Source of the DNA: Marinibacterium anthonyi
GTDB lineage: Bacteria; Pseudomonadota; Alphaproteobacteria; Rhodobacterales; Rhodobacteraceae
Assembly (NCBI GenBank): GCA_003217735.2
Contig: CP031585.1
Span: 4,327,501-4,391,500 of the forward strand
Length of the DNA stretch: 64,000 nt
Direction of reading: 5' to 3'
A program made the translations under genes and the position numbers. The notes under the pieces are model-generated. The model saw only the letters and a list, made by a program, of their open reading frames with translations, was not told the DNA's origin and ran no database searches. Within the stretch, counting starts at the first letter, position 1. Each line of letters opens with the position of its first letter. Below are positions 1 through 64,000 of the stretch, piece by piece.

Positions 1-512
1 ATGTCAGCTATGCGATCCCGGGGCTGGTGATCTCCATCGCCTTCATCCTGGCGTTCATCCGGCCGCTGCCGCTGGTCGGCGTGTCGCTGTACAACACGCT
101 GGGGATCATCTTCCTGGCCTACCTGACGGCCTTCCTGTCGATCGGCCTGAAGCCGGTGATCGCCGCCTATGCCCAGCTGGACCCGTCGCTGGACGACGCG
201 GCCCGGGTGTCGGGCGCCGGGTTCGGCCTGCGGCTGCGCCGGGTCTTTGCCCCGCTCGTCGCACCGGCCGCGGCGTCGGGCGCGATCCTGGTGTTCCTGA
301 CGGCCTATAACGAAGTCACGGTGTCGGCGCTGCTGTGGTCGACGGGCAACGAGACGATCGGCACATCGATCTTCAACTACGAGGACGGGGGCTATACGAC
401 GCTGGCCGCCGCGATGTCCTGCATCACGGTCGTGGCCACCGTGGCGCTGATGGCGGGGCTGGACCGGGCCGGGCGAAGGCTGCCGCCCGGCGTGGTGCCC
501 TGGCGGATGTGA
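1..512 (+). CDS. ABC transporter permease, C-terminal part (cut by window edge)
   Basis: This is the C-terminal part of an inner-membrane permease of the binding-protein-dependent (FbpB/ThiP-like) class; the reading frame is open from base 3, so the start lies outside the window. Visible are the membrane segment with SYAIPGLVISIAF, the cytoplasmic EAA-type loop (AYAQLDPSLDDAARVSGAGF...) that docks on the ATPase, and two further hydrophobic segments. Such permeases import ferric iron, thiamine, phosphonates or polyamines; the substrate cannot be read here. The FbpC-like ATPase at 568-1611 is convergent, so the two may serve the same importer but are not one operon. Confidence 0.85.
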   Translation, partial: VSYAIPGLVISIAFILAFIRPLPLVGVSLYNTLGIIFLAYLTAFLSIGLKPVIAAYAQLDPSLDDAARVSGAGFGLRLRRVFAPLVAPAAASGAILVFLTAYNEVTVSALLWSTGNETIGTSIFNYEDGGYTTLAAAMSCITVVATVALMAGLDRAGRRLPPGVVPWRM

Positions 513-519
513 CCGGACC

Positions 520-540
520 AGATTTTTCGCGGAAAAATCT
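520..540. terminator. Hairpin 1 of a twin convergent terminator
   Basis: Perfect 9-bp stem (AGATTTTTC / GAAAAATCT) around a GCG loop, 8 bases after the permease stop. The flanking A and T runs let it work in either direction. Confidence 0.6.
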
Positions 541-548
541 CGACTCCC

Positions 549-569
549 AGAATTTTCCGCGAAAATTCT
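549..569. terminator. Hairpin 2 of a twin convergent terminator
   Basis: Perfect 9-bp stem (AGAATTTTC / GAAAATTCT) around CGC. It contains part of the stop codon of the minus-strand ATPase gene. It resembles hairpin 1 nearby; one hairpin probably serves each converging gene. Confidence 0.55.
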
Positions 570-1611
570 ACCCCGCAGGCAACGCCCAGGCCCGCACCAG
601 GTCCACCGCGACACTCTCTCCGGTCCGCACCCGTTGCGCCGAGGCTACGGGCAACGCCTCCGCCAGCCCCTCGACCCGCGCCAGCGCCTCCCATCCGCCA
701 CCGCGATAGACGGCGTCCTCTATCCGGGCCGGCACGCCCCGCCCCGGCACCACATCCCCCAGCACCACATCCCCCAGCACCACATCCCCCGGCCGCACCA
801 CCAGCCGCACCGGCCCCAGCCGCCCGGAACAGGCCACCGAAAACGGGCCCGCCACCGCGTGCCCATCACCCGCGGTTGCGTCCAGAATACCCGCGCGTCC
901 GATGAACCGGGCGACCTCCTCGGTCGCGGGCCGGTCGTGGATCTCCTGCGGGGGGGCCACCTGCAGGAAACGCCCCTGCCACATCACCGCGATCCTGTCG
1001 GCCAGCGCCATCGCCTCGCGCTGGGAATGGGTGACATAGATCGTCGTGCCGCCGGCCTCGCGGTGAAAGCGGGTGATCTCTCCCTCCATGCGGCCACGCA
1101 GGTGGGGGTCGAGATTGGCCAGCGGTTCGTCCATCAGCACCGTCCGCGCCCCGCCCGCCAGGCACCGCGCCAGCGCCACGCGCTGCCGTTGCCCGCCCGA
1201 CAGCTCTGCCGGAACGCGATCCGCGTAGTCGCCCAGGTCCACCGTCTCAAGATGCGCGCGCGCGCCGTCGCGCGCCGCCTTGCGCCCCAGGCCCGACGCC
1301 TCGGCCGGAAAGGCAACGTTGCCCAGCACATCCATATGCGGCCACAGCGCGTAGGACTGGAACACCACGCCCACCGCCCTGGCCTCGGGCGGCACATGCA
1401 CGCCCGGCGCGGACACCTTCCGCCCCTCCAGCCGGATTTCGCCTTGATCCAGCGTCTCAAGCCCCGCCACCAGCCGCAGAAGCGTCGACTTCCCGCACCC
1501 CGATGGCCCCAGCACCACAAAGAATTCGCCGGGGTCCAGCGCCACGTCGATCCCGTCGATCACCCGGTTGCCCCGGATGCTCTTGCCCAGCCCAGACATC
1601 TCGACCGACAT
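568..1611 (-). CDS. ABC transporter ATP-binding protein (FbpC/PotA-like)
   Basis: Cytoplasmic ATPase that energises a binding-protein-dependent importer, 347 residues from the chosen start. It shows Walker A GPSGCGKST, the Q-loop VVFQSYALWP, the signature LSGGQRQRVALARCL, Walker B VLMDEPLANLD and the switch histidine in YVTHSQ. A C-terminal TOBE-like domain follows, as in ferric, sulfate and polyamine ATPases. The ATG at 1611 is preferred because the homologous core begins there; an in-frame ATG nine codons upstream (1638) is possible. The TOBE region carries a threefold in-frame repeat GDVVLGDVVLGDVV (bases 748-792). Substrate unknown. Confidence 0.85.
   Translation of the reverse strand: MSVEMSGLGKSIRGNRVIDGIDVALDPGEFFVVLGPSGCGKSTLLRLVAGLETLDQGEIRLEGRKVSAPGVHVPPEARAVGVVFQSYALWPHMDVLGNVAFPAEASGLGRKAARDGARAHLETVDLGDYADRVPAELSGGQRQRVALARCLAGGARTVLMDEPLANLDPHLRGRMEGEITRFHREAGGTTIYVTHSQREAMALADRIAVMWQGRFLQVAPPQEIHDRPATEEVARFIGRAGILDATAGDGHAVAGPFSVACSGRLGPVRLVVRPGDVVLGDVVLGDVVPGRGVPARIEDAVYRGGGWEALARVEGLAEALPVASAQRVRTGESVAVDLVRAWALPAG
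748..792 (-). repeat. 15-bp tandem repeat x3 inside the ABC ATPase gene
   Basis: Three head-to-tail copies of CACCACATCCCCCAG (the last copy has one change) lie in frame and encode the repeated GDVVL in the TOBE region of the ATPase. Because the period is 15, copy-number change would keep the frame. Confidence 0.9.
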
Positions 1612-1932
1612 CGCCAATCCCCGCTTGCAGATCCTCACGCGCCCGTAGCCCCACGCCGGTCCCCGCGCAAGGAGGGGTCATGAAACTGTCATGTTTCCAA
1701 CCCGTTGACCGCAAGCGCGCATATCGATCGCGTGTCCTGACCGCCCGCGTCCCGGCCTGCAGCAGGGGCCAACGGCATCGACGGTGGGGATCTTCGTTGC
1801 CGCGCACCACAGGCAGGCGGCTGCCCGTTCCGCGGGCTGGCGCGGTGGGGGAACAGGGTGAGCCGCAGGCGATCCTGACGGCGCGGCCCTGTCAGCGATC
1901 GCGGCTGGAAGCCGCCCGGGGTCCGCCGGGCG
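1612..1932. other. Non-coding stretch between ATPase and marR
   Basis: About 320 bases upstream of the minus-strand ATPase and downstream of the minus-strand marR. No convincing gene is present. A plus-strand ATG at 1680 follows a strong AAGGAGGGG and opens an arginine-rich frame to 1970 without recognisable protein character. A GAAAC/GTTTC inverted pair lies at about 1683-1698. No clear terminator was seen. Confidence 0.5.
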
Positions 1933-2439
1933 TCACGGGTCGTCCGGGCGGATCAGCGGCGCCCGGCTAAGCGCATTGCCGGAATCTGCCAACCGTTTGA
2001 GAAAATTCAGGAAAACATCCCTCTCGGCATCATCCAGACCGGCCAGAAGATCGTTCTGCGATGCGGTGACCTCCGGGGCGACCAGATAGAGCAGGTCCAG
2101 CCCCTTGCGCGTCGCTTCCAGGACACGCGCCCGGCGGTCGCGCGGGCTGATCCGGCGCGAAATCAGGCCCTTGGCCTCGAGCCGGTCGATCACGCCGCCG
2201 ATCGTGGCGCGGTCATAGGCGATCAGGCCCGCAAGCGTCGCCTGATCGATGCCGGGACGTTCCGCCAGAACGGACAAGGCGCTGAACTGGACCACGGTCA
2301 GGTCCAGCCCCATCCGGGCAATCCGGTCCGAATAGATCGCCAGGGAAATCTGGTGCAGGCGGCGAATCAGGTGGCCCGGCATCGTATGCAGCCCGAGCCC
2401 CCCAAGCTCGCCAAAGCTTGGATCAAAGTCGTTCGGCAT
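1933..2439 (-). CDS. MarR family transcriptional regulator
   Basis: Winged-helix DNA-binding repressor of 168 residues. The N-terminal helix (LIRRLHQISLAIYSDRIAR) and C-terminal helices form the dimer interface; the central helix-turn-helix (GIDQATLAGLIAYDRATIGGVIDRLEAKGLI) and the wing (SPRDRRARVLEATRKG) are typical of the family. The ATG at 2439 follows GGGAGTGAAAC. The gene stands alone; the 256-base spacer upstream (2440-2695) is relatively AT-rich and probably holds its promoter. Family members often respond to aromatic acids or oxidants, but the ligand here is unknown. Confidence 0.9.
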   Translation of the reverse strand: MPNDFDPSFGELGGLGLHTMPGHLIRRLHQISLAIYSDRIARMGLDLTVVQFSALSVLAERPGIDQATLAGLIAYDRATIGGVIDRLEAKGLISRRISPRDRRARVLEATRKGLDLLYLVAPEVTASQNDLLAGLDDAERDVFLNFLKRLADSGNALSRAPLIRPDDP

Positions 2440-2695
2440 GTTTCACTCCCAATACGGCCGTCCCTGCCACAGCCGTGACAAGAAGGGTATGTCGCCTGAC
2501 AACTTCCGGCAAGGCACTGGCTGCATAAACTCCATTCCAAGTATCATCCTGATTGGCTTTCGAGGCATAAGTTGCGGTAACGGGTGGCAGCAGAACATCA
2601 TCAACTGACTGATTTAAAATGGTTTCTTAATGATCACCTCCATCACGGCGCAATTCGTTTCAAATTGAATGTGGTCACCGGAACATATGCGGATT

Positions 2696-3145
2696 TCAGC
2701 CGTCCGGTTGCATGAGAAGCAAGGTGAACGCCGCGCGCCGGGCCTGGTCGATGGGGACAGGCTTGTGGGTTTCGCGGGCGACATAGACGTGGACGAAAAA
2801 TCCTTCGGCAGCGGCAAGATCCTGACCTTCGGCGAACAGGCCGATTTCGAACCGCACGGACGAGCGCCCCAGTTTCGCGATCCGCAGTCCGGCATCGACC
2901 CAGCCCGGAAAGGACAATTCGGCGTGATAGCGGCAACCGGTTTCAACGACGAGACCGTAGGTCTCGCTTTTACGGGGATGGAGCACGCCCTGGTCCATCA
3001 GCCAGCCGTTCACCGCCGTGTCGAACAGCGAATAATGCACCACGTTGTTCATGTGGCCGTAGATGTCGTTGTCCATCCAGCGGGTCTGAAGCCGGGTGAA
3101 GGTGGCGAAATCGGCGCGGGTGGCGCGTGGGGGGCGGTCAGCCAT
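2696..3145 (-). CDS. Acyl-CoA thioesterase, hot-dog (4HBT) family
   Basis: A 149-residue single hot-dog-fold enzyme predicted to hydrolyse acyl-CoA thioesters. The N-terminal motif RWMDNDIYGHMNNVVHYS contains the catalytic Asp and the H-M-N-N stretch typical of the YbgC/FadM group. The length is normal. It probably forms tetramers in the cytoplasm. Its 5' leader holds two copies of a 16-bp operator-like sequence (3157-3215), so expression is likely repressor-controlled. There is no strong Shine-Dalgarno before the ATG. The upstream alcohol dehydrogenase is on the same strand, 83 bases away. Confidence 0.85.
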   Translation of the reverse strand: MADRPPRATRADFATFTRLQTRWMDNDIYGHMNNVVHYSLFDTAVNGWLMDQGVLHPRKSETYGLVVETGCRYHAELSFPGWVDAGLRIAKLGRSSVRFEIGLFAEGQDLAAAEGFFVHVYVARETHKPVPIDQARRAAFTLLLMQPDG

Positions 3146-3156
3146 GGGCGCGGGTC

Positions 3157-3215
3157 TTGTCCGTTTTGTACAGGAATTGGCGGGTGGATCCGGACCGGTT
3201 TGTCCGTTTTGTACA
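3157..3215 (-). promoter_or_regulatory. Paired 16-bp operator-like repeats before the thioesterase gene
   Basis: TTGTCCGTTTTGTACA occurs exactly twice, at 3157-3172 and 3200-3215, with 43 bases between starts (about four helical turns). Each copy is an imperfect palindrome TGTNC-N5-GNACA, a form typical of TetR-family operators. The copy nearest the gene is 12 bases from the start codon. No TetR gene is in the window. Confidence 0.6.
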
Positions 3216-3228
3216 AAATTTCAGGGCA

Positions 3229-4416
3229 TCACAGCGAGGCATGATAGATGCGCCTGGCGTCGTCGATCGTCACCTCGCGCGGGTTGTTCACCAACAGGCG
3301 CGTCTGGTTCATCGCGTCCGTGGCCAGCTTGTCGATATCCCCCTGCCCGATGCCGACGCCGCGCAATCCCGGCGCGAGGCCGAGATCGGTGTTGAGGTCG
3401 GCCAGCCGGTCGATGAGGTCGGCGGCGATGGCCTGGCTGTCGCGGTCGGTGTCGATGTCGGGAAAGATGTGGGGGGCCAGGTCGGCATAGGCCGGGCCGC
3501 AGGCGGGGGCGTTGAAGCGCATGACCTCGGGCAGGACCAGCGCGTTCGACAGCCCGTGCGGCACGTGGAACAGCGAACCCACCGGGTAGGCCAGCGCGTG
3601 AACGGCGGCGACCGGCGAATTGGCGAAGGCCTGCCCGGCGAGCATGGAGCCCAGCAGCATGTTGGACCGGGCATCGGCGTTCGAGCCGTTGAACACGGCT
3701 TCGCGGATGTTGGCGGCCAGCAGGTCCAGCGCCTGCAGCGCCAGCATGCGGCTGAGCGGGTTATTGTTGGGCGAGGTCGATGTATAGGCCTCGATCGCGT
3801 GGACCATGGCGTCGACGCCGGTGGCGGCGGTGATCGCGGGCGGCAGGCCAAGTGTCAGGTCGGCGTCCAGCAACGCGATGTCGGGCAGGAGGATGGGCGA
3901 CACGACGCCCTTCTTTTCCGAGGTGCCGGTGTCCGAGGTGCCGGTGGTCAGGATCGAGACCATGGTGACTTCGGACCCGGTGCCGGCGGTGGTGGGGACC
4001 AGAACCAGCGGCAGGCGGGTGCCGCGCGCCAGGCCCACGCCGTACATCTCGTCCAGCGGCTGGTCCGAACCTGCCACCAGCGAGACGACCTTGGCGACGT
4101 CCATCGACGACCCACCACCGAAGCCCAGCACGCAAGCGGCGCCGATGGCGCGCGCGGTGTCGGCGGCCTTCAGCACGGTCGTGGCCTTGGGATCGGGTTC
4201 GACGGTGTCGAACAGGGTGACGGCGAAACCGCTGGCCCTGAGGTCGGCCAGCGCGGCATCGGCCAGGCCCAGCGACATGATGCCGGGGTCGGTCACGACC
4301 AGCACGGGCGCGCCGGGGGCGGCGAAGGCCATGGTCGACAGGATCTGGCCCATGCGGGCGGCGCCGCCCCGGATCTGGCGGATCGATGGCGTGGTGTTGA
4401 AGGTGAAATCTGACAT
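3229..4416 (-). CDS. Iron-containing alcohol dehydrogenase
   Basis: NAD(P)-dependent group III alcohol dehydrogenase of 395 residues. The nucleotide-binding GFGGGSSMDVAK, the PTTAGTGSEVT motif and the metal site (DAMVHAIEAY with Asp/His, then HALAYPVGSLFHVPHG with two further His) are present. The ATG at 4416 follows GGGGAGGG. Family members oxidise simple alcohols, 1,3-propanediol, lactaldehyde or maleylacetate-type substrates; this one is not assigned. A lipoprotein cytochrome c gene lies just upstream on the same strand, 89 bases away. Confidence 0.9.
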   Translation of the reverse strand: MSDFTFNTTPSIRQIRGGAARMGQILSTMAFAAPGAPVLVVTDPGIMSLGLADAALADLRASGFAVTLFDTVEPDPKATTVLKAADTARAIGAACVLGFGGGSSMDVAKVVSLVAGSDQPLDEMYGVGLARGTRLPLVLVPTTAGTGSEVTMVSILTTGTSDTGTSEKKGVVSPILLPDIALLDADLTLGLPPAITAATGVDAMVHAIEAYTSTSPNNNPLSRMLALQALDLLAANIREAVFNGSNADARSNMLLGSMLAGQAFANSPVAAVHALAYPVGSLFHVPHGLSNALVLPEVMRFNAPACGPAYADLAPHIFPDIDTDRDSQAIAADLIDRLADLNTDLGLAPGLRGVGIGQGDIDKLATDAMNQTRLLVNNPREVTIDDARRIYHASL

Positions 4417-4505
4417 CTGGCCCTCCCCTGGCTGGGGGCATTTCACACGACGGAATTGCGTTTCGCAAGGGGTGCGGGATGGGGAGGCCCCAACCCTGCG
4501 CCGGG

Positions 4506-4928
4506 TCAGGACGGGGTGCGCTGCAGGCTTTCGATGTATTCGGCCAGCGCGACCAGCGGGGCCGGTGTCGGCGTGGGGATGCCATCGCCGCTGTCGTAGG
4601 TGACCATGGGCCCGTCGGAGAGCAGCGCGCCGAATTCGGGCATGATGACGTTGCCGTGCTGGACACGGGTGAACCCGTCGATCGTGGACATGACCTGCGC
4701 CATCGGGAAGGTGCCGCCGTTGCGGTAGGCGATCAGCGTCAGGTCGGCGGGCTTCTTGGTGAGTTCGCTGGCCAGCGGGCCATCGCCCCGGGCCGACGTG
4801 CCGTGGCAGGAGGTGCAATTTTCGGAGAACAGCAGCGCGCCCTGGGGTTCGGAGGGCTGGGTGCAGGCGACGAGGGCAAGGGTCGCGACGGCGGCGGCCG
4901 CGGGCGCGAGAGGCAGGAGGGCTTTCAT
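4506..4928 (-). CDS. Lipoprotein mono-heme cytochrome c
   Basis: Predicted exported lipoprotein of 140 residues: a hydrophobic signal ends in the lipobox LVAC (Cys22), then the heme site CTSCH at about 38-42, and a probable axial Met in NVIMPEFG. It has a class I cytochrome c layout and ends soon after the last helix (LVALAEYIESLQ). It should sit in the periplasm, membrane-anchored, and pass electrons between respiratory partners. Transcribed toward the alcohol dehydrogenase, it could be cotranscribed with it, but no electron link between them is shown. Confidence 0.85.
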   Translation of the reverse strand: MKALLPLAPAAAAVATLALVACTQPSEPQGALLFSENCTSCHGTSARGDGPLASELTKKPADLTLIAYRNGGTFPMAQVMSTIDGFTRVQHGNVIMPEFGALLSDGPMVTYDSGDGIPTPTPAPLVALAEYIESLQRTPS

Positions 4929-4999
4929 GGGCGATCCGATGTGATGGCTGGGTGCAGTGTGGCGCGGGCGGCGGTCCGGTGCAACCGGGTGCGCGCCGG

Positions 5000-5608
5000 T
5001 CAGGGGGGCGGCGTGAAACCGGCGCGGGCGGCGGCGGCCTTGTCGCGCATGGCGCAGCCGGTGGCATGGTCGTTGATCAGGCCCATGGCCTGCATGAAGG
5101 CATAGACCGTGGTGGGCCCGACAAAGGCCCAGCCGCGTTTCTTGAGGTCCTTGGACAGCGCGACGGAGGCCGGGGACGTGGATTGCGTCTGCGGGTCCGG
5201 CAGCGTGGCCGGATCGGGTTCCCATCGCCAGATATAGGCGGCAAGCGAGCCTTCGGCGTCGACCAGGTCACAGCAGCGTTTCGCGTTGTTGATGACGGCC
5301 GCGATCTTGCCCTTGTGGCGGACGATGCCGGCGTCCCCCAGCAGGCGGGCCACGTCGGCGTCGTCGTAAAGCGCGACCTTGCGGAAGTCGAACCCGTCGA
5401 AGGCGGCGCGGAAGTTTTCGCGCTTGGACAGGATGGTGCGCCAGCTGAGGCCGGACTGGAAGCTTTCGAGGCAGAGCTTTTCGAACAGCCGGATGTCGTC
5501 GCCCACGGGATAGCCCCATTCGGCGTCGTGGTAGGCAAAGAAATCGGGGGCCGAGGCACACCAGGCACAGCGCGGGCGGCCGTCGGGGCCGGGGATGGTG
5601 TTGGACAT
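5000..5608 (-). CDS. tag: DNA-3-methyladenine glycosylase I
   Basis: Base-excision repair glycosylase that removes 3-methyladenine, 202 residues. It shows RCAWC near the N-terminus, AYHDAEWG (zinc His), the helix-hairpin-helix region GLSWRTILSKRENFRAAF, and the C-terminal LINDHATGC with the other zinc His and Cys. These match the Cys4/His17/His175/Cys179 zinc site known from the E. coli enzyme. The ATG at 5608 follows AAAGGAG at good spacing. The gene stands alone behind a large hairpin at 5668-5710. Confidence 0.93.
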   Translation of the reverse strand: MSNTIPGPDGRPRCAWCASAPDFFAYHDAEWGYPVGDDIRLFEKLCLESFQSGLSWRTILSKRENFRAAFDGFDFRKVALYDDADVARLLGDAGIVRHKGKIAAVINNAKRCCDLVDAEGSLAAYIWRWEPDPATLPDPQTQSTSPASVALSKDLKKRGWAFVGPTTVYAFMQAMGLINDHATGCAMRDKAAAARAGFTPPP

Positions 5609-5667
5609 CGGGCGTCTCCTTTGGCGGCAGGTTACGGGGTGTTTCGAGCCGTGCAAAGGGCGGAGGG

Positions 5668-5710
5668 CAGCCCCCGACCGCGGGTGGGTGGGTGGGGCGG
5701 TCGGGGGCTG
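5668..5710. terminator. 14-bp hairpin with a G-quadruplex loop
   Basis: Perfect 14-bp arms (CAGCCCCCGACCGC and its complement at 5697-5710) enclose a 15-base loop GGGTGGGTGGGTGGG. Four G3 runs joined by single T are the classical motif for a very stable parallel quadruplex. It lies 40 bases past the stop of the minus-strand exporter permease and 60 bases before tag. For minus-strand genes the G-rich strand is the template. It has no U-tract and probably stops or slows polymerase by structure. Confidence 0.6.
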
Positions 5711-5749
5711 CACGGGGGGGCCGCCGGGCGCGCGGGTTGGGAGTGCCGG

Positions 5750-6862
5750 TTACTGCAGGAACTTCCGGAACTGCCTGAGGGCGAGGTAGAAGAGGATGCC
5801 GCCGATGCCCGCCAGCCACAGGAACTGAGGCCAGATCACGTCAAGCCCCGCGCCCCGGAACAGCACCGCCTGCGCGATCATCACGAAATGGGTGTCGGGG
5901 GCGGCCAGCATGATGGTCTGGACGAATTCCGGCATGTTTTCGCGCGGGGTGCCGCCGCCCGACAGCATCTGCATGGGCAGCAGCGTCAGGATCATCAGCA
6001 GCGCGAATTGCGGCATGGATCCCGCCACGGTGGCCAGGAAGAACCCCAGCGAGGTGGTGGCGAAAAGCTGCAGCGCGGCGCCGATGTAGAACAGGCCGAT
6101 GGAGCCGGGGATGGGCACCTGCAGCTGGCCCTGGATGATCACGCGCAGGCAGAACACCGTGGCCAGGAAGACGACAAGCCCCATGGACCAGACCTTGGAG
6201 GCCAGGATTTCGACCGGGGCAAGCGGCATGACCAGCATGTGTTCGATCGTGCCGTGTTCGCGTTCGCGGATCAAAGCCGCGCCGCCCAGGATGATCGACA
6301 GCATCGAGATCGAGGAGATCAGCGCGTTGATCGCGCCGAACCACATCGGGTCGAGCTGCTGGTTGAACTTGGCGCGCAGCGCCAGCGTCACCGGCTGGTC
6401 ATTGGTTTCGCGCACGCGGGCGAGGAATTCGGTGACTTCCTGCGTGACGATGGTTTCGACGTAGCCGGCGCCGGAAAACGCCTGGGTCATGCGGGTGGCA
6501 TCGACGTTCAGCTGCATGTCGGGTTCACGGTCGGCCAGCACGTCGCGCTGGAAGTTGGGCGGGATGTCGAGGACGAAGGTGTCGATGCCCGCATCCAGCC
6601 GTTCGTCGACCTCGTCCAGGGTTATCATCCTTGGGTCGGTGAAATGGGGGGGATAGAAGGCGTCGGCGATGCGTTGGGACAGGGGCGAATTGTCCTCGTC
6701 CACGATGGCGATGGCGGCGCGGTTGAGGGTTTCGGGTTCGCTGCGCGCCGAGGAGGAGACCGAGAACGAAAAGGCGTAGAGGATCAGCAGGACCAGCACC
6801 GGGTCGCGGGCCAGCCCCCAGAGTTCCTTGACGCCGAGACGGAAGACGGAGGACAGGCGCAT
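5750..6862 (-). CDS. ABC-2 type exporter permease (YhhJ-like)
   Basis: Inner-membrane permease of 370 residues in the ABC-2 family: an N-terminal transmembrane helix (about 20-40), a large periplasmic domain (about 45-175), then five hydrophobic segments in the C-terminal half, with the family motif REREHGTIEHMLVMP. It matches E. coli YhhJ in size and in its place as last gene of a three-gene operon. It starts 3 bases after the stop of the RbbA-like gene. It should form the channel together with the permease part of that protein. Confidence 0.88.
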   Translation of the reverse strand: MRLSSVFRLGVKELWGLARDPVLVLLILYAFSFSVSSSARSEPETLNRAAIAIVDEDNSPLSQRIADAFYPPHFTDPRMITLDEVDERLDAGIDTFVLDIPPNFQRDVLADREPDMQLNVDATRMTQAFSGAGYVETIVTQEVTEFLARVRETNDQPVTLALRAKFNQQLDPMWFGAINALISSISMLSIILGGAALIREREHGTIEHMLVMPLAPVEILASKVWSMGLVVFLATVFCLRVIIQGQLQVPIPGSIGLFYIGAALQLFATTSLGFFLATVAGSMPQFALLMILTLLPMQMLSGGGTPRENMPEFVQTIMLAAPDTHFVMIAQAVLFRGAGLDVIWPQFLWLAGIGGILFYLALRQFRKFLQ

Positions 6863-6865
6863 GGG

Positions 6866-9577
6866 TTATTTCGCCTGTTTGCGCAGCAGCAGCACGCCCA
6901 GCACCAGCAGGACGGGCACCCACAGCAGCAGGGGCTGGAAATCCTGGGCCAGGTCGCGGAACCACAGCGCCTTGTTGAAGACCCCGCGCGAGATGGTGAC
7001 GAAATAGGTGGTGGGCCAGAGCGTGCCGATCACCTTGCCCGCGCCTTCGAGCGAGGAGACCGGGTCGGTGAGGCCGGAGTACTGGGAGGACGGGATCATC
7101 GTCGCCATGGCGGTGCCGAACAGCGCCGCGATCTGGGAGGACACGAAGGAGGAGATCACCAGCCCCATGCCGGTCGAGATGAAGACGTAGAGGATGGCGG
7201 CCAGTGTCAGCGACAGGAAGCTGCCGGTAATGGGAACGCCGAAAACGGTGATCGCGAAGCCCACCATCAGCAGGTAGTTGATCAGGGCGAAGCCCACGTA
7301 GGGCAGTTGCTTGCCCAGCAGGAATTCAAGCCGCGTGGTGGGCGTGGCGTAGAAGTTGATGATGGAGCCCAGTTCCTTTTCGCGCACCACCGACAGCACG
7401 GCAAGCATGGCGGGGATGATCATCAGCAGCATCGGGATGATGGCCGGGACGATGGCGGGCAGGCTTTCGACCGAGGGGTTGTAGCGGTAGCGCACGGCCA
7501 TGTCGAAATCGCCCGCCGTGGCGGCATCGCCATAGGTGTCGCGCGCGCGCAGGGCCAGCCAGTGGGCGTGCATGCCCTGCACGTAGCCCGACGCGGTTTC
7601 CGCGATCGACGGCATGGAGCCGTCGAGCCAGGCGCCGACTTCGGCGCCGTCCCCGCGTGCGACGGCCTGGCCGAAACCGGGCGGAATTTCCAGCGCGAGG
7701 GAGAGTTCGCCCGAACGCATCCGGTCCTCGATGTCCTGGTAGCTGGTGACGGGGGGCATTTCGATGAAATAGCGCGAGCCCGACAGCGCCGAGATGTAAT
7801 CGCGCGAGGTGGAGGTGTCGTCGAAGTCGAGCGCGGCGAAGCGCAGGTCTTCGACATCCATGGAAATGCCGTAGCCGATGACGAACATCATGATCAGGCT
7901 GCCGACCACGGCGAAGGTGGCGCGGATCGGGTCGCGGCGCAGCTCCAGCGCCTCGCGCCAGGTGTAGGCGAACAGGCGGCGGGGATCGAAGCGGCGGCGG
8001 GGCGGCGGCGGGCCGTCGCCGTGGGGCGGCGCGATGTCGGCGGATTTGAGCGGGGGCACGACGGCTTCGAGCTGGGCGATGAAGGCGTCTTCGAGCGTGT
8101 CCTTGCCCGAGGCGTCGATGATCGCCTGCGGCGCGTCCGAGACCAGGACCCGGCCCGCGTGCATCAGCGATATGCGGTCGCACAGCGCCGCTTCGTTCAT
8201 GAAATGGGTCGAGACGAAGATGGTGACGCCATCGGTGCGCGACAGATCGCCCAGCGTTTCCCAGAACTGGTCGCGCGCGACCGGGTCGACGCCCGAGGTG
8301 GGTTCATCGAGGATCAGGATTTCGGGGGAATGGATCAGCGCGGCGGCCAGCGACAGGCGCTGGCGGATGCCCAGGGGAAGCGAGTCGGGGAGGATGTCGA
8401 GGATCTCTTCGAGCTTGAAGCGGCGGGCGAGGTCCTGGACGCGGGGGCCGATGGCGTCGCGGTCCATGTGGAAGAGATGGGCGTGCAGGACCAGGTTCTG
8501 GCGCACGGTGAGTTCGGTGTAGAGCGAGAACGCCTGGGACATGTAGCCGACGTGGCGGCGGGCGGCGATGTTGGCGGGATCGACCGGTTCGCCCAGCAGC
8601 AGGGCCTGGCCGTCGCTCACCGGCAGAAGGCCGGTGAGCATTTTCATGGTGGTGGTCTTGCCGCAGCCGTTGGAGCCGAGAAAGCCGAAGATCTCGCCCT
8701 TTTGAATCCGGAAGGACACCGCGTCGACGGCGGTGAAATCGCCGAAACGCTTGGTGAGGTTCTCGGCCTCGATGACGGGCTTGTCCGCCGTTTCCGGCGG
8801 CCGCGCGGGGATATGCACCGCGGTGTGGCCGCGGCGGCGGTCTTCGGGCAGGAGCGCGATGAAGGCGGCGTCCAGCGTGTGCGCGCCGGTGCGGTCCAGC
8901 AGGTCCTGCGGCGTGCCGGTGGCGAGGATCCCGCCGCCGTCCATGGCGACGAGCCAGTCGAAGCCAAAGGCTTCTTCCATGTAGGCGGTGGCGACGACGA
9001 CGCTCATCGTGGGCCGTCCGACGCGGATCAGGCGGATCAGTTCCCAGAACTGGCGGCGCGACAGGGGGTCGATGCCGGTGGTCGGTTCGTCGAGGATCAG
9101 CAGTTCGGGATCGTGGATCAGCGCGCAGCACAGGCCCAGCTTCTGTTTCATCCCGCCCGAAAGCTTGCCGGCGAGGCGGTCGGCGAAGGGGTCGAGGCCC
9201 GTCGCTTTCAGCAGTTCGCCGATGCGGCGGGCGCGTTCGGCGGCGTCGTGGCCGAACAGGCGGCCGAAGAAATCGACGTTCTCGCGCACCGTCAGCGTCG
9301 GGTACAGGTTCTTGCCCAGCCCCTGCGGCATGTAGGCGATGCGCGGCTGGATGCGGTCGCGATGCGCGCGGGAGGACATTGGCCCGCCCAGCACCTCGAT
9401 CTGGCCGGTCTGCATGGCGCGCGCGCCCGACACCAGCGACAGCAGGGAGGATTTGCCGACCCCGTCGGGGCCGATCAGCCCGACCATCCTGCCCGGCGGC
9501 ACGTCGAGCGTGACATCGTGCAGCGCAACGGTGCGCCCGTAGGACAGGCCCACCCCGTCAAGGCGGGCGACGGTCAT
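6866..9577 (-). CDS. Fused ABC exporter: two ATPase domains plus ABC-2 permease (RbbA-like)
   Basis: A 903-residue fusion. ATPase domain 1 (about 5-240) has Walker [10 protein letters not shown], signature LSGGMKQK and Walker [13 protein letters not shown]. ATPase domain 2 (about 270-500) has GSNGCGKTT, a weaker signature [10 protein letters not shown] and [12 protein letters not shown]. An ABC-2 permease with a periplasmic insertion and six hydrophobic segments fills 540-903. Length and order match E. coli RbbA (911 residues) between YhiI and YhhJ. The ATG overlaps the stop of the HlyD gene (ATGA), implying coupled translation. In ATPase 1 the Walker A has Asp-Gly-Val in place of the usual residues, but Lys-Ser remain. 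Substrate unknown. Confidence 0.9.
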
Positions 9578-10644
9578 GGCAGGCGGACCTGGGCCACGTC
9601 GGCGGGCCATTGCGCGTCGGAGCCGACCCGGACATAGGCCACGCCCGGCACGCCGGTCTTCACGTACTGGATGTATTCCTTGAGCAATTCGGGGTCGATC
9701 CGGGCGCGGACGCGGAACATCAGCTTGTTGCGTTCCTCTTCGGTCTCGACGGTCTTGGGCGTGAACTGGGCCACGTCGGACACATAGGTGATCGTGGCCG
9801 GGATCGGGTAGCCGGGCGCGGCGTCGATCAGCAGGCGGGCTTCGGAGCCGATGGCAAGGCGGCCGGCGTCGGCGGTGGGCAGGAAGAAGGTCATGTGGAC
9901 GTCCGACAGATCGACCATGTTCAGGACGCGCCCGCCCGAGGCCAGAACCTCGCCCGGCTGGGCGACGCGGTATTGCACGCGCCCGTCGCGGGGGGCGGTC
10001 AGGGTGGCTTCCTTCAGGTCGGCCTGAATGGCGTCGATGGCGGCCTTGGCGGCTTCGACCGCGGCTTCGGCATCGGCGACCGAGGCATGGGCGGCCGAGA
10101 TGCCGGCATCGGCGGCGGCCATCTGGGCTTCGGACGCGGCGGCGGCGGCGGTGGCGCCGCGCACGTCGGCCTCGTCGTCTTCCAGCGCCTGTTGCGAGAC
10201 CGCGTTGCTTTTGGCCAGCGGCGTGGTGCGGGCCAGCGTCTTTTGCGCGAGGTCGAGCGTAACGTTGGCCTGTTCCAGCGTGGCCTGGGCGGCGCGCTTT
10301 TCGGCCTCGCGCTGGGTGACGACGCTTTGCGCGGTTTCCACGCCGATCACGGCGCGGCGCAGTTCGGCCTGGGCCTGGTGCAGCTGGGCCTGCAGCTGGG
10401 TGGTTTCGATCTGGGCGAGGGTCTGGCCACGGGTGACGAAATCACCCTCGTCGACATAGATCTCCTGCAGGCGGCCGGCGATCTTGGTCGAGATGTCGAT
10501 TTCCACCGCCTCGATCCGGCCGTTGCCCTTGGCGATCCCTTCGGGCAGGCCGGCCTGGCTGCGTTCCTGGATCACGGCCCAGGCGATGGCGGCCACGACA
10601 AGGACCAGGATGGCGAAGGGCAGGATCTTGCGGAACCACTGCAT
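9574..10644 (-). CDS. HlyD-type membrane fusion protein (YhiI-like)
   Basis: Periplasmic adaptor of 356 residues with one N-terminal membrane anchor (about 7-26), a split lipoyl domain ([16 protein letters not shown] ... [21 protein letters not shown]) and a long alanine-rich alpha-helical coiled-coil hairpin between (about 80-205). It is the first gene of the exporter operon and would link the inner-membrane ABC complex to an outer-membrane channel. Its length equals that of E. coli YhiI. An inverted repeat about 100 bases upstream (10742-10771) is a probable repressor site. Confidence 0.9.
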
Positions 10645-10681
10645 GGATGAACCTCACTTCCGGTGCGTTCTGGGCGCCCAG

Positions 10682-10721
10682 CGGCCCCCGTGGGCCCCCG
10701 CGGGCCCCCACGGGCGCCCGC
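10682..10721. repeat. 10-bp GC-only tandem repeat x4 in the exporter leader
   Basis: Four degenerate decamers related to GGGCCCCCGC. On the minus-strand transcript this is a G5/C-rich leader segment that could fold into strong stems or a quadruplex just upstream of the HlyD gene. Confidence 0.7.
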
Positions 10722-10741
10722 CGGCGGATCCGCCGATCCGG

Positions 10742-10771
10742 CCTGAACTAAACTGACTCGTTCGGTTCAGG
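10742..10771 (-). promoter_or_regulatory. Inverted repeat, probable repressor site of the exporter operon
   Basis: Seven-base arms CCTGAAC and GTTCAGG flank a 16-base centre that itself holds an imperfect ACTGA/TCGGT dyad. This architecture resembles TetR/AcrR operators and sits upstream of the HlyD start at 10644. No regulator gene is adjacent. Confidence 0.45.
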
Positions 10772-10929
10772 TCTTAGCCCTGATGTTGCGCCGCGTCGCG
10801 GCGAATTTTGTCGCGGGGGGCGCGGATTTTGCGCCGTGGCGGCCCCTGCCCCGCCCGCCGCAGCGCCTTGCCCTGAAAGGCGATGCTACGGTCCAAGTGG
10901 TCGCTTTTGGGCCACTCTACGCCCTTTGG

Positions 10930-10957
10930 TTGAAATTCGCGACGCTTCTGTTATGTT
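10930..10957 (+). promoter_or_regulatory. Candidate sigma-70 promoter of the gpsA-ggpS operon
   Basis: TTGAAA (10930-10935) and TATGTT (10952-10957) are separated by 16 bases. It is the best -35/-10 pair in the region and would give a leader of about 195 bases. Confidence 0.4.
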
Positions 10958-11158
10958 AGCGCCAGCGAAATGCCGCGACTGCACAAAACTTTTTTGCACC
11001 GCAGCGGGAACCAACCGCTCACGCGCGCGTTACCCTTTCGCTGACGGCCTCAAGACGATCCGGACGGATTCGTGGGGGCATCGGCAGAACATCGCTTATT
11101 CGCCGGCGGACCGGATCCGCCAGAACGCAGGAAGATCTGACAAAAAGAGGCTGGACCG

Positions 11159-12274
11159 ATCAAAGACGGAACCCTGAATACGTCACCCATCCCTTACCGC
11201 AACCTTGCCGTCATCGGCGCTGGCTCGTGGGGGACCGCCCTGGCCACCGTGCTTGCCCGCAATGGCCATGCCACGAAGATCTGGGCCCGCCGCCCCGAGT
11301 TGGCGAAACAGATCAACGACACGCGGCAGAACGCCGACTACCTTCCCGATTTCGAGCTGCCGCAGGGGCTGATTGCCACAGCGGATATCGGCGACGCCGT
11401 GATGGCCGCCGAAGCCGTTCTGCTGGTCACGCCCTCGTCGACATTGCGCGAGACCTGCCGAGCGGTGAAGCCCCACCTCGCCGAAGGCGTGCCGGTGGCG
11501 CTGTGTTCGAAAGGGATCGAGCGCGGCACCGGGCTGTTGCTGTCCGAAGTGGTGAGCCAGGAATTGCCGGGCCATCCGGTCGGCGCGATTTCCGGGCCGA
11601 CATTCGCACGGGAAACGGCGCTGGATCATCCGACGGCGGCCACGGTCGCCTTTGAATGGCGCTACGAAGACCGCCTGAACCCGGAGAATTCGCCGGCCGC
11701 GCGCATGGCGATGTCGCTGTCGGGCGGCGGGTTCCGGCCCTATGTGTCGGACGACCTGATCGGGGTCGAGGTGGGCGGCGCGGTCAAGAACGTGATCGCC
11801 ATCGCCTGCGGCATGCTGTCGGGCGCGGGCTTTGCCGAGAACACGCGCGCCGCGATCATCACCCGTGGCACGGACGAGATGAAGCTGCTGGCCGAGGCGC
11901 TTGGCGGGCGGCGGGAAACCGTGACCGGGCTGTCCGGCGCGGGCGACCTGACGCTGACCTGTTCGTCGACGACGTCGCGCAACATGTCGCTGGGCTTTCA
12001 GCTGGGCCAGGGGCTGAGCCGGGACGAGTGTTTCGATGGCCGCGCCGTGGTCGTCGAAGGCGAGGTCAACGCGGTGTCCGTCACCGACCTGGCGCGGCGC
12101 ATCGGTGTGTCGATGCCGATCTGCGAGACGGTGCACGCCGTCCTGCACGAGGGCGCCGATCTTGAGGCCAGTTTCAACACGCTGTGGAAACGGCCGATCG
12201 AAGCGGAGCCGCGCGCGATGTCGCTGTCGCTGACCCATCCCGAACCGACCCTGACGCTGCAATTCGGAAACTGA
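11159..12274 (+). CDS. gpsA: NAD(P)-dependent glycerol-3-phosphate dehydrogenase, non-ATG start
   Basis: Reduces dihydroxyacetone phosphate to sn-glycerol 3-phosphate in the cytoplasm. It shows AVIGAGSWGTALA (NAD site), VTPSS, the GPTFARE motif, GGAVKNVIAIACG (catalytic Lys) and ITRGTDEMKLL. No ATG, GTG or TTG lies in frame between the stop at 11138 and the glycine motif; the first one (GTG 11249) would delete the NAD site. The best start is ATC at 11159, eight bases after AAAAAGAGG; CTG at 11174 is an alternative. From ATC the product has 371 residues, somewhat long. First gene of the glucosylglycerol operon, it supplies the acceptor for GgpS. Function is firm, the start is not. Confidence 0.88.
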   Translation: MKDGTLNTSPIPYRNLAVIGAGSWGTALATVLARNGHATKIWARRPELAKQINDTRQNADYLPDFELPQGLIATADIGDAVMAAEAVLLVTPSSTLRETCRAVKPHLAEGVPVALCSKGIERGTGLLLSEVVSQELPGHPVGAISGPTFARETALDHPTAATVAFEWRYEDRLNPENSPAARMAMSLSGGGFRPYVSDDLIGVEVGGAVKNVIAIACGMLSGAGFAENTRAAIITRGTDEMKLLAEALGGRRETVTGLSGAGDLTLTCSSTTSRNMSLGFQLGQGLSRDECFDGRAVVVEGEVNAVSVTDLARRIGVSMPICETVHAVLHEGADLEASFNTLWKRPIEAEPRAMSLSLTHPEPTLTLQFGN

Positions 12275-12278
12275 GATC

Positions 12279-13061
12279 ATGACCATCATGCAATCCGCAC
12301 GGCCGAGCATTTCGGACCGTCGCTTTACGCTTGCCACCGACCTGGACGGCACCTTCCTGGGCGGCACGATCGAGGCGCGCGAGGCGCTGTACGGCTGGAT
12401 CGAGGCCAACCGCTTTACCGTGGGCCTGATCTTTGTCACCGGGCGCGACCCCGAGTTCATCATGCAGATGTGCCGCGAACAGGGCCTGCCCTGGCCCGAA
12501 TACGTGGTGGGCGACGTGGGCACGACCATCGCCCATGTCACCGATCAGGGCCGGATCGAACCGATCCCGGCGCTGGAGGAAGACATTGCCAGCCGCTGGA
12601 ACGACGCCGGCGACGCGGTGCGCGAGGTGCTGGACGGGCATCCGGGCCTGTCCCTGCAACCCACCGATTTCCGCTACCGGGTCAGCTATGACCTGGATCC
12701 GCGGGCCTTCGACGACGCGGCCAAGCAGAAGGTCGAGGCGCTGGGGCTGGACTGGCTGATTTCGGACAACAAGTATTTCGACGTCCTGCCACGGGGCGTT
12801 TCCAAGGGGCCGTCGATCCGGCGGCTGGTCGAGCATCTGGAGATTCCCGAAGACAGGGTGCTGGTCGCCGGCGACACGCTGAACGACCTCTCGATGCTTG
12901 AATGCGGATTGCCGGCCGTGGCCGTGGGCAATTCCGAAGAGGCGCTGATCGCCCGCGTCGGGGACCTGGACCATGTGCACAAGGCCCGTGCCCATGGCGC
13001 TGCCGGGATCCTCGAGGCGATCGATGCCCATTCCCTTCACGACATTCCGAAAGGCTGCTGA
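12279..13061 (+). CDS. HAD-family sugar phosphatase, probable glucosylglycerol-phosphate phosphatase
   Basis: A 260-residue HAD hydrolase of the sucrose-phosphatase/trehalose-phosphatase subgroup (C2 cap). Motif I is ATDLDGTFLGG (Asp21 nucleophile, Asp23), motif II FVTGRD, motif III the Lys of GVSKGPSIR, motif IV VAGDTLNDLSML. It lies 4 bases after gpsA and 3 before ggpS, so it is almost certainly the phosphatase acting on glucosylglycerol 3-phosphate. From memory the cyanobacterial GgpP is a larger protein, so this may be a functional replacement. The substrate is inferred from the operon; sucrose- or mannosyl-phosphoglycerate phosphatase activity is the alternative. Confidence 0.85.
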   Translation: MTIMQSARPSISDRRFTLATDLDGTFLGGTIEAREALYGWIEANRFTVGLIFVTGRDPEFIMQMCREQGLPWPEYVVGDVGTTIAHVTDQGRIEPIPALEEDIASRWNDAGDAVREVLDGHPGLSLQPTDFRYRVSYDLDPRAFDDAAKQKVEALGLDWLISDNKYFDVLPRGVSKGPSIRRLVEHLEIPEDRVLVAGDTLNDLSMLECGLPAVAVGNSEEALIARVGDLDHVHKARAHGAAGILEAIDAHSLHDIPKGC

Positions 13062-13064
13062 GTC

Positions 13065-14564
13065 ATGCCCTCCAATCTGGTTATCGTATATCACCGCCAA
13101 CCCTATGAAGAGGTGGTCGAAAACGGCAAGATCACCTACCGCGAGAACGCGTCCCCCAATGGCATCGTGCCGACGCTGAAGTCCTTCTTCGGCCGGTTCG
13201 AAAGCGGTGCCTGGGTGGCCTGGAAAGAGGCCGAGGATCCGTCGAACCCCGATTTCGAACGGGTGATCGAGATCGAGGACAAGTTCGGCAAGTATTCCGT
13301 GTCGCGCCTGCCGCTGACCAAGGAACAGGTCAGCAGCTTCTACCATGTCTCGTCCAAGGAGGCGTTCTGGCCGATCCTGCACGGGTTCAAGGAGCGCTAT
13401 AACTACGACCCCGTCGACTGGCCGACCTTCCGCGAGGTGAACTGGGCCTTTGCCGAGGCCGCCGCGGCCGAAGCCGCCGAAGGCGCCGTGGTCTGGGTGC
13501 ACGATTACAACCTGTGGCTGGTGCCCGGCTACCTGCGCCAGCTGCGCCCGGACGTGAAGATTTCGTTCTTCCACCACACGCCCTTCCCCGGCGCGGACAT
13601 CTTCAACGTGCTGCCCTGGCGGCTGGAGATCCTGCAATCGCTGCTGGCCTGCGACGTGGTGGGCTTTCACATCCCGCGCTACGTGAACAACTTTGTCTCG
13701 GCCGCCCGGTCGCTGCTGGAGGTCAACGTGACCAGGCGCGAGAAGGTGAAGCCCGAGATGTCGTCGCAGGCGACCGCCCTGTCGGAACAATCGGTGCCGA
13801 CCGAGGTCGAATTCGAGGGCCGCAAGGTCTGGCTGCAGGCGTCCCCGGTGGGGATCGACGTGGATTACGTCGAGAAGCTGGCGCGCAGCGAACAGACCCA
13901 GTCACGCGCGGCCGAGATCCGCAAGGGCTTGGGCGATGCGCAACTGGTGCTGTCGGTCGGGCGGACCGATTATACCAAGGGCGGGATCGAGCAGCTGGAA
14001 AGCTTCGAGCGGCTGCTTGAAACGCGCCCCGACCTGCGCGGCAAGGTGCAGCTGATGCATGTGTCGGTGCCTGCCAACCGCAACATGACCGTCTACGAGG
14101 AAATCCAGGAGCACCTGGAACAGACCACGGGCCGGATCAACGGGCGGTTCGGGTCGCTGGAATGGCAGCCGATCGCGCTGGTGTCGCGCGCGGTGCCGTT
14201 CGAGGACCTGATCGCCTATTACCTGGCCGCCGACGTGGCCTGGATCACGCCGCTGGCGGACGGGATGAACCTGGTCGTCAAGGAATATTGCGCGGCGCGT
14301 TACGACGAGGACGGCGCCGTGGTGTTGTCGGAATTCGCCGGTGCCGCGGTCGAGATGGGGTCGGCCGTGCTGACCAACCCGTTCTCGCACCGCTCGATGG
14401 ACAGCGCGCTGCTGCAGGCGCTGGAGATGACGCCGGATGACCGGCGCGGCCGGATGAAGGCGCTGCGCGAGGTCGTGGCCAAGCAGGACATCCGCCACTG
14501 GGCCGAAGAACAGATGTCGGCCATGAAGGGCGTGAAACTGATGGAAATCGAACCCGCGGCCTGA
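13065..14564 (+). CDS. ggpS: Glucosylglycerol-phosphate synthase (GT20)
   Basis: Transfers glucose from ADP-glucose to glycerol 3-phosphate, the committed step to the osmolyte glucosylglycerol. The 499-residue length equals that of cyanobacterial GgpS and the N-terminus (LVIVYHRQPYEEVVENGK...SPNGIVPTLKSFF) has the GgpS rather than the trehalose-phosphate synthase pattern. GT20 features include WVHDYNLWLVPGYLR, FFHHTPFPG, SVGRTDYTKGG and the donor site TPLADGMNLVVKEY. It is the last gene of a tight operon with gpsA and a HAD phosphatase; a terminator follows at 14645. Expression is probably salt-induced, by analogy with other producers. Confidence 0.92.
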   Translation: MPSNLVIVYHRQPYEEVVENGKITYRENASPNGIVPTLKSFFGRFESGAWVAWKEAEDPSNPDFERVIEIEDKFGKYSVSRLPLTKEQVSSFYHVSSKEAFWPILHGFKERYNYDPVDWPTFREVNWAFAEAAAAEAAEGAVVWVHDYNLWLVPGYLRQLRPDVKISFFHHTPFPGADIFNVLPWRLEILQSLLACDVVGFHIPRYVNNFVSAARSLLEVNVTRREKVKPEMSSQATALSEQSVPTEVEFEGRKVWLQASPVGIDVDYVEKLARSEQTQSRAAEIRKGLGDAQLVLSVGRTDYTKGGIEQLESFERLLETRPDLRGKVQLMHVSVPANRNMTVYEEIQEHLEQTTGRINGRFGSLEWQPIALVSRAVPFEDLIAYYLAADVAWITPLADGMNLVVKEYCAARYDEDGAVVLSEFAGAAVEMGSAVLTNPFSHRSMDSALLQALEMTPDDRRGRMKALREVVAKQDIRHWAEEQMSAMKGVKLMEIEPAA

Positions 14565-14623
14565 ACGGGGGCCGAACGAGGCCTGAACGGGGCCCGAACG
14601 AGGCCCGAACGAGGCCCAGGCGA
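14558..14623 (+). repeat. 11-bp tandem repeat x6 at the ggpS stop
   Basis: Six copies of an 11-mer close to GGCCCGAACGA start inside the last codons of ggpS and run into the spacer; several copies place TGA stops. Confidence 0.85.
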
Positions 14624-14644
14624 AGGTCCTTCAGGGGGGACCGG

Positions 14645-14677
14645 GGGGCAGCCTTTGCTGGCTGCCCCTTTCATTTT
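14645..14677 (+). terminator. Rho-independent terminator of the glucosylglycerol operon
   Basis: Perfect 9-bp stem GGGGCAGCC / GGCTGCCCC with loop TTTGCT, followed by TTTCATTTT. Confidence 0.9.
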
Positions 14678-14814
14678 CGGGATATGGCGTGCGCGGCGGG
14701 AACCGGCGGGCAGGTCCGCGCATTGTTCCCCTGGCCGGCATCGCCGGATGTCTGGCCCGTTTGCTGACCCGGTTCCTGGCCCGGTTCCTCGCCTGCCCCC
14801 TAGCTGGAGATCCC

Positions 14815-15600
14815 ATGATCAAGATCGTGGTCCTGAGCGACCTTCACCTGCGCGGCCGGGGCGATCCGGCCAATGGGCTGGACCCCCATGACCGGCTGCG
14901 GCTGGGCATCGACTGGCTGAACCGGCGGCACGCGGACGCCGACCTGTGCGTGCTGGCGGGCGACCTGGCCGACGTGGGCGACCGCGACGCCTATGAGCTG
15001 CTGAAGCATCAGGTGATGCGCGCGAAGGTGCCTGTGGAGATGACCATCGGCAACCACGACGACCGCGACACCTTCCTGAAGGTCTTTGGCGAAGCCTATC
15101 GGGCCGAGACGGGTTATATCGACAAGTCGATCGATATCGGCGGGTATCGGGTCATCATCCTGGACAGCGCCATCACCGGCGAACCGGCCGGACGGCTGGA
15201 ACCCGCGCAGCTGCATTGGCTGGGATTGCGCCTGGACGAGGCCGCGGACCGCCCGGTCATCGTGATCGTGCACCACCATGCCAACCCGCTGATGACCCGG
15301 GTCGACCGGATCCTGATGCAGAACGGAACGGCCTTTGCCCGGGTGCTGAGCCGGCACAAGGATATCCGCCAAGTCATTGCGGGCCATGTACATTATACCT
15401 CGACCGCGATCTGGCACGGGATCCCGTTCACGACGCTGTCGGGCGGGCATTACAGCGTGCGGGCGCTGCTGGATCCCGATGAACCGGCGCCGCATCTGAC
15501 CGGGCCCGCGCAGATGGCGGTGATCCTGGCGGGGACCGACGGGACGATCGTGCATTTCGACGATTACATCAACGGCAATGCCCGGATCGGGCAACCCTGA
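14815..15600 (+). CDS. Class III metallophosphoesterase (CpdA/GpdQ-like phosphodiesterase)
   Basis: Calcineurin-type dinuclear metal phosphodiesterase of 261 residues. Metal motifs are SDLHLRG (D-x-H), AGDLADVGD (GD), IGNHDDRD (GNHD), the His of VHHHAN, and AGHVHYTS (GHVH). This set and size fit the cAMP phosphodiesterase CpdA or glycerophosphodiesterase GpdQ group. The ATG at 14815 follows TGGAGA and directly begins the conserved strand. It lies after the operon terminator, so it has its own promoter. Position next to glycerol-phosphate genes makes a glycerophosphodiester substrate possible, but this is only inference. Confidence 0.85.
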   Translation: MIKIVVLSDLHLRGRGDPANGLDPHDRLRLGIDWLNRRHADADLCVLAGDLADVGDRDAYELLKHQVMRAKVPVEMTIGNHDDRDTFLKVFGEAYRAETGYIDKSIDIGGYRVIILDSAITGEPAGRLEPAQLHWLGLRLDEAADRPVIVIVHHHANPLMTRVDRILMQNGTAFARVLSRHKDIRQVIAGHVHYTSTAIWHGIPFTTLSGGHYSVRALLDPDEPAPHLTGPAQMAVILAGTDGTIVHFDDYINGNARIGQP

Positions 15601-15702
15601 ACGTCGGCCCGCGCCGCTGTGCGCGCCTGGCCCGCGGGCCCGGGTTTACCTTTTGGAAGGGACCCTGGCGTACCATCCCTTCGGTGGAAAGGGAGAGTTC
15701 CT

Positions 15703-16386
15703 ATGGCAAATGCCAATATGACGACCACGGCGGGGGCCGTGCGCGATTTCGATCTCAATGTGCTTGTCGTCGATGACGAGGCCTTCGACCGCAAGCGACT
15801 GGAACGGCTGGCATCCAAGCTGGGCGCTTCGGTTTCGGTCAAGACCTGCCGAGACGAGGAGGATTTCCGGACCTCGCTGGACAGCGGCGTCTACGACATC
15901 TGTTTCGTCGACAACAACATGGGCGCCTGGTGTGGCGCGCAGGCGGTGGATGTGCTGCATCACCACCCGCGCCACAAGGAAACGCCGGTTGTGATGGTAT
16001 CGTCGCGCGACGATACCGAAACGGCGGTTCAGGCGATCAAGGCCGGCTGCACCAACTACATCGAGAAGGGCAAGCTGACGGCGGAGCGCCTGCGCGAAAC
16101 CGTCTGCGAAGCGCTGACCGAGAACCTGGCCGACGCGGTCAGCCGGGAGCAGTTGCAGCAGGTGGCCGATTGCATTGTCACCGGCCTGGCCGAAGGCTGC
16201 ATCGGCGAATTGCGCCCGCGCCTGCGGGCGATGTACCGGCAGGTCTGCTTTATCCGCGACTGCCATGCCGCCGGCGTGATGCCGTCGCCCGAGGCACTGG
16301 AAACCATCGAAACCCATTGCCTGCAGATCTGGCGCTTTGCCGATGAATTGTCGGATTACGGGCGCACCTTCAGCCGGCCTCACTGA
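15703..16386 (+). CDS. Response regulator with uncharacterised helical output
   Basis: A 227-residue protein with an N-terminal receiver domain (about 18-140): acidic VVDDE, predicted phosphoacceptor Asp70 in FVDNNM, a Ser in MVSSRDD and Lys122. The C-terminal 85 residues are helical and have no DNA-binding or enzymatic motif I recognise. The ATG at 15703 follows GGAAAGGGAGAG. It converges on the receiver-kinase at 16370-17482 and the two genes overlap by 17 bases at their 3' ends, which suggests a stable pairing within one signalling unit. Confidence 0.85.
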   Translation: MANANMTTTAGAVRDFDLNVLVVDDEAFDRKRLERLASKLGASVSVKTCRDEEDFRTSLDSGVYDICFVDNNMGAWCGAQAVDVLHHHPRHKETPVVMVSSRDDTETAVQAIKAGCTNYIEKGKLTAERLRETVCEALTENLADAVSREQLQQVADCIVTGLAEGCIGELRPRLRAMYRQVCFIRDCHAAGVMPSPEALETIETHCLQIWRFADELSDYGRTFSRPH

Positions 16387-17482
16387 CCTTTTCGGGGCCG
16401 AGCGCATCGGCCCCGGCACCCGGCAGCCGGATCAGGAAGGTCGACCCGGTGCCCTGGATGGATTCGCAGCAGATGGACCCGCCGTGCCGCTCGACGATCT
16501 TGCGGCAGGTGGCCAGGCCCAGGCCCGTGCCGGCGAAATCCTCTGACTTGTGCAGACGCCGGAAGGGTTCAAAGATCTCGACCACCTTGGCCGCTTCGAT
16601 GCCGATCCCATTGTCGGACACCGCGATTTCCCACCGATCCTCGTCGATCTGGGCCGACACATGGATGCGCGGCTGATCGGTCAGGTTGTACTTGATGCCG
16701 TTGCCCACGAGGTTCTGAAGCAGCTGTTCGATCTGCGGGCCATCGCCCAGCACCACCGGCAGCTGGTCGTCGCAGATCACCACCGCATTGGCGGCATCCA
16801 GGTCCGAGGCCAGGCTCTGGCGCACCGCCTCCATCGCGCGCCCCAGGTCGACCGGCCCGAAATCCTGCGGAGCGCTGTCGATGCGCGTATAGGCCCTGAG
16901 CGAGACGATCAGCGCCTCCATCCGGGCGGCGCCGTCGCCGATGAACCCCATGATCTCGCCCACGTCATTGGCCACGTCCGGGGGCAGATCCTCGGCCAGC
17001 ATCTCGATCGCGCCGCGGATCGTCTGCAGCGGCCCGCGCAGGTCATGGACCAGCACATGGGCGAAGGTTTCAAGGTTCTTGCGCTGTTCGTCGATCTTGC
17101 GCTGCATCGCCGCCCGTTCGGCGGCGTTGGTCACCGACCTGTTCAGGCTCTCGGGCGAAATCGCCTCCTTCGTGAGGTAATCCTGCGCGCCGCAACGCAT
17201 CGCCTCGACCGCGATATCCTCGCTGCCCTGGCCGGTGATCATGACCACCGCCACGAATGGATTCTGGGTCACGATCCGGCGCAGCGTGCTCAACCCGTCG
17301 CTGCCCGGCAGCGAATAGTCCAGCAGAACAACGTCCGTTCCCCCCTTGGAGTCAAGCTGCGCCAGGCATTCGGCCTCGTTGCGCGCTTCGGCCACCCGAT
17401 CGACGGGCGCGGCCATGCGCGCGATGGCGCGGCGCACCAGTTCCCTGTCGTCCGCGCTGTCGTCCACGATCAGAATTCGCAT
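16370..17482 (-). CDS. Receiver-histidine kinase fusion protein
   Basis: Soluble 370-residue signalling protein in inverted order: receiver domain (1-120; VDDSADD, Asp55 in LLDYSLPG, Lys105), then a HisKA dimerisation helix with His146 in VLVHDLRGPL and a HATPase domain (N-box NLVGNGIKYN, G1 SDNGIGIE, G2 GTGLGLATC). No membrane or PAS segment is present, so its input is probably phosphate on its own receiver. It is the last gene of a four-gene minus-strand cassette with two membrane kinases and an Rcp1-like receiver. The Shine-Dalgarno GGAGGAGGGG precedes the ATG. Confidence 0.92.
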   Translation of the reverse strand: MRILIVDDSADDRELVRRAIARMAAPVDRVAEARNEAECLAQLDSKGGTDVVLLDYSLPGSDGLSTLRRIVTQNPFVAVVMITGQGSEDIAVEAMRCGAQDYLTKEAISPESLNRSVTNAAERAAMQRKIDEQRKNLETFAHVLVHDLRGPLQTIRGAIEMLAEDLPPDVANDVGEIMGFIGDGAARMEALIVSLRAYTRIDSAPQDFGPVDLGRAMEAVRQSLASDLDAANAVVICDDQLPVVLGDGPQIEQLLQNLVGNGIKYNLTDQPRIHVSAQIDEDRWEIAVSDNGIGIEAAKVVEIFEPFRRLHKSEDFAGTGLGLATCRKIVERHGGSICCESIQGTGSTFLIRLPGAGADALGPEKVSEAG

Positions 17483-17509
17483 GTGATGTTCCCCTCCTCC
17501 TGACTGCTG

Positions 17510-17959
17510 TCACTTCGGGCGCAACGCGAAGCGGAACCAGTAGTCGTAAAGCTGCCCGACCGTTTCGGAAAACTCGGTCCACGAGACCGGCTTGCGCAGG
17601 TAGGTGTTGGCGCCCTCGGCATAACAATCCTCGACATCGCGTTCGTCGACCGAGGTGGTCATGATCACCACCGGGATCCGCGCCAGATCGTGGTTCGACC
17701 GGATGCGCGCCAGCACCTGGCGGCCGTCGATCCCCGGCATGTTGAGATCCAGCAGCACCAGCCCGGGATGGCGGGGCACGCCCGTGTCGCTGAATTTCCC
17801 GTTTCCTGTCAGATAGTTCCACACCTCTTCCCCGTCGCGAAAGCGGCGGATCGGGTTGGCGACCTGGCGCTGGCGGGTCAGCGCGCGTTCGACCGCCTCG
17901 AAGTCGTCGTCGTTATCTTCGACGATCAGGATGTCCTGGGTCAGGGCACAGTCAGGCAT
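17510..17959 (-). CDS. Single-domain response regulator (Rcp1-like)
   Basis: Stand-alone receiver of 149 residues with acidic pair in VEDNDDDF, phosphoacceptor Asp71 in LLDLNMPG, MTTS and Lys123. The extended loop before the Asp (GNGKFSDTGVPRHPGLVLLD) is typical of phytochrome-partner Rcp1/CheY-like receivers. The ATG at 17959 overlaps the end of the upstream kinase gene by 8 bases, which makes that kinase its likely phosphodonor. It carries no output domain, so it probably shuttles phosphate to another kinase or partner. Confidence 0.9.
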   Translation of the reverse strand: MPDCALTQDILIVEDNDDDFEAVERALTRQRQVANPIRRFRDGEEVWNYLTGNGKFSDTGVPRHPGLVLLDLNMPGIDGRQVLARIRSNHDLARIPVVIMTTSVDERDVEDCYAEGANTYLRKPVSWTEFSETVGQLYDYWFRFALRPK

Positions 17960-19412
17960 GTTGCACCAGAGGCATGTCATCGGGAAACGACAGCGGCGCC
18001 TTGGCGGAGGCATCGCCGAAATCGATGTAGAACGTACAGCCCTCGCCCAGCCGCGAAACCAGGACGACCTCGCCGCCCATGCTTTCGGTCACCTTGCGCA
18101 CGAAGGCCAGCCCGGCCCCGGACCCCGGCCCGTACGCGTCGGGATGATTGAGCCGTTTGAACATGCGAAAGACCTCGTCGTGGAATTCGGGCGCGATGCC
18201 GATTCCATTGTCGCTGACATAAAAAACCTGGCGCAGCAGCCGGCCGTCGACCCAGACATGCGGCGCATAGCCGATATGGACGGTGGGATGTTCGGCATCG
18301 GAATAGACCAGCCCGTTGAGCACGAGGTTGTGCAGCACGGTGTTGACCTCGGCCGCACTGGCCTGCAGTCGCGGCAGCGGCGTGTCGATGACGATCTTGC
18401 CATGGCGTTCGTCCAGCAGTTCGGCCAGGGCGGAATGGATGTTGGCGACGATGCCTTCGACGCGCACCTCCTCCATCGTGGCACTGCGGTCGATGCGGGA
18501 ATATTTCAACAGCGTCGCGGTCAGGTTTTCCACTTGGGCGCACAGATCCTGCATGCGCATCAGGCGGTTGCGGGCGTCGGGCTCCAGAGTGTCGCCATGA
18601 TCCTCCATCAGGAAACTGGCATGGTTGGCGATGCCGCGCATCGGCACCCGCAGGTCATGGGCTGTCACATAGGCAAATTCGTTGAGCTTTCCGTTGATCA
18701 GCGTCAGGTCCGCATTGGCCCGCTGCAAAGCGGAATTGCGGTCGTCCAGCACATGGTTCAGATCGCGGATCTCGGCCAGGCGGCGGGTCTGTTCGCGCAT
18801 GCCGGCCCACATCAGCGCAATCACCGTACCCGGCAACAGCAGCAGCAGCGTAGCAACGAAAGCCAACAACACCATCATGTCGCGCTGGCTGGTCGCCGTC
18901 CGTTCCAGCAGGGCGTTCTGAATCGCTTCGTGCGCCGTGACCAGATTCAGCGTGGCGGCCGTGTCGGGGATGCGCACCAGCGCGTCGATCTCTTCCGCGG
19001 ACAGGCCCTGTCGATGAGCATGTTCCACGCGAATCAGAGCGCGACGATACTGGTTCAGCGTGTCGCGAATCGGGCTCATGTCGATGTCCAGCCCGACATC
19101 GCCCGCGATATGTTCCAGCGTCAGAACAGCGCTCATCGCGGTGTCGTAGCTGTCGCGGACACCATCGGCGTAACGCGGTTCATCCCCGCGCAGCACCGCG
19201 TTCTTGAAATCGTGGATGAAGCCCGAATAGCCGATGGCCAGTTCGAAATCGAGCAGCAGTTCAGGCAGTTGATGGGTGAGCACCCCGATGTCGTCGCGCT
19301 GACGGTTGCGCAGGTCCCAGATCGCCACCAGGGCGGGGACATAGACCACGACGATCAACGCCAGGCCGGCCCAGATCCACAGGCGGCGCGGTATGGGGGC
19401 GGGCATCGCCAT
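17952..19412 (-). CDS. Membrane sensor histidine kinase
   Basis: A 486-residue kinase. Transmembrane helix 1 spans about 11-32, a periplasmic helical sensor of about 145 residues follows, and helix 2 is at about 179-202. HisKA carries His252 in YVTAHDLRVPMRG; HATPase has NLVLNGLVY, SDNGIGIAP and GSGAGLAFV. The catalytic core closely resembles that of the upstream ETR1-like kinase (both have MRGIANHA after the His), pointing to duplication with exchange of sensor domains. It begins 1 base after the stop of the upstream kinase. The signal is unknown. Confidence 0.92.
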   Translation of the reverse strand: MAMPAPIPRRLWIWAGLALIVVVYVPALVAIWDLRNRQRDDIGVLTHQLPELLLDFELAIGYSGFIHDFKNAVLRGDEPRYADGVRDSYDTAMSAVLTLEHIAGDVGLDIDMSPIRDTLNQYRRALIRVEHAHRQGLSAEEIDALVRIPDTAATLNLVTAHEAIQNALLERTATSQRDMMVLLAFVATLLLLLPGTVIALMWAGMREQTRRLAEIRDLNHVLDDRNSALQRANADLTLINGKLNEFAYVTAHDLRVPMRGIANHASFLMEDHGDTLEPDARNRLMRMQDLCAQVENLTATLLKYSRIDRSATMEEVRVEGIVANIHSALAELLDERHGKIVIDTPLPRLQASAAEVNTVLHNLVLNGLVYSDAEHPTVHIGYAPHVWVDGRLLRQVFYVSDNGIGIAPEFHDEVFRMFKRLNHPDAYGPGSGAGLAFVRKVTESMGGEVVLVSRLGEGCTFYIDFGDASAKAPLSFPDDMPLVQHA

Positions 19413-19413
19413 C

Positions 19414-20619
19414 TCAGGCCACCTGCGTCGCGAACCCGGTCATGGCGGAACCGGTCTGCGCCTCGGCCTCGAAGGTCAGGTAGAAGGTCGATCCTTCGCC
19501 GGGGGTCGAAACGACCCTGACCGTGCCGCCATGGCTTTCGGCCACCCGCCGGACAAACGCCAGCCCCGCGCCGGTGCCGGCGCCATAGGCATCCGGTCCA
19601 TGCAACCGCTTGAACATGCGGAAGATCAGGTCGTGATTTTCCGCCGCCACGCCGATGCCGTTGTCGGTCACGTAGACCGCCTTGTGCAGCGTCCGGCCAT
19701 CCACCTTGACCCGGTCGAGATAGCCGATGCGCACCACCGGCGCGCCACTGTCGTTGTAGGTGATCCCGTTCAGCACCAGGTTGGTCAGCGCCGTCATCAC
19801 GTCGGCCGGATTGCCCGCGATGATCGGCAGCGGCGTGTCCACCACGATCTGGGCGCTGCGGTCGGTCAGCGTTTCCGCCAGCCGGTCCCGGATCCGTTCG
19901 ACCACTTCGGACAGGGCCACGTCCTCTTGCGCCTCGGCCCGGCTGATGCGGGAATACTGCAGCAGGGTCGATATCAGATGCTCGGTCTGACGACACAATT
20001 CCTGCATGCGGCCAATACGCTTCTTTGCATCGGGTGGCAGGCTATCGCCATGATCTTCTTCAAGAAACCGGGCGTGGTTGGCAATGCCGCGCATCGGCGC
20101 GCGCAGATCGTGCGACACCACGTAGGCGAATTCGCTCAGCTTGTCGTTGGCTTCCTGCACGCGCGTGGTTTCGTGCCGGTGCAGCAGCAGCGCGGCTTCC
20201 TTTTCGGCCAGGTCGGCGCGGGACGGCATGGTCAGGAAGACCGGCAGAAGGCGCGCCAGTTCGACCGCCGTGTAGACGGAAACCACGGCCGTGGCGGCCT
20301 TGATCACCCCCTGCACCCCGTAGATTGGCAGCCACAGCGTCACCAGCGCGCACAGGTGGCTGAGCGCGCAGGCGGTGATGAAGGCGGCGAACAGCCGGGC
20401 GACATTGGCATCCAGCAGATCGGGCCGGCGGCGCGCGGCGCGCAGGATCAGCAGCGGGATGGTGAAATAGGCCGCGGCGATCAGGAAATCCGACGCGCCA
20501 TGCAGGAACAGCAGGTCAGGCCGCCACAACAGGCACATGCCATGGGGCATGAACGCCTCTGGCAGGGCGAAGTCCTTGAACCCTTGCAGCATCTCCGAGT
20601 CTCCCGGCGGGATCGCCAT
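19414..20619 (-). CDS. Histidine kinase with ETR1-type (ethylene-receptor-like) membrane domain
   Basis: A 401-residue kinase. Residues 30-130 hold three membrane helices matching the plant ETR1 ethylene-binding domain: SDFLIAAAYFTIPL and ACALSHL. Asp44, Tyr51, Pro55, Cys84 and His88 have the same relative spacing as ETR1 Asp25, Tyr32, Pro36, Cys65 and His69; Cys65/His69 bind the Cu(I) that holds ethylene. A linker helix leads to HisKA (His170 in VVSHDLRAPMRG) and HATPase (NLVLNGITY, TDNGIGVA, GTGAGLAFV). There is no GAF domain, unlike plant receptors. The start may be ATG 20619 or 20592. Ligand binding is inferred; copper or redox sensing is the alternative. Confidence 0.88.
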   Translation of the reverse strand: MAIPPGDSEMLQGFKDFALPEAFMPHGMCLLWRPDLLFLHGASDFLIAAAYFTIPLLILRAARRRPDLLDANVARLFAAFITACALSHLCALVTLWLPIYGVQGVIKAATAVVSVYTAVELARLLPVFLTMPSRADLAEKEAALLLHRHETTRVQEANDKLSEFAYVVSHDLRAPMRGIANHARFLEEDHGDSLPPDAKKRIGRMQELCRQTEHLISTLLQYSRISRAEAQEDVALSEVVERIRDRLAETLTDRSAQIVVDTPLPIIAGNPADVMTALTNLVLNGITYNDSGAPVVRIGYLDRVKVDGRTLHKAVYVTDNGIGVAAENHDLIFRMFKRLHGPDAYGAGTGAGLAFVRRVAESHGGTVRVVSTPGEGSTFYLTFEAEAQTGSAMTGFATQVA

Positions 20620-20758
20620 TCCCCGGCACTTTGACCGCCCCGGCTTATCAAAGGGTTAACGCCATCCCATCCTCTTGGGGACAGCGGTGCCCGGCCCCTT
20701 TGCATTGTCGAGAAATCCGCTAGGTTCGGCGCGAACACAGACCATCCGGATCCGTCCC

Positions 20759-21790
20759 ATGCGCATCTTTCATTCCGAAACCCACCGCCTGCATTTCCCC
20801 CAAGGAGAGCTGAACGGCGGCGAACTTGTCACCCCCTTCGAACGGCCCAGCCGCGTGGAATACGTGCTGCGGCGGCTGCAGGAACAGGGGCTGACCGACA
20901 TCGTGGCCCCCGCCGCGCCGGACATGGGCCCCATCGCCGCGCTGTGCGATCCGGGCTACCTGGAATTCCTGGAAACCGCCTGGGATCAATGGGTTGCCGA
21001 AGGGTTCCGGGGCGAGATCATCGCCGCCTCCTTCCCGGCCCGGCGGATGCAGACCGCGCGGCCGCCGCGCAATATCGACGGCAAGGCGGGCTATTACGCA
21101 CTGGCCTCGGAAACCGCGATCACGCGCGGCACGTGGCAAGCCGCCCTGGGATCGGCCGCCTGCGCGCAATCGGCCACGGCCGAGGTGATCGGCGGCGCGC
21201 GTGCGGCTTTTGCGCTTTGCCGACCCCCCGGGCACCATGCGACGGCGGACATGTACGGCGGGTACTGCTTCATCAACAACGCCGCGCTGGCGGCCAATGC
21301 GCTGCGGGCGTCCGGCGCGGGCCGGGTGGCGATCCTGGACATCGACTTTCACCACGGCAACGGCACCCAGGACATCTTCTACGGCGACGGCGACGTGTTC
21401 TTCGCCTCGCTCCACGGCGCGCCCGAAGACGCGTTCCCCTACTTCCTGGGCTACGCGGACGAGACCGGGTCAGGCGCGGGCGAAGGCGCCACGGCGAACT
21501 ACCCGATGGCCCCGGGCACGCCCTACGCGGACTGGTCCAGGGCGCTGGACGACGCCATCGCGAAGATCCGTGCGCACGGGGCCGAAGCGCTGGTCGTCTC
21601 GCTGGGGGTCGATGCGTACAAAGACGACCCGATTTCCTTCTTCAAGCTCGACAGCCCGGATTTCATGGATGCCGGCCGGCGGATCGCCGGCCTGGGCCTG
21701 CCGACGGTCTTCTGCATGGAAGGCGGCTATGCGATCGAGGCGGTGGGCATCAACACCGTCAACGTCCTGGAAGGCTTCGAAGGGGCGTAG
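20759..21790 (+). CDS. Acetylpolyamine amidohydrolase (histone deacetylase superfamily)
   Basis: Zinc-dependent deacetylase of 343 residues. Class II HDAC-fold motifs are CRPPGHHA (catalytic His pair), GGYCFINNAA, the metal site ILDIDFHHGNGTQDIFY, and EGGYAIEAVG. The pattern LNGGELVTPFERPSRVEYV at the N-terminus and FLETAWDQW is that of the Mycoplana-type acetylpolyamine amidohydrolase, which removes acetyl groups from acetylputrescine or acetylspermidine. The ATG at 20759 starts MRIFHSETH, as in homologues. The gene stands alone, divergent from the kinase cassette. Confidence 0.92.
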   Translation: MRIFHSETHRLHFPQGELNGGELVTPFERPSRVEYVLRRLQEQGLTDIVAPAAPDMGPIAALCDPGYLEFLETAWDQWVAEGFRGEIIAASFPARRMQTARPPRNIDGKAGYYALASETAITRGTWQAALGSAACAQSATAEVIGGARAAFALCRPPGHHATADMYGGYCFINNAALAANALRASGAGRVAILDIDFHHGNGTQDIFYGDGDVFFASLHGAPEDAFPYFLGYADETGSGAGEGATANYPMAPGTPYADWSRALDDAIAKIRAHGAEALVVSLGVDAYKDDPISFFKLDSPDFMDAGRRIAGLGLPTVFCMEGGYAIEAVGINTVNVLEGFEGA

Positions 21791-21792
21791 AT

Positions 21793-21828
21793 GGGACGGC
21801 ATTTGGGTCGGCATTTGGGACGGCGGGC
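21793..21828. repeat. 12-bp tandem repeat x3
   Basis: Two near-identical copies (GGGACGGCATTT, GGGTCGGCATTT) and a third degenerate copy begin 3 bases after the deacetylase stop. Confidence 0.8.
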
Positions 21829-21836
21829 GGGGCGAT

Positions 21837-21852
21837 GCTGCCCGAGGGCAGC
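21837..21852. terminator. Hairpin between convergent genes
   Basis: Stem GCTGCCC / GGGCAGC with a 2-base loop between the deacetylase and the convergent lyase gene; no T-run. Confidence 0.35.
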
Positions 21853-21870
21853 GAGCGTCCGCCCCGCCGT

Positions 21871-22755
21871 TCATCGCCGGGACGATGCATAGGCCTCTGA
21901 CGCCTCGTAATAATCGTCAAACCCGATCCGCTTGCGCAGTTCCACGAAATCCATCTGCCCGGGCCGCTGGTCCTGCCGCATCGCACGCAAGGTGGTGACC
22001 ATGGCCTGCATCGCCGAGGCCATCAGCGACAGCGGGTAGGCGGCGATGGAATAGCCGATATCGCGCAGCTCGGCATTGCTCAGGTCCGGCGTCTGCCCGC
22101 CTTCCACGATATTGGCCATCTTCGGCCCCGGCAGGTCGGCACAGACGCGGGTCATCTCGTCCACGTCCCTGGGCGCCTCGACGAACAGGATATCGGCCCC
22201 AAGCTCGGCAAACATCGCCGCCCGCTCGATCGCCTCGCCCAGCCCGTGTTCATGGCGCGCATCCGTGCGCGCCAGGATCAGGATGTCGCGCCCCCGGGCC
22301 CGCAAGGCATGACGTTCGTCCACCGCCGCCCGGATCCGGTCGAACGCCTCGTCGCGCGACACCACCGCCTTGCCGGGCGTATGGCCGCAGCGCTTCGGCG
22401 CCAGCTGATCCTCGATCATGACCGAGGCACAGCCCGCCTTGGCGAACCCCGCCACCGTCCGGCGCACGTTCATCGCGTTGCCATAGCCGGTGTCGCCATC
22501 GCCGATCAGCGGGATGTCGATGGCATCGGTGATGTTGCGCGCCTGGTCCAGCACCTCGCTGTAGCTCATCAGCCCAAGGTCCGGCGCGCCGATCCGGCTG
22601 GCCGAGGCGGCGAAGCCCGACATGAAGGTCAGCGGATAACCCTCCTGCTGGATCAGCTTCGCCGACAGGGCGTCGAAGCAGCAGGGCATGATATGGCAGG
22701 CGTCTTGCGCCAGCAGGGCGCGCAGCGTGTCGGCAGGAAGCATGTCTTTCACCAT
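21871..22755 (-). CDS. Isocitrate lyase/PEP mutase superfamily enzyme
   Basis: A TIM-barrel enzyme of 294 residues. Visible are the metal-binding IGDGDTGYGN, the active-site loop EDQLAPKRCGHTPGK (Lys-Arg-Cys-Gly-His as in methylisocitrate lyases), ILARTDAR and LFVEAP. It may cleave a 2-methylisocitrate-like acid, decarboxylate oxaloacetate or act on a dialkylmalate; the family is hard to split by eye. The annotated ATG overlaps the dctM stop by 7 bases; a second ATG at 22743 is equally possible. As last gene of a TRAP operon it probably acts on the imported carboxylate or its product. Confidence 0.85.
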   Translation of the reverse strand: MVKDMLPADTLRALLAQDACHIMPCCFDALSAKLIQQEGYPLTFMSGFAASASRIGAPDLGLMSYSEVLDQARNITDAIDIPLIGDGDTGYGNAMNVRRTVAGFAKAGCASVMIEDQLAPKRCGHTPGKAVVSRDEAFDRIRAAVDERHALRARGRDILILARTDARHEHGLGEAIERAAMFAELGADILFVEAPRDVDEMTRVCADLPGPKMANIVEGGQTPDLSNAELRDIGYSIAAYPLSLMASAMQAMVTTLRAMRQDQRPGQMDFVELRKRIGFDDYYEASEAYASSRR

Positions 22756-24023
22756 TTGAACGGGATGTAGAGCGCAAGATCGGGCACGACGTACAACGCC
22801 GCCACGGTCACGAGCATCAGGACGAGGAAGGGCCAGACACCCCGGGCCACCTGGCCCAGCGAGGTCCGCGCCACGGATTGGATGACGTACAGGTTCAGCC
22901 CCACGGGCGGGGTGATCAGGGCGATTTCCACCATGATCACCATGTAGATGCCGAACCAGACCGGGTCAAAGCCCAGCCGCATGACAGATGGCAACAGAAC
23001 CGGCGTCATGATCAGGATCATCGACATCGCCTCGAACACCAGCCCCATCAGGATCAGCACCACCGACACCGCGATGATGAAGCCCAGCGGCCCGTCGAAG
23101 GTCTGCGACAGGAAGACCGACACGTCCTGCGGGATCCGGTACAGCGCGATGGCCTTCCCGAACACCTTGGCGCCGGCGATGATCATCAGGATCGCCACCG
23201 TGGTCAGCGCGCTTTCGCGGATCGCCTCCCAGAAGGCCGCCAGGGTGAGGCTGCGCAGCCAGAAGGCGGTGATGGCCACGGCGGCGGCAAAGCCCACGGC
23301 GGCGCCTTCGGTGGGCGTGAAGGCCCCCGAGTAGAGCCCGATGATCACCAGCAGCGCCAGCGCGACCGACGGCAGCGCCCGCTTGGTGGCGGCCATGCGC
23401 TCGGGCCAGCTGGCGCGGGGCATCGGCGTGTAGGCCTGCGAGAACCGGCTGTAGAGCATGGAGAAGACAACGAAGAGCACGATCAGCAGCGCGCCGGGGG
23501 CGATGCCGCCCAGGAACAGTGCGATGACCGATTGTTCGGTGACGAAGCCGTAGACGATCATCGGGATCGACGGCGGGATCAGGATGCCCAACGTGCCCCC
23601 GGCCGCCAGCAAGCCATAGACAAAGCGCTTGTCGTACCCGCGCGAGATCATCTCGGGGATGGCCACGGTGCCGATCGTGGCCGCCGTCGCCACCGAAGAT
23701 CCCGAAATCGCGGCGAAGAGAGCGCAGGAGAGGATGGTGGCGACCGCCAGCCCGCCGGGCCAGTGGCCGACCCAGGCCTGCACGGCGGCGAACAGGTCCC
23801 GCCCCACCCCGCCCTTCAGCAGCACGTTGGACATCAACAGGAACAGCGGCACCGCCAGCAGGATGAACCCGTCCAGCGTGGAAAGGATGCCCTGCGGCGC
23901 CATCAGCGGCGAAAAGCCCCCCAGCATCAGCATGCCCAGGCCCAGGCCGCCCAGGGCGAAGGCCACCGGCACGCCCAGCAGCAGCAGTGCGAACAGCGCG
24001 GCAAGGATCAGCAGGATGGTCAT
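22749..24023 (-). CDS. dctM: TRAP transporter large permease (DctM-like)
   Basis: Inner-membrane protein of 424 residues with about twelve hydrophobic segments, carrying out sodium-driven uptake with DctQ and DctP. Family features include LLAVPLFLLMSNVLLKGGVGRDLF, SGSSVATAATIGTVAIPEM, GTLGILIPPSIPMIVYG and the late repeat ITPPVGLNLYV. The ATG overlaps the dctQ stop (ATGA), giving translational coupling. It belongs to the operon dctP-dctQ-dctM-lyase. Confidence 0.93.
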   Translation of the reverse strand: MTILLILAALFALLLLGVPVAFALGGLGLGMLMLGGFSPLMAPQGILSTLDGFILLAVPLFLLMSNVLLKGGVGRDLFAAVQAWVGHWPGGLAVATILSCALFAAISGSSVATAATIGTVAIPEMISRGYDKRFVYGLLAAGGTLGILIPPSIPMIVYGFVTEQSVIALFLGGIAPGALLIVLFVVFSMLYSRFSQAYTPMPRASWPERMAATKRALPSVALALLVIIGLYSGAFTPTEGAAVGFAAAVAITAFWLRSLTLAAFWEAIRESALTTVAILMIIAGAKVFGKAIALYRIPQDVSVFLSQTFDGPLGFIIAVSVVLILMGLVFEAMSMILIMTPVLLPSVMRLGFDPVWFGIYMVIMVEIALITPPVGLNLYVIQSVARTSLGQVARGVWPFLVLMLVTVAALYVVPDLALYIPFKW

Positions 24024-24517
24024 TCGTGGCTGCTCCCCAGCGTGATGAGGCCCGAGGCGCGCAGCCCGGCCAGTTCGGCGATGCATTGCAGCGACAGCAG
24101 CGCGAACCCGACGGGCACCGGAAGTTCCGCCACCCAGGCCGGCAGGTCCAGCAGCGATCCGGTGGTGCGCCCCCGGACCCAGCTGTCATGAAAGATGTCC
24201 CAGCCCCACCACGTGACGATCAGCGAAAAGACCAGCACGAAGGCCAGCGCGAAGGCGACACAGGCCGTCTGGACGCCGCGCGGCAGCAGGCCGGTCACCG
24301 CGTTGACGGTGATGTGGTGGCGCAAGGCCAGCACATGGGCCATGGCCAGCAGGCAGCCCCAGATCAGGCAAAGCTGGCTGAGCTCGGCCGCCCAGATCGT
24401 CGGACGGGTGAAGAAATAGCGCGCGATGACCTCGTAGGTCAGCATCGCGCCGGTCAGCGCCAGCAGCACGGCGCCGATCATGCCCGCCACGCGGGACATC
24501 AGGGGTATCAGGGACAT
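24020..24517 (-). CDS. dctQ: TRAP transporter small permease (DctQ-like)
   Basis: Membrane protein of 165 residues with four predicted helices. The second helix region EVIARYFFTRPTIWAAELSQL is the DctQ signature. It pairs with DctM. The ATG at 24517 follows GAAGG; an upstream ATG at 24535 is in frame but adds residues that do not look conserved. A strong hairpin separates it from dctP. Confidence 0.9.
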   Translation of the reverse strand: MSLIPLMSRVAGMIGAVLLALTGAMLTYEVIARYFFTRPTIWAAELSQLCLIWGCLLAMAHVLALRHHITVNAVTGLLPRGVQTACVAFALAFVLVFSLIVTWWGWDIFHDSWVRGRTTGSLLDLPAWVAELPVPVGFALLSLQCIAELAGLRASGLITLGSSHE

Positions 24518-24539
24518 GGGACAGCCTTCGGGCAAAGGC

Positions 24540-24559
24540 GGGCGGCCCGGGGGCCGCCC
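24540..24559 (-). terminator. Intercistronic hairpin between dctP and dctQ
   Basis: Stem GGGCGGCCC / GGGCCGCCC (9 bp) with a 2-base loop. It lies between the binding protein and the membrane subunits and may protect the dctP message or partly terminate, giving more DctP than DctQM. Confidence 0.5.
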
Positions 24560-24568
24560 GACGGGTCA

Positions 24569-25546
24569 TCATTCAGCGACGCTGTCGAGGATCTTCTGCC
24601 CCGCTTCGCCGGTGCCGGCGAGGTAGCTGTCGTAAACCGGCTGCATGACGGCCTTCCAGGCGGCCAGGTCATCGTCCGACAGCGTCACGACGGTCATCCC
24701 GTTCTCTTCGGCGGCGGCATAGGCCTCGGCTTCGATCTGGGCCATGCGGTCGCGCACGTCTTCCTGGGCGACGGCGGCGGCCTCTTCGATCTGGCCGCGG
24801 ATCTCGGGCGACAAGCCGTTCCACCAGTCGGTGTTCACCACGACGACGAATTCGATGTCGGCATGGTTGGTCACGGTGATCGTGTCCATCACCTCCCACA
24901 GCTGGCGCGATTTCACGCCCGACACGCCGGTCATGCCGACATCGACCGTGCCGCGCTGGTAGGCCAGGTATTGTTCGGATCCCGAAATCAGTGTCGGCGC
25001 GCCCCCGGCGGCGGACACGAAATCGCCCAGCGTCTTGCCGAAGACCCGCACCTTCTTGCCCTTCAGGTCCTCGGGCCGCAGGATCGGATCGCCCTGCGAC
25101 AGCAGGACCGCGCCGCCATAGGCCTGCCAGTACAGGATCTGGCCCCCGGTCTTGGCGACCTCTTCCTCGATCACCTCGCGCACGGTGCTGCCATCGGCGA
25201 CCGCCGCGCGCACCTTGTCTTCGGAATTGAACAGGAACGGCATGTAGAACACATCGACCACCGGCGCATCGCCCACGTAGCGGGTCAGCGACGCCACCCC
25301 GGCCTCGATCGATCCGGCGCCCACGGCGGCGGGGACTTCCTTGTCCTTGTAAAGCGTGGCGCTGTCGTAGATCTCGACGTCGATGGCGCCATTGGTGCGT
25401 TCCTCGACTTCCTTTTCGAACAGCGACAGGTTCTCGCCCAGGTGGCTGGTCAGCGGCAGCTGCAGCGAGATCCGCATCTTGTCCTGGGCCGCGCATGCGC
25501 CCGCGATCAGGGCGCCGAGAGCGGCGCCGAGCAGAATGGTCTTCAT
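24569..25546 (-). CDS. dctP: TRAP transporter substrate-binding protein (DctP-like)
   Basis: Periplasmic receptor of 325 residues. A Sec signal (about 1-19, ending ACA) is followed by the DctP fold: KMRISLQLPLTSHLGENLSLFEKEVEERTNG, the typical GKKVRVFGKTLGDFVSAAGGAPTLIS and NTDWWNGLSPEIRGQIEEAA. The carboxylate-binding Arg is probably in GKKVRVFG. The ligand is likely a carboxylic acid handled by the downstream isocitrate-lyase-type enzyme. The ATG at 25546 follows GGGAGGATCACC. Confidence 0.92.
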   Translation of the reverse strand: MKTILLGAALGALIAGACAAQDKMRISLQLPLTSHLGENLSLFEKEVEERTNGAIDVEIYDSATLYKDKEVPAAVGAGSIEAGVASLTRYVGDAPVVDVFYMPFLFNSEDKVRAAVADGSTVREVIEEEVAKTGGQILYWQAYGGAVLLSQGDPILRPEDLKGKKVRVFGKTLGDFVSAAGGAPTLISGSEQYLAYQRGTVDVGMTGVSGVKSRQLWEVMDTITVTNHADIEFVVVVNTDWWNGLSPEIRGQIEEAAAVAQEDVRDRMAQIEAEAYAAAEENGMTVVTLSDDDLAAWKAVMQPVYDSYLAGTGEAGQKILDSVAE

Positions 25547-25643
25547 GGTGATCCTCCCGTTCGCCCGCGCATGTCCTCCGGCGGGCCGGGATACATTAGC
25601 CGCTGGTCCGACCGGTGCAACCCATTTGGACCGCAGGGGATTT

Positions 25644-25682
25644 CCCGTCCCGCGTGCCCGTCCCGCGTGCCCGTCCCGCTTG
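25644..25682. repeat. 13-bp tandem repeat x3
   Basis: Three copies of CCCGTCCCGCGTG (the third ends CTTG) lie in the spacer before dctP, upstream of its start. Confidence 0.85.
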
Positions 25683-25704
25683 ACCGTCCCACCCCAAAAG
25701 GCAA

Positions 25705-25731
25705 CCGCCCGGATCACGGGGATCCGGGCGG
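25705..25731 (-). terminator. Terminator of the hydantoin-type operon
   Basis: Perfect 11-bp stem (CCGCCCGGATC / GATCCGGGCGG, loop ACGGG) just past the stop of the minus-strand binding-protein gene, followed on that strand by TTGCCTTTTGG. Confidence 0.7.
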
Positions 25732-25757
25732 CGCGATACGGGACGGGCGAGGAGAGG

Positions 25758-27311
25758 TTACTCGCAGGTCCAGTACATGGTGGAAAAGTCGTAATCCCAG
25801 CTCATCATCGGCTTGAAACCGTAGCCCTGCAGGCAATCGCTCATGGCGTGGCGCTTTTGCTGGACCAGCATGTAGACGTCGGACGCGCTGTCGACGAGCT
25901 TGGCCTGGATTTCCTTGTAGAGCGCGTTCTGCGCGTCCACGTCCGTGGTGGCGCGGGATTGTTCGATCAGCGCGTCGATCTCGGGATCCTGCTGCCATTC
26001 CATCGACGCCCAGGTGCCGGCCGAAGCGGAATCGTATTGCACGTAGAACACCGAATCCGGCGAGGGATAGGACGGGCCGTTGAAAACCTGCGTGGTGGCC
26101 GGCGTGGTTTCCGGCGAACCGGCCAGTTCGGTGATGCGGTTCCAGGGTTCCGGTTTCAGGTCCAGCGTGACGCCGATGGATTCCAGGTTGGCCTGCATCA
26201 GCAGCGCGATGTCTTCCTCGAACGACAGGCCCGCCACATAGGTGTGCGAGATGGTCAGATCCTGGCCGGCATACTTGGATTTCGCCAGCTCTTCCCTGGC
26301 CTTTTCAAGGTTGTATTCGGGCGCCGGCAGATCGGTGCTCAGCGCGTCGGCAAAGGCCGGGGCCAGCGGGCCGGTCATCTCGGCGCCCGGGTAGATGACG
26401 GACCGGATCGTGTCGTAATCTGTCGCGTACTGGATCGCGCGGCGCACGTGCACGTCGTCGGTCGGCGCGATCTTGGTGTTCATCTTGATGTAGAAGCCGG
26501 TCGCGGTGGGGATCTCCTCGACCCGGTAACCGTCCATGGCGGCGATGGCCTCGAAGGTCTCGTTCGCGTGGGCGTTGGCCGAAAATGCCAGTTCGCCGGA
26601 GCTGGCCAGCGCCTTCACGGTGGCTTCGTCATTTGTGATCACAAAGCGGATCGTGTCGATCGGCGTGCCCTTGTTCCAGCCGGCGTGGTAATCGTCGTAG
26701 CGGTCCATCACCAGTTCCGACCCCCGGTTCCAGCTGGCCAGACCATAGGGCCCGGCGCCGAAGCTGGCCGCGCCCACGGCATCCTCGCCCCATTCCTCGT
26801 CCGAGGCGGCCTTGACCGCGTCTTCGTTCAGCACCAGCAGCAGCGGCGTGGTCGACAGGAACGGCGCGAAGACCTTGGTCAGGCCGATCTTGACGGTTTT
26901 CGCATCCACCGCCTCGACCGCATCGGGATCGACGAGGCCGACGAACAGGTGCGACGGGCCTTCGTTCAGGGCCAGCAGGCGCTTGACTGAATAGACCACG
27001 TCGGATGCTTCGACGGGCGATCCGTCCTGGAAGGTGGCGCCGTCCTTGAGCGTGAAGGTGTAGGTCAGGTTGTCGTCCGACACCTCCCAGCTGTCGGCCA
27101 GTTGCGGCACGATGGAGCCCGCGGTGTCGAGCGTGGTCAGCCCGTCATAGAGGTTCACCGCGCCCATGTATTCGGTGTAGTCGTTCACCTTGGCCGGGTC
27201 GATCGTGCCAAAGACCTGGGTGGCGTTGACGGTGATGGCGACCTCGGCCCAGGCCGGGGCGGTCAACATGGTGGTGGCAGCCAGCGCTGCGAAGGTTCTG
27301 CTAAGTTTCAT
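25758..27311 (-). CDS. ABC substrate-binding protein, family 5 (dipeptide/opine type)
   Basis: Periplasmic receptor of 517 residues with a Sec signal (cleavage after APAWA, about 22). SBP-family-5 features are NLYDGLTTLD, LADSWEVSDDNLTYTFTLKDGATFQDGSPVEASDVVYSV and VRRAIQYATDYDTI. It lies at the 3' end of the operon with DppB, DppC, a fused DppDF, HyuA and two DUF917 proteins, and is the only binding protein of the set. The ATG at 27311 follows AGGGACC. A hairpin terminator follows the gene. The ligand is unknown; a cyclic ureide or N-modified amino acid fits the neighbours. Confidence 0.9.
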   Translation of the reverse strand: MKLSRTFAALAATTMLTAPAWAEVAITVNATQVFGTIDPAKVNDYTEYMGAVNLYDGLTTLDTAGSIVPQLADSWEVSDDNLTYTFTLKDGATFQDGSPVEASDVVYSVKRLLALNEGPSHLFVGLVDPDAVEAVDAKTVKIGLTKVFAPFLSTTPLLLVLNEDAVKAASDEEWGEDAVGAASFGAGPYGLASWNRGSELVMDRYDDYHAGWNKGTPIDTIRFVITNDEATVKALASSGELAFSANAHANETFEAIAAMDGYRVEEIPTATGFYIKMNTKIAPTDDVHVRRAIQYATDYDTIRSVIYPGAEMTGPLAPAFADALSTDLPAPEYNLEKAREELAKSKYAGQDLTISHTYVAGLSFEEDIALLMQANLESIGVTLDLKPEPWNRITELAGSPETTPATTQVFNGPSYPSPDSVFYVQYDSASAGTWASMEWQQDPEIDALIEQSRATTDVDAQNALYKEIQAKLVDSASDVYMLVQQKRHAMSDCLQGYGFKPMMSWDYDFSTMYWTCE

Positions 27312-27357
27312 CGGTGGTCCCTGTTTTGTGCGGGCGTGTATGGGGCCGCCCGTCCCC

Positions 27358-28434
27358 TCACCCGCCAAGCGGGTGAAACGTGTGGTCGTAGCCAAAGTAC
27401 CCCGGCCCGGCGAGCGCGATGCCCGCGGGCGTGCGCCACTGGGGATCGGATGGCACGCCGGTCAGTTCGATCATCAGCCCATAGCGCAGCTGTTCGGTGG
27501 TCACTGGCATGCCCATGTCCGCATCCAGCGCGCAGATCAGGTCGGGCGTGGAACAGATCACCTCGCCCGCCGCCGTCTCGGCCATCAGGAATTCGTTCTG
27601 GAAGCGCACGATCATCTCCTGCCCGTGGAAGGCGTCGACGCCGCGCACGTGCAGGGTGCCCCGGGCAAATCCGCCGGTGGTGGCGCGTTCGACGTCGACC
27701 ACCCGGCCGGTGAACAGGTGTTCGCCCTTCAGCATGGTCCGCAACGCCGGTCCGGGATGTTCCGACCGGGCGCGCGACGACAGGATGGTCTGCCCGATCT
27801 CGCGCAGCAGCGACATGGTTCCCCGCAGGATCGACGCCTTCATCTGCGCCCCCGTCATCGGATAGGCCGCGACCAGTGCCGCGCCGCCCATCTGCACGGT
27901 GACCGCGCGCGCCAGCCGTTCGGTCCAGGCATTGTCGATGGTGGAAAACAGCGTGGAATTCCCCTTGTCATCGGCCAGCGCCAGCGGCGTCGCGGCGATG
28001 TCGTGCAGGGTAAAGCTGACCATCTGCAGTTCAGGGAAAGCCCGCCCCATGCCGTCGCCGTCGATCAGCGGCAGGCCGGTGGTGGCGGCGACCGCATAGG
28101 GGATGGTGGAATTCAGCCCGCCCGCCTCGACACAGATCAGCGCGCCGGCCTTTTGCCCAAGGAAGCGTTCCAGTTCCGACAGCGCCTTCAGGATCTCGTC
28201 GCCCGAGGGCAGCTTTTCGACCATCACCGTCGGCGCGCCCATCATGAAGACCGGCACGCAGAGCGTGTCGTCGTCCACCTCGTCGGCATCGATGACCCGC
28301 ACATTGCCGTTCTGGATCAACGCGTTGCGCGCCATCAGCTTGCCGATATAGGGATCGCCCCCGCCCCCGGTGCCCATGAAGGCGCCGCCAAGCGCGATGG
28401 CGTCCAGGTCGTCGGGCGTAACGTCATATCCCAT
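27358..28434 (-). CDS. DUF917 / S-methyl-thiohydantoin desulfurase family protein, copy 2
   Basis: A cytoplasmic protein of 358 residues of the DUF917 family. It shows LGGAFMGTGGGGDPYIGKL near the N-terminus, EAGGLNSTIP, LPLIDGDGMGRAFPELQM and a C-terminal TPDLICALD. I recall this Pfam family being renamed after S-methyl-thiohydantoin desulfurase; members are often beside HyuA. It lies 3 bases after its paralogue, with the same motif order but clear divergence, which suggests a heteromeric enzyme. The next gene encodes the ABC binding protein. Confidence 0.85.
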   Translation of the reverse strand: MGYDVTPDDLDAIALGGAFMGTGGGGDPYIGKLMARNALIQNGNVRVIDADEVDDDTLCVPVFMMGAPTVMVEKLPSGDEILKALSELERFLGQKAGALICVEAGGLNSTIPYAVAATTGLPLIDGDGMGRAFPELQMVSFTLHDIAATPLALADDKGNSTLFSTIDNAWTERLARAVTVQMGGAALVAAYPMTGAQMKASILRGTMSLLREIGQTILSSRARSEHPGPALRTMLKGEHLFTGRVVDVERATTGGFARGTLHVRGVDAFHGQEMIVRFQNEFLMAETAAGEVICSTPDLICALDADMGMPVTTEQLRYGLMIELTGVPSDPQWRTPAGIALAGPGYFGYDHTFHPLGG

Positions 28435-28437
28435 GGT

Positions 28438-29559
28438 TCAGACCCCCTTCAGCGGTGCATAGGTGACATCAAGGCCAAAGGCCGCGGGCCCGACCACATC
28501 CAGCGCCTGGGCAGAGCGCAGCAGGTCGTGGCAGGGCAGCGCCACGATGGCGACGCGCTGGCCATAGCGCAGCATCTCGGTGGTGATCGCCTCGCCCGTG
28601 TCGACGTCCAGCACCAGGATCAGGTCGGGCACGCAGCATTCCATCTGGCCGTCGTGGTGAAACACCAGGTTCTCGTTCTGGATCAGGACCGATCCGGTCT
28701 CGCCGTTGTGCCTGTCGATGCCCGACAGCTGCACCTCGCCCCGGACGAACCCGCCCATCAGGTGGCGTTTCAGGTCGCTGATCTTGCCGGTGAACAGCAT
28801 GCGCCCCTTTTCCACCCGGCAGATCTCGGCGATGGGATCGTCATGGGCCTTTTGCGCGCGGATCACCGCGTGGCCAAGGTTGACGGCCTGGGTGTAGGAA
28901 TTGGGGATGCCGAACTGCTTGACGAAGGCGCCCCGCATCGGCGCCGAGGCCAGGGTGGATGCCCCGCCCTGCGACACCACCGTCGCCCGCGCCATGCGTT
29001 CGTGCCAGATCTCGGACGCCGCGTGCTGGAAGATCACCGCGTTGCCGTGCACGTCGCACATGGCCGAGGGGGTCGAACGGTGGCCGTAGATCGAATAGGT
29101 GGTCATCTGCATTTCCGGGAACGCCCGGCCCATGCCGTCGCAGTCGATCACCGGCAGGCCGGCAAAGGCGCCGACCAGCAGCGGTTCCATGGAATTGGAT
29201 CCGCCGATTTCCTCGCAGGCGATGGCATCGACCCGCACGCCCATATGCTCTTCCAGCACACGCACACAGCGCAGCCCTTCACGCCCTTCGCGGATACGTT
29301 CGATACCGACCACCGGCGCCCCGATCCCGCCCAGGGACACGCACAGCGCGTCATCGGCGATCTTCTGGTGCGGCAGCACGGTCAGCTTGAAGCCTTCGCG
29401 CATCGCCTGTTCGGCGCGCAGCCGGCCGATATAGGGGTTGCCCCCGCCCCCGGTGCCCAGGATCCCCGCGCCGATTTCCAGCGCGCGCAGGTCGTCGTGG
29501 TCCAGCACCCACAGATCGGCGGGGTCATAGGCCAGGTCCTTCACAGCAGTGTCAGGCAT
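28438..29559 (-). CDS. DUF917 / S-methyl-thiohydantoin desulfurase family protein, copy 1
   Basis: A 373-residue paralogue of the following gene. The conserved stretches are IGAGILGTGGGGNPYIGRL, CEEIGGSNSMEP, LPVIDCDGMGRAFPEMQM and CVPDLILVLD. It has an N-terminal extension of about 15 residues relative to copy 2. The ATG at 29559 overlaps the hyuA stop by 8 bases, so the two are translationally coupled. Together with HyuA it may process a (thio)hydantoin: desulfuration to the hydantoin and ring opening. The assignment rests on family membership and neighbours only. Confidence 0.85.
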   Translation of the reverse strand: MPDTAVKDLAYDPADLWVLDHDDLRALEIGAGILGTGGGGNPYIGRLRAEQAMREGFKLTVLPHQKIADDALCVSLGGIGAPVVGIERIREGREGLRCVRVLEEHMGVRVDAIACEEIGGSNSMEPLLVGAFAGLPVIDCDGMGRAFPEMQMTTYSIYGHRSTPSAMCDVHGNAVIFQHAASEIWHERMARATVVSQGGASTLASAPMRGAFVKQFGIPNSYTQAVNLGHAVIRAQKAHDDPIAEICRVEKGRMLFTGKISDLKRHLMGGFVRGEVQLSGIDRHNGETGSVLIQNENLVFHHDGQMECCVPDLILVLDVDTGEAITTEMLRYGQRVAIVALPCHDLLRSAQALDVVGPAAFGLDVTYAPLKGV

Positions 29560-31102
29560 GGGATGCCCCCATCTCTCCGACGACCTTGACATGGATGCGC
29601 GTGGCGTTGCCCGGCAGGTAGGCCAGCGGCACGTCCTCGCGTTCGATCACCTGGATCGTGTCGCGCACCGCACCGGCCGCAACGGCGTTCTCGGTGGCTT
29701 CGGATTCGGCCTGGGCCAGGCAGGCTTCGCGCGTCAGGCCCTTTTCCAGCGCAAAGACCCGGTCGACCTCGCCCGAGATCTGGGCGATGGCGGCGCCCAC
29801 GGCATTGGCCACGGCGAAATTCTCGGGGCGGATGACGTCCAGGTCGCCCAGCCGGTCGGGCATCAGGATCGATCCGCCGCCCACCGCGATCACCGGGATC
29901 GGATCGGGCGACACCCGCGACCGTTCCACGGCGTTCTCCAGCATCGAGGTGATGGTATTCAGCGCGGCGGTGACCATATCCGGAGCCAAAGCGCCAACCC
30001 GCCCGGGATCGCCCACCGCCGCCTTTCCGCCAGCCACAGCGATATCCGTTGTGGTCAGCGTGTCGCCCCCGAACACGAGGGCTGCTTCCGTGATGCGGTA
30101 TCCCACCGACTGGGGACCTACCTTCGCGCCGTTCTCTGCAACGTGAGACCCGCCGCCGAGGCCGATCGAGAAGACATCCGGCATACGGAAGTTGGTGCGC
30201 ACCCCGCCGACGTCGACGACCGTGGCCGCCTGACGCGGAAATCCGAGGTGCAGAGCTCCGACATCGGTGGTCGTGCCGCCGATGTCAACCACGATCGCTT
30301 CCTTCACGCCGGTCAGAAATGCCGCCCCGCGCATGGAATTCGTGGGGCCCGAAGCGAAGGTCAGCACCGGGAAGCGCTTGACCGTTTCGGCCGCCATCAG
30401 CGTGCCGTCGTTCTGGGTGATGTGGAAGGGGCAGGTCAGCCCGGCATCGGCCAGCGCCTTGCCGAAGGCGTTCACCGTCTTGTCCGCCAGCTGCAACAGC
30501 GAGGCGTTCATGATCGCGGCGGATTCCCGTTCCAGGATGCCGATGCGGCCGATTTCCGTGGACAGGACCACCGGCACGCCGGGGCAATGTTCGGCGAAGA
30601 TTTCAGCGGCGCGCTGTTCCATCGCCGCGTTGATCGGGCCAAAGACGCAGGTGACGGCGATGGCCTTCAGCCCGTTGTCGCGCACCTCGCCGGCGATGCG
30701 GATCAGTTCCGCCTCGTCCAGCGGCGCGATCTCGCGGCCGTCGAATTCATAGCCGCCGTGGACAAGATAACCGTGGCGGTCCACGACGAACTTCAGGTCC
30801 TCGGGCCAGTCGACGGTGGGCGGCAGGCAGGCGGTGGCGGGCAGGCCCAGGCGCACGGCGGCGACCCGGCTGAGGTGGCGCCGTTCGATCACCGCGTTGG
30901 TGAAATGGGTGGTGCCGATCATCACGTTGCCGATCTGCGCCCGGTCGATCCCGGCGGCGGCGATGGCGCCTTCCAGCGCCTGCACGACGCCGGTGGTCAC
31001 GTCCTCGGACGTCGGCGCCTTGATGCCCGAAAGCACCTTGTCGCCATCCATCACGACCGCGTCGGTATTCGTGCCGCCCACGTCAATTCCAAGTCTCAGC
31101 AA
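29552..31102 (-). CDS. hyuA: Hydantoinase/oxoprolinase family protein (HyuA type), TTG start
   Basis: A 516-residue member of the ATP-dependent hydantoinase/oxoprolinase A family with an actin-like ATPase fold: LGIDVGGTNTDAVV (phosphate-binding), GTTHFTNAV, VDIGGTTTDVG, and GVRTNFRMPDVFSIGLGGGS. These enzymes open 5-oxoproline, hydantoin or N-methylhydantoin rings. No HyuB partner is present; DUF917 proteins take its place, as often seen for this short form. The start codon is TTG at 31102, preceded by AAAGGAGAG at proper spacing and giving the expected N-terminus LRLGIDVGG. Confidence 0.9.
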   Translation of the reverse strand: MLRLGIDVGGTNTDAVVMDGDKVLSGIKAPTSEDVTTGVVQALEGAIAAAGIDRAQIGNVMIGTTHFTNAVIERRHLSRVAAVRLGLPATACLPPTVDWPEDLKFVVDRHGYLVHGGYEFDGREIAPLDEAELIRIAGEVRDNGLKAIAVTCVFGPINAAMEQRAAEIFAEHCPGVPVVLSTEIGRIGILERESAAIMNASLLQLADKTVNAFGKALADAGLTCPFHITQNDGTLMAAETVKRFPVLTFASGPTNSMRGAAFLTGVKEAIVVDIGGTTTDVGALHLGFPRQAATVVDVGGVRTNFRMPDVFSIGLGGGSHVAENGAKVGPQSVGYRITEAALVFGGDTLTTTDIAVAGGKAAVGDPGRVGALAPDMVTAALNTITSMLENAVERSRVSPDPIPVIAVGGGSILMPDRLGDLDVIRPENFAVANAVGAAIAQISGEVDRVFALEKGLTREACLAQAESEATENAVAAGAVRDTIQVIEREDVPLAYLPGNATRIHVKVVGEMGASHA

Positions 31103-31115
31103 CGGGTCTCTCCTT

Positions 31116-32807
31116 TCACGCGTCTTCGGCCGCGGTGGGCCGAACGTTATTGTCCGTGCCTGTCGGCACCAGATACCGGGCGCGTTCTTCTTCGGTTACG
31201 ATCGGTTTTAGCGCCTGCTCGTCCTCGGTCAGGACCGGGATCGCCGAGATCAGGGCGCGGGTATACGGGTGGTCGGTGTGGGCAAAGACCTGCGCGGGCG
31301 TGCCCTGTTCGACGATCCGGCCCTTCAGCATGATCGCGATCCGCGAGCAGAAATTGCGCATGAGCGACAGGTCGTGCGAAATGATCACGTAGGTCAGCCC
31401 CAGTGTCTCGCGCAGTTCCAGCAGCAGGTCGATGACCGTCTTCTGGACCGAGACATCCAGCGCCGAGGTCGGTTCGTCCAGGATGATCAACCGGGGTTTC
31501 GCGGCCAGCGCGCGGGCGATGGCGACGCGCTGTTTCTGGCCGCCCGACAATTCGTGCGGGTATTTCGACAGGAACGACACCGGCAGGCGGACCAGAGTCA
31601 GCAGCTCCTCCATCCGGGCCCGGCGGTCGGCGGGGGCTTCGGTATGGGCCAGCGGCACCGACAGGGTCTGCGCCACGGTGCGCTTGGGGTTCAGCGAGGT
31701 GCCGGGGTTCTGGTACACGATCTGGGACAGGCGGTGCGCGCCGGGCTGGGGGTCTCCGGTGACCTCGATGGTGCCTTCGGTCTGGTCCAGCAGGCCCATC
31801 ATCATCCGCGCCACGGTGGTCTTGCCCGACCCGCTTTCACCGGCCAGGCCGAATATCTCGCCCTCGTTGACCTCGATGTTGATGTCGTCGACGGCCAGGT
31901 GCCCCTGCCCCTTGGCGAACAGCCCGCGCTTGCCATAGACCTTCTTCACGCCCTGCAGCCGGATCATCGGCGCCTTGTGACTGACCGGCTGATCGGTCAC
32001 CAGCGGCCCGTACAGCGGCGGCACGGCGGCCATCAGGTCGCGGGTGTATTGGTCCTGCGGCGCATCGAAGACCTGGGCCAGCGGCCCCTGTTCCACGATC
32101 ACCCCGTGGCGCATCACCAGCACCCGGTCGGCGGTCTGGCGCACGACACCCAGGTTGTGGGTGATCATCAGCAGCGACAGGCCTTCCTCGTCCACCAGGC
32201 TGTTGATCAGGCGCAGGATCTCGTCCTGCGTGGTCACGTCCAGCGCGGTGCCGGGTTCATCGGCGATCAGCATGCGGGGCCGGTGCAGCAGCGCCAGCGC
32301 GATCAGCACCCGTTGGCGCATCCCCCCCGACAATTCGAACGGCCAGGCGTCGTAGACCCGCTGCGCATCGGCCAGCTGCACCTTGCGCAGCGTGTCGAAG
32401 ATGCGGGCCTTGCGGTCGGCGGCGGTCGAAACCTCGCCCCGCCGGCGGTCGGCGTAATACATCACGTCGTCCAGGTGCTGGCCGATCCGGAAGACGGGGT
32501 TAAAGGACGACAGCGGGTCCTGCATGATGATGGAAAACGCCGTACCCTTCAGCTTTTCCCGATCCGCCACGGACTGGCGAAACAGGTCCAGCCCGTCGAA
32601 GCTGATGCTGCCCCCGTCCACCGTGGCATTGCCCGGCAGCGTTCCCAGGATCGCCTTGGCGGTGACGGATTTGCCCGATCCGGTCTCGCCGATCAGCGCG
32701 ACCCGTTCGCTGCGCCCCACGGAAAAGGACACGTCGTGCAGCACCTGTTTCACCTGCCCGTAGCCCGAGAACGAGATGTTCAGATCCTTGACCTCAAGCA
32801 GTGCCAT
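31116..32807 (-). CDS. Fused dipeptide-type ABC ATPase (DppD-DppF)
   Basis: A single 563-residue chain holding both ATPases of a peptide-type importer. Domain 1 (about 1-265) has GETGSGKSVTAK, LSGGMRQRVLIA and MLIADEPGTALD; domain 2 (about 280-545) has GESGSGKTTVARM, LSGGQKQRVAIA and LIILDEPTSALD. Each ends with the oligopeptide-type C-terminal extension (QVFDAPQDQYTRDL, QVFAHTDHPYTRAL). It abuts dppC without a gap and is followed by hyuA after 13 bases. It powers the DppB/DppC channel. Confidence 0.93.
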   Translation of the reverse strand: MALLEVKDLNISFSGYGQVKQVLHDVSFSVGRSERVALIGETGSGKSVTAKAILGTLPGNATVDGGSISFDGLDLFRQSVADREKLKGTAFSIIMQDPLSSFNPVFRIGQHLDDVMYYADRRRGEVSTAADRKARIFDTLRKVQLADAQRVYDAWPFELSGGMRQRVLIALALLHRPRMLIADEPGTALDVTTQDEILRLINSLVDEEGLSLLMITHNLGVVRQTADRVLVMRHGVIVEQGPLAQVFDAPQDQYTRDLMAAVPPLYGPLVTDQPVSHKAPMIRLQGVKKVYGKRGLFAKGQGHLAVDDINIEVNEGEIFGLAGESGSGKTTVARMMMGLLDQTEGTIEVTGDPQPGAHRLSQIVYQNPGTSLNPKRTVAQTLSVPLAHTEAPADRRARMEELLTLVRLPVSFLSKYPHELSGGQKQRVAIARALAAKPRLIILDEPTSALDVSVQKTVIDLLLELRETLGLTYVIISHDLSLMRNFCSRIAIMLKGRIVEQGTPAQVFAHTDHPYTRALISAIPVLTEDEQALKPIVTEEERARYLVPTGTDNNVRPTAAEDA

Positions 32808-33665
32808 TCACGCCTCCACGTCGAACATGTCGCGCAACCCGTCGCCCAGCAGGTTGAAGCCAAGCGTCGCGTAGAAAACGGCGAACCCGGGGGCCAGGAC
32901 TTCCCACCATTTCTCGGGCAGGAACTGGCGGCCGTCGGCGACCATGGACCCAAGGTCCGGCGTGGGCGGTTTGACCCCGAAGCCCAGGAACGACAGCGTC
33001 GCGCCGAACAGGATGACAAAGGCCGCGTCCAGCGTGGTCTTGACCGAGATCACGGCGATGCAATTCGGCAGGATCTCGCGGAACAGGATGTGGATGGGAC
33101 CGGCACCGGCAAGGCGCGCGGCTTCGATGAAATCCTCGTTCGCGACCGAAACGGTGACGCGATAGACCAGCCGCGCGTGCCATGTCCACCACAGCAGGGT
33201 GATCGCGAACATGGCGTTGATCAGCGTCGGTTCCAGCAGGTTGCCGATGGCCAGCGCCATCACCAGCGGCGGCATGGCCAGCATGACATTGGTGAACCCG
33301 GTGATCAGCTTTTCCGTCCAGCCGCCGAAATACCCCGCGCACAGGCCCAGCACGCTGCCCACCGGAACCGAGATCGCCAGCACCCCGAAGACCAGCAAAA
33401 GCGAGACGCGAAAGCCGAAGATCGTGCGCGTGAAGATGTCGCGCCCGGCCTTGTCGGTGCCCATCCAGTTGGTGGCCGACGGCGGCGCATGGCGGTTGCG
33501 GAAATCGACGACCGATCCGACGTGATCCGGGAACGGCGTGATCCAGGGCGCGAAAGCCGCCATCAACAGCACCGAGATCACGATCAGCGCCCCGATGATG
33601 GCGGCGGGATTGCGCGAAAAGCGATACCAGCTCATCCAGGCGGCGGTCATTGGCGTGTCGGTCAT
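32808..33665 (-). CDS. Dipeptide-type ABC permease (DppC-like)
   Basis: Inner-membrane permease of 285 residues with six helices, N-terminal RFSRNPAAIIGALIVISVLL, the family motif HWMGTDKAGRDIF-like NWMGTDKAGRDIFTR, and the ATPase-docking loop EDFIEAARLAGAGPIHILFREILPN. The ATG at 33665 overlaps the dppB stop (ATGA). It forms the channel with DppB. Confidence 0.93.
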   Translation of the reverse strand: MTDTPMTAAWMSWYRFSRNPAAIIGALIVISVLLMAAFAPWITPFPDHVGSVVDFRNRHAPPSATNWMGTDKAGRDIFTRTIFGFRVSLLLVFGVLAISVPVGSVLGLCAGYFGGWTEKLITGFTNVMLAMPPLVMALAIGNLLEPTLINAMFAITLLWWTWHARLVYRVTVSVANEDFIEAARLAGAGPIHILFREILPNCIAVISVKTTLDAAFVILFGATLSFLGFGVKPPTPDLGSMVADGRQFLPEKWWEVLAPGFAVFYATLGFNLLGDGLRDMFDVEA

Positions 33666-34693
33666 GCCTTGGCCCCCCGAAGCCGCAGGCGCGGGTCGAT
33701 CAGCGAAAGCGCCAGGTCGACCAGCAGGTTGGCGAAGATGAAGAACAGCCCCGAGATCAGCACGACGGCCATCAGCGCGTTCAGGTCCTTCTGCAGGATC
33801 GCGGTCAGCCCGTAGGACGCGAAGCCGCCCCAGCCGAACACCATCTCGACCACGAAGGCGTTGCCGATGAGCGAGGCGAATTCGAGCCCCATGATGGTCA
33901 GCGGCGCGATGGACGACAGTTTCAGCAGGTAGCGAAAGACCACGACCCGTTCGGGCACGCCGAAGCTGCGCAGCGTCAGCACGTGATCCTTGCGCAGGTT
34001 TTCGATCATGGCGGACCGGGTGATGCGGGTGATCTGGCCGATGCCGGCCATCGCCAGGGCCAGCGCCGGAAAGGCCAGGTGCTGGGCGGCATCGATGAAG
34101 ACGTCGAACCGCGCGTGCGCCAGGCTGTCGATCAGCAACAGCCCGGTCGGCCCGTCGGGCGCGTTCAGCTTGTAATCGACCCGGCCCAGGATCGGCCAGT
34201 TCGGAAAGAACGATCCGGCCAGCAATTGCAGGCCCACGGCAAACAGGAACGACGGGATCGTCACCCCGAACAGCGAAAAGAACCGGCCCACGTTGTCGAT
34301 CCACCGATCCCGGTAGCGCGCCGTCAGCACGCCCAGGGGCACCGAGATCAGGAAGACCAGCGCGACGGTGGTCAGCACCAGTTCCAGCGTGGCGGGCAGG
34401 AATTCGGCGATGTCGGCGGTCACGGCGCGGTTGGTGACCAGCGACTGGCCCAGGTCCCCGCGCAGCGCATTGGACATGTAGCGCCCGTACTGGACGATGA
34501 CCGGCTGATCCAGACCCATTTCCGCCTGCAGCGCCGCCACCTGGTCGGCCGTGGCCGAAGGACCCAGCGCCATCCGCGCCGGGTCCCCGGGGACCACGCG
34601 GGCCAGCACGAAGATCATCAGGGACAGCACAAAGAGAACGAGAAGGACAGAAGCCGTCCGTCGCAAAATGCCCTCGATGATCTGACGTCCCAT
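33662..34693 (-). CDS. Dipeptide-type ABC permease (DppB-like)
   Basis: Inner-membrane permease of 343 residues. Features are the first helix with LMIFVLARVVPGDPARMALG, the periplasmic loop with LGLDQP-type AEMGLDQPVIVQYGRYM, and the docking loop ITRSAMIENLRKDHVLTLRSFGVPE. It is the first structural gene of the operon, 92 bases after the MalT-like regulator gene on the same strand. A duplicated direct repeat in that gap may be the activator site. Confidence 0.93.
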   Translation of the reverse strand: MGRQIIEGILRRTASVLLVLFVLSLMIFVLARVVPGDPARMALGPSATADQVAALQAEMGLDQPVIVQYGRYMSNALRGDLGQSLVTNRAVTADIAEFLPATLELVLTTVALVFLISVPLGVLTARYRDRWIDNVGRFFSLFGVTIPSFLFAVGLQLLAGSFFPNWPILGRVDYKLNAPDGPTGLLLIDSLAHARFDVFIDAAQHLAFPALALAMAGIGQITRITRSAMIENLRKDHVLTLRSFGVPERVVVFRYLLKLSSIAPLTIMGLEFASLIGNAFVVEMVFGWGGFASYGLTAILQKDLNALMAVVLISGLFFIFANLLVDLALSLIDPRLRLRGAKA

Positions 34694-34751
34694 GGTCGCG
34701 CCTCCGTTCGTTGCCTCAGGATGGCGGGCGAAAGGGGATCAGCTCAAGCCG

Positions 34752-34787
34752 TGGAAAGGATAGGTTCTGGATGGAAAGGGATAGGTT
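34752..34787 (-). promoter_or_regulatory. Two direct repeats before dppB, candidate activator boxes
   Basis: TGGAAAGGATAGGTT (34752-34766) and TGGAAAGGGATAGGTT (34772-34787) lie 20 bases apart, two helical turns, 59-94 bases upstream of dppB. Direct repeats at this spacing suit a MalT/LuxR-type activator. The distal copy overlaps the stop codon of the regulator gene. Confidence 0.45.
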
Positions 34788-37071
34788 AACGGACCCAGCC
34801 CAAAGCCTTGGCCGCGCGAATGGCGTCCGCGCGACGGTTGCAACCCAGCTTTGCGTAAAGATTCTTGAGGTGGAATTTCACCGTCGGTTCGGAGATCGCC
34901 AGTTGCCGGGCCATGACCTTGTTCGACGCGCCTTCGGTCAGCATCATCAGCACTTTCAGCTCCTGCTTGGTCAGGTGCGCCCGCGCCGTGCGGGTTCCGA
35001 AGGAAAACCGGCTGTCCTCAAGCCGACGCATCACCGCGCGGGCGGGGCCGACGGCCTGCAGGTAGGCGGCGGTGCCCGCGTCGCTCCACAGGTCCGCAAG
35101 GAACAGGTATTCCTCGGCCAGCACCGACAGCACGCCGTTGCGCGCGACATCGTCAAACACCGACCGCAGCAGCGCGCGCACGCGCGACGGATTTCGGGTC
35201 GCCCGCGCGACATGGGCGCGCCAGATGTCCAGCGCGATGCGCTGGCGCCCGGTCAGGCGCGGGTTGGCGGCCATGTGGTCCAGCTTGCGCCCCAGGTAGG
35301 GCAGACGCGGGTGTTCATAGGTGATCTGGCGCAGCCAGCACAACGCCAGCATCACCTCGTCCCGTGTGGCGAGCCTTGCGAATTCGGCATCGGCGCTTTC
35401 GATCCAGACCCGGTCGATGCGCGCCTGGATCGGGCTCAGCATCCGCGCCGCCTCGCCCCAGCGGTTGGCGTTCTGCAGCACCTGGGCCTTGCGCAATTCC
35501 AGCAGCACGCGAAACTGCCGGTTCATCGCCAGCCGCACCCACCACCGGTCCAGATAGGCCAGCGCCGCCCCGGTGGACACCTGTTCGCCGTAGGCCTGGC
35601 TGCCGAACAGCACGGCCAGTTCGGCCAGCGTCGGCCATGTCTCGCCCCCCGCGAAGGCATCCAGATCCTCGTCCAGGAAGCTGAGCATCGCGGTGGGATC
35701 GCCGTCCTCGAACCGGGCGGCGCCCTCGACCAGGCGGGCGATGCGGGCGTCGCCGGGGCTGTCGAATTCCAGCCGGGCAAGGCAGGCCCTGGCATCGGCG
35801 ATCTCGGGCAGCGCCGCGCCGGATTCCCCGCGCAGCAGGCGGATGACGGCCCGGTGCAGCGCGATGTAGAACCGCAGCAGGGGGGCCCGCGCCCTGTCAT
35901 AGGCCTGCCCCGCGCGCAGGGCGACATCCTCGGCCTCGGCATAGCGGCGCTGGCGCAGAAACACTTCGAGCACGGCGTTGTAGCAGGACCCGCGCAGCAG
36001 GTGCGTATCGACAGGAATGCGGGCGATGACGGACAGGGCGGCGTCCAGCGCGGCGTCACTGACCGTCACGTCCTCGTAGATCATCAGCACGATGCGAAAG
36101 ACCTGGACCCGCAGCGGCAGCGCGCTGGCCGGCGACAGGGCGCGCGACAGGTCCAGCATGTCGTCGCCGAACCGGTCGGCAAAGAGACGGCGGGCGCCGT
36201 CGATCTCGCCGGCCTTCAGCGCCAGGATCGCCCGGGTCACCACAAGGTCGGCATCGCTGTCCAGGACCTCGGGCGGGAACGCGCGGATGAATGCGGCAAA
36301 ATCCGAAGGGGCAACGCCGTAGAACAGGTAATACCCCCCGGCGCCCCGGTACAGCTGCACGGCAAGCTCCGTATCCCCGTCCTCCAGCGCCCGGCGGATG
36401 ATCCGCAGCGCCAGCCCGGGCCGCGCCGGCAGGGCACCGCCCGTCCATCCCAGGCCATCGGGCCCGTCGGCCAGCAGCCGCAGACCCAGGGCGGTTTCGA
36501 CGGCCTGCGGCAGCAGGCGGCGCAGCCGCGCATGGGCGTCGGTGCCGGGGTGGCGCAGCGGCGGGATCAGGGGGGCAAGCGTGCCGCACGCGCCGGGATC
36601 ACCGGCAAGCGCTTCAAGCCGGGCGGCGGGCAGCGGGCGCAGCACCTCGCGGGCCAGGTAATCGGACAGGTCGCGGTCCCGGATCTCCTCCGCCCCGGCC
36701 AGCACCGGCCAGCCGGCGCTGCGGTTCCAGGCCGGATGGTCGGCGGGCAGCAACAGCGCCTCGGGCTCGATGTCGCGCAAAAGCCCGTACAGGCGGGCGC
36801 GGCCCAGGCCCTGGGGTTCATCGCCGGGACGGCACAGGATCACCAGCCGACCGGGGCCATCGGAAGCGGGGTCGGCATCGGGATCGCAGGCGCAATCGCG
36901 GATCCGCCAGCCGGGGCCGTCGAAGGCGCCGGGCGCGACGGGCGCGGCCCCCACGGCGTCGGCCAGGGCGCGGGCAAGGACCGACTTGCCGAACCCCGCC
37001 GGCGCAACCAGCAGGGTGACCGGGCGATCATCGTTCACGATCCGGTCGATCAGCGCGGCGTGCTCGTACAT
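34786..37071 (-). CDS. MalT-like LuxR-family transcriptional activator
   Basis: A 761-residue STAND-type regulator. An N-terminal NTPase starts with Walker A APAGFGKSV (23-31); a long helical-repeat (TPR-like) region occupies about 200-690; a LuxR helix-turn-helix (TKQELKVLMMLTEGASNKVMARQLAISEPTVKFHLKNLYAKLG) ends the protein. The N-terminal NTPase is short and its Walker B is not obvious. It sits directly upstream of the dipeptide-type ABC/HyuA/DUF917 operon and is very likely its activator, sensing the imported compound. Confidence 0.9.
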   Translation of the reverse strand: MYEHAALIDRIVNDDRPVTLLVAPAGFGKSVLARALADAVGAAPVAPGAFDGPGWRIRDCACDPDADPASDGPGRLVILCRPGDEPQGLGRARLYGLLRDIEPEALLLPADHPAWNRSAGWPVLAGAEEIRDRDLSDYLAREVLRPLPAARLEALAGDPGACGTLAPLIPPLRHPGTDAHARLRRLLPQAVETALGLRLLADGPDGLGWTGGALPARPGLALRIIRRALEDGDTELAVQLYRGAGGYYLFYGVAPSDFAAFIRAFPPEVLDSDADLVVTRAILALKAGEIDGARRLFADRFGDDMLDLSRALSPASALPLRVQVFRIVLMIYEDVTVSDAALDAALSVIARIPVDTHLLRGSCYNAVLEVFLRQRRYAEAEDVALRAGQAYDRARAPLLRFYIALHRAVIRLLRGESGAALPEIADARACLARLEFDSPGDARIARLVEGAARFEDGDPTAMLSFLDEDLDAFAGGETWPTLAELAVLFGSQAYGEQVSTGAALAYLDRWWVRLAMNRQFRVLLELRKAQVLQNANRWGEAARMLSPIQARIDRVWIESADAEFARLATRDEVMLALCWLRQITYEHPRLPYLGRKLDHMAANPRLTGRQRIALDIWRAHVARATRNPSRVRALLRSVFDDVARNGVLSVLAEEYLFLADLWSDAGTAAYLQAVGPARAVMRRLEDSRFSFGTRTARAHLTKQELKVLMMLTEGASNKVMARQLAISEPTVKFHLKNLYAKLGCNRRADAIRAAKALGWVR

Positions 37072-37150
37072 GGCTCCCCTCGGACACTTGCCGGATCAAG
37101 GGCTTAGCACGATGCGGGGCCGCTGCACATGGCCGATGCGGACAGCCGGG

Positions 37151-37190
37151 CTCAGGCGGGTTCAGGCGGGCTCAGGCGGACTCAGGCGGC
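37151..37190. repeat. 10-bp tandem repeat x4 across a stop codon
   Basis: Four copies of CTCAGGCGGG-like decamers. On the minus strand each copy except the degenerate ones provides TGA; the glycosyltransferase ends in one of them. Confidence 0.85.
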
Positions 37191-38156
37191 CTCGACCACC
37201 TGTTCGAACAGCGAGTTCCAGGCGCAGACAGTGCGCGATTCGACCTGGCGGGCGTCGACAAACGGCGCCTGGGCAGAGCCGGTGACCAGGTCGGCCAGCG
37301 CCCGTGTCCAACGCGGTTCGGTGAATTCCGGCACCTGCACCGCGCCGAAATCCACATGCCCCCGCAGCCCGTCGGCGCCCGAAACCAGCACCGGACGCCG
37401 GCTGGCCAGCGCCTCGACCGCGACCAGCCCGTAAGGTTCCCAGCGCGACGGCATGACCACCGCGTCGCAGGCGGCCAGGGCCGCTTCGGGCGTGGTGTGG
37501 CCGTGAAAGGTGATGCGTTCGTCATCCCCCGACAGATCCTCCAGCGCGGCGCGTTCAGGCCCGTCGCCGAAGATTTCCAGCCGCACGTCGGGATAGGGCA
37601 AGGCGCGGAAGGCGGGGATCAGCAGGTCGAACCCCTTTTGGCGATCCAGCCGGCCGATGGCGCCGATCCGGCGCACCGGCGTGCGCGGCGCCGGCAGACC
37701 GGCGATCGAGGACAGCGATACGCAGGGCGGCACCACCGACAGGCGGTCAGCCGTCACAAGCCCGGTGCGCCCCAGCCAGTCGGCCTGCGACTGGCTGACC
37801 GCGACGACCCGGTCGAACAACCCGTATCCACAGCGTAGCAGGGCCCGGAACCGGCCCCGATGCGCGACATTGGCGGCAACAAAGCGTTCGCTGTAGCTGT
37901 GTTCCACATGCACCAGCGGTATGCCCCGATAGCGGCTGCGCAGGGCGGCCAGGCCCGGCAGGCTGCCCCAGGTCAGCGTCAGGTGCGACACGATCACGTC
38001 CGCCACGATCCCGGACCGCGCCGCCGCAAGGCGGCGGACAGGAATGACCTGATGGCGGGCCAGCGCGGCCATCCCGGGATTGGCGCCGATGAAATCCAGA
38101 TAGCGGCGCACCCCTCCGGGGCTTTGATCGTCGATGAGATGGGCAACCGTGGGCAT
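37182..38156 (-). CDS. Glycosyltransferase, GT4-like
   Basis: A 324-residue GT-B-fold enzyme. The N-terminal domain begins VAHLIDDQSPGGVRRYLDF with VEHSYSERF; the C-terminal donor domain has RIGAIGRLDRQKGFDLLIPAF, ALAACDAVVMPSRWEPYGLVAVEAL (the E-x7-E motif) and ends after the last helix. It probably adds a sugar from a nucleotide donor during exopolysaccharide or lipopolysaccharide assembly on the inner side of the membrane. It is the last of three glycosyltransferase genes on the minus strand. Confidence 0.88.
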   Translation of the reverse strand: MPTVAHLIDDQSPGGVRRYLDFIGANPGMAALARHQVIPVRRLAAARSGIVADVIVSHLTLTWGSLPGLAALRSRYRGIPLVHVEHSYSERFVAANVAHRGRFRALLRCGYGLFDRVVAVSQSQADWLGRTGLVTADRLSVVPPCVSLSSIAGLPAPRTPVRRIGAIGRLDRQKGFDLLIPAFRALPYPDVRLEIFGDGPERAALEDLSGDDERITFHGHTTPEAALAACDAVVMPSRWEPYGLVAVEALASRRPVLVSGADGLRGHVDFGAVQVPEFTEPRWTRALADLVTGSAQAPFVDARQVESRTVCAWNSLFEQVVEAA

Positions 38157-38291
38157 CTGAACTCCGGACTTGTTACTCTCTGACTCTGGCGGGCGGTGCC
38201 CCGAACACTGCGGGAAACCGCCAAGGGCCGCCGCCCCTGTTGTTGCGCGGGGCAGACACGCCCCTGTTGTTACGTGCGGGCCAGACCCGCA

Positions 38292-38314
38292 CCCGGCCTG
38301 TTCGTCAGGCCGGG
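38292..38314 (-). terminator. Hairpin at the end of the middle glycosyltransferase gene
   Basis: Stem CCCGGCCTG / CAGGCCGGG, loop TTCGT. It overlaps the TGA of the gene. A 27-base imperfect direct repeat with CGCCCCTGTTGTT lies next to it at about 38234-38290. Confidence 0.5.
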
Positions 38315-39288
38315 CGACGGCCATTCGCACGGTCCTTGATCCAGCGCATCCGCACCGGGCCGACCAGCGCCAGAACGGCAGCGCGGGCACAGACCGAAAC
38401 GGTCGCCGCGGGCTCTTCCCAGATCGGCCGGGGCGACCTGGCCAGGGCTTCGCGCAGCTGATGCAGCGCCAGCCTGCCGTCGCCGGCGCGGATCGCCCGA
38501 GAGGCCAGGTGGCGGTACTGGTAGGCCCGCGCCGCGCAAGTGTGGCGGGCGAAGAAGCCCGGAACAAGCGGAGTCAGCTTGGTCACCATGCGTTCCCATG
38601 CCGCAAGTTGCTGGAAGGCGGCAGCCGAGGACCGACCCTGCACGATCCGGCGGCAGGTCAGCGCACCGGCAAGGCCTTCGACGTCCCAGTCCGTGGTCAG
38701 CACGAATCGCAGCCACAATTCGATCATCTCGGACTGGCGGAAGGTTTCGTCGAAATACCAGGTCCGCTTGTCGGCCAGCCCCGGGTCCCAGGCGATGCTG
38801 TCCAGGGCCGCGCGCCGGATCACCGGGGTCGATCCTTTGCCGATCGGGTTGCGCCGAAAGACATGCGCCGCGGTGAGACCGGTCAGGCGCGGGCCATGGC
38901 AAGTGTCCAGCGGCTTGCCCGCCCCGTCGATCAGCGCACAGGCGGAAAAGCTGATGCCCACGGCCGGACGTTCGCGCAGGTGGCGCACATGGGCCGCCAG
39001 CTTGACCGGAGACCAGAGATCATCGGCATCGCAAAAGCCGATGATCTTGCCCCGGGCATGAGCGATGCCGGTGTTGCGCGCGCCCGCGGCGCCACGGTTG
39101 GTCTGGGTGACCACGCGGATGCGGGGATCGGGATGCGCCCTTGCAAGATCGCCCGTGACGTCGATGGATCCATCGTCCACGACAATGACTTCCAGATCCT
39201 CGAAGGTCTGGCTGGTCAGGCTGTCCAGGGTCTCTGCCAGCGTCGCGACGGCATTGTAAGCCGGCACGACAATCGAGGCGAAGGGCAT
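38305..39288 (-). CDS. Family 2 glycosyltransferase
   Basis: A 327-residue GT-A-fold enzyme. The start ASIVVPAYNAVATLAETLDSL, the nucleotide-binding VVDDGSIDVT and the DxD-type FCDADDLWS are present. The C-terminal third is less typical and carries no membrane segment. The ribosome-binding AAGGAAG is supplied by the first unit of an 18-bp repeat array just upstream. It is likely cotranscribed with the neighbouring glycosyltransferases in surface-polysaccharide synthesis. Confidence 0.88.
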   Translation of the reverse strand: MPFASIVVPAYNAVATLAETLDSLTSQTFEDLEVIVVDDGSIDVTGDLARAHPDPRIRVVTQTNRGAAGARNTGIAHARGKIIGFCDADDLWSPVKLAAHVRHLRERPAVGISFSACALIDGAGKPLDTCHGPRLTGLTAAHVFRRNPIGKGSTPVIRRAALDSIAWDPGLADKRTWYFDETFRQSEMIELWLRFVLTTDWDVEGLAGALTCRRIVQGRSSAAAFQQLAAWERMVTKLTPLVPGFFARHTCAARAYQYRHLASRAIRAGDGRLALHQLREALARSPRPIWEEPAATVSVCARAAVLALVGPVRMRWIKDRANGRRPA

Positions 39289-39292
39289 TTCA

Positions 39293-39365
39293 GTCTTCCT
39301 TGGGTGGTCCGTCTTCTTTAGGTGGTCCGTCTTCCTTGGCTAGGTCAGTCTTCCTTGGCCAGGTC
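39293..39365 (-). repeat. 18-bp tandem repeat x4 carrying ribosome-binding-like sites
   Basis: Four 18-19-bp copies (GTCTTCCTTGGGTGGTCC and variants) fill the spacer between two glycosyltransferase genes. On the minus strand each copy presents AAGGAAGAC or AAAGAAGAC; the copy next to the start codon acts as the Shine-Dalgarno. Confidence 0.9.
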
Positions 39366-39366
39366 G

Positions 39367-40281
39367 TCAGCAGGCAAAGAGCGCCCGGCGCAATCCGCTG
39401 GGTAAGATAGGGGCGGTCACGGCGGCGCCAAGGGTAAGCGCGCCGCGGCGCACGTCCGAGAACCAGCCGCGCGGGCTGATCCGGCATCCGGCAAAGGCCA
39501 GCCGGATGGCTTCGGCCGAAGGCGCGCCCACGCGCAGGGCGCGGCGGGCCAGGAACCGCAGATAGATCGCCTCGTCCCGGGCCGAGCCCGGGTGACCGAA
39601 GCGCGCGGCGGTGCGAAGCGCGGCGCGGCGGCCTTCGCGCAGATCGGCCAGGTTCGAACTCAGGCCGCTGGCGCTGGTGCGATAGTCGACCAGGACACGG
39701 TCCACGCCGATCACCCGATAACCGATGCCGACCACGCGGATCAGCCATTCCAGGTCCTCGTTCTGCACCAAACGGGTGTCAAATCCGCAGCTGTCCTCGA
39801 AGACGTTGCGCCGCACGGCGACGTTGGACAGGGTGCAGACCGGGTTTTCGCCCAGCAGCATGTCGATGCTCAGCGTGCCCTTGAACGGCGCCGACAGCGC
39901 GCGGGTGCGGGCGCCGTCGAAAAACGCGACGCGGCCGAAAGCGGCGTCGACATATTCGTCCTCGAAAACCTCGTCCAGGCAGGCCAGCTTGGTGTTGCGC
40001 CAGCGGTCGTCGGCATCGCAGAAACACAGGACCTCGCCCCGCGCCATGGCGGCGCCGGCGTTGCGTGCGGCACTGGGACCCGTGCCGGAATGCCCGATCA
40101 GCCGGATCCGGCTGTCCAGATAGGTGGTGCGCATCACGATCGCGGCGGTGTCATCCGTGGACCCGTCATCGACGACCAGGACTTCCCAGTCCTCGAAGGT
40201 CTGCGCGACGAGGCTCTGGATCGTCTCGATAATGGTGGCGGCGGCATTATGACAGGGCAGGATAATGGAAAAGCGGGGCAT
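39367..40281 (-). CDS. Family 2 glycosyltransferase
   Basis: A 304-residue GT-A enzyme paralogous to the next gene: SIILPCHNAAATIIETIQSLVAQTF, VVDDGSTDDTA, GPSAARNAGAAMARGEVLCFCDADD (DxD) and the acceptor-region NEDLEWLIRV. It is the first gene of the three-gene glycosyltransferase set; a 500-base spacer lies upstream and should hold its promoter. The product stops in residues typical of the short rhamnosyl/galactosyl-type transferases. Confidence 0.88.
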   Translation of the reverse strand: MPRFSIILPCHNAAATIIETIQSLVAQTFEDWEVLVVDDGSTDDTAAIVMRTTYLDSRIRLIGHSGTGPSAARNAGAAMARGEVLCFCDADDRWRNTKLACLDEVFEDEYVDAAFGRVAFFDGARTRALSAPFKGTLSIDMLLGENPVCTLSNVAVRRNVFEDSCGFDTRLVQNEDLEWLIRVVGIGYRVIGVDRVLVDYRTSASGLSSNLADLREGRRAALRTAARFGHPGSARDEAIYLRFLARRALRVGAPSAEAIRLAFAGCRISPRGWFSDVRRGALTLGAAVTAPILPSGLRRALFAC

Positions 40282-40464
40282 GGGTCAGGCAGCTTTCAAA
40301 CAGATGTACGATACTCAAAGGCGCAGGCCTGCAGGTCCGCGACGATCCCGACGGTCAGGGCCGCGAGCAGGTGGCCATGGGTAGGGGTCGGTTCAGGCAA
40401 AGCTATACAAGACAAGAAGGTCCGTCCCTTGCTCTGCGGTAGACCGTACATAGCTCTGGTGGCC

Positions 40465-40486
40465 TACCCCCTATCCAGAGGGGGTA
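40465..40486. promoter_or_regulatory. Inverted repeat TACCCCCT / AGGGGGTA
   Basis: Eight-base perfect arms around ATCCAG. There is no T-run; it could be an operator or a terminator stem. Confidence 0.35.
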
Positions 40487-40595
40487 TGTCGGACGTTCAA
40501 AATCCCCAGTGGGCAAGCGCGCCAAAATAGTCCTGCAAGCGGAATTTTCCAGGGAATCCCCATAGATGGAACAATCTGCCGTCCGGCACCCCACT

Positions 40596-40639
40596 GGCCC
40601 ATTCTTGGCCCATTCTTGGCCCATCATTGGCCCATCAAT
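40596..40639. repeat. 11-bp tandem repeat x4
   Basis: Four copies of GGCCCATTCTT / GGCCCATCAAT lie in the spacer downstream of the hybrid kinase gene. Confidence 0.88.
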
Positions 40640-40779
40640 GCCCCAGCAGCGGCGTGCGCATGACCCGCCGGCGCCCGGTCCCAAGCGGCGCGTTTCAACC
40701 AGGAAGCGATTGACCCGCAGCCCGGCGGTGACGTGGATCTGGTGTGGGCCTGGCGCGGCCCTGGCGTTCGGGGTCCGGC

Positions 40780-43389
40780 TCAGGCTTCCGTGAAGATGCC
40801 TTCGAGCCGCTTGAAGATCGCCGCGCGGCTCTTGTGCCAGAGCGGCACCAGGGCGGCCAGTTCTTCCCGGGACGGCGGCGTGCCCAGCTTGACCCCGGTC
40901 TGGATCCGGGTCAGGGCCACGCGCATCGCCTCGGCCCCGAAGGTCCCGCAGGAGCCCGAGCACTTGTGCGCCACCGGCGCCAGGTCGGGATCGTTGGGAT
41001 CGGCCTCGGCCAGCTTCATCACATCGCTTTCGGCCTCGTCCAGGAAGCGGTCGAACAGCTTGCAGACTTCCTCGCGCGGGACCCGGGCCAGCAGGACAGA
41101 CAGCAGCCGGTCGTCCAGCAGCTGCACCGTTCGGCTGCGTTCGCGATCGTCGTCCAGCGGAACCTCGCCGCGCATGACTTCGGCCAGGGTGCGCAGCAGA
41201 AGGTCGCGGTCGATCGGCTTGGTCAGGCAGGCCGACATGCCGATTTCGCGGAACTTGTCGCGTTCTTCGGGCAGCGCATGGGCGGTCAGCGCCACGATGG
41301 GGGAATCACAGGACGCCTGCCCGCCAGAGCGGATCTGGCGCGTTGCCTCGGTGCCGTCCATGACCGGCATCGAGATATCCATCAGGATCACGTCGAACCG
41401 CCGCATCGCCGCACAGTGCACACCGTCCTGCCCGTTCTCGGCCTCGACGATGTCATGGCCGTCGGCGGCCAGCATCTCGGTCACGATAAAGCGGTTGATC
41501 TCGTTGTCCTCGACCAGCAGCACGTCCAGCGGATGATCCGGCTTCAGCCCGCCGCCCTCGGAATCGTCGTTGGCTTCCTCCGGCTGCTCGATCGGCTGCA
41601 GCGGCACGCGCACCCAGAACAGGCTGCCTTCGCCCGGCTCGCTTTCGGCGCCGATCTCGCCCCCCATCAGCCGCGCCAGCCGGCGCGAGATGCCAAGGCC
41701 CAGGCCGGTGCCCCCGGCCTCGCGCGCATAGGAGGAATCGAGCGTCTCGAAATCGTTGAAGATCCGGTCCAGGTCGTCTTCGTCGATGCCGATGCCGTTG
41801 TCGATGACCCGGAACTCGACTTCGAATTCGTTCAGGTATTCGCCTTCGATCTCGACGATGCCATTGCGGGTGAACTTGATCGCGTTGCTGACCAGGTTCA
41901 GCAGCACCTGCCGCAGCCGGCGCATGTCGCCCATGACATAGCCCGGCGGATCGCCGACCCATTGCCAGTCCAGGCTGTTGCCATAGCTCTGCGCCAGCGG
42001 CATCGCGGTTTCCACGACGCCCTTCATCAGCCGTTCCAGCGCAAAGGCCGCATGGTCGGCCTTCATCTTGCCGGCCTCGTACTTGGCCAGGTCCAGCACG
42101 TCGTTCACCAGCCCCAGCAGCATCTGGCCGGAACTCTTCATCCGCGACAACAGCGCTTCCTGCCGCTTGCTCAGGGCATCGTCGCTCATCAGCTGCATGG
42201 TGCCCAGCAGACCGTTCAGCGGCGTGCGCATCTCGTGGCTCATCACCGCCAGGAATTCCGATTTGGCCCGCTCGCCCGCCAGCGCCTGGTCGCGCGCCTT
42301 GGTCAGCTCTTCCTCGTCGCTCTTGCGGCGCGAGATGTCGCGGATATGGGCCAGGTACATCGGGTTGTCGGTCTCGGCCCGGTCGATGGCGAATTCGGCG
42401 GGGAACAGGCGGCCGTCACGGCCCTGCACCTCGATCTCGAAATGCCGTTCCTCGCGGTCGGGGCGGCGGTTCTCGTCGATGAAGGCAAAGATCGTGGTGC
42501 GTGCCCGGTCGAAATCGCGCGGCGGTATCAGCAGTTCGATCATGTTGCGCCCGCGCGCCTCGGCCCGGGAATGGCCAAAGATGCGTTCCGCGGAGGGGTT
42601 GAATTCACGGATCGTGCCGAATTCGTCGGTCACCACGATGGCATGCGGCGACGTCTCGACAATGGTGTGCATGCGCGCGCTGGCGCTGGCGATCTGTTCG
42701 GCGCGCCGTTCCGCCAGCCGGTACAGACGCAGGTGCGATACCGCCAGGATGCCCATCGCCACGAAGACAGAGACCAGCACGACGGCCAGCCAGGCCATCA
42801 AGTGCAGCACATTCCCCCGCCGTTCGTCCGAAAACTTGGCAAAGGCCACCAGCGCCGACAGCGAAAATGCCCGAACGTCCTCGCCCACCTCGGTCGCCCG
42901 CACCTCCAGGTCGGGAATGGCGGCGATCAGGACATCGTCCTGGCTGTCGATGATGGGAACGGTTTCTTCCAGGAACTGCCGCACCCGGGTCCGGGGGCCG
43001 ACGAAATGGGGCATGTTGCGCATCGCCCGGAACACCACGCCGCGTTCGATCGTGGCCATGCGGCTGTAGAAGATGTCGAAGTTGCGCCGCAGGTCGGGCA
43101 GCTTGGCGGGATCCTGCTGCGCTTGCTCGATGGCCAGGCGAAAGCGCAGGAATTCGACCTCGGCCTGCGACAGGCTCCATTGCAGGTTGTCGGAATTGGC
43201 GGCGGACAGGGCATCGATCTGGCGCAGCACGGCGACCGCCATCCACCCGACCAGCGCGACCGAAATGACAAGACCGATAGCTGCCGCACCGGTAATGCCC
43301 CGCAGCGGGGCGCGGCGGGGCATGGCATTCAGACTGATGTCCTCGTCCATCGTCGGATCACTCGGGTCTAACAGGTCGCTCACAATCAT
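40780..43389 (-). CDS. Hybrid sensor histidine kinase with receiver and Hpt domains
   Basis: An 869-residue membrane kinase: helix 1 (about 34-55), periplasmic sensor (56-196), helix 2 (197-219), PAS (about 238-355), HisKA with His385 in VMSHEMRTPLNG, HATPase (NLVSNAIKF, DNGIGID, GTGLGLG), receiver with Asp671 in ILMDISMPVMDG and Lys724, and a C-terminal Hpt with His808 in VAHKCSGSCGTFG. This is a complete phosphorelay. The ATG at 43389 is preferred over a TTG (43419) that overlaps the upstream stop. It is cotranscribed with a small periplasmic SUOX-fold protein, its likely sensing partner; the divergent NarL-type regulator is the likely output. Confidence 0.93.
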   Translation of the reverse strand: MIVSDLLDPSDPTMDEDISLNAMPRRAPLRGITGAAAIGLVISVALVGWMAVAVLRQIDALSAANSDNLQWSLSQAEVEFLRFRLAIEQAQQDPAKLPDLRRNFDIFYSRMATIERGVVFRAMRNMPHFVGPRTRVRQFLEETVPIIDSQDDVLIAAIPDLEVRATEVGEDVRAFSLSALVAFAKFSDERRGNVLHLMAWLAVVLVSVFVAMGILAVSHLRLYRLAERRAEQIASASARMHTIVETSPHAIVVTDEFGTIREFNPSAERIFGHSRAEARGRNMIELLIPPRDFDRARTTIFAFIDENRRPDREERHFEIEVQGRDGRLFPAEFAIDRAETDNPMYLAHIRDISRRKSDEEELTKARDQALAGERAKSEFLAVMSHEMRTPLNGLLGTMQLMSDDALSKRQEALLSRMKSSGQMLLGLVNDVLDLAKYEAGKMKADHAAFALERLMKGVVETAMPLAQSYGNSLDWQWVGDPPGYVMGDMRRLRQVLLNLVSNAIKFTRNGIVEIEGEYLNEFEVEFRVIDNGIGIDEDDLDRIFNDFETLDSSYAREAGGTGLGLGISRRLARLMGGEIGAESEPGEGSLFWVRVPLQPIEQPEEANDDSEGGGLKPDHPLDVLLVEDNEINRFIVTEMLAADGHDIVEAENGQDGVHCAAMRRFDVILMDISMPVMDGTEATRQIRSGGQASCDSPIVALTAHALPEERDKFREIGMSACLTKPIDRDLLLRTLAEVMRGEVPLDDDRERSRTVQLLDDRLLSVLLARVPREEVCKLFDRFLDEAESDVMKLAEADPNDPDLAPVAHKCSGSCGTFGAEAMRVALTRIQTGVKLGTPPSREELAALVPLWHKSRAAIFKRLEGIFTEA

Positions 43390-43415
43390 GTTCACGCCCG
43401 GACCCTCCCGGCTGA

Positions 43416-43928
43416 TCAATCGCCGACGATGATCCGGTCAAGTTGCCAGATGCTGCGTGAATAGATCACTTCTGCACGGAAGCGTGCATCGGAGTCAAAG
43501 GGATAGACGATCCACAGCGGCCCCTTGTTGCGGATCGTCATCAACGCGCCGTTGCGCTCGTAGGCCAGGATCGGGCCTTCGTTCTTCCAGTCGCCGGGCG
43601 GAATGTCGACGGCATAGTCGTTGATCGCCGTCGCATGGATCGTGACGTCGTCGGCGCCGACAGCCTCAAGCAGGGCATGCAGGGAAACGCCGGTAAAGGT
43701 CTGCACGCCTTCGGTCCACATGGTGCTGGTTTCGAAGGTTTCGACATCCATCGCCTTCAGCATGTCCATGTCGAACTGGGCGGTATCGTCCACATTCGTA
43801 TTCGAGATGGCGCCGGAGATGGTCAACACCACTTCACCGGTCGGGACCGGCAGGACATCTGCCAGAGCCGGAAGCGCGGCAAGGCAAAGCCCGAAAGCTG
43901 CGCCTGCGATGGTGTATGCAAGTTTCAT
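43416..43928 (-). CDS. Periplasmic SUOX/molybdopterin-oxidoreductase-fold protein without cysteine
   Basis: A 170-residue exported protein with a Sec signal (cleavage near ALA at 21-23). The mature part resembles the molybdopterin-binding fold of sulfite oxidase/MsrP: LTISGAI, FTGVSLHALLEAVGA, ATAINDYAVDIP, GALMTIRNKGPLWIVYPFD and SIWQLDRIIV. The only Cys is in the signal peptide, so the molybdenum-ligating Cys is absent and it should not be an enzyme of that type. It is 26 bases upstream of a hybrid kinase, so it probably acts as a ligand or redox sensor that talks to the kinase periplasmic domain. Confidence 0.82.
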   Translation of the reverse strand: MKLAYTIAGAAFGLCLAALPALADVLPVPTGEVVLTISGAISNTNVDDTAQFDMDMLKAMDVETFETSTMWTEGVQTFTGVSLHALLEAVGADDVTIHATAINDYAVDIPPGDWKNEGPILAYERNGALMTIRNKGPLWIVYPFDSDARFRAEVIYSRSIWQLDRIIVGD

Positions 43929-44469
43929 GATTTGTCGAATCCTGTTTGGCTTGTTTGATCATGCCACGATTTGGGGAGTCTCAGGCAGACGGGCGGGTGG
44001 ACATAGAGCATATCCTTTCGGATAGGTAACCGGGTTCTCGATATGCGCTCTTACCAATACCTGCGGCCCGTGCCGTTAGCGCCACAAGGCGCGCGCCGGT
44101 CGCGGCGACCGGCCTTTTCGGCACCCTTTTTCGGCCCCCTTTTTCGACACCGTGCGGGCTATGATTGCCGCGCGCTGCGGCCCCTGCCCGCGGGGCGCAT
44201 CCGGTCCGGGTCTTGCCCGGTCGTCGCTGTCCGGCGCCCGGGGTGCACCGTGGCGCATCGTGGCACACCGGGGCGCACCGTGGCGCACGCCCCACGCTGT
44301 GGGCGGTGCCGGTCGCCGCGGGCATTGACAGCTATCATTTTGTATATGTCTAGGTTACTGGAAATTCTGATATCCGAACCGGTCGTTGACTCTTATGACC
44401 CTTGGGAAATCTGGTATTGGTATCTGCCCAGGCGGGGGGCAGAATAGGAACGATCTCGGAGGGAGTGTC
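43929..44469. promoter_or_regulatory. Divergent control region with duplicated motif pairs
   Basis: About 540 bases. An imperfect direct repeat, AGGTAAC...TTCTCGATAT at 44023-44044 and AGGTTAC...TTCTGATAT at 44351-44373, is accompanied by TACCAATACC (44052-44061) and its inverse GGTATTGGTA (44413-44422). One set lies before each divergent gene. A TTGACA is at 44325-44330 on the regulator side. The centre is GC-rich with repeats. Confidence 0.45.
44245..44284. repeat. 10-bp tandem repeat x4
   Basis: Four decamers close to GCACCGTGGC in the middle of the divergent control region. Confidence 0.8.
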
Positions 44470-45105
44470 ATGCCAGGACAGTCGATTACATTGCGGATCC
44501 TGATCGCTGACGATCATCACCTGTTGCGCGACACGCTGCAGGTCTTCCTCAACGGGGAAGGCAATTTCGAAACCATAACGGTGGCCGGCTTCAAGGAAGC
44601 CGAAGCCCTGGTCGAGGAAGGCCCGGCTTTCGATCTGGTTCTGCTGGACTACACCATGCCGGGAATGGACGGGCTGAACGGTCTGAAGAAGATGCTGGCG
44701 ATGGAAAACGCCCGCCGGGTCGCGCTGATCTCGGGCACCGCCAGCCGCGAGATCGCGGACGAGGCGCTGGCCGTCGGCGCCGCCGGCTTCCTGCCCAAGA
44801 CCCTGTCGGCCAAGTCGGTGGTCAACGCGGTGCGCTTCATGGCGATGGGCGAACAATACGCCCCGCTCGATTTCATGCGCGCCGAGGAAGAACGCCCCGA
44901 CCACCCGCTGGCCGAACGCCTGTCACGGCGCGAACTGCAGGTGCTGGAATGCCTGACGCAGGGCAAGTCCAACAAGGAAATCGCCCGCGAACTGGACATC
45001 CGCGAACCCACGGTGAAGCTGCATGTGAAAAAGCTTTACCGCAAGATCAACGCCACCAACCGTACCCAGGCGGCGATGATCGCCAAGGAAGCCGGGCTGT
45101 TCTGA
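44470..45105 (+). CDS. NarL/FixJ-type response regulator
   Basis: A 211-residue DNA-binding regulator: receiver (about 8-125; IADDHH, phosphoacceptor Asp60 in LLDYTMPGMDG, Lys in FLPKTL) and a LuxR-type helix-turn-helix (about 148-205; SRRELQVLECLTQGKSNKEIARELDIREPTVKLHVKKLYRKI). The ATG at 44470 follows CGGAGGGAG. It is divergent from the SUOX-fold protein/hybrid kinase operon and is the obvious last step of that relay. Repeated motifs in the shared region suggest it controls both genes. Confidence 0.92.
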   Translation: MPGQSITLRILIADDHHLLRDTLQVFLNGEGNFETITVAGFKEAEALVEEGPAFDLVLLDYTMPGMDGLNGLKKMLAMENARRVALISGTASREIADEALAVGAAGFLPKTLSAKSVVNAVRFMAMGEQYAPLDFMRAEEERPDHPLAERLSRRELQVLECLTQGKSNKEIARELDIREPTVKLHVKKLYRKINATNRTQAAMIAKEAGLF

Positions 45106-45111
45106 TCGCGC

Positions 45112-45129
45112 GGCGGCCCGGGGGCCGCC
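45112..45129. terminator. Hairpin between convergent regulator and trpS
   Basis: Stem GGCGGCCC / GGGCCGCC with a GG loop, 7 bases after the regulator stop and 19 before the trpS stop; GC-rich, no T-run. Confidence 0.45.
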
Positions 45130-45147
45130 ACGCCAAAGCCCCCCGCC

Positions 45148-46215
45148 CTATGCCGTGGCCAGCATCGGGCGCGGCACGAACCCGTCCAGGGTGAACAGCC
45201 CCAGCGCCTCGACGACCTCCTGCCTGGTCGCATCGGTCACTGTGCGCGCCCGCTGGGTGCCGGCCCGGATGATCGACACCACGTGCGCCTCGTCGCGGGC
45301 GAATTCCAGCCGCCGCGCCCGGATCGGCGCGATCAGGTCCTGCAGGATCTCCTCCAGCCGGGCCTTGATCCTGCCGTCGCCCAGACCGCCGTGCCGGTAG
45401 TGCGCCTTCAGCTCCTCAAGCCCGGCCGTGTCGTCATCGAAGGCGTCGAGGTAGGTAAAGACCACGTTGCCCTCCACCTTGCCCGGATCCTCGGCCCGCA
45501 GGTGCCCCGGATCGGTGAACATCGCGCGCACGGCGGCGCGGATCTGGTCCGGCGTCGCCGACAACCGGATCGCGTTGCCCCCCGATTTCGACATCTTCGC
45601 CTTGCCGTCCACCCCCGGCAGCCGCCCCGCCTCGGGGATCACCGCCTGCGCCTCGGGCAGCACGTCGCTGCCGGCCGTCGCGTTGATCCGGCGCACGATC
45701 TCGTTGCACTGCTCGATCAATGGCGCCTGGTCGGCACCCACCGGCACCACCGTGGCCTTGAACGCGCTGATATCGGCCGCCTGCGCCGCCGGGTAGCACA
45801 GGAACCCCGCCGGGATGTCCCGCCCGAAACCGCGCGCGCGGATCTCGTCCTTGATGGTCGGATTGCGTTCCAGCCGCGCCACGGTGACAAAGTTCAGGTA
45901 CAGCATCGACAGTTCCGCCAGAGCCGGCAGGTGCGATTGCAGGCAGATCGTCGTCCGGCCCGGGTCGATGCCGACGGCCAGGTAGTCCAGCGCCACCTCG
46001 ACCACGTTGCGCCGCACCTTGTCGGGGTCGTTGGCATTGTCGGTCAGCGCCTGCGTGTCGGCCAGCAGCAGGTACTGGTCGTGGGTGTCCTGGAACGCCA
46101 GCCGGTTCTTCAGCGATCCGGCATAATGACCGATGTGCAGCGGCCCGGTGGTGCGGTCGCCGGTCAGGATCACGGGCCGTTCCGGCGGTGTTTCAGAAGG
46201 TTCGAAGCGGGTCAT
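45148..46215 (-). CDS. trpS: Tryptophan--tRNA ligase
   Basis: Charges tRNA-Trp with tryptophan in the cytoplasm. A 355-residue class I synthetase: HIGH-type motif GPLHIGHYAG (about 24-33), NPTIKDEIR, and KMSKS at 207-211 followed by GGN. The length is normal. The ATG follows AAGGAG. The leader carries a short Trp-rich peptide and a terminator hairpin, so transcription should rise when charged tRNA-Trp is low (see the attenuator entry). The gene is preceded by a cytochrome c gene on the same strand. Confidence 0.95.
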   Translation of the reverse strand: MTRFEPSETPPERPVILTGDRTTGPLHIGHYAGSLKNRLAFQDTHDQYLLLADTQALTDNANDPDKVRRNVVEVALDYLAVGIDPGRTTICLQSHLPALAELSMLYLNFVTVARLERNPTIKDEIRARGFGRDIPAGFLCYPAAQAADISAFKATVVPVGADQAPLIEQCNEIVRRINATAGSDVLPEAQAVIPEAGRLPGVDGKAKMSKSGGNAIRLSATPDQIRAAVRAMFTDPGHLRAEDPGKVEGNVVFTYLDAFDDDTAGLEELKAHYRHGGLGDGRIKARLEEILQDLIAPIRARRLEFARDEAHVVSIIRAGTQRARTVTDATRQEVVEALGLFTLDGFVPRPMLATA

Positions 46216-46260
46216 GGATAGGGATCTCCTTGGGGATGGAGGCTCGCCGCACCGGATCAG

Positions 46261-46321
46261 CTGAAATGAAAAAGGCCGCCCATGCGGCGGCCCATACTTA
46301 CGATGAAACGTCTGGCCGCCC
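46261..46321 (-). promoter_or_regulatory. trpS transcription attenuator: antiterminator and terminator
   Basis: On the minus-strand transcript, GGGCGGCC (46314-46321, segment 2) can pair with GGCCGCC (46286-46292, segment 3) as antiterminator. Segment 3 instead pairs with GGCGGCC (46274-46280, segment 4) to form a terminator with loop GCATG, followed by TTTTT (46269-46273) and CATTT. The layout is that of classical amino-acid attenuators. Confidence 0.85.
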
Positions 46322-46323
46322 TG

Positions 46324-46371
46324 TTACCAGGACTGCCACCAGCGATTTGCAATGATCGACGCGCGTTTCAT
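46324..46371 (-). CDS. Tryptophan leader peptide of trpS
   Basis: A 15-residue frame, MKRASIIANRWWQSW, with three Trp codons among the last five, including a tandem pair, and a TAA stop directly before segment 2 of the attenuator. A ribosome stalled on TGG-TGG would leave segment 2 free to pair with segment 3 and prevent termination. No strong Shine-Dalgarno precedes the ATG. The composition (three Trp in fifteen codons, in the correct place) makes chance unlikely. Confidence 0.85.
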   Translation of the reverse strand: MKRASIIANRWWQSW

Positions 46372-46414
46372 GACTGCAGGATTAGGCCCATGACCATGCC
46401 TCGTCAACCGCGGA

Positions 46415-47260
46415 TCACCCGTCCGACAGGGGCGGCAGGCTGCGCAGGTACAAGACGATGGCATCCAGGTCCTGCAGCGTCATCCGCGCCAGGTACCCGT
46501 AGGGCATCGGCGGCAGCATCGGCTCGCCGTCCGGGCGCTTGCCGTCCACGATCATCGCCTTGATCTCGTCATCGGCATACTCCGCCAGCCCGTCCTCGCT
46601 GCTGGTCAGGTTATGCGCGACCGACACGCCCCAGGGCCCGTGAAATTCGAACCCGCCCCGGCCAAGGTCGGTGTCCACCATCGGCCCCTGCGGCCCCATC
46701 GGGGTGTGGCATTCCATGCAATGCGCCAGCGGGCCGGCCAGGTATTCGCCATATTCCACCGTCAGCCCCGCCGGCACCTCGGCCACGCTTTCCACCGGCG
46801 GCCCGTAGGCCGGGGGCAGCGGGATATTGTATTCCGACGCCCCGGCATCGTTTTCGACCGGGTCCATCACCCGCAGAAAGGCCACGATGGCGGCCAGGTC
46901 AGTGTCGGAAATCCGCCGGTAGAAGGTGAACGGCATCGGCGGCCCGATCACCGACCCGTCGGGCCGGATCCCCTCGCGGATCGCGCGGGCCAGTTCGGCA
47001 TCCGACCAGTCGGCGATCCGGCTGGCGGGCGTGATGTTGGGGGCGACGGCCGTGAACATCGGGTTCTTCTCGACCAGCCGCCCGGCCAGCTCCATCCCGG
47101 CAACCGGGCCTTCGGGCCCCAACGGCGTATGGCAGTTCCCGCAGCCCATGATCCCGCGCACCAGGTATTCCCCCCGGTCCAGCACGGCATTCGCCGATGC
47201 CTGCGCCGCAATCAGTCCGGCAACGGCCATCGCCGCCGCCCTCAGTCCCCCCGTGACCAT
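46415..47260 (-). CDS. Periplasmic di-heme cytochrome c
   Basis: An exported protein of 281 residues with a signal peptide (about 1-24) and two cytochrome c domains. Heme sites are CGNCH at 40-44 and CMECH at 181-185, each followed by TP-GP; probable axial Met are in PPMPFTFY and PPMPYGYL. The twin-domain arrangement resembles the cytochrome subunits of alcohol/aldehyde dehydrogenases or nicotinate dehydrogenase. No dehydrogenase subunit is next to it. The ATG at 47260 follows GGAGGGACC. Confidence 0.88.
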   Translation of the reverse strand: MVTGGLRAAAMAVAGLIAAQASANAVLDRGEYLVRGIMGCGNCHTPLGPEGPVAGMELAGRLVEKNPMFTAVAPNITPASRIADWSDAELARAIREGIRPDGSVIGPPMPFTFYRRISDTDLAAIVAFLRVMDPVENDAGASEYNIPLPPAYGPPVESVAEVPAGLTVEYGEYLAGPLAHCMECHTPMGPQGPMVDTDLGRGGFEFHGPWGVSVAHNLTSSEDGLAEYADDEIKAMIVDGKRPDGEPMLPPMPYGYLARMTLQDLDAIVLYLRSLPPLSDG

Positions 47261-47421
47261 GCAAGGTCCCTCCGCTTCTGGCTTTATCGCTGGGCAGCAC
47301 GCTATCACAGAGCATGGTCGACGGAAGGGAAATCGCACAACCGAAACGGGATGTGAAAAACCGAAGATAACGACATGCGGGCATCCCGCTGGCACCGCCG
47401 CTTTGCGCGGCAGTCCGGAAA

Positions 47422-48216
47422 TCAGCGCGGCGGGTGCAGCACCAATGTCTGCAGCGCGACCCCGACGGGGCCGTCGATGTCATGCAGAATCGCCTGCGAC
47501 ATGCCCACGCCGTTCGGCTGCCAATGCGACACGGCCTCGCTCGCATGCCAGCCGGGCAGCGGTTCGCGGTGGATCTGCAGCGTCAGGTCGGTGTTCATGA
47601 ACCCCATCTCCTGCAAGGGCGCATTCCACGAGATCCCGTTGCCGCAATCGGCCAGCGCACAGATCGACTGGATCGGCGACGGATCCTCGCCCTCCAGCAG
47701 CGGCGGCACCTTCATCCAGACCGTCTTTGGCCCCGGCACCCGCCCCACGCCGGGCGGATAGCGCACCTCGTGAAACTGGGAGAAACAGGACCGGTCATGA
47801 AGCTGCCCCGTCAGCAGCGGCGGTCCCGGCTCCGCTTCATCCAACCGCAGCGGCACCACCGGCGCCGAGGGCACATCCCCCAGATCCTTGCGCGTCAGAT
47901 GCATCGAGCTCCCGGTCACGCAGACCGTCCCGTCCAGCGCCTCGACCTGCACGCGGGTGGTGGCCAGCGTCCGCGTCTCGCGCACAACCTCCGCCGTCAC
48001 CCTTATCCCCGCCACCGGCACCGGTCGCAGCACATCGATTGTCAGCCGCGTCAGCACCTTGCCGGGGCTCACCGCCCCTTCGGCCGCCCGCACCACCAGC
48101 CCGGTCACCGGCCCCGCGTGGCAATGATCGGCCGACCATGGCCCCCGCGCCGGATCGTTGCCGACAAAGACCCCGTCCCTCTCCTTGAAAAAGGCCGGGG
48201 CCTTCTCGATGGGCAT
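47422..48216 (-). CDS. Acyl-CoA thioesterase, TesB-like double hot-dog
   Basis: A 264-residue protein with two hot-dog repeats, as in the TesB/acyl-CoA thioesterase family. The N-terminal domain has GPWSADHCHAGPVTGLVVRA and the C-terminal domain DLTLQIHREPLPGWHASEAVSHWQPNGVGMSQAILHD. It probably cleaves medium- or long-chain acyl-CoA. The ATG is 5 bases beyond the acyl-CoA dehydrogenase stop; a GTG overlapping that stop (GTGA) is an alternative start. Operon position suggests action on products of the upstream dehydrogenase. Confidence 0.82.
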   Translation of the reverse strand: MPIEKAPAFFKERDGVFVGNDPARGPWSADHCHAGPVTGLVVRAAEGAVSPGKVLTRLTIDVLRPVPVAGIRVTAEVVRETRTLATTRVQVEALDGTVCVTGSSMHLTRKDLGDVPSAPVVPLRLDEAEPGPPLLTGQLHDRSCFSQFHEVRYPPGVGRVPGPKTVWMKVPPLLEGEDPSPIQSICALADCGNGISWNAPLQEMGFMNTDLTLQIHREPLPGWHASEAVSHWQPNGVGMSQAILHDIDGPVGVALQTLVLHPPR

Positions 48217-48221
48217 CAGGC

Positions 48222-49457
48222 TCACACCTTCTCCTGCGTGTATTTCTTCAGCTCGGCCCTTGCGATCTGGCGCCGGTGCACCGCGTCCGGCCCATCGGCG
48301 AACCGCAGGGTGCGCACATGGGTCCAGGCATGGGCCAGCGGCGTTTCCTGGGAAATCCCCGCGCCGCCATGCATCTGCATCGCCTCGTCGATCACCTTCA
48401 GCGCGACCCGGGGCGCGATCACCTTGATCTGGGAAATCCACGGCGCGGCGGCCTTCTTGTCGCCCTGGTCCATGTACCAGGCCGCCTTCAGGCACAGCAG
48501 GCGCGCCATCTCGATCTCCATCCGGCATTCGGCGATGATGTCGTAATTCGCCCCCAGCTGCGCCAACGGCTTGCCAAAGGCCTCGCGGTGCAACGCCCGC
48601 TGGCACATCTGTTCCAGCGCCGATTCCGCCTGTCCGATGGCCCGCATGCAATGATGGATCCGCCCGGGCCCAAGCCGCCCCTGCGCGATCTCGAAACCGC
48701 GCCCCTCGCCCAGCAGCATGTTTTCGGCCGGCACCCGCACATCGGTGAACCGCACATGCATGTGCCCGTGCGGCGCGTCGTCATGGCCGAACACCAGCAT
48801 CGGGCGCAGGATCTCGATGCCCTCCGCCCCCGCCGGCACCACGATCATCGAATGACGGCTGTGCTTGGGCGTGTCGTCCCCCCCGGTCCTGACCATGGTG
48901 ATATACACCTTGCAGCGCGGATCCCCCGCCCCCGACGACCACCATTTTTCGCCGTTCAGCACGTAATCGTCGCCGTCGCGTACACAGGACATCTCGATAT
49001 TGGTCGCATCCGACGACGCCACATCCGGCTCCGTCATCAGGTAGGCCGACCGGATCTCGCCCTCCAGCAGCGGCTTCAGCCACTGCTCCTTCATCTTCTC
49101 GCTGCCGTACCGCTCGAACACCTCCATGTTGCCGGTATCGGGCGCGGAACAGTTGAACACCTCGGCCCCCAGCGGCGTCTTGCCCATCTCCTCGGCGAAC
49201 ATCGCGTATTCGACCGTGCTCAGCCCGACGCCGCGTTCGCTGTCCGTCAGCCAGAAGTTCCACAGCCCCCGCGCCTTCGCCTTCGCCTTCAACCCTTCCA
49301 GGATCTCCGTCTGGCGCGCGGTATAGGTCCAGCGATCCCCGGTCGCCACCTCGCGCGCGTAGTCTTCCTCGATCGGCATGACCTCGTCGCGGATCATCTC
49401 CCGGACCTTGTCCCGAAGCGCCGCAATCTCGGGCCGCATGCTGAAATTCATGTTCAT
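48222..49457 (-). CDS. Acyl-CoA dehydrogenase
   Basis: A 411-residue FAD enzyme of the acyl-CoA dehydrogenase family. It shows [19 protein letters not shown] (FAD/substrate binding), [16 protein letters not shown], the C-terminal [42 protein letters not shown]. The last part is typical of ACAD10/11-like and long-chain bacterial enzymes. It acts in beta-oxidation of an unassigned acyl-CoA. The ATG at 49457 follows GGGAGGAAG. Followed by a TesB-like thioesterase gene. Confidence 0.92.
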
Positions 49458-49673
49458 CCGTCTTCCTCCCTCAAGACGTCTGCCCGCCGGAACGGGCTCG
49501 GACGCAGGATGAAACAGCGCCCCTTGCCTTGTCCACCGATTTCGAAACTGAATTCCGCAGAACGGTACGGCAGAAGGAACCAGGGCCCGGCCCATTGGTT
49601 GCACCCCTGCCCCGGTCCGGGTACCGCTCGGTCAACCACATGGACAAGAACCACAACGACAAGGGAGACCGCG

Positions 49674-50609
49674 ATGGCCCTGCTCATCGACATCGGACAT
49701 GACGGCTGGATGCCCGAGGAAGAGGTGCGCGATGCAGTCGCCGCCGCGATGCCGGGCGCCGACATCCGCCTGCGCGACGACCTTGGCCGGGCCAGCGACA
49801 TCACCATGATCGCCTGTTCCAGCCTGCGCCGCGACCTGCCCGCGCGCCTGCCCAACCTGGCCCTGGTGCAAAAGCTGGGCGCGGGGGTGGAAACCATCGT
49901 CGCCCACCCGTCGCTGCCGCCCCATGTGCGCGTCGCCCGCTTGAAACCGATGGAACCGGCGCGCGAGATCGCCGAATGGGCGCTGGCCTATATCCTGCGC
50001 GATCAACGCCAGCTGGTCGATTTCGCCGCCGCCCAGTCCCGCGCCGAATGGAGGCCGATGGCCCCGCGCAAGACCCGTGAAACCCGCGCCGCCGTGCTGG
50101 GCCTTGGCCACATCGGCGCCACCACCGCCCGCCTCCTGCGCGACCTGGGCTTCATCGTCACGGGATGGAGCACTTCGCCCAAGCAGATCGACGGTGTCAC
50201 CTGCCTGCACGGCCCCGACGCCCTGCCGGCGCTTCTGCCCGACCAGGATTACGTCGTCGCCATCCTGCCTTCGACGGATGGCACCCGCCACCTCTTCGAT
50301 GCCGACATGCTGGCCCGCATGAAACCCGGCGCGGCGATTCTGAACGCCGGGCGCGGCACGCTGATCGACGAACCGGCGCTGCTGACGGCGCTGGACACCG
50401 CCACCCCCGCCCGCGCCATCCTGGACGTCACCGCAACGGAACCCCTGCCCGCCGACAGCCCGCTCTGGTCCCATCCCGGCGTCACCATCACGCCGCATGT
50501 CTCCGGCTGGCACCTGGGCGATGCGCTGAACGACGTGGCCGAGAACTACCGCCGCCTCACCTGCGGCGACCCGCTCCTGCACGAGGTGGACCGCATCCGG
50601 GGCTATTGA
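49674..50609 (+). CDS. D-2-hydroxyacid dehydrogenase (glyoxylate/hydroxypyruvate reductase A type)
   Basis: A 311-residue NAD(P)-dependent reductase. NAD site VLGLGHIGATTARLLRDLGF, the arginine motif LNAGRGTLIDEPAL, the Glu in DVTATEPLPADSPLW and the catalytic His in TPHVSGW are present. The short N-terminal domain and PMEPAREIAEW fit the GhrA branch, which reduces glyoxylate or hydroxypyruvate. The ATG at 49674 follows AAGGGAGA. The 3' end overlaps the convergent ACT-domain gene by 7 bases. Confidence 0.9.
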   Translation: MALLIDIGHDGWMPEEEVRDAVAAAMPGADIRLRDDLGRASDITMIACSSLRRDLPARLPNLALVQKLGAGVETIVAHPSLPPHVRVARLKPMEPAREIAEWALAYILRDQRQLVDFAAAQSRAEWRPMAPRKTRETRAAVLGLGHIGATTARLLRDLGFIVTGWSTSPKQIDGVTCLHGPDALPALLPDQDYVVAILPSTDGTRHLFDADMLARMKPGAAILNAGRGTLIDEPALLTALDTATPARAILDVTATEPLPADSPLWSHPGVTITPHVSGWHLGDALNDVAENYRRLTCGDPLLHEVDRIRGY

Positions 50610-50992
50610 TCCACGATCAGGTGGCCCGCTGCGGCCAGCGCCGGAACCGCCCGGTCCACATCGCCTTCCGGAACCAGCAGGTGTTCCCCGTCGAAGGTGC
50701 ACAGCACGAACACCCCGATCCCGGCCTCGCTCACCGGGCTCACCAGCGACTGCACGATGCCGCTTGCCTGAAAGTCGAACGGCCCGACGCTGCGCAGGCA
50801 GGTCCAGGGCCCGTCCACCGTCACCCCGTCCGGGATCCGGTCGATGGCGCACACGATCGTCAGCTCGTCCTCGGCCCGCACCAGGGCCACCAGCCCCGGG
50901 CCATCGGCCCAGCCCGGCATGGGCGCGTCCGGCGCCAGCCGTGCGATTCCATAGCGTCCGGGAACGCGGCGCAGTCGGATATGTCGGGTCAT
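50603..50992 (-). CDS. ACT-domain protein
   Basis: A 129-residue protein made of two ACT-like beta-alpha-beta units. The second unit, SLVSPVSEAGIGVFVLCTFDGEHLLVPEGDVDRAVPALAAAGH, is the conserved part of the ACT_7 type (also in CASTOR-like proteins), which binds amino acids. It may be a small amino-acid sensor, with no catalytic residues visible. The ATG at 50992 follows AAGGAGGGG. Confidence 0.8.
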   Translation of the reverse strand: MTRHIRLRRVPGRYGIARLAPDAPMPGWADGPGLVALVRAEDELTIVCAIDRIPDGVTVDGPWTCLRSVGPFDFQASGIVQSLVSPVSEAGIGVFVLCTFDGEHLLVPEGDVDRAVPALAAAGHLIVDQ

Positions 50993-51128
50993 CCAGCCCC
51001 TCCTTCATGGTTCATGAAGAAGGACATTCCCGACGCGCCCGCCCCAGCGACCCCGGGCGACCCCGGGCGGCCCATGTCGAAAGCTTCATCTTCCGCAACA
51101 GGGCCACATCCATACCCGAACCCGCATC

Positions 51129-51167
51129 CCCGTCAACGGATCCCGTCAACAGACCCCGTCAACGGAC
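51129..51167. repeat. 13-bp tandem repeat x3
   Basis: Three copies of CCCGTCAACGGAT/C end 1 base before the stop codon of the glutathione transferase gene. Confidence 0.88.
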
Positions 51168-51168
51168 C

Positions 51169-51816
51169 CTACCGGCGGACGCCCTTCAACTCGTCGTAAT
51201 TCACCATCACATGCGTCGCGTAATCCGGCCGCAGGCACAGCCGCCGGTAATAGGCCGCGATCTCGGGATGCGGCGCCCGGTCGATATCCAGCGTGAAATA
51301 CCGGTACAGCACATGCCCCACCCACAGGTCGGCCAGGCTCAGGTGCTCCCCCACGACAAAGCCCCCTCGTGCGATCCGGGGCGCCACGATCTCCATCAAC
51401 GCCTCGAACCGCCGCACCGCCCCGGCGACGGCCTCCACGTCCCGATCCCGGGCCGGCGTCCGCCAATGCGCCCAAAAGACCGGCACGGTGAAGGCGCCGC
51501 AAAAGACATGCTTGCCCCATTCCGCCCAGACATCGATCCCGGCGCGCGCCAGCGCATCCTCGGGCCAGAACGGCGCCGCACCATAGCGCGCCGCGAGGTA
51601 GCGCAGGATCGCCGCGCTCTCGAACAGCGCCGGCCCCTCCCCGTCCTGCAAGACCGGCACCAGCCCCATCGGGTTCATCGCCCGAAAGCCCGGGTCGTCC
51701 ACCCCGCCGAACCGCCCGCCCACGTCGATCCGGTGAACCGGCAGCCCCATTTCGGCGCTCCCCCACATCACCGCCTGCACGTTCGACGAACTCGCCCGCC
51801 CCCAGACCGTCAGCAT
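51169..51816 (-). CDS. Glutathione S-transferase family protein
   Basis: A 215-residue protein. The N-terminal thioredoxin fold has VWGRASSSNVQAVMW (Ser/Asn of the catalytic loop), the cis-proline motif MGLVPVLQDGEGPALFESAAILRYLAARY, and an all-helical C-terminal domain with FVVGEHLSLADLWVGHVLYRYF (N-capping motif). It conjugates glutathione or acts as a peroxidase; the substrate is unassigned. The ATG follows AGGAG. Confidence 0.9.
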   Translation of the reverse strand: MLTVWGRASSSNVQAVMWGSAEMGLPVHRIDVGGRFGGVDDPGFRAMNPMGLVPVLQDGEGPALFESAAILRYLAARYGAAPFWPEDALARAGIDVWAEWGKHVFCGAFTVPVFWAHWRTPARDRDVEAVAGAVRRFEALMEIVAPRIARGGFVVGEHLSLADLWVGHVLYRYFTLDIDRAPHPEIAAYYRRLCLRPDYATHVMVNYDELKGVRR

Positions 51817-51897
51817 CGCCGCTCCTGCTTCTTTCTCTTCAAAAATACCCGGGGGTGAATGCGCCCCAAGGGGCGCAGAGGGGGCAACGCCCCCTCC

Positions 51898-53142
51898 TCA
51901 ATGCTCTGCGGTCAGAACCAGCGTCTGGACCGGCAGCAACAGCGCGTGGAACCGCAGCAGCAGCGCATGCACCAGGCCCACGGTGTCCACCGCGTGCAGC
52001 GCCAGCCAATGCAGCGTGCTCAGGCTGTCGTCGGTCTCCAGCCGGTCGTGGTTGGACGTATAGGCGTTGGCCGTGCACGTCGATCCCGGCATCACCTTGT
52101 CCATGCCCCCCTCATAGATCGGCTCCATCCCCACCAGCACCGTGCCCGGCGTCTGGCGCTGGCTCAGGTCCACCAGCGCATCCGTCGGACGCAGCTCGCC
52201 GCCCTTGATGACCTCCTGCACGCTGACGATGACCATCGGAATGATCTTGAACGGCACCGAGACGCACAGCACCTCCGTCACCATGCCTTCCTTCAGCACC
52301 TGCGCCGACATCTGGGAAAACGCCGCCTGCATCCGCGCCCGCCCGCCCGCGGCCCCGTCCGGCACGATGATCCCCGCCGGGCGCAGCACCGAGGACACGT
52401 AATCGCCCGTCTGCAACGCGAATTGCTGTACCGTGCCGGATACCCCGGCATGAACCGTGGTCAGGTCCAGCTCGACCTGGGCCTGGCGCACCGCCGCCTC
52501 GGCACTGGCCCGCTGGGCCGGCAAAAGCGTCTCGACCCGCGCGCGCGCGCTGGCCTCCTGGCTGCGCGCCGCGTCCGACGCGGCGGCCTGGGCATCGGCC
52601 CGCGACCGGTTGCGGTCCAGGTCCTGCTGGCTGACCGCGGAAGATCCGCGGTTGATCAGCTGCTCGGTCCGCGCCAGCTCCATCTGGTATTCCTGCAGCA
52701 GGGCGTCGGACTGGGCCACCGCCGCGCCCGCCGTCTGCAGATCCGCCGCCGCCATCACGATCTCGGCGTCGATCTCGTCCAGGCGGCTGCGCGCGGTCTC
52801 CAGCGCCGCTTCCTGCCGGGAACTGTCCAGCCGGAAGATCGCATCGCCCGCCTCGACATGGCCGCCCGTCGGCACCAGCACTTCGGTCACCCGGCCCGGC
52901 GTCTCGGGCAGGATCGTCACCGTCCGGAACGCCGCCGTCACGGTCACGGCAGACGGGTGGTAATAGAACACCACCGTGATCAGCGACAGCGTCAGCAGCG
53001 CGCAGCCGGTGATCCCGTAGCGCAACTCGTACCACACCGAATACAGCGTGATCTCGTGGCCGAACCGCTTGCCCTGCAGGTATCGGCGCACAAGGTAGTC
53101 GGGCAGGATCGTCACCAGCGAACAGATCAGGACTTCGAACAT
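51898..53142 (-). CDS. Membrane fusion protein (HlyD/EmrA type)
   Basis: A 414-residue inner-membrane adaptor. After a long cytoplasmic N-terminus, one membrane helix (about 45-62), a split lipoyl domain (VTILPETPGRVTEVLVPTGGHVEAGDAIFRLDSS ... TTVHAGVSGTVQQFALQTGDYVSS) and a long alpha-helical hairpin (about 110-220) follow. The C-terminal half has an extended hydrophobic tail (HALLLRFHALLLPVQTLVL). It is 3 bases after a 162-residue membrane protein gene; together they resemble the YibH/DUF3302 pair, which are linked to efflux. Confidence 0.88.
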   Translation of the reverse strand: MFEVLICSLVTILPDYLVRRYLQGKRFGHEITLYSVWYELRYGITGCALLTLSLITVVFYYHPSAVTVTAAFRTVTILPETPGRVTEVLVPTGGHVEAGDAIFRLDSSRQEAALETARSRLDEIDAEIVMAAADLQTAGAAVAQSDALLQEYQMELARTEQLINRGSSAVSQQDLDRNRSRADAQAAASDAARSQEASARARVETLLPAQRASAEAAVRQAQVELDLTTVHAGVSGTVQQFALQTGDYVSSVLRPAGIIVPDGAAGGRARMQAAFSQMSAQVLKEGMVTEVLCVSVPFKIIPMVIVSVQEVIKGGELRPTDALVDLSQRQTPGTVLVGMEPIYEGGMDKVMPGSTCTANAYTSNHDRLETDDSLSTLHWLALHAVDTVGLVHALLLRFHALLLPVQTLVLTAEH

Positions 53143-53145
53143 GGC

Positions 53146-53634
53146 TCAGACCTTCCCAGCCGGCGTGTCGGTGTCGGGACGGGCCGTGTCGAACGGATCC
53201 TCGGGCTCGGCCGGTTCGACGGGCGTGCCCGGAACATGGTCGAAATCGTCCTCGCGCGGCTGATCGCCCTCGTAGGCGCGCCCGGCCAGCGACGCCAGCG
53301 ACCGCGCCCCCGACACCAGCGGCGTCAGGTAATCCGGCAGCGTCGTCGCCGCCAGCAGCAGCGCCGCCACCCAGAAGATGTTCTGATGGGTGAACAACGC
53401 CAGCAGGCACAGGATCGCGACGATCTGGAACTGCGTACGCCCATGCCCATGGGCCATCCGTTCGGGCAGCGAATGCAGGTACAGGTAAAACACCCCGGCC
53501 ATGAAGGCCCCGACGATCAGCACGTAGACCGCGATCGTCATCAGCGTGTCGGAACCATCGGCCGCCGGAAGGAACGACGGCAGATGCGCCGGCGCCAGCG
53601 GGTTCATCGCGGCGGTCGGGGTCGTGTCGGACAT
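53146..53634 (-). CDS. Small inner-membrane protein, partner of the fusion protein
   Basis: A 162-residue protein with about three hydrophobic segments (about 31-55, 70-100) and an acidic, proline-rich C-terminal tail. The segment QFQIVAILCLLALFTHQNIFWVAALLLAATTLPDYLTPL is the most conserved-looking part. I do not assign a function; gene order with the downstream fusion protein suggests an accessory of that efflux system (YiaW/DUF3302-like). Strong ribosome site AAGGAGGCC. Confidence 0.7.
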   Translation of the reverse strand: MSDTTPTAAMNPLAPAHLPSFLPAADGSDTLMTIAVYVLIVGAFMAGVFYLYLHSLPERMAHGHGRTQFQIVAILCLLALFTHQNIFWVAALLLAATTLPDYLTPLVSGARSLASLAGRAYEGDQPREDDFDHVPGTPVEPAEPEDPFDTARPDTDTPAGKV

Positions 53635-53668
53635 GATGGCCGGCCTCCTTGGTGCGGGGTCTGCAGGC

Positions 53669-54049
53669 TCAGGGGACCATGATCCAGCTGCCGTCCGCCG
53701 TCTTGCAATTGCGGAAGGTGAAGTCCTGCGGCTCGGGCCTGCGCTGGGTGATCACCACGTGGCGCACGTCGGCGCACTTGCCGTCAAAGCCCACCAGCAT
53801 CGCCTTGCCGCTGTTGCCGGTATCGGGGTTCGACCAGTCCTTTTCGGCGCCGACCTTGGGCGTGCCCTCGCGGTAAAGCGTCGCGGCGGTCTGGCTGAGG
53901 ATATTGATGTCCTGCTGGGTCAGGCCCGTGCGGCGCAGCGTGTCGGCCATGCTGCGCGCCGCCACCGGCGTGGGGGCCATCCCCGTCGCCACGACCGTGC
54001 CCAGACCAAGGCAAAGCGCCAAGCCTCCGGCTGCAAGAAAACTGCGCAT
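53669..54049 (-). CDS. Exported protein of unknown function
   Basis: A 126-residue protein with a signal peptide (about 1-31, ending VAARS). The mature domain has two Cys in GKCADVRHVV and FRNCKTADGSW that could form a disulfide, and a conserved-looking end DFTFRNCKTADGSWIMVP. It resembles small surface-antigen-like proteins of alphaproteobacteria, but I do not name a family. It stands alone, upstream of the efflux pair on the same strand. Confidence 0.7.
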   Translation of the reverse strand: MRSFLAAGGLALCLGLGTVVATGMAPTPVAARSMADTLRRTGLTQQDINILSQTAATLYREGTPKVGAEKDWSNPDTGNSGKAMLVGFDGKCADVRHVVITQRRPEPQDFTFRNCKTADGSWIMVP

Positions 54050-54210
54050 CGAAAGGTCCTACTCCGGCTTTTCTTCGTTACCGGCTCATGGTTAACATCC
54101 CCCCGGCCATCGTCAAACCGACAAATTGCAACGCAGGCCGCGGGGCGTCGCCCGCGTGCATCACATCTGGCCAGACGCCTGCGGCGGGGGCATAGTCCGC
54201 CGGAACCATG

Positions 54211-54270
54211 ATCGACCCAGATCGGCCCGGACCGCACCAGATCAGACCGGATCGGCCCGGATCGTCCCAA
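54211..54270 (+). repeat. 10-bp tandem repeat x6 before allE
   Basis: Six decamers related to ATCGGCCCGG in exact 10-base register, ending 17 bases before the allE start codon. Confidence 0.9.
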
Positions 54271-54287
54271 GAAGAAAACGGAGATCC

Positions 54288-55124
54288 ATGACCAAGCGAT
54301 CCTACGCCACCCCGCCCGGCGGTCTGCCCCCGCAAAGCGACCGCCCCGCCGGCCCCACCGGGCGGGCCCGGTTCACCGAAGCCTACGCGGTGATCCCGCG
54401 CACCACGATGCGCGACATCGTGACCTCGGCCCTGCCCTACTGGGACGATGCCCGCGCCTGGATCCTGGCCCGCCCGATGACCGGCTTCGCCGAAACCTTC
54501 GCCCAGTACATCGTCGAACTGGCGCCGGGCGGCGGCAGCGAATGGCCGGAACCGGACCCCGATGCCGAAGGCGCGATCTTCATGGTCGACGGGGCGATGA
54601 CGCTGAGCCTGGGCGACGAGGATTACGTTCTGGAACCCGGCAGCTTTGCCTACCTGCCGCCGGGCGCGAATTACACGCTGCACAACCATGCCGGCCCCGA
54701 AGCCCGGTTCCACTGGATCCGCAAGGCCTATGAAAAGGTCGAGGGCCTGCCGGTGCCGGACTTCTTTCTCAGCCATGACGACGACGTCGACCCGATCGAG
54801 ATGCCCGAGACCGACGGCCGCTGGGCGACGACACGGTTCATGGATCCCGAGGATCTGCGCCACGACATGCACATCACCATCGTCACGGTCCAGCCCGGCG
54901 CGGTGATCCCCTTTGCCGAAACCCACGTGATGGAACACGGGTTGTACGTGCTGCAGGGGCGCGGCGTCTACTACCTGAACGGCGACTGGGTCGAGGTCGA
55001 GGCCGGCGATTTCATGTGGCTGCGCGCCTTCTGCCCGCAGGCCTGTTACGCCGGGGGCAACGAACCCTTCCGGTACCTTCTGTACAAGGACGTCAACCGG
55101 CACCCCAAGCTGCGGCTGCCCTGA
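54288..55124 (+). CDS. allE: (S)-ureidoglycine aminohydrolase
   Basis: A bicupin enzyme of 278 residues that releases ammonia from (S)-ureidoglycine to give ureidoglycolate in purine catabolism. Cupin 1 has EGAIFMVDGAMTLSLGDEDYVLEPGSFAYLPPGANYTLHN; cupin 2, with the Mn site, has TVQPGAVIPFAETHVMEHGLYVLQGRGVYYLNGDWVEVEAGDFMWLRAFCPQACYAGG. The N-terminal YAVIPRTTMRDIVTSALPYW is family-typical. It is separate from but functionally linked to the allA/puuE-uraD operon at the window end. Confidence 0.93.
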   Translation: MTKRSYATPPGGLPPQSDRPAGPTGRARFTEAYAVIPRTTMRDIVTSALPYWDDARAWILARPMTGFAETFAQYIVELAPGGGSEWPEPDPDAEGAIFMVDGAMTLSLGDEDYVLEPGSFAYLPPGANYTLHNHAGPEARFHWIRKAYEKVEGLPVPDFFLSHDDDVDPIEMPETDGRWATTRFMDPEDLRHDMHITIVTVQPGAVIPFAETHVMEHGLYVLQGRGVYYLNGDWVEVEAGDFMWLRAFCPQACYAGGNEPFRYLLYKDVNRHPKLRLP

Positions 55125-55138
55125 TATCCACCGGTGGC

Positions 55139-55159
55139 GGTGGGTCGGAACGACCCACC
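55139..55159. terminator. Hairpin after allE
   Basis: Stem GGTGGGTCG / CGACCCACC, loop GAA, 15 bases after the allE stop, between convergent genes. The reverse complement TAGGGTGGGTCG...CGACCCACC resembles a widespread repetitive palindrome. Confidence 0.5.
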
Positions 55160-55254
55160 CTACGCCCGTCGCGCCGGGCGGCCACACCGGGAAGACCCCG
55201 AACCACCACACCCGGCCCCACCGGATCGCCCGCCCGATGCGGCGCCCGCACCGG

Positions 55255-56103
55255 CTATTCGGTCAGGTCCAGTTCTTCGTTGATCGCGTCCAGCGTCGCG
55301 ATCCGCTGGGTCACGGCGTCGGCGTTGCGCCCGACATAGGACAGCGCCAGCAGCCGCAGCATGGATATCATCGTCGCGTGGGTCGGCAGGATCCCGTAGC
55401 TGGCGACATGGCAGGGCAGCACGAATTCCGAAAACCGCTGGGCCTGCGCCGCATAGGCATGATCGGTGATGGTGATGATCCGCATCCGCGTCGTGCGCGC
55501 ATGGGCCAGCAGCACCGGCAACAGCCTCGGGCGCGGCTCGAACGTCAGCAGCACCAGCACGTCGCGCGGCCCCGACATCGACAGTTCCGATGCCCAGTCC
55601 TGGCCCGATCCCTCGATCTGGTGCACCCCGTGGCGCAGCCGCGTGAACATCGTCCGGCCCAGCCGCGCGATCCCGTATTCGTCGCCGAAGCCCAGGAACC
55701 AGACGCTCGGCGCGGCCTCAAGCACCGCCGCGATTTCCGGCAGCATGTCGGCGCGCATCTCCTCGAAGGTGCGGGTCAGGTTGCGCTGTTCCAGGTCCAG
55801 GTGTTCCGACAGCGTCCGCCCCAGCGACGCCGTTTCGGGCTGGGTGTCGAATCGAACGAACGGTTCGCGGCTGTTGCGTTCCTCCCGCGCCTGGATCCGC
55901 ACCTCTTCGAAATCCGCATATCCCAGACTGCGAAAAAATCGAGCAGTCGTCGCCTTGGACACCCCGGCCAGCGATGCCAGCTCGGTCGCCTTGTGGGTTT
56001 CGACAAGCCCTTGATTCTCCATCAGAACGGCCGCGATTTTCTGCTCGCTCGACGTCAGGCGCGCATATTTCTCCTGGATGCGAAGGATCAGTCTGGAAGC
56101 CAT
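55255..56103 (-). CDS. MurR/RpiR family transcriptional regulator
   Basis: A 282-residue repressor. The N-terminal HTH_6 domain (LTSSEQKIAAVLMEN...TKATELASLAGVSKATTARFFRSLGYADFEEVR) binds DNA; the C-terminal SIS domain (about 120-260) with VWFLGFGDEYGIARLG and VLVLLTFEPRPRLLP binds a ligand, usually a sugar phosphate. It is divergent from the ABC operon at 56179-60276, with only 75 bases between the two start codons; the palindrome there should control both directions. Confidence 0.88.
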   Translation of the reverse strand: MASRLILRIQEKYARLTSSEQKIAAVLMENQGLVETHKATELASLAGVSKATTARFFRSLGYADFEEVRIQAREERNSREPFVRFDTQPETASLGRTLSEHLDLEQRNLTRTFEEMRADMLPEIAAVLEAAPSVWFLGFGDEYGIARLGRTMFTRLRHGVHQIEGSGQDWASELSMSGPRDVLVLLTFEPRPRLLPVLLAHARTTRMRIITITDHAYAAQAQRFSEFVLPCHVASYGILPTHATMISMLRLLALSYVGRNADAVTQRIATLDAINEELDLTE

Positions 56104-56127
56104 GTGAACCGCTTTTCCCTTGACGTC

Positions 56128-56163
56128 TGAAACTAAGGTTTCACAACAATGAAACACTGAAAC
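56128..56163. promoter_or_regulatory. TGAAAC/GTTTCA operator cluster between rpiR and the ABC operon
   Basis: Perfect dyad TGAAACTAAGGTTTCA at 56128-56143, plus two more TGAAAC half-sites at 56150-56155 and 56158-56163. It is centred in a 75-base divergent spacer, the expected site of the RpiR-type repressor. Confidence 0.65.
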
Positions 56164-56178
56164 GGCAAAGGCAACAAG

Positions 56179-56916
56179 ATGACGTCCTCCAGAATGATCC
56201 GCGAAAGAATATGGACGAGGCTGCATGACGTGGCGAGGCCGGATACCCGATTCCACATGAACTTTGCCGAGGTCATCCCCGATTTCGAAGGCTCGGACGC
56301 CGCGACCGACCGGCTGGTCCAGGACCCCGCCTATCAAAACAGCAGCTTTGCCTTCATCACGCCGGACAATTGCCTTGTCGACCTGCGCCGCCGGATGATC
56401 GAGGCGGGCAAGCCCTTTGTCATGTCGACCTACGGCATCTATCGCGGCTTCCTGTATCTCGACCCGGCCAAGGTGCCTGCGGGCGCCGCGCTGTACGCCG
56501 CCTGGCTGGATGGCATGGAACATTTCGGCGAACCGGTGACGCTGGAACAGATCTCGGCCATGGGCCGGTTCGACTACCTGGTCACCGGCGCTTCGGCGGT
56601 GTCGATGAACGGCGTGCGCTTCGGCAAGGGCCACGGGTTCTTCGACCTGGAATGGGGCATGTTCACCGACCTGGGGTTCGTCGACGAAAAGACCCCGGTT
56701 CATGCGCTGGTCCATGACATCCAACTGATCGAGGAACAGCTTCAGCCGTCTGAAACCGACATCCTGGTCGACAAGATCTTTACCCCCGGCGGCACCCACG
56801 TGGTCGGCCGCCGCGCCAAGCGGCCCAGCGGCGTGAAATGGCCGCTGCTGGACCCGAAACAGATCGCCGACACACCGCCCCTGCAGGAATTGCAACGCCT
56901 TCAGGGGCTGGCCTGA
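56179..56916 (+). CDS. 5-formyltetrahydrofolate cyclo-ligase-like (MTHFSD-type) protein
   Basis: A 245-residue member of the 5-FTHF cyclo-ligase superfamily: the fold signature VSMNGVRFGKGHGFFDLEWGMFTDLG resembles the substrate/ATP-binding GKGxGYYD motif of the ligase. It lacks the basic N-terminal ATP loop of true ligases, so it more likely acts like the uncharacterised MTHFSD branch. It is the first gene of an operon with an NMT1-like binding protein, ATPase and permease under an RpiR repressor, so it may process the imported compound. Function not assigned. Confidence 0.75.
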   Translation: MTSSRMIRERIWTRLHDVARPDTRFHMNFAEVIPDFEGSDAATDRLVQDPAYQNSSFAFITPDNCLVDLRRRMIEAGKPFVMSTYGIYRGFLYLDPAKVPAGAALYAAWLDGMEHFGEPVTLEQISAMGRFDYLVTGASAVSMNGVRFGKGHGFFDLEWGMFTDLGFVDEKTPVHALVHDIQLIEEQLQPSETDILVDKIFTPGGTHVVGRRAKRPSGVKWPLLDPKQIADTPPLQELQRLQGLA

Positions 56917-56976
56917 CCCCGCCCGAAACCGTCAAAAAACTGCCAAAAAACGCCTGACAACAAGGAGATATCATCC

Positions 56977-57951
56977 ATGACCGCCACGCTGAACCGCCGC
57001 GCCTTCCTGGGCACCGCCACTGCGGGCCTTGCGTCCATGTCCCTGCCCCGGATGGGCCGGGCCACCACCCGCCCGCTGACCATGCAGGCCGCATGGATCA
57101 ACGACGCCGAATTCACCGGCTATTTCGTCGCCATGGACGAAGGCTATTACGCCGACGCCGGGCTTGACCTGGAATACCTCTCCGGCGGCCCCGACGTGAT
57201 CCCCGAAAGCACCCTGATCGCCGGACGCGCCCACCTGGCGCTGACCACCCCGGACACCACGATCAAGGCGATTTCCGAACAGGGCGCGCCGTTCAAGATC
57301 ATCGGCGCCCAGTACCAGAAGAACCCGATCGGCATCGTGTCGCTGGCCAAGACCCCGATCAACGAACCCAAGGACCTGATCGGCAAGACCCTGGCCGTGC
57401 CGCCGGTCAACGTGATCTCGGTCAACGCGATGCTGAAGATGAACGGCATCGATCCCAGCCAGGTCAACATCGTCCCCTACGCCTACGACCCCACGCCCCT
57501 GATCAAGGGCGAAATCGACGCCAGCCTCGATTTCACCACCAACGTGCCCTTCACCATCGCCCAGGCGGGCGAGGAAGCGACGTCGTTCCTGCTCTACGAT
57601 TACGGCTACACGATCTACAACGACACCGTCGTGGTGACCGACACCGTGCTGAACGAAAAGCGCGACCTGCTGATCGACTGGCTCGCCGCCTCGCGCAAGG
57701 GCTGGGCCGCGAACCTCGCCGATCCCACCGTCTGGCCGGCGAAATTCGCCAACACCCACTTCAAGGGCACCGGTCGCTCGATCGAAAACGAGGTCTATTT
57801 CAACACCGCCCAGAAACCGCTGATCGACTGCCCCGAAGGCTGCATGGCCCTGACCGGCGACGGCATCGAAAAGTGCCTGTCCGCCCTGGGCGAAGTCGGC
57901 ATCGTCGGCCACACCGACATGTTCGACACCACCCTCCTGGCCCAGATCTGA
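56977..57951 (+). CDS. ABC substrate-binding protein (NMT1/THI5-like)
   Basis: A 324-residue periplasmic receptor with a twin-arginine-like signal (NRRAFLGTATAG). The NMT1/THI5 fold shows WINDAEFTGYFVAMDEGYYADAGLDLEYLSGG, DLIGKTLAVPPVNVISVNAML and the hinge after KGEID. This class binds sulfonates, nitrate or thiamine-pyrimidine precursors. The Shine-Dalgarno AAGGAGATAT is strong. The last base of its TGA overlaps the ATG of the next gene. Confidence 0.88.
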   Translation: MTATLNRRAFLGTATAGLASMSLPRMGRATTRPLTMQAAWINDAEFTGYFVAMDEGYYADAGLDLEYLSGGPDVIPESTLIAGRAHLALTTPDTTIKAISEQGAPFKIIGAQYQKNPIGIVSLAKTPINEPKDLIGKTLAVPPVNVISVNAMLKMNGIDPSQVNIVPYAYDPTPLIKGEIDASLDFTTNVPFTIAQAGEEATSFLLYDYGYTIYNDTVVVTDTVLNEKRDLLIDWLAASRKGWAANLADPTVWPAKFANTHFKGTGRSIENEVYFNTAQKPLIDCPEGCMALTGDGIEKCLSALGEVGIVGHTDMFDTTLLAQI

Positions 57952-58715
57952 TGACAGCGCCTGACGGGATATCGCTGGCCGGTGTCGGCAAGACCTTCAC
58001 CGGCCGTGGCAAGGTGGTCGAAGCGCTGCGCGACGTGACGCTGTCCTGTCGACCCGGCTCCTTCACCTCGATCATCGGCCCGTCAGGCTGCGGCAAATCC
58101 ACGGTGATGCGCATCGCCCTGGGGCTGGAAAGCCCCGACACCGGCGACATACGCATCGCCGGCCAGCCCTCTCTGGAGGCCGCACGCGCCGGCATCACCG
58201 GCGTCGCCTTCCAGGACGCCGCGCTTCTTCCCTGGCGCTCGGTGCGCCGCAACGTCGAGGTTCCGCTGCAGGTCCTCGGTCGCAAACCCGACACCGCCCA
58301 TGTCCAGGCGATGATCGACCTCGTCGGCCTCAACGGCTATGAAAACTCCCTGCCCGGCGAATTGTCGGGCGGCATGCGACAGCGCGTCGCCATCGCCCGC
58401 GCCCTGGTCACCCATCCCCAGGTCCTGTTCATGGACGAACCCTTCGGCGCGCTCGACCAGATCCTGCGCCGCCAGATGAACGTCGAACTGCAACGCATCT
58501 GGTCCGAAACCGGGTCGACCGCCCTTCTGGTCACCCATGGCATCGACGAAGCCGTCTTCCTGTCCGACCGCGTCGTCGTCATGCACGCCGATCCGGGCCG
58601 CATCGTCGACGTGATCGACGTGCCTTTCGACCGGCCCCGCACCCCGCCGCTGTTCTCCGATCCCGCCTTCCACAAGGTCTGCGACCACGTGGCCGAGGTC
58701 CTGCATGGCGGCTGA
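57951..58715 (+). CDS. ABC ATP-binding protein (nitrate/taurine type)
   Basis: A 254-residue ATPase: GPSGCGKSTVMR, the Q-loop FQDAALLPWRSVRRNV, signature LSGGMRQRVAIARAL, Walker B VLFMDEPFGALD, and switch LVTHGIDEAVFLSDRVVVM. It is of the SsuB/TauB class. It is coupled to both neighbours (1-base overlap upstream, 11-base overlap with the permease). Confidence 0.92.
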   Translation: MTAPDGISLAGVGKTFTGRGKVVEALRDVTLSCRPGSFTSIIGPSGCGKSTVMRIALGLESPDTGDIRIAGQPSLEAARAGITGVAFQDAALLPWRSVRRNVEVPLQVLGRKPDTAHVQAMIDLVGLNGYENSLPGELSGGMRQRVAIARALVTHPQVLFMDEPFGALDQILRRQMNVELQRIWSETGSTALLVTHGIDEAVFLSDRVVVMHADPGRIVDVIDVPFDRPRTPPLFSDPAFHKVCDHVAEVLHGG

Positions 58716-60276
58716 CCTCCTGCGCCGCCACACCGGCCTGCGCAACCTGATCCTCCTGCTGGTCCTCTGGGAAATCATTGGCCGGCTCGGCCTTGTCGCC
58801 AGCGGCGCGCTCCCCCCGCCCAGCGCCATCGGGATCCGCCTCTGGCAGGACCGCGCCGATTACCCGGGCCACATCGGCGCCACGCTCTACGCCTCGGTCA
58901 TGGGCTTCCTGATCGGCAACGCCATCGCCATCGCCGCCGGTGTCGCCTTTGCCCTGTCGCCCCCCCTGCTGCGCCTGTTCCGGGGCATCAACATCGCCGC
59001 CTTCGCCCTGCCCCCCATCGCCATCGCGCCCATTCTCGCGCTGACCATGACCGGCATGGCTCCCCGCATCACGCTGGCCGCCCTTGGCGTCTATTTCGTC
59101 ACCATGACCGCCACGGTCATCGGCCTGTCCCAGGCCGACAGCCGGGCGGCGGACGTGATCCGCGCCTATGGCGGCAGCCGCTGGACCCTGCTGCGGCTGG
59201 TCCAGTTTCGCGGCGCCGTGCCGTCGATCCTTGCCGGCCTGCGCATCGCCGCGCCCAATGCCGTGCTGGGCGCGATCCTCGCCGAATTCGGCGGCGGCGG
59301 GCGCTGGGGCCTCGGCGCCTACCTCCTCGGCTCGCTCGGCCGCGCCGAACCCGACCGGCTCTGGGGCATCGGCCTGATCGCCACGCTGATCGCCGGGCTG
59401 TCCTATGCCGGCTTCGCCCTGTTGTCGCGCAGCCTGCTGGGGTCCACCCGCGCGGTGACGCTGAACACCGCCGTCCCCACGGGCCGGGCCACCCCCGGCC
59501 CCCTGCCGGGACGCATCGCCATGGCCGCCGCCACATTGGCCCTGCCCTTCGTGCTCTGGTGGGCCCTGATCAAGCTCAGCGGCGCGCCCTCGATGATCGC
59601 CAAGACGCCGATGGACGTGCTGACCTACCTGTTCCTCGGCCCCACCGCCGCAACGGCCCAATCCAAACTGCTGGCCGCCCTCGCCCAGACCCTGCCGATC
59701 ACCTTCGCCGGCATGGCCGCCGGCCTCGCCTTTGCCTTCCTGCTGGCGATCCTGTCGCGCCTCACGCCCCGCTTCACCCAAGCCTTCATGCCGGTCGCGC
59801 TGATCACCCAGACCATGCCGCTTGTGGCGCTGACCCCGCTGCTGGTGCTGATCCTCGGGCGCGGCACCTCGCTGACGCTCTGGATCACCATATCGGTCAC
59901 CTTCTTTCCCGCCTTCGTCACCCTCGCCCAGGGCCTCGCCCTCGTCCCCCGCAGCGCCGAAGACCTCCCCCGCGCCTACGGCGCCTCCCGCTGGACACAG
60001 CTGCGCATGGTGACGATCCCGGCCTCGCTGCCCTACCTTTTCGCCGCCACCCGCCTGACGGTGCCGCGCGCGCTGCTCGGGGTGATGATCGCCGAATGGC
60101 TGGCCACCGGGCGCGGCCTTGGCAACCTGCTGAACCAGTCGCGCGGCTACCTGGATTACGGCATGATCTGGTCGGTCGCCGCCGTCTCGGTGATCCTGTC
60201 GGTGGTCTTCTATCAGCTGGTCGTCACGGCGGAACGCCAGGTCCTGGGCCGTCTCGGCATGACCACGACGGAATGA
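58705..60276 (+). CDS. Tandem-fused ABC permease
   Basis: A 523-residue permease made of two complete SsuC/TauC-type halves in one chain. Half 1 (about 1-250) has the docking loop SRAADVIRAYGGSRWTLLRLV; half 2 (about 270-520) has SAEDLPRAYGASRWTQLRMV. About six helices each. A single polypeptide thus replaces the usual permease homodimer, so the two sides can differ. It ends 37 bases before the small minus-strand gene. Confidence 0.88.
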   Translation: MAADLLRRHTGLRNLILLLVLWEIIGRLGLVASGALPPPSAIGIRLWQDRADYPGHIGATLYASVMGFLIGNAIAIAAGVAFALSPPLLRLFRGINIAAFALPPIAIAPILALTMTGMAPRITLAALGVYFVTMTATVIGLSQADSRAADVIRAYGGSRWTLLRLVQFRGAVPSILAGLRIAAPNAVLGAILAEFGGGGRWGLGAYLLGSLGRAEPDRLWGIGLIATLIAGLSYAGFALLSRSLLGSTRAVTLNTAVPTGRATPGPLPGRIAMAAATLALPFVLWWALIKLSGAPSMIAKTPMDVLTYLFLGPTAATAQSKLLAALAQTLPITFAGMAAGLAFAFLLAILSRLTPRFTQAFMPVALITQTMPLVALTPLLVLILGRGTSLTLWITISVTFFPAFVTLAQGLALVPRSAEDLPRAYGASRWTQLRMVTIPASLPYLFAATRLTVPRALLGVMIAEWLATGRGLGNLLNQSRGYLDYGMIWSVAAVSVILSVVFYQLVVTAERQVLGRLGMTTTE

Positions 60277-60313
60277 CCCCCTGCGACCCGGCTACGTCCT
60301 GACGGGGCCTTGG

Positions 60314-60568
60314 CTACGTCTTGTCGGTGTCCGTCCCGTCCCCGGCATCCGTGTCGTTGTAGTCGTCGGGATTGAACTCTTCCGGGTCGTAGGCTTCTTC
60401 GTGCTCGGCAATTCCGGTGACATAGCTGGTTCCCGTCTCTTCATCGAAGACCAGCCCGTAATTCGCCCGCCCCTCGGACCTGAAGCGAAGGTATTCGTGG
60501 ATGCCCGCGTAGACGAAGGCCACGAGGAAGGGCACCATGATGAGGAAGGCCAGCAGGTGGGGGTTTAT
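60314..60568 (-). CDS. Small membrane protein, probable ATA start
   Basis: An 84-residue protein from an ATA at 60568: one transmembrane helix (NPHLLAFLIMVPFLVAFVYAGIHEYL) followed by an acidic soluble tail (YDPEEFNPDDYND...). AAAGGAG (60576-60582) precedes ATA by exactly 7 bases. The next ATG (60538) would cut the helix in half and has no ribosome site. Function unknown; the tail is Asp/Glu-rich and ends in DTDKT. Confidence 0.7.
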   Translation of the reverse strand: MNPHLLAFLIMVPFLVAFVYAGIHEYLRFRSEGRANYGLVFDEETGTSYVTGIAEHEEAYDPEEFNPDDYNDTDAGDGTDTDKT

Positions 60569-61007
60569 GGGAATGCTCCTTTGCGATCCATTCGGCGTCA
60601 GGTTTCAGGGGTCGGCACCACAGCGTAACACGGACCCCGCCGCGCATTTCAACCGTCCCGGCCAAATCGTGATACCCTCACCGCCAGCCGCGCATCGTCG
60701 GCCCGCGGGATGGCGATCTCCCCTCCGAGCCTCTCGATGAATGGCAGCCACGTCCCTGCGACCTCGACACTGCGCGCCCGGCCCCACCAAATCGCCAGCC
60801 CGGTGCGGCGGGCCGGCGATGCGCGGCGGCTTCGCCTTTGGCCCGCGCGATGGCATGGGATCGACCTCCGGATTGACCCGGACGCGGCGGTCGCCCTGCC
60901 CTCTTTGGACAGGGCCAAGTCCTAACGAAAGGTAAAACCGCCTCTGCAAGCCATTGGAATCGTTGATGCGCGCCCCTGTCCCACGCGTGGGACAGGGAAA
61001 GGGTTCC
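60569..61007. other. Non-coding stretch upstream of the small membrane protein
   Basis: About 440 bases with no convincing gene. It holds a 24-base palindrome at 60974-60997 near the permease stop. Confidence 0.5.
60974..60997. terminator. 24-base perfect palindrome after the purine permease
   Basis: Arms CCCTGTCCCACG and CGTGGGACAGGG meet without a loop. It lies 11 bases past the permease stop and lacks a T-run. Confidence 0.5.
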
Positions 61008-62405
61008 TCAGACCACGGCCTCGATTTCCTCGGGGAGGATCAGGTTCAGCACGATGGCGATCAACGCCGCCGGCAGGATCCCCGACGCCCCCAGGATCCG
61101 CACCGTATCTGGCAGGTACTGCAACGCATTGGTCGCCCCCGGCGCGGTATTGAGAACCTCAAGCTGCAGGCCCAACCCGATCGACAGCGCCAGCGCAAAG
61201 ATCACCATGTTCCGCTTGTTCCAGACCACGTCGGCCAGCATCGACACCCCCGCCGCGGCCACCATGCCGAACATCACCACGACGCCCCCGCCCAGCACCT
61301 CGATCGGCACGGTCTGCACGACCGCCCCCACCTTGGGCACCAGCCCGCAGACGATCAGGAAGATCCCGCCGATGGTCACCACGTGCCGGCTCATCACGCC
61401 GGTCATCGCGATCAGGCCCACATTCTGGCTGAACGACGTGTTGGGCATGCCGCCAAAGATCCCGGCCACCGCCGTGCCCAGCCCGTCGGCAAAGGTCGCG
61501 CCCTCGATCTCCTTGTCCGTCGCCTCGCGCCCGGCGCCGCCCTTGCAGATCCCCGACACGTCGCCGACGGTTTCCACCGCCGACACGAAGGCCATCAGGC
61601 AAAAGCCCACGATGGCGGCAAAGGACAGTTCGAACCCGTACTTGAACGGCTGCGGCAACGCGAAGGCGGCGGCCCGGTCCCAGCTGCCGGCGATGGTGTC
61701 GAACGACAGCACCCCGGTCAGGATCGACAGGATGTAACCCGCCACGATCCCCACCAGCACGGCGGACACCGACAGCATGCCCTTGGTGAAGAACTTCACC
61801 AGCAGCGTCACCACGATCACGAACAGCGCGATGAACCAGTTCAGCAGCCCGCCGTATTCATCCGCGCCCCCCGCCTTTGCCGGCACGCCGCCGGCGGCGT
61901 ATTCGATGCCCACCTTGACCAGCGCCAGCCCGATCATCAGCACCACCAGCCCGGTCACCAGCGGCGGCAGGGCAAAGCGGATCCTGCCGATGATGAAGCC
62001 CAGGCAGGCATGGAACATCCCGCCGATCAGCACGCCGGTGAACAGCGCGGCCAGCCCGTCGACGCCCTTGCCCGCCGCCAGCGGGATCATGATCGGCAGA
62101 AAGGCGAATGACGTCCCCTGCACGATCGGCAGCGCCGCGCCGACCGGGCCGATGGTGATAGTCTGCAGCAGGGTCGCGATGCCGGCGAACAGCATGCACA
62201 TCTGGATCATGTACAAAAGCTCGGGGAAGTCCGGCGAATTGGATCCGAACCCGAAGCCCGCCACCCCCGCGACGATGATCGCCGGGGTCACGTTGGAAAC
62301 GAACATCGCCAGCACGTGCTGGATCCCCAGCGGGATCGCCTTGTGCAGCGGTGGCGTGTAATTTGGATCCCGAAGCTGTTCCGGCGTCCCGATGCTTTCT
62401 GTCAT
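61008..62405 (-). CDS. NCS2 purine/uracil permease (uric acid/xanthine type)
   Basis: A 465-residue proton symporter with about 14 hydrophobic segments. NCS2 motifs are FVSNVTPAIIVAGV, SAVETVGDVSGI (the E-T-x-G-D motif) and GGMPNTSFSQNVGLIAMTGV. Placement after allA and puuE-uraD points to uptake of uric acid or xanthine. The ATG at 62405 follows AGGGACA. It is last in the ureide operon. Confidence 0.9.
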   Translation of the reverse strand: MTESIGTPEQLRDPNYTPPLHKAIPLGIQHVLAMFVSNVTPAIIVAGVAGFGFGSNSPDFPELLYMIQMCMLFAGIATLLQTITIGPVGAALPIVQGTSFAFLPIMIPLAAGKGVDGLAALFTGVLIGGMFHACLGFIIGRIRFALPPLVTGLVVLMIGLALVKVGIEYAAGGVPAKAGGADEYGGLLNWFIALFVIVVTLLVKFFTKGMLSVSAVLVGIVAGYILSILTGVLSFDTIAGSWDRAAAFALPQPFKYGFELSFAAIVGFCLMAFVSAVETVGDVSGICKGGAGREATDKEIEGATFADGLGTAVAGIFGGMPNTSFSQNVGLIAMTGVMSRHVVTIGGIFLIVCGLVPKVGAVVQTVPIEVLGGGVVVMFGMVAAAGVSMLADVVWNKRNMVIFALALSIGLGLQLEVLNTAPGATNALQYLPDTVRILGASGILPAALIAIVLNLILPEEIEAVV

Positions 62406-62434
62406 TGTCCCTGTGTCCTTGTTTTGGTGTCGTC

Positions 62435-62926
62435 TTATCCTTCTGGCACCACCACCCGGTAGGGTTGGTCGAACCAGTGTTCCTCTAGGTTGGCGCCGTC
62501 GCCGATCCGGTCCACCACCGCAAACAGCCCCGGCCCGTGCAGCGGCGTCAGCACCCCGTGCCAGGTGCCCCGGCGAAGGTTCACGCCCTGGCCCGGCAGC
62601 GTCAGGAAGGCCTGCGGCAGGCCGGGCGTGCCGCCGTTGTCCGGGGCCACGACCACCAGGAAGGGCTGATGCGTCATCGGCAGGAAGGCCTGGGATCCGT
62701 CCGGGTGCCGTTCGACCATGTCCAGCGTCAGGGGAAGGGTGCGCGGTTCGGCGTTGAACAGGCTGATCCCCGCCCGGCCATCGGCGAAATCCATCGCGGC
62801 CCGGTCGTGGTAGCGCCCGCAAAGCCCCTGGTTGATGATCTTGTCGGGTGCGCCTTCGGTGTCCAGCACGTCGCCGAAGGGGGCAAAGGCGTCACGGGTC
62901 AGGGGGCGGATGACGATGTCGGTCAT
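62435..62926 (-). CDS. allA: Ureidoglycolate lyase
   Basis: A 163-residue cupin-like enzyme that splits (S)-ureidoglycolate into glyoxylate and urea. It shows RPLTRDAFAPFGDVLD, RTLPLTLDMVERHPDGSQAFLPM, FLVVVAP and RGTWHGVLTPL (the conserved W-H). The ATG overlaps the puuE-uraD stop (ATGA). It uses the product of AllE. Confidence 0.93.
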   Translation of the reverse strand: MTDIVIRPLTRDAFAPFGDVLDTEGAPDKIINQGLCGRYHDRAAMDFADGRAGISLFNAEPRTLPLTLDMVERHPDGSQAFLPMTHQPFLVVVAPDNGGTPGLPQAFLTLPGQGVNLRRGTWHGVLTPLHGPGLFAVVDRIGDGANLEEHWFDQPYRVVVPEG

Positions 62927-64000
62927 GGCAGGATCGCCTTCAGACGATGCAGCGCGATCCGTTCGACCTGCTTGCAGGCTTCGGCGAATTCGGTGTCGCG
63001 GTCATTGTCGACCCGCCGCTTGAAGGCGGCAATGATGCCCGCCTTGTCATGGTCGCGCACGGCGATGATGAAGGGAAAGCCGAACTTCTGCGTGTAGGCG
63101 TCGTTCAGGGCGGTGAATTCGGCCCGCTCCGCATCGGTCAGCAGGTCCAGCCCGGCCGAAGCCTGTTCCGCCGTCGAGTCCGCCGTCAGCCGCTTGGCCG
63201 CGGCCAGCTTGCCGGCCAGGTCGGGATGCGCCTTCAGCACCTCCAGCCGCATATCCTCGCCAGCCGACCGGAACACCCGGGCCAGCGCGTTCTGCAGGCC
63301 GACGGCGGTGTCATGGGCATACCCCAGCTCAAGCGCCCAGGCGCCTTCGGCGATCCAGGGCGAATGTTCGAAGATGCCGCCATAGGCCGCGACGAACGCG
63401 GCCTTGTCCATCTCGGACGGGCGCACGCGGTCCTGGGCGGGATGCACGCGGGCCCAGTGTTCGGCGATCTGCAGGCGCGTGGCGAACCAGACGCCTTCGT
63501 GGCCCTTCACGTAATCCAGGAACCGCTGCAGCGCCGCCGCGCGCCCCGGACGCCCCACCAGCCGGCAATGCAGGCCCAGCGACAGCATCCTGGGCGACCC
63601 CGCAAGGCCTTCGGCATAGAGCATGTCGAAGGAATCGCGCAGGTAGGCAAAGTACTGATCGCCCGAATTGAACCCCTGCGGCGTGGCGAATCGCATGTCG
63701 TTGGCGTCCAGCGTGTAGGGCACGATCAGCTGATCGCGGCCGGCGATCTTCTTCCAGTAGGGCAGATCGTCGTCATAGGTGTCGGCGACATAGGCAAAGC
63801 CGCCTTCCTCCGCCGCCAGGTCGACCGTGTTGATCGACGTCCGGCCCAGGTACCAGCCGCGCGGGCGTTCGCCCACGACCTCGGTGTGCAGGCGGATGGC
63901 CTCGTGCAGCATCGCCCGCTCGTCTTCGGCGGGCATGTCCTTGAACTCGATCCATTTCAGCCCGTGGCTGGCGATCTCCCAGTCGGCCTCCTGCATGGCG
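62923..64000 (-). CDS. Allantoinase (PuuE) - OHCU decarboxylase (UraD) fusion, 5' end cut
   Basis: The C-terminal ~358 residues of a fusion; the frame stays open at 64000. The first part is the PuuE polysaccharide-deacetylase-type allantoinase (EIASHGLKWIEF, RPRGWYLGRTSINTVDLAAEEGG, ADTYDDDLPYW). From about residue 195 of the visible part comes the UraD domain (EHSPWIAEGAWALELGY, AHPDLAGKLA with catalytic His, and FGFPFIIAVR). It converts OHCU to (S)-allantoin and opens allantoin to allantoate. Start and N-terminal catalytic motifs lie outside the window. Confidence 0.92.
   Translation of the reverse strand, partial: AMQEADWEIASHGLKWIEFKDMPAEDERAMLHEAIRLHTEVVGERPRGWYLGRTSINTVDLAAEEGGFAYVADTYDDDLPYWKKIAGRDQLIVPYTLDANDMRFATPQGFNSGDQYFAYLRDSFDMLYAEGLAGSPRMLSLGLHCRLVGRPGRAAALQRFLDYVKGHEGVWFATRLQIAEHWARVHPAQDRVRPSEMDKAAFVAAYGGIFEHSPWIAEGAWALELGYAHDTAVGLQNALARVFRSAGEDMRLEVLKAHPDLAGKLAAAKRLTADSTAEQASAGLDLLTDAERAEFTALNDAYTQKFGFPFIIAVRDHDKAGIIAAFKRRVDNDRDTEFAEACKQVERIALHRLKAILP

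Follow-up and report, generated by a model that had tools for sequence, protein, structure and literature searches.

A predicted tryptophan attenuator in front of an auxiliary tryptophanyl-tRNA synthetase gene of Marinibacterium anthonyi and its counterparts in other bacteria

The trpS2 locus and its leader

The window considered here, a stretch of 64,000 nucleotides from Marinibacterium anthonyi, contains on its minus strand a gene for a class I tryptophanyl-tRNA synthetase (TrpRS) of 355 amino acids (45148..46215), referred to as trpS2 in the following, whose HIGH and KMSKS motifs are unbroken and which is preceded by the Shine-Dalgarno sequence AAGGAG (46226..46231). Upstream on the same strand lies a cytochrome c gene with its stop codon at 46415, and the interval between both genes harbors a leader, to which all following minus-strand coordinates refer. 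Its open reading frame encodes MKRASIIANRWWQSW in 15 codons, starting with an ATG at 46371 and closing with a TAA that ends at 46324 (46324..46371). Codons 11 and 12 are the tandem Trp codons TGGTGG (46336..46341), which are kept in 18 of 18 rows of the relatives' alignment, and a third TGG of the leader ORF occupies 46327-46329.

In the minimum free energy structure, segment 1, TGGCAGTCCTG (46328..46338), pairs with segment 2, CAGGGCGGCCA (46313..46323), if the leader is untranslated. Segment 3, GGCCGCC (46286..46292), is supported by pairing counts in relatives, and segment 4, GGCGGCC (46274..46280), by pairing counts and a terminator scan; segment 4 is the 3' arm of an intrinsic terminator that ends in a U-run of five T residues (46269..46273). 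The terminator was recovered by an independent scan with eight base pairs, seven of them G-C (0.1 in shuffles). Two further stretches are complementary to parts of this arrangement, namely CGTTTCAT (46303..46310), complementary to nucleotides 1-8 of the leader ORF (ATGAAACG), and TGCGGCG (46245..46251), which is located 3' of the terminator and exactly complements the CGCCGCA of segment 3. The locus displays the hallmarks of a classical attenuator, a short leader ORF with tandem Trp codons as well as a 2:3 antiterminator and a 3:4 intrinsic terminator that are mutually exclusive. A preceding sequence-only reading had described the minus-strand leader peptide, the stop codon, three competing segments and the U-run, all of which are present at the positions given, the core of segment 2 being GGCGGCC at 46314-46320 (GGGCGGCC when counted from 46321).

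Folding of the leader is more stable than that of 199 out of 200 shuffled sequences (z -2.2). When the 64-kb window was searched for an ATG-initiated ORF with TGGTGG, a stop codon, a GC-rich hairpin with U-run and a pre-hairpin segment complementary to the first arm, this leader was the sole site, and the pattern was absent from 100 sequences of 64 kb simulated with a first-order Markov model, both strands included. The attenuator pattern is not a chance product.

A second TrpRS beside the housekeeping enzyme

The genome encodes two TrpRS, and the enzyme of the window is 29% identical to the housekeeping one. A structure-chain search returned TrpRS II of Deinococcus radiodurans as the nearest solved structure (1yi8, E 2e-113), followed by the next best bacterial TrpRS chain at 8e-61, while typical housekeeping chains scored about 1e-33. 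By its sequence, the window gene is thus a member of the auxiliary TrpRS II type. The earlier designation as trpS was correct in that a synthetase gene lies downstream of the leader, but it is not the sole trpS, as a separate housekeeping TrpRS exists in the same genome. The Deinococcus enzyme is likewise an auxiliary TrpRS, but it has been studied as a partner of nitric oxide synthase, and the accessible portion of the work on it contains no mention of attenuation.

TrpRS of the window type are present in only 14 of 395 Rhodobacteraceae genomes, all 14 of which show at least one further TrpRS match, and trpS2 is therefore an accessory gene in this family. As one tRNA-Trp gene was found in the genome, both TrpRS probably charge the same tRNA-Trp. 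No Trp leader was found in the region upstream of the organism's own housekeeping trpS, and none was detected in front of its own trpE (L141), unlike in rhizobial trpE(G). Since the genome has a separate housekeeping TrpRS, for which no Trp leader was detected, the attenuator would induce the auxiliary enzyme whenever charged tRNA-Trp is short, irrespective of the cause. In Bradyrhizobium valentinum (L023, genome G794), two window-type TrpRS genes occur along with further TrpRS matches.

Conservation of the leader in relatives

Relatives were drawn from named genomes and from others that belong to the family and the class of M. anthonyi. In nearly every alphaproteobacterial copy the gene is preceded by a leader of 15-16 residues, in which two to four codons separate WW from the stop; the WW codons and their spacing to the stop codon are kept. 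Within the Rhodobacteraceae the leader peptide is nearly fixed as MENTxIIAMTWWLAS, whereas across lineages the peptide shows little conservation apart from W/WW. Leaders of type A, found in Rhodobacteraceae, Mesorhizobium, Bradyrhizobium tropiciagri and others, show pairing of segments 2 and 3 in 94% of the cells counted (slid controls 28-69%) and of segments 3 and 4 in 100% (slid controls 29-71%). The G-C arms show so little variation across type-A leaders that covariation is sparse; in relative L088, a G-C pair of the 2:3 helix is replaced by A-U, with 3:4 pairing kept as U-G. The comparison with relatives thus bears out the initial proposal, in that WW, 2:3 and 3:4 pairing are retained. In the Vineibacter copy (L018), segments 2-4 are kept while the Trp codons of the leader are lost, a constellation that marks a decaying attenuator.

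A covariance model built from 19 alphaproteobacterial type-A leaders was run over the 395 Rhodobacteraceae genomes and yielded, at E<=1e-6, one match in each of 11 genomes, all of them in front of trpS2. No significant match was obtained at 16 other Rhodobacteraceae housekeeping trpS loci, at the organism's own housekeeping trpS or at its own trpE. The same model, built on alphaproteobacterial sequences, places betaproteobacterial leaders correctly, with weak scores.

The additional complementarities were followed in the same manner. TGCGGCG is paired with segment 3 in 86% of the cells counted in type A (slid controls 17-53%). In many relatives the first bases of the leader are complementary to the stretch after segment 2, and across type A this complementarity amounts to -7.7 kcal/mol for true pairs versus -5.6 kcal/mol for swapped ones, with mixed results overall. 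An extra stem CGTTTCAT:ATGAAACG, which would close off the leader start codon, is possible, the comparison being suggestive only.

Upstream of the leader, a -35-like TTGACG (46402..46407) and a -10-like TAATCC (46379..46384) are separated by a 17-nt spacer, the latter element ending 7 nt before the leader ATG. In nearly all type-A relatives TTGAC recurs at this distance from the ATG, about 17 nt ahead of a TA-rich -10 element that ends 7 nt before the start codon. A generic promoter scan did not call a promoter at 46379-46407, where the match to the consensus is weak. Judging by the spacing, the leader ATG or a position directly adjoining it is the probable transcription start, and because of this predicted start the leader ORF would be near-leaderless. 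Such an architecture has precedents: the trpL leader ORF of Sinorhizobium meliloti was shown to be leaderless (PMC7298713), and trpL2 of Streptomyces lividans, located in front of trpS, was reported to be leaderless as well (PMC8079986).

Predicted switching and proposed mechanism

When the complete leader was folded at equilibrium, the terminator prevailed in every case, even with a stalled ribosome, and no switching was seen; the switch would therefore depend on the co-transcriptional order of events, as in other attenuators. For this reason, folding was repeated on RNA cut just after segment 3 and before segment 4, using a ribosome mask that reaches 12 nt past the first base of the A-site codon. 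Under these conditions the mean predicted probability of 2:3 pairing over 18 leaders was 0.12 in the untranslated state and 0.94 when a ribosome was stalled at either of the W codons, and it amounted to 0.35 with the ribosome at the stop codon, the corresponding values for the window leader being 0.00, 0.99 and 0.33. The competing 3:4 hairpin has a predicted stability of -15 to -19 kcal/mol in the 18 leaders.

These features suggest a mechanism in which transcription would begin just 3' of the cytochrome c gene, at or beside the leader ATG. With plentiful charged tRNA-Trp, the ribosome would proceed to the stop codon and cover segment 2, so that segments 3 and 4 could pair and transcription would terminate at the U-run. 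On the other hand, a shortage of charged tRNA-Trp would stall the ribosome on TGG TGG, where it covers segment 1, and the resulting 2:3 pairing would allow polymerase to enter trpS2. An untranslated leader would adopt the 1:2 and 3:4 fold and likewise terminate. In this way, the auxiliary synthetase would be held in reserve and made upon failure of the housekeeping TrpRS or of the Trp supply, for instance in the presence of an inhibitor of the housekeeping enzyme. Judged from sequence comparison and modelled folding, a ribosome-mediated Trp transcription attenuator that controls an auxiliary, inducible TrpRS is the most probable reading of the locus, with a probability of about 0.88. Hence, anatomy, conserved pairing and the predicted switch lend good support to attenuation as initially suggested, while the statements on the gene and on the rarity of the arrangement have to be corrected.

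Distribution across bacteria and type-B leaders

The use of such an attenuator on a TrpRS gene had been regarded as unusual in an alphaproteobacterium, a notion that does not hold, since the same leader-synthetase arrangement occurs in alpha-, beta- and gammaproteobacteria, Deinococcus and Actinobacteria, and a precedent from Streptomyces is published. W/WW leaders with a hairpin precede TrpRS II genes in relatives from Massilia, Herbaspirillum, Burkholderia and Duganella (some with a single W), in Variovorax, in plasmid-labelled records of Klebsiella, E. coli and Salmonella, on plasmids of Rhizobium, Agrobacterium, Methylocystis and Roseibium, in Acetobacter (single W) and in records of Bosea, Vibrio, Streptomyces and Rhodococcus. 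The homologue of Deinococcus sp. KNUC1210 (L149) features both a WW leader and a terminator. A WW leader is also present in the Salmonella homologue (L146), where the sRNA isrQ, an Rfam match at L146:171-332, is oriented divergently to the leader (~329-490) and starts right at it. At the plasmid-borne TrpRS II genes of Staphylococcus and Enterococcus (L154, L155), neither a W leader nor an Rfam match to a T-box was found, and a gene for MFS efflux lies downstream of the staphylococcal copy.

A second group of leaders, type B, comprises Microvirga, Rhizobium, several Bradyrhizobium, Pseudolabrys and Paraburkholderia (L007, L014, L017, L021, L023, L024, L027, L115-L117). These keep the W/WW leader as well as the 1:2, 2:3 and 3:4 hairpin and are devoid of a U-run. 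Moreover, a conserved GGCGGC stretch adjoins the Shine-Dalgarno sequence of trpS, and the Shine-Dalgarno region appears able to pair with the stretch that contains GGCGGC. This suggests that type-B leaders may act by translational control, for which the simple logic would predict a sign opposite to expectation. Column counts in type B give no support for a helix sequestering the Shine-Dalgarno sequence, though individual leaders look convincing.

Leader retention and the second TrpRS

When TrpRS were counted per genome and leaders called, partly by eye, a leader was present in 56 of 63 cases with a second TrpRS in the genome (7 without), as opposed to 3 of 45 cases in which TrpRS II is the sole enzyme (42 without). 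In a quick tree of 109 proteins, which has many weak forks, changes in the leader and in the second TrpRS coincide in sister groups. Cupriavidus basilensis, with two enzymes and a leader, contrasts with five Cupriavidus that possess one enzyme and no leader; leader and housekeeping TrpRS are jointly absent from Herminiimonas as compared to Herbaspirillum; and Undibacterium terreum differs from two other Undibacterium in the same way. A phylogeny-aware sign test comprised 6 contrasts, of which a mean of 5.2 pointed in the same direction and 0.1 in the opposite one (median p 0.06). Retention of the leader in connection with a second TrpRS is consistent with these data, which are not decisive. 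The 0.9-Mb alphaproteobacterial genome L140 is an exception, as its single TrpRS belongs to the TrpRS II family and is nevertheless preceded by the WW leader MINISSYFSFLVWWRR.

A reading that we consider rather probable is that TrpRS II constitutes a horizontally spread backup module, distributed over proteobacterial classes, Deinococcus and Actinobacteria with the attenuator as part of the package, and that the attenuator is lost, rendering expression constitutive, once the housekeeping TrpRS has been lost. If this applies, a Trp attenuator would mark auxiliary synthetases induced by stress or inhibitors. The repeated co-absence of leader and housekeeping enzyme in Cupriavidus, Herminiimonas and Undibacterium provides natural experiments on the way in which regulation tracks gene redundancy.

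Relation to known attenuators

Ribosome-mediated Trp attenuation of an auxiliary trpS was published for Streptomyces by Vecchione and Sello in 2010, according to the title cited in PMC4787780, and an attenuator was predicted for trpS2 of S. avermitilis (PMC1262725). The present system resembles this case in the ribosome-mediated Trp attenuation, here predicted, of a second trpS, which stands beside a housekeeping TrpRS gene and is the only one of the two with a Trp leader. A Streptomyces plasmid homologue (L152) further shares with Rhizobiales leaders a 1:2 hairpin that spans the stop codon, its leader being MHLSSCLSWWRSS. Differences lie in the phylum, in the enzyme (about 40% identical) and in the sequences of segments 3 and 4; the present case, moreover, is known from sequence. 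As attenuation of an auxiliary TrpRS has already been published for Streptomyces, the kind of system is known, and what appears to be new is the breadth of the attenuator and its conditional retention. Neither its alphaproteobacterial and cross-phylum extent nor its link to a second TrpRS was found described in the literature searched, which excluded most subscription journals. A special case in Streptomyces could thereby become a pattern that may span phyla. It illustrates a way for cells to hold back a second synthetase, which may be inhibitor-proof, as long as tRNA charging is intact.

Other attenuators share part of these features. With trpL of E. coli (RF00513), the leader has in common a WW pair separated from the stop by three codons, a set of three segments that compete for pairing, and the U-run, but it controls a synthetase rather than biosynthesis, and its ORF is near-leaderless and without a Shine-Dalgarno sequence. 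No Rfam family matched the leader at its gathering cut-off; the Trp_leader model RF00513 aligned over its full length (model positions 1-100) with 25 bits, below its cut-off of 41, which leaves the leader outside that family. No T-box was matched either, neither at gathering cut-off nor among the Rfam matches with E<=1. The trpLE(G) system of S. meliloti (rnTrpL/peTrpL, PMC7298713) is likewise an alphaproteobacterial Trp attenuator with a leaderless leader ORF, of 14 amino acids, but is located in front of trpE(G), whereas the window leader precedes trpS2. The gammaproteobacterial pheST attenuator, so named in PMC1262725, is comparable as leader-peptide attenuation of an aminoacyl-tRNA synthetase, but responds to Phe and concerns a housekeeping enzyme. 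In the alphaproteobacterium Caulobacter crescentus, ribosome profiling located a small leader CDS before trpS (PMC4117421), but the part of that report available to us makes no claim of Trp attenuation.

Physiological role and alternative explanations

The hairpin lies about 120 nt past the cytochrome c stop codon on the same strand and could in principle be no more than the terminator of that gene, with the small ORF arising by chance; this is hardly credible, as it is contradicted by WW and its distance to the stop being conserved to the codon before trpS2 in other genera and by the absence of the pattern from the simulations. By analogy with rnTrpL/peTrpL of Sinorhizobium, the leader RNA released by termination, or the peptide it encodes, might also act in trans, since a near-leaderless small ORF with a terminator would release a small mRNA resembling rnTrpL (PMC7298713). 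Such an additional function is improbable, given that the peptide, although nearly fixed in Rhodobacteraceae, varies between lineages outside W/WW.

If the locus is an attenuator of an auxiliary TrpRS, as favoured here, two purposes come into consideration. According to one of them, the leader simply raises total TrpRS at Trp scarcity, the second enzyme being nothing special. This homeostatic purpose follows the logic of trp operons and agrees with the approximately 2-fold increase of Salmonella trpS2 (STM4508) in biofilm, where trp genes rose as well (PMC2805695), the Salmonella homologue being one of those with a WW leader. It is nonetheless somewhat doubtful, since it leaves unexplained why the leader is usually absent where TrpRS II is the sole TrpRS and why the organism's own trpE is devoid of a Trp leader. 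The other purpose, which we tentatively entertain, adds a specific physiological reason to the same mechanism, namely selection for resistance to natural indolmycin-type inhibitors of TrpRS: such a drug would block the housekeeping enzyme, Trp-tRNA would fall, the attenuator would open and an insensitive TrpRS II would take over.

Several observations bear on this role. Positions H43, Q9, D132 and Q147 were assigned with a ruler sequence that we take to be that of B. stearothermophilus TrpRS. The position of H43 is occupied by Q in 122 of 122 members of the TrpRS II family and by H in all 17 housekeeping enzymes (17/17), and that of Q9 by R in 122/122 family members. In B. stearothermophilus numbering, H43 is a determinant of indolmycin binding, and H43N confers resistance (PMC4899734). 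The auxiliary TrpRS of Streptomyces is indolmycin-resistant (PMC9437257, PMC6804068), the Streptomyces plasmid homologue carries a closely similar WW leader, and plasmid-borne copies of TrpRS II exist. On the contrary, D132 and Q147 are unchanged in the TrpRS II family, and the same replacements of H43 and Q9 occur in bacteria that have no TrpRS besides TrpRS II (Acinetobacter, some Cupriavidus), which makes them characteristic of the family as a whole, so that they do not prove resistance. A role of the window TrpRS in resistance is plausible, and the change from H43 to Q in enzymes of its type is consistent with insensitivity to indolmycin, again short of proof, while providing a clear prediction on inhibitor sensitivity.
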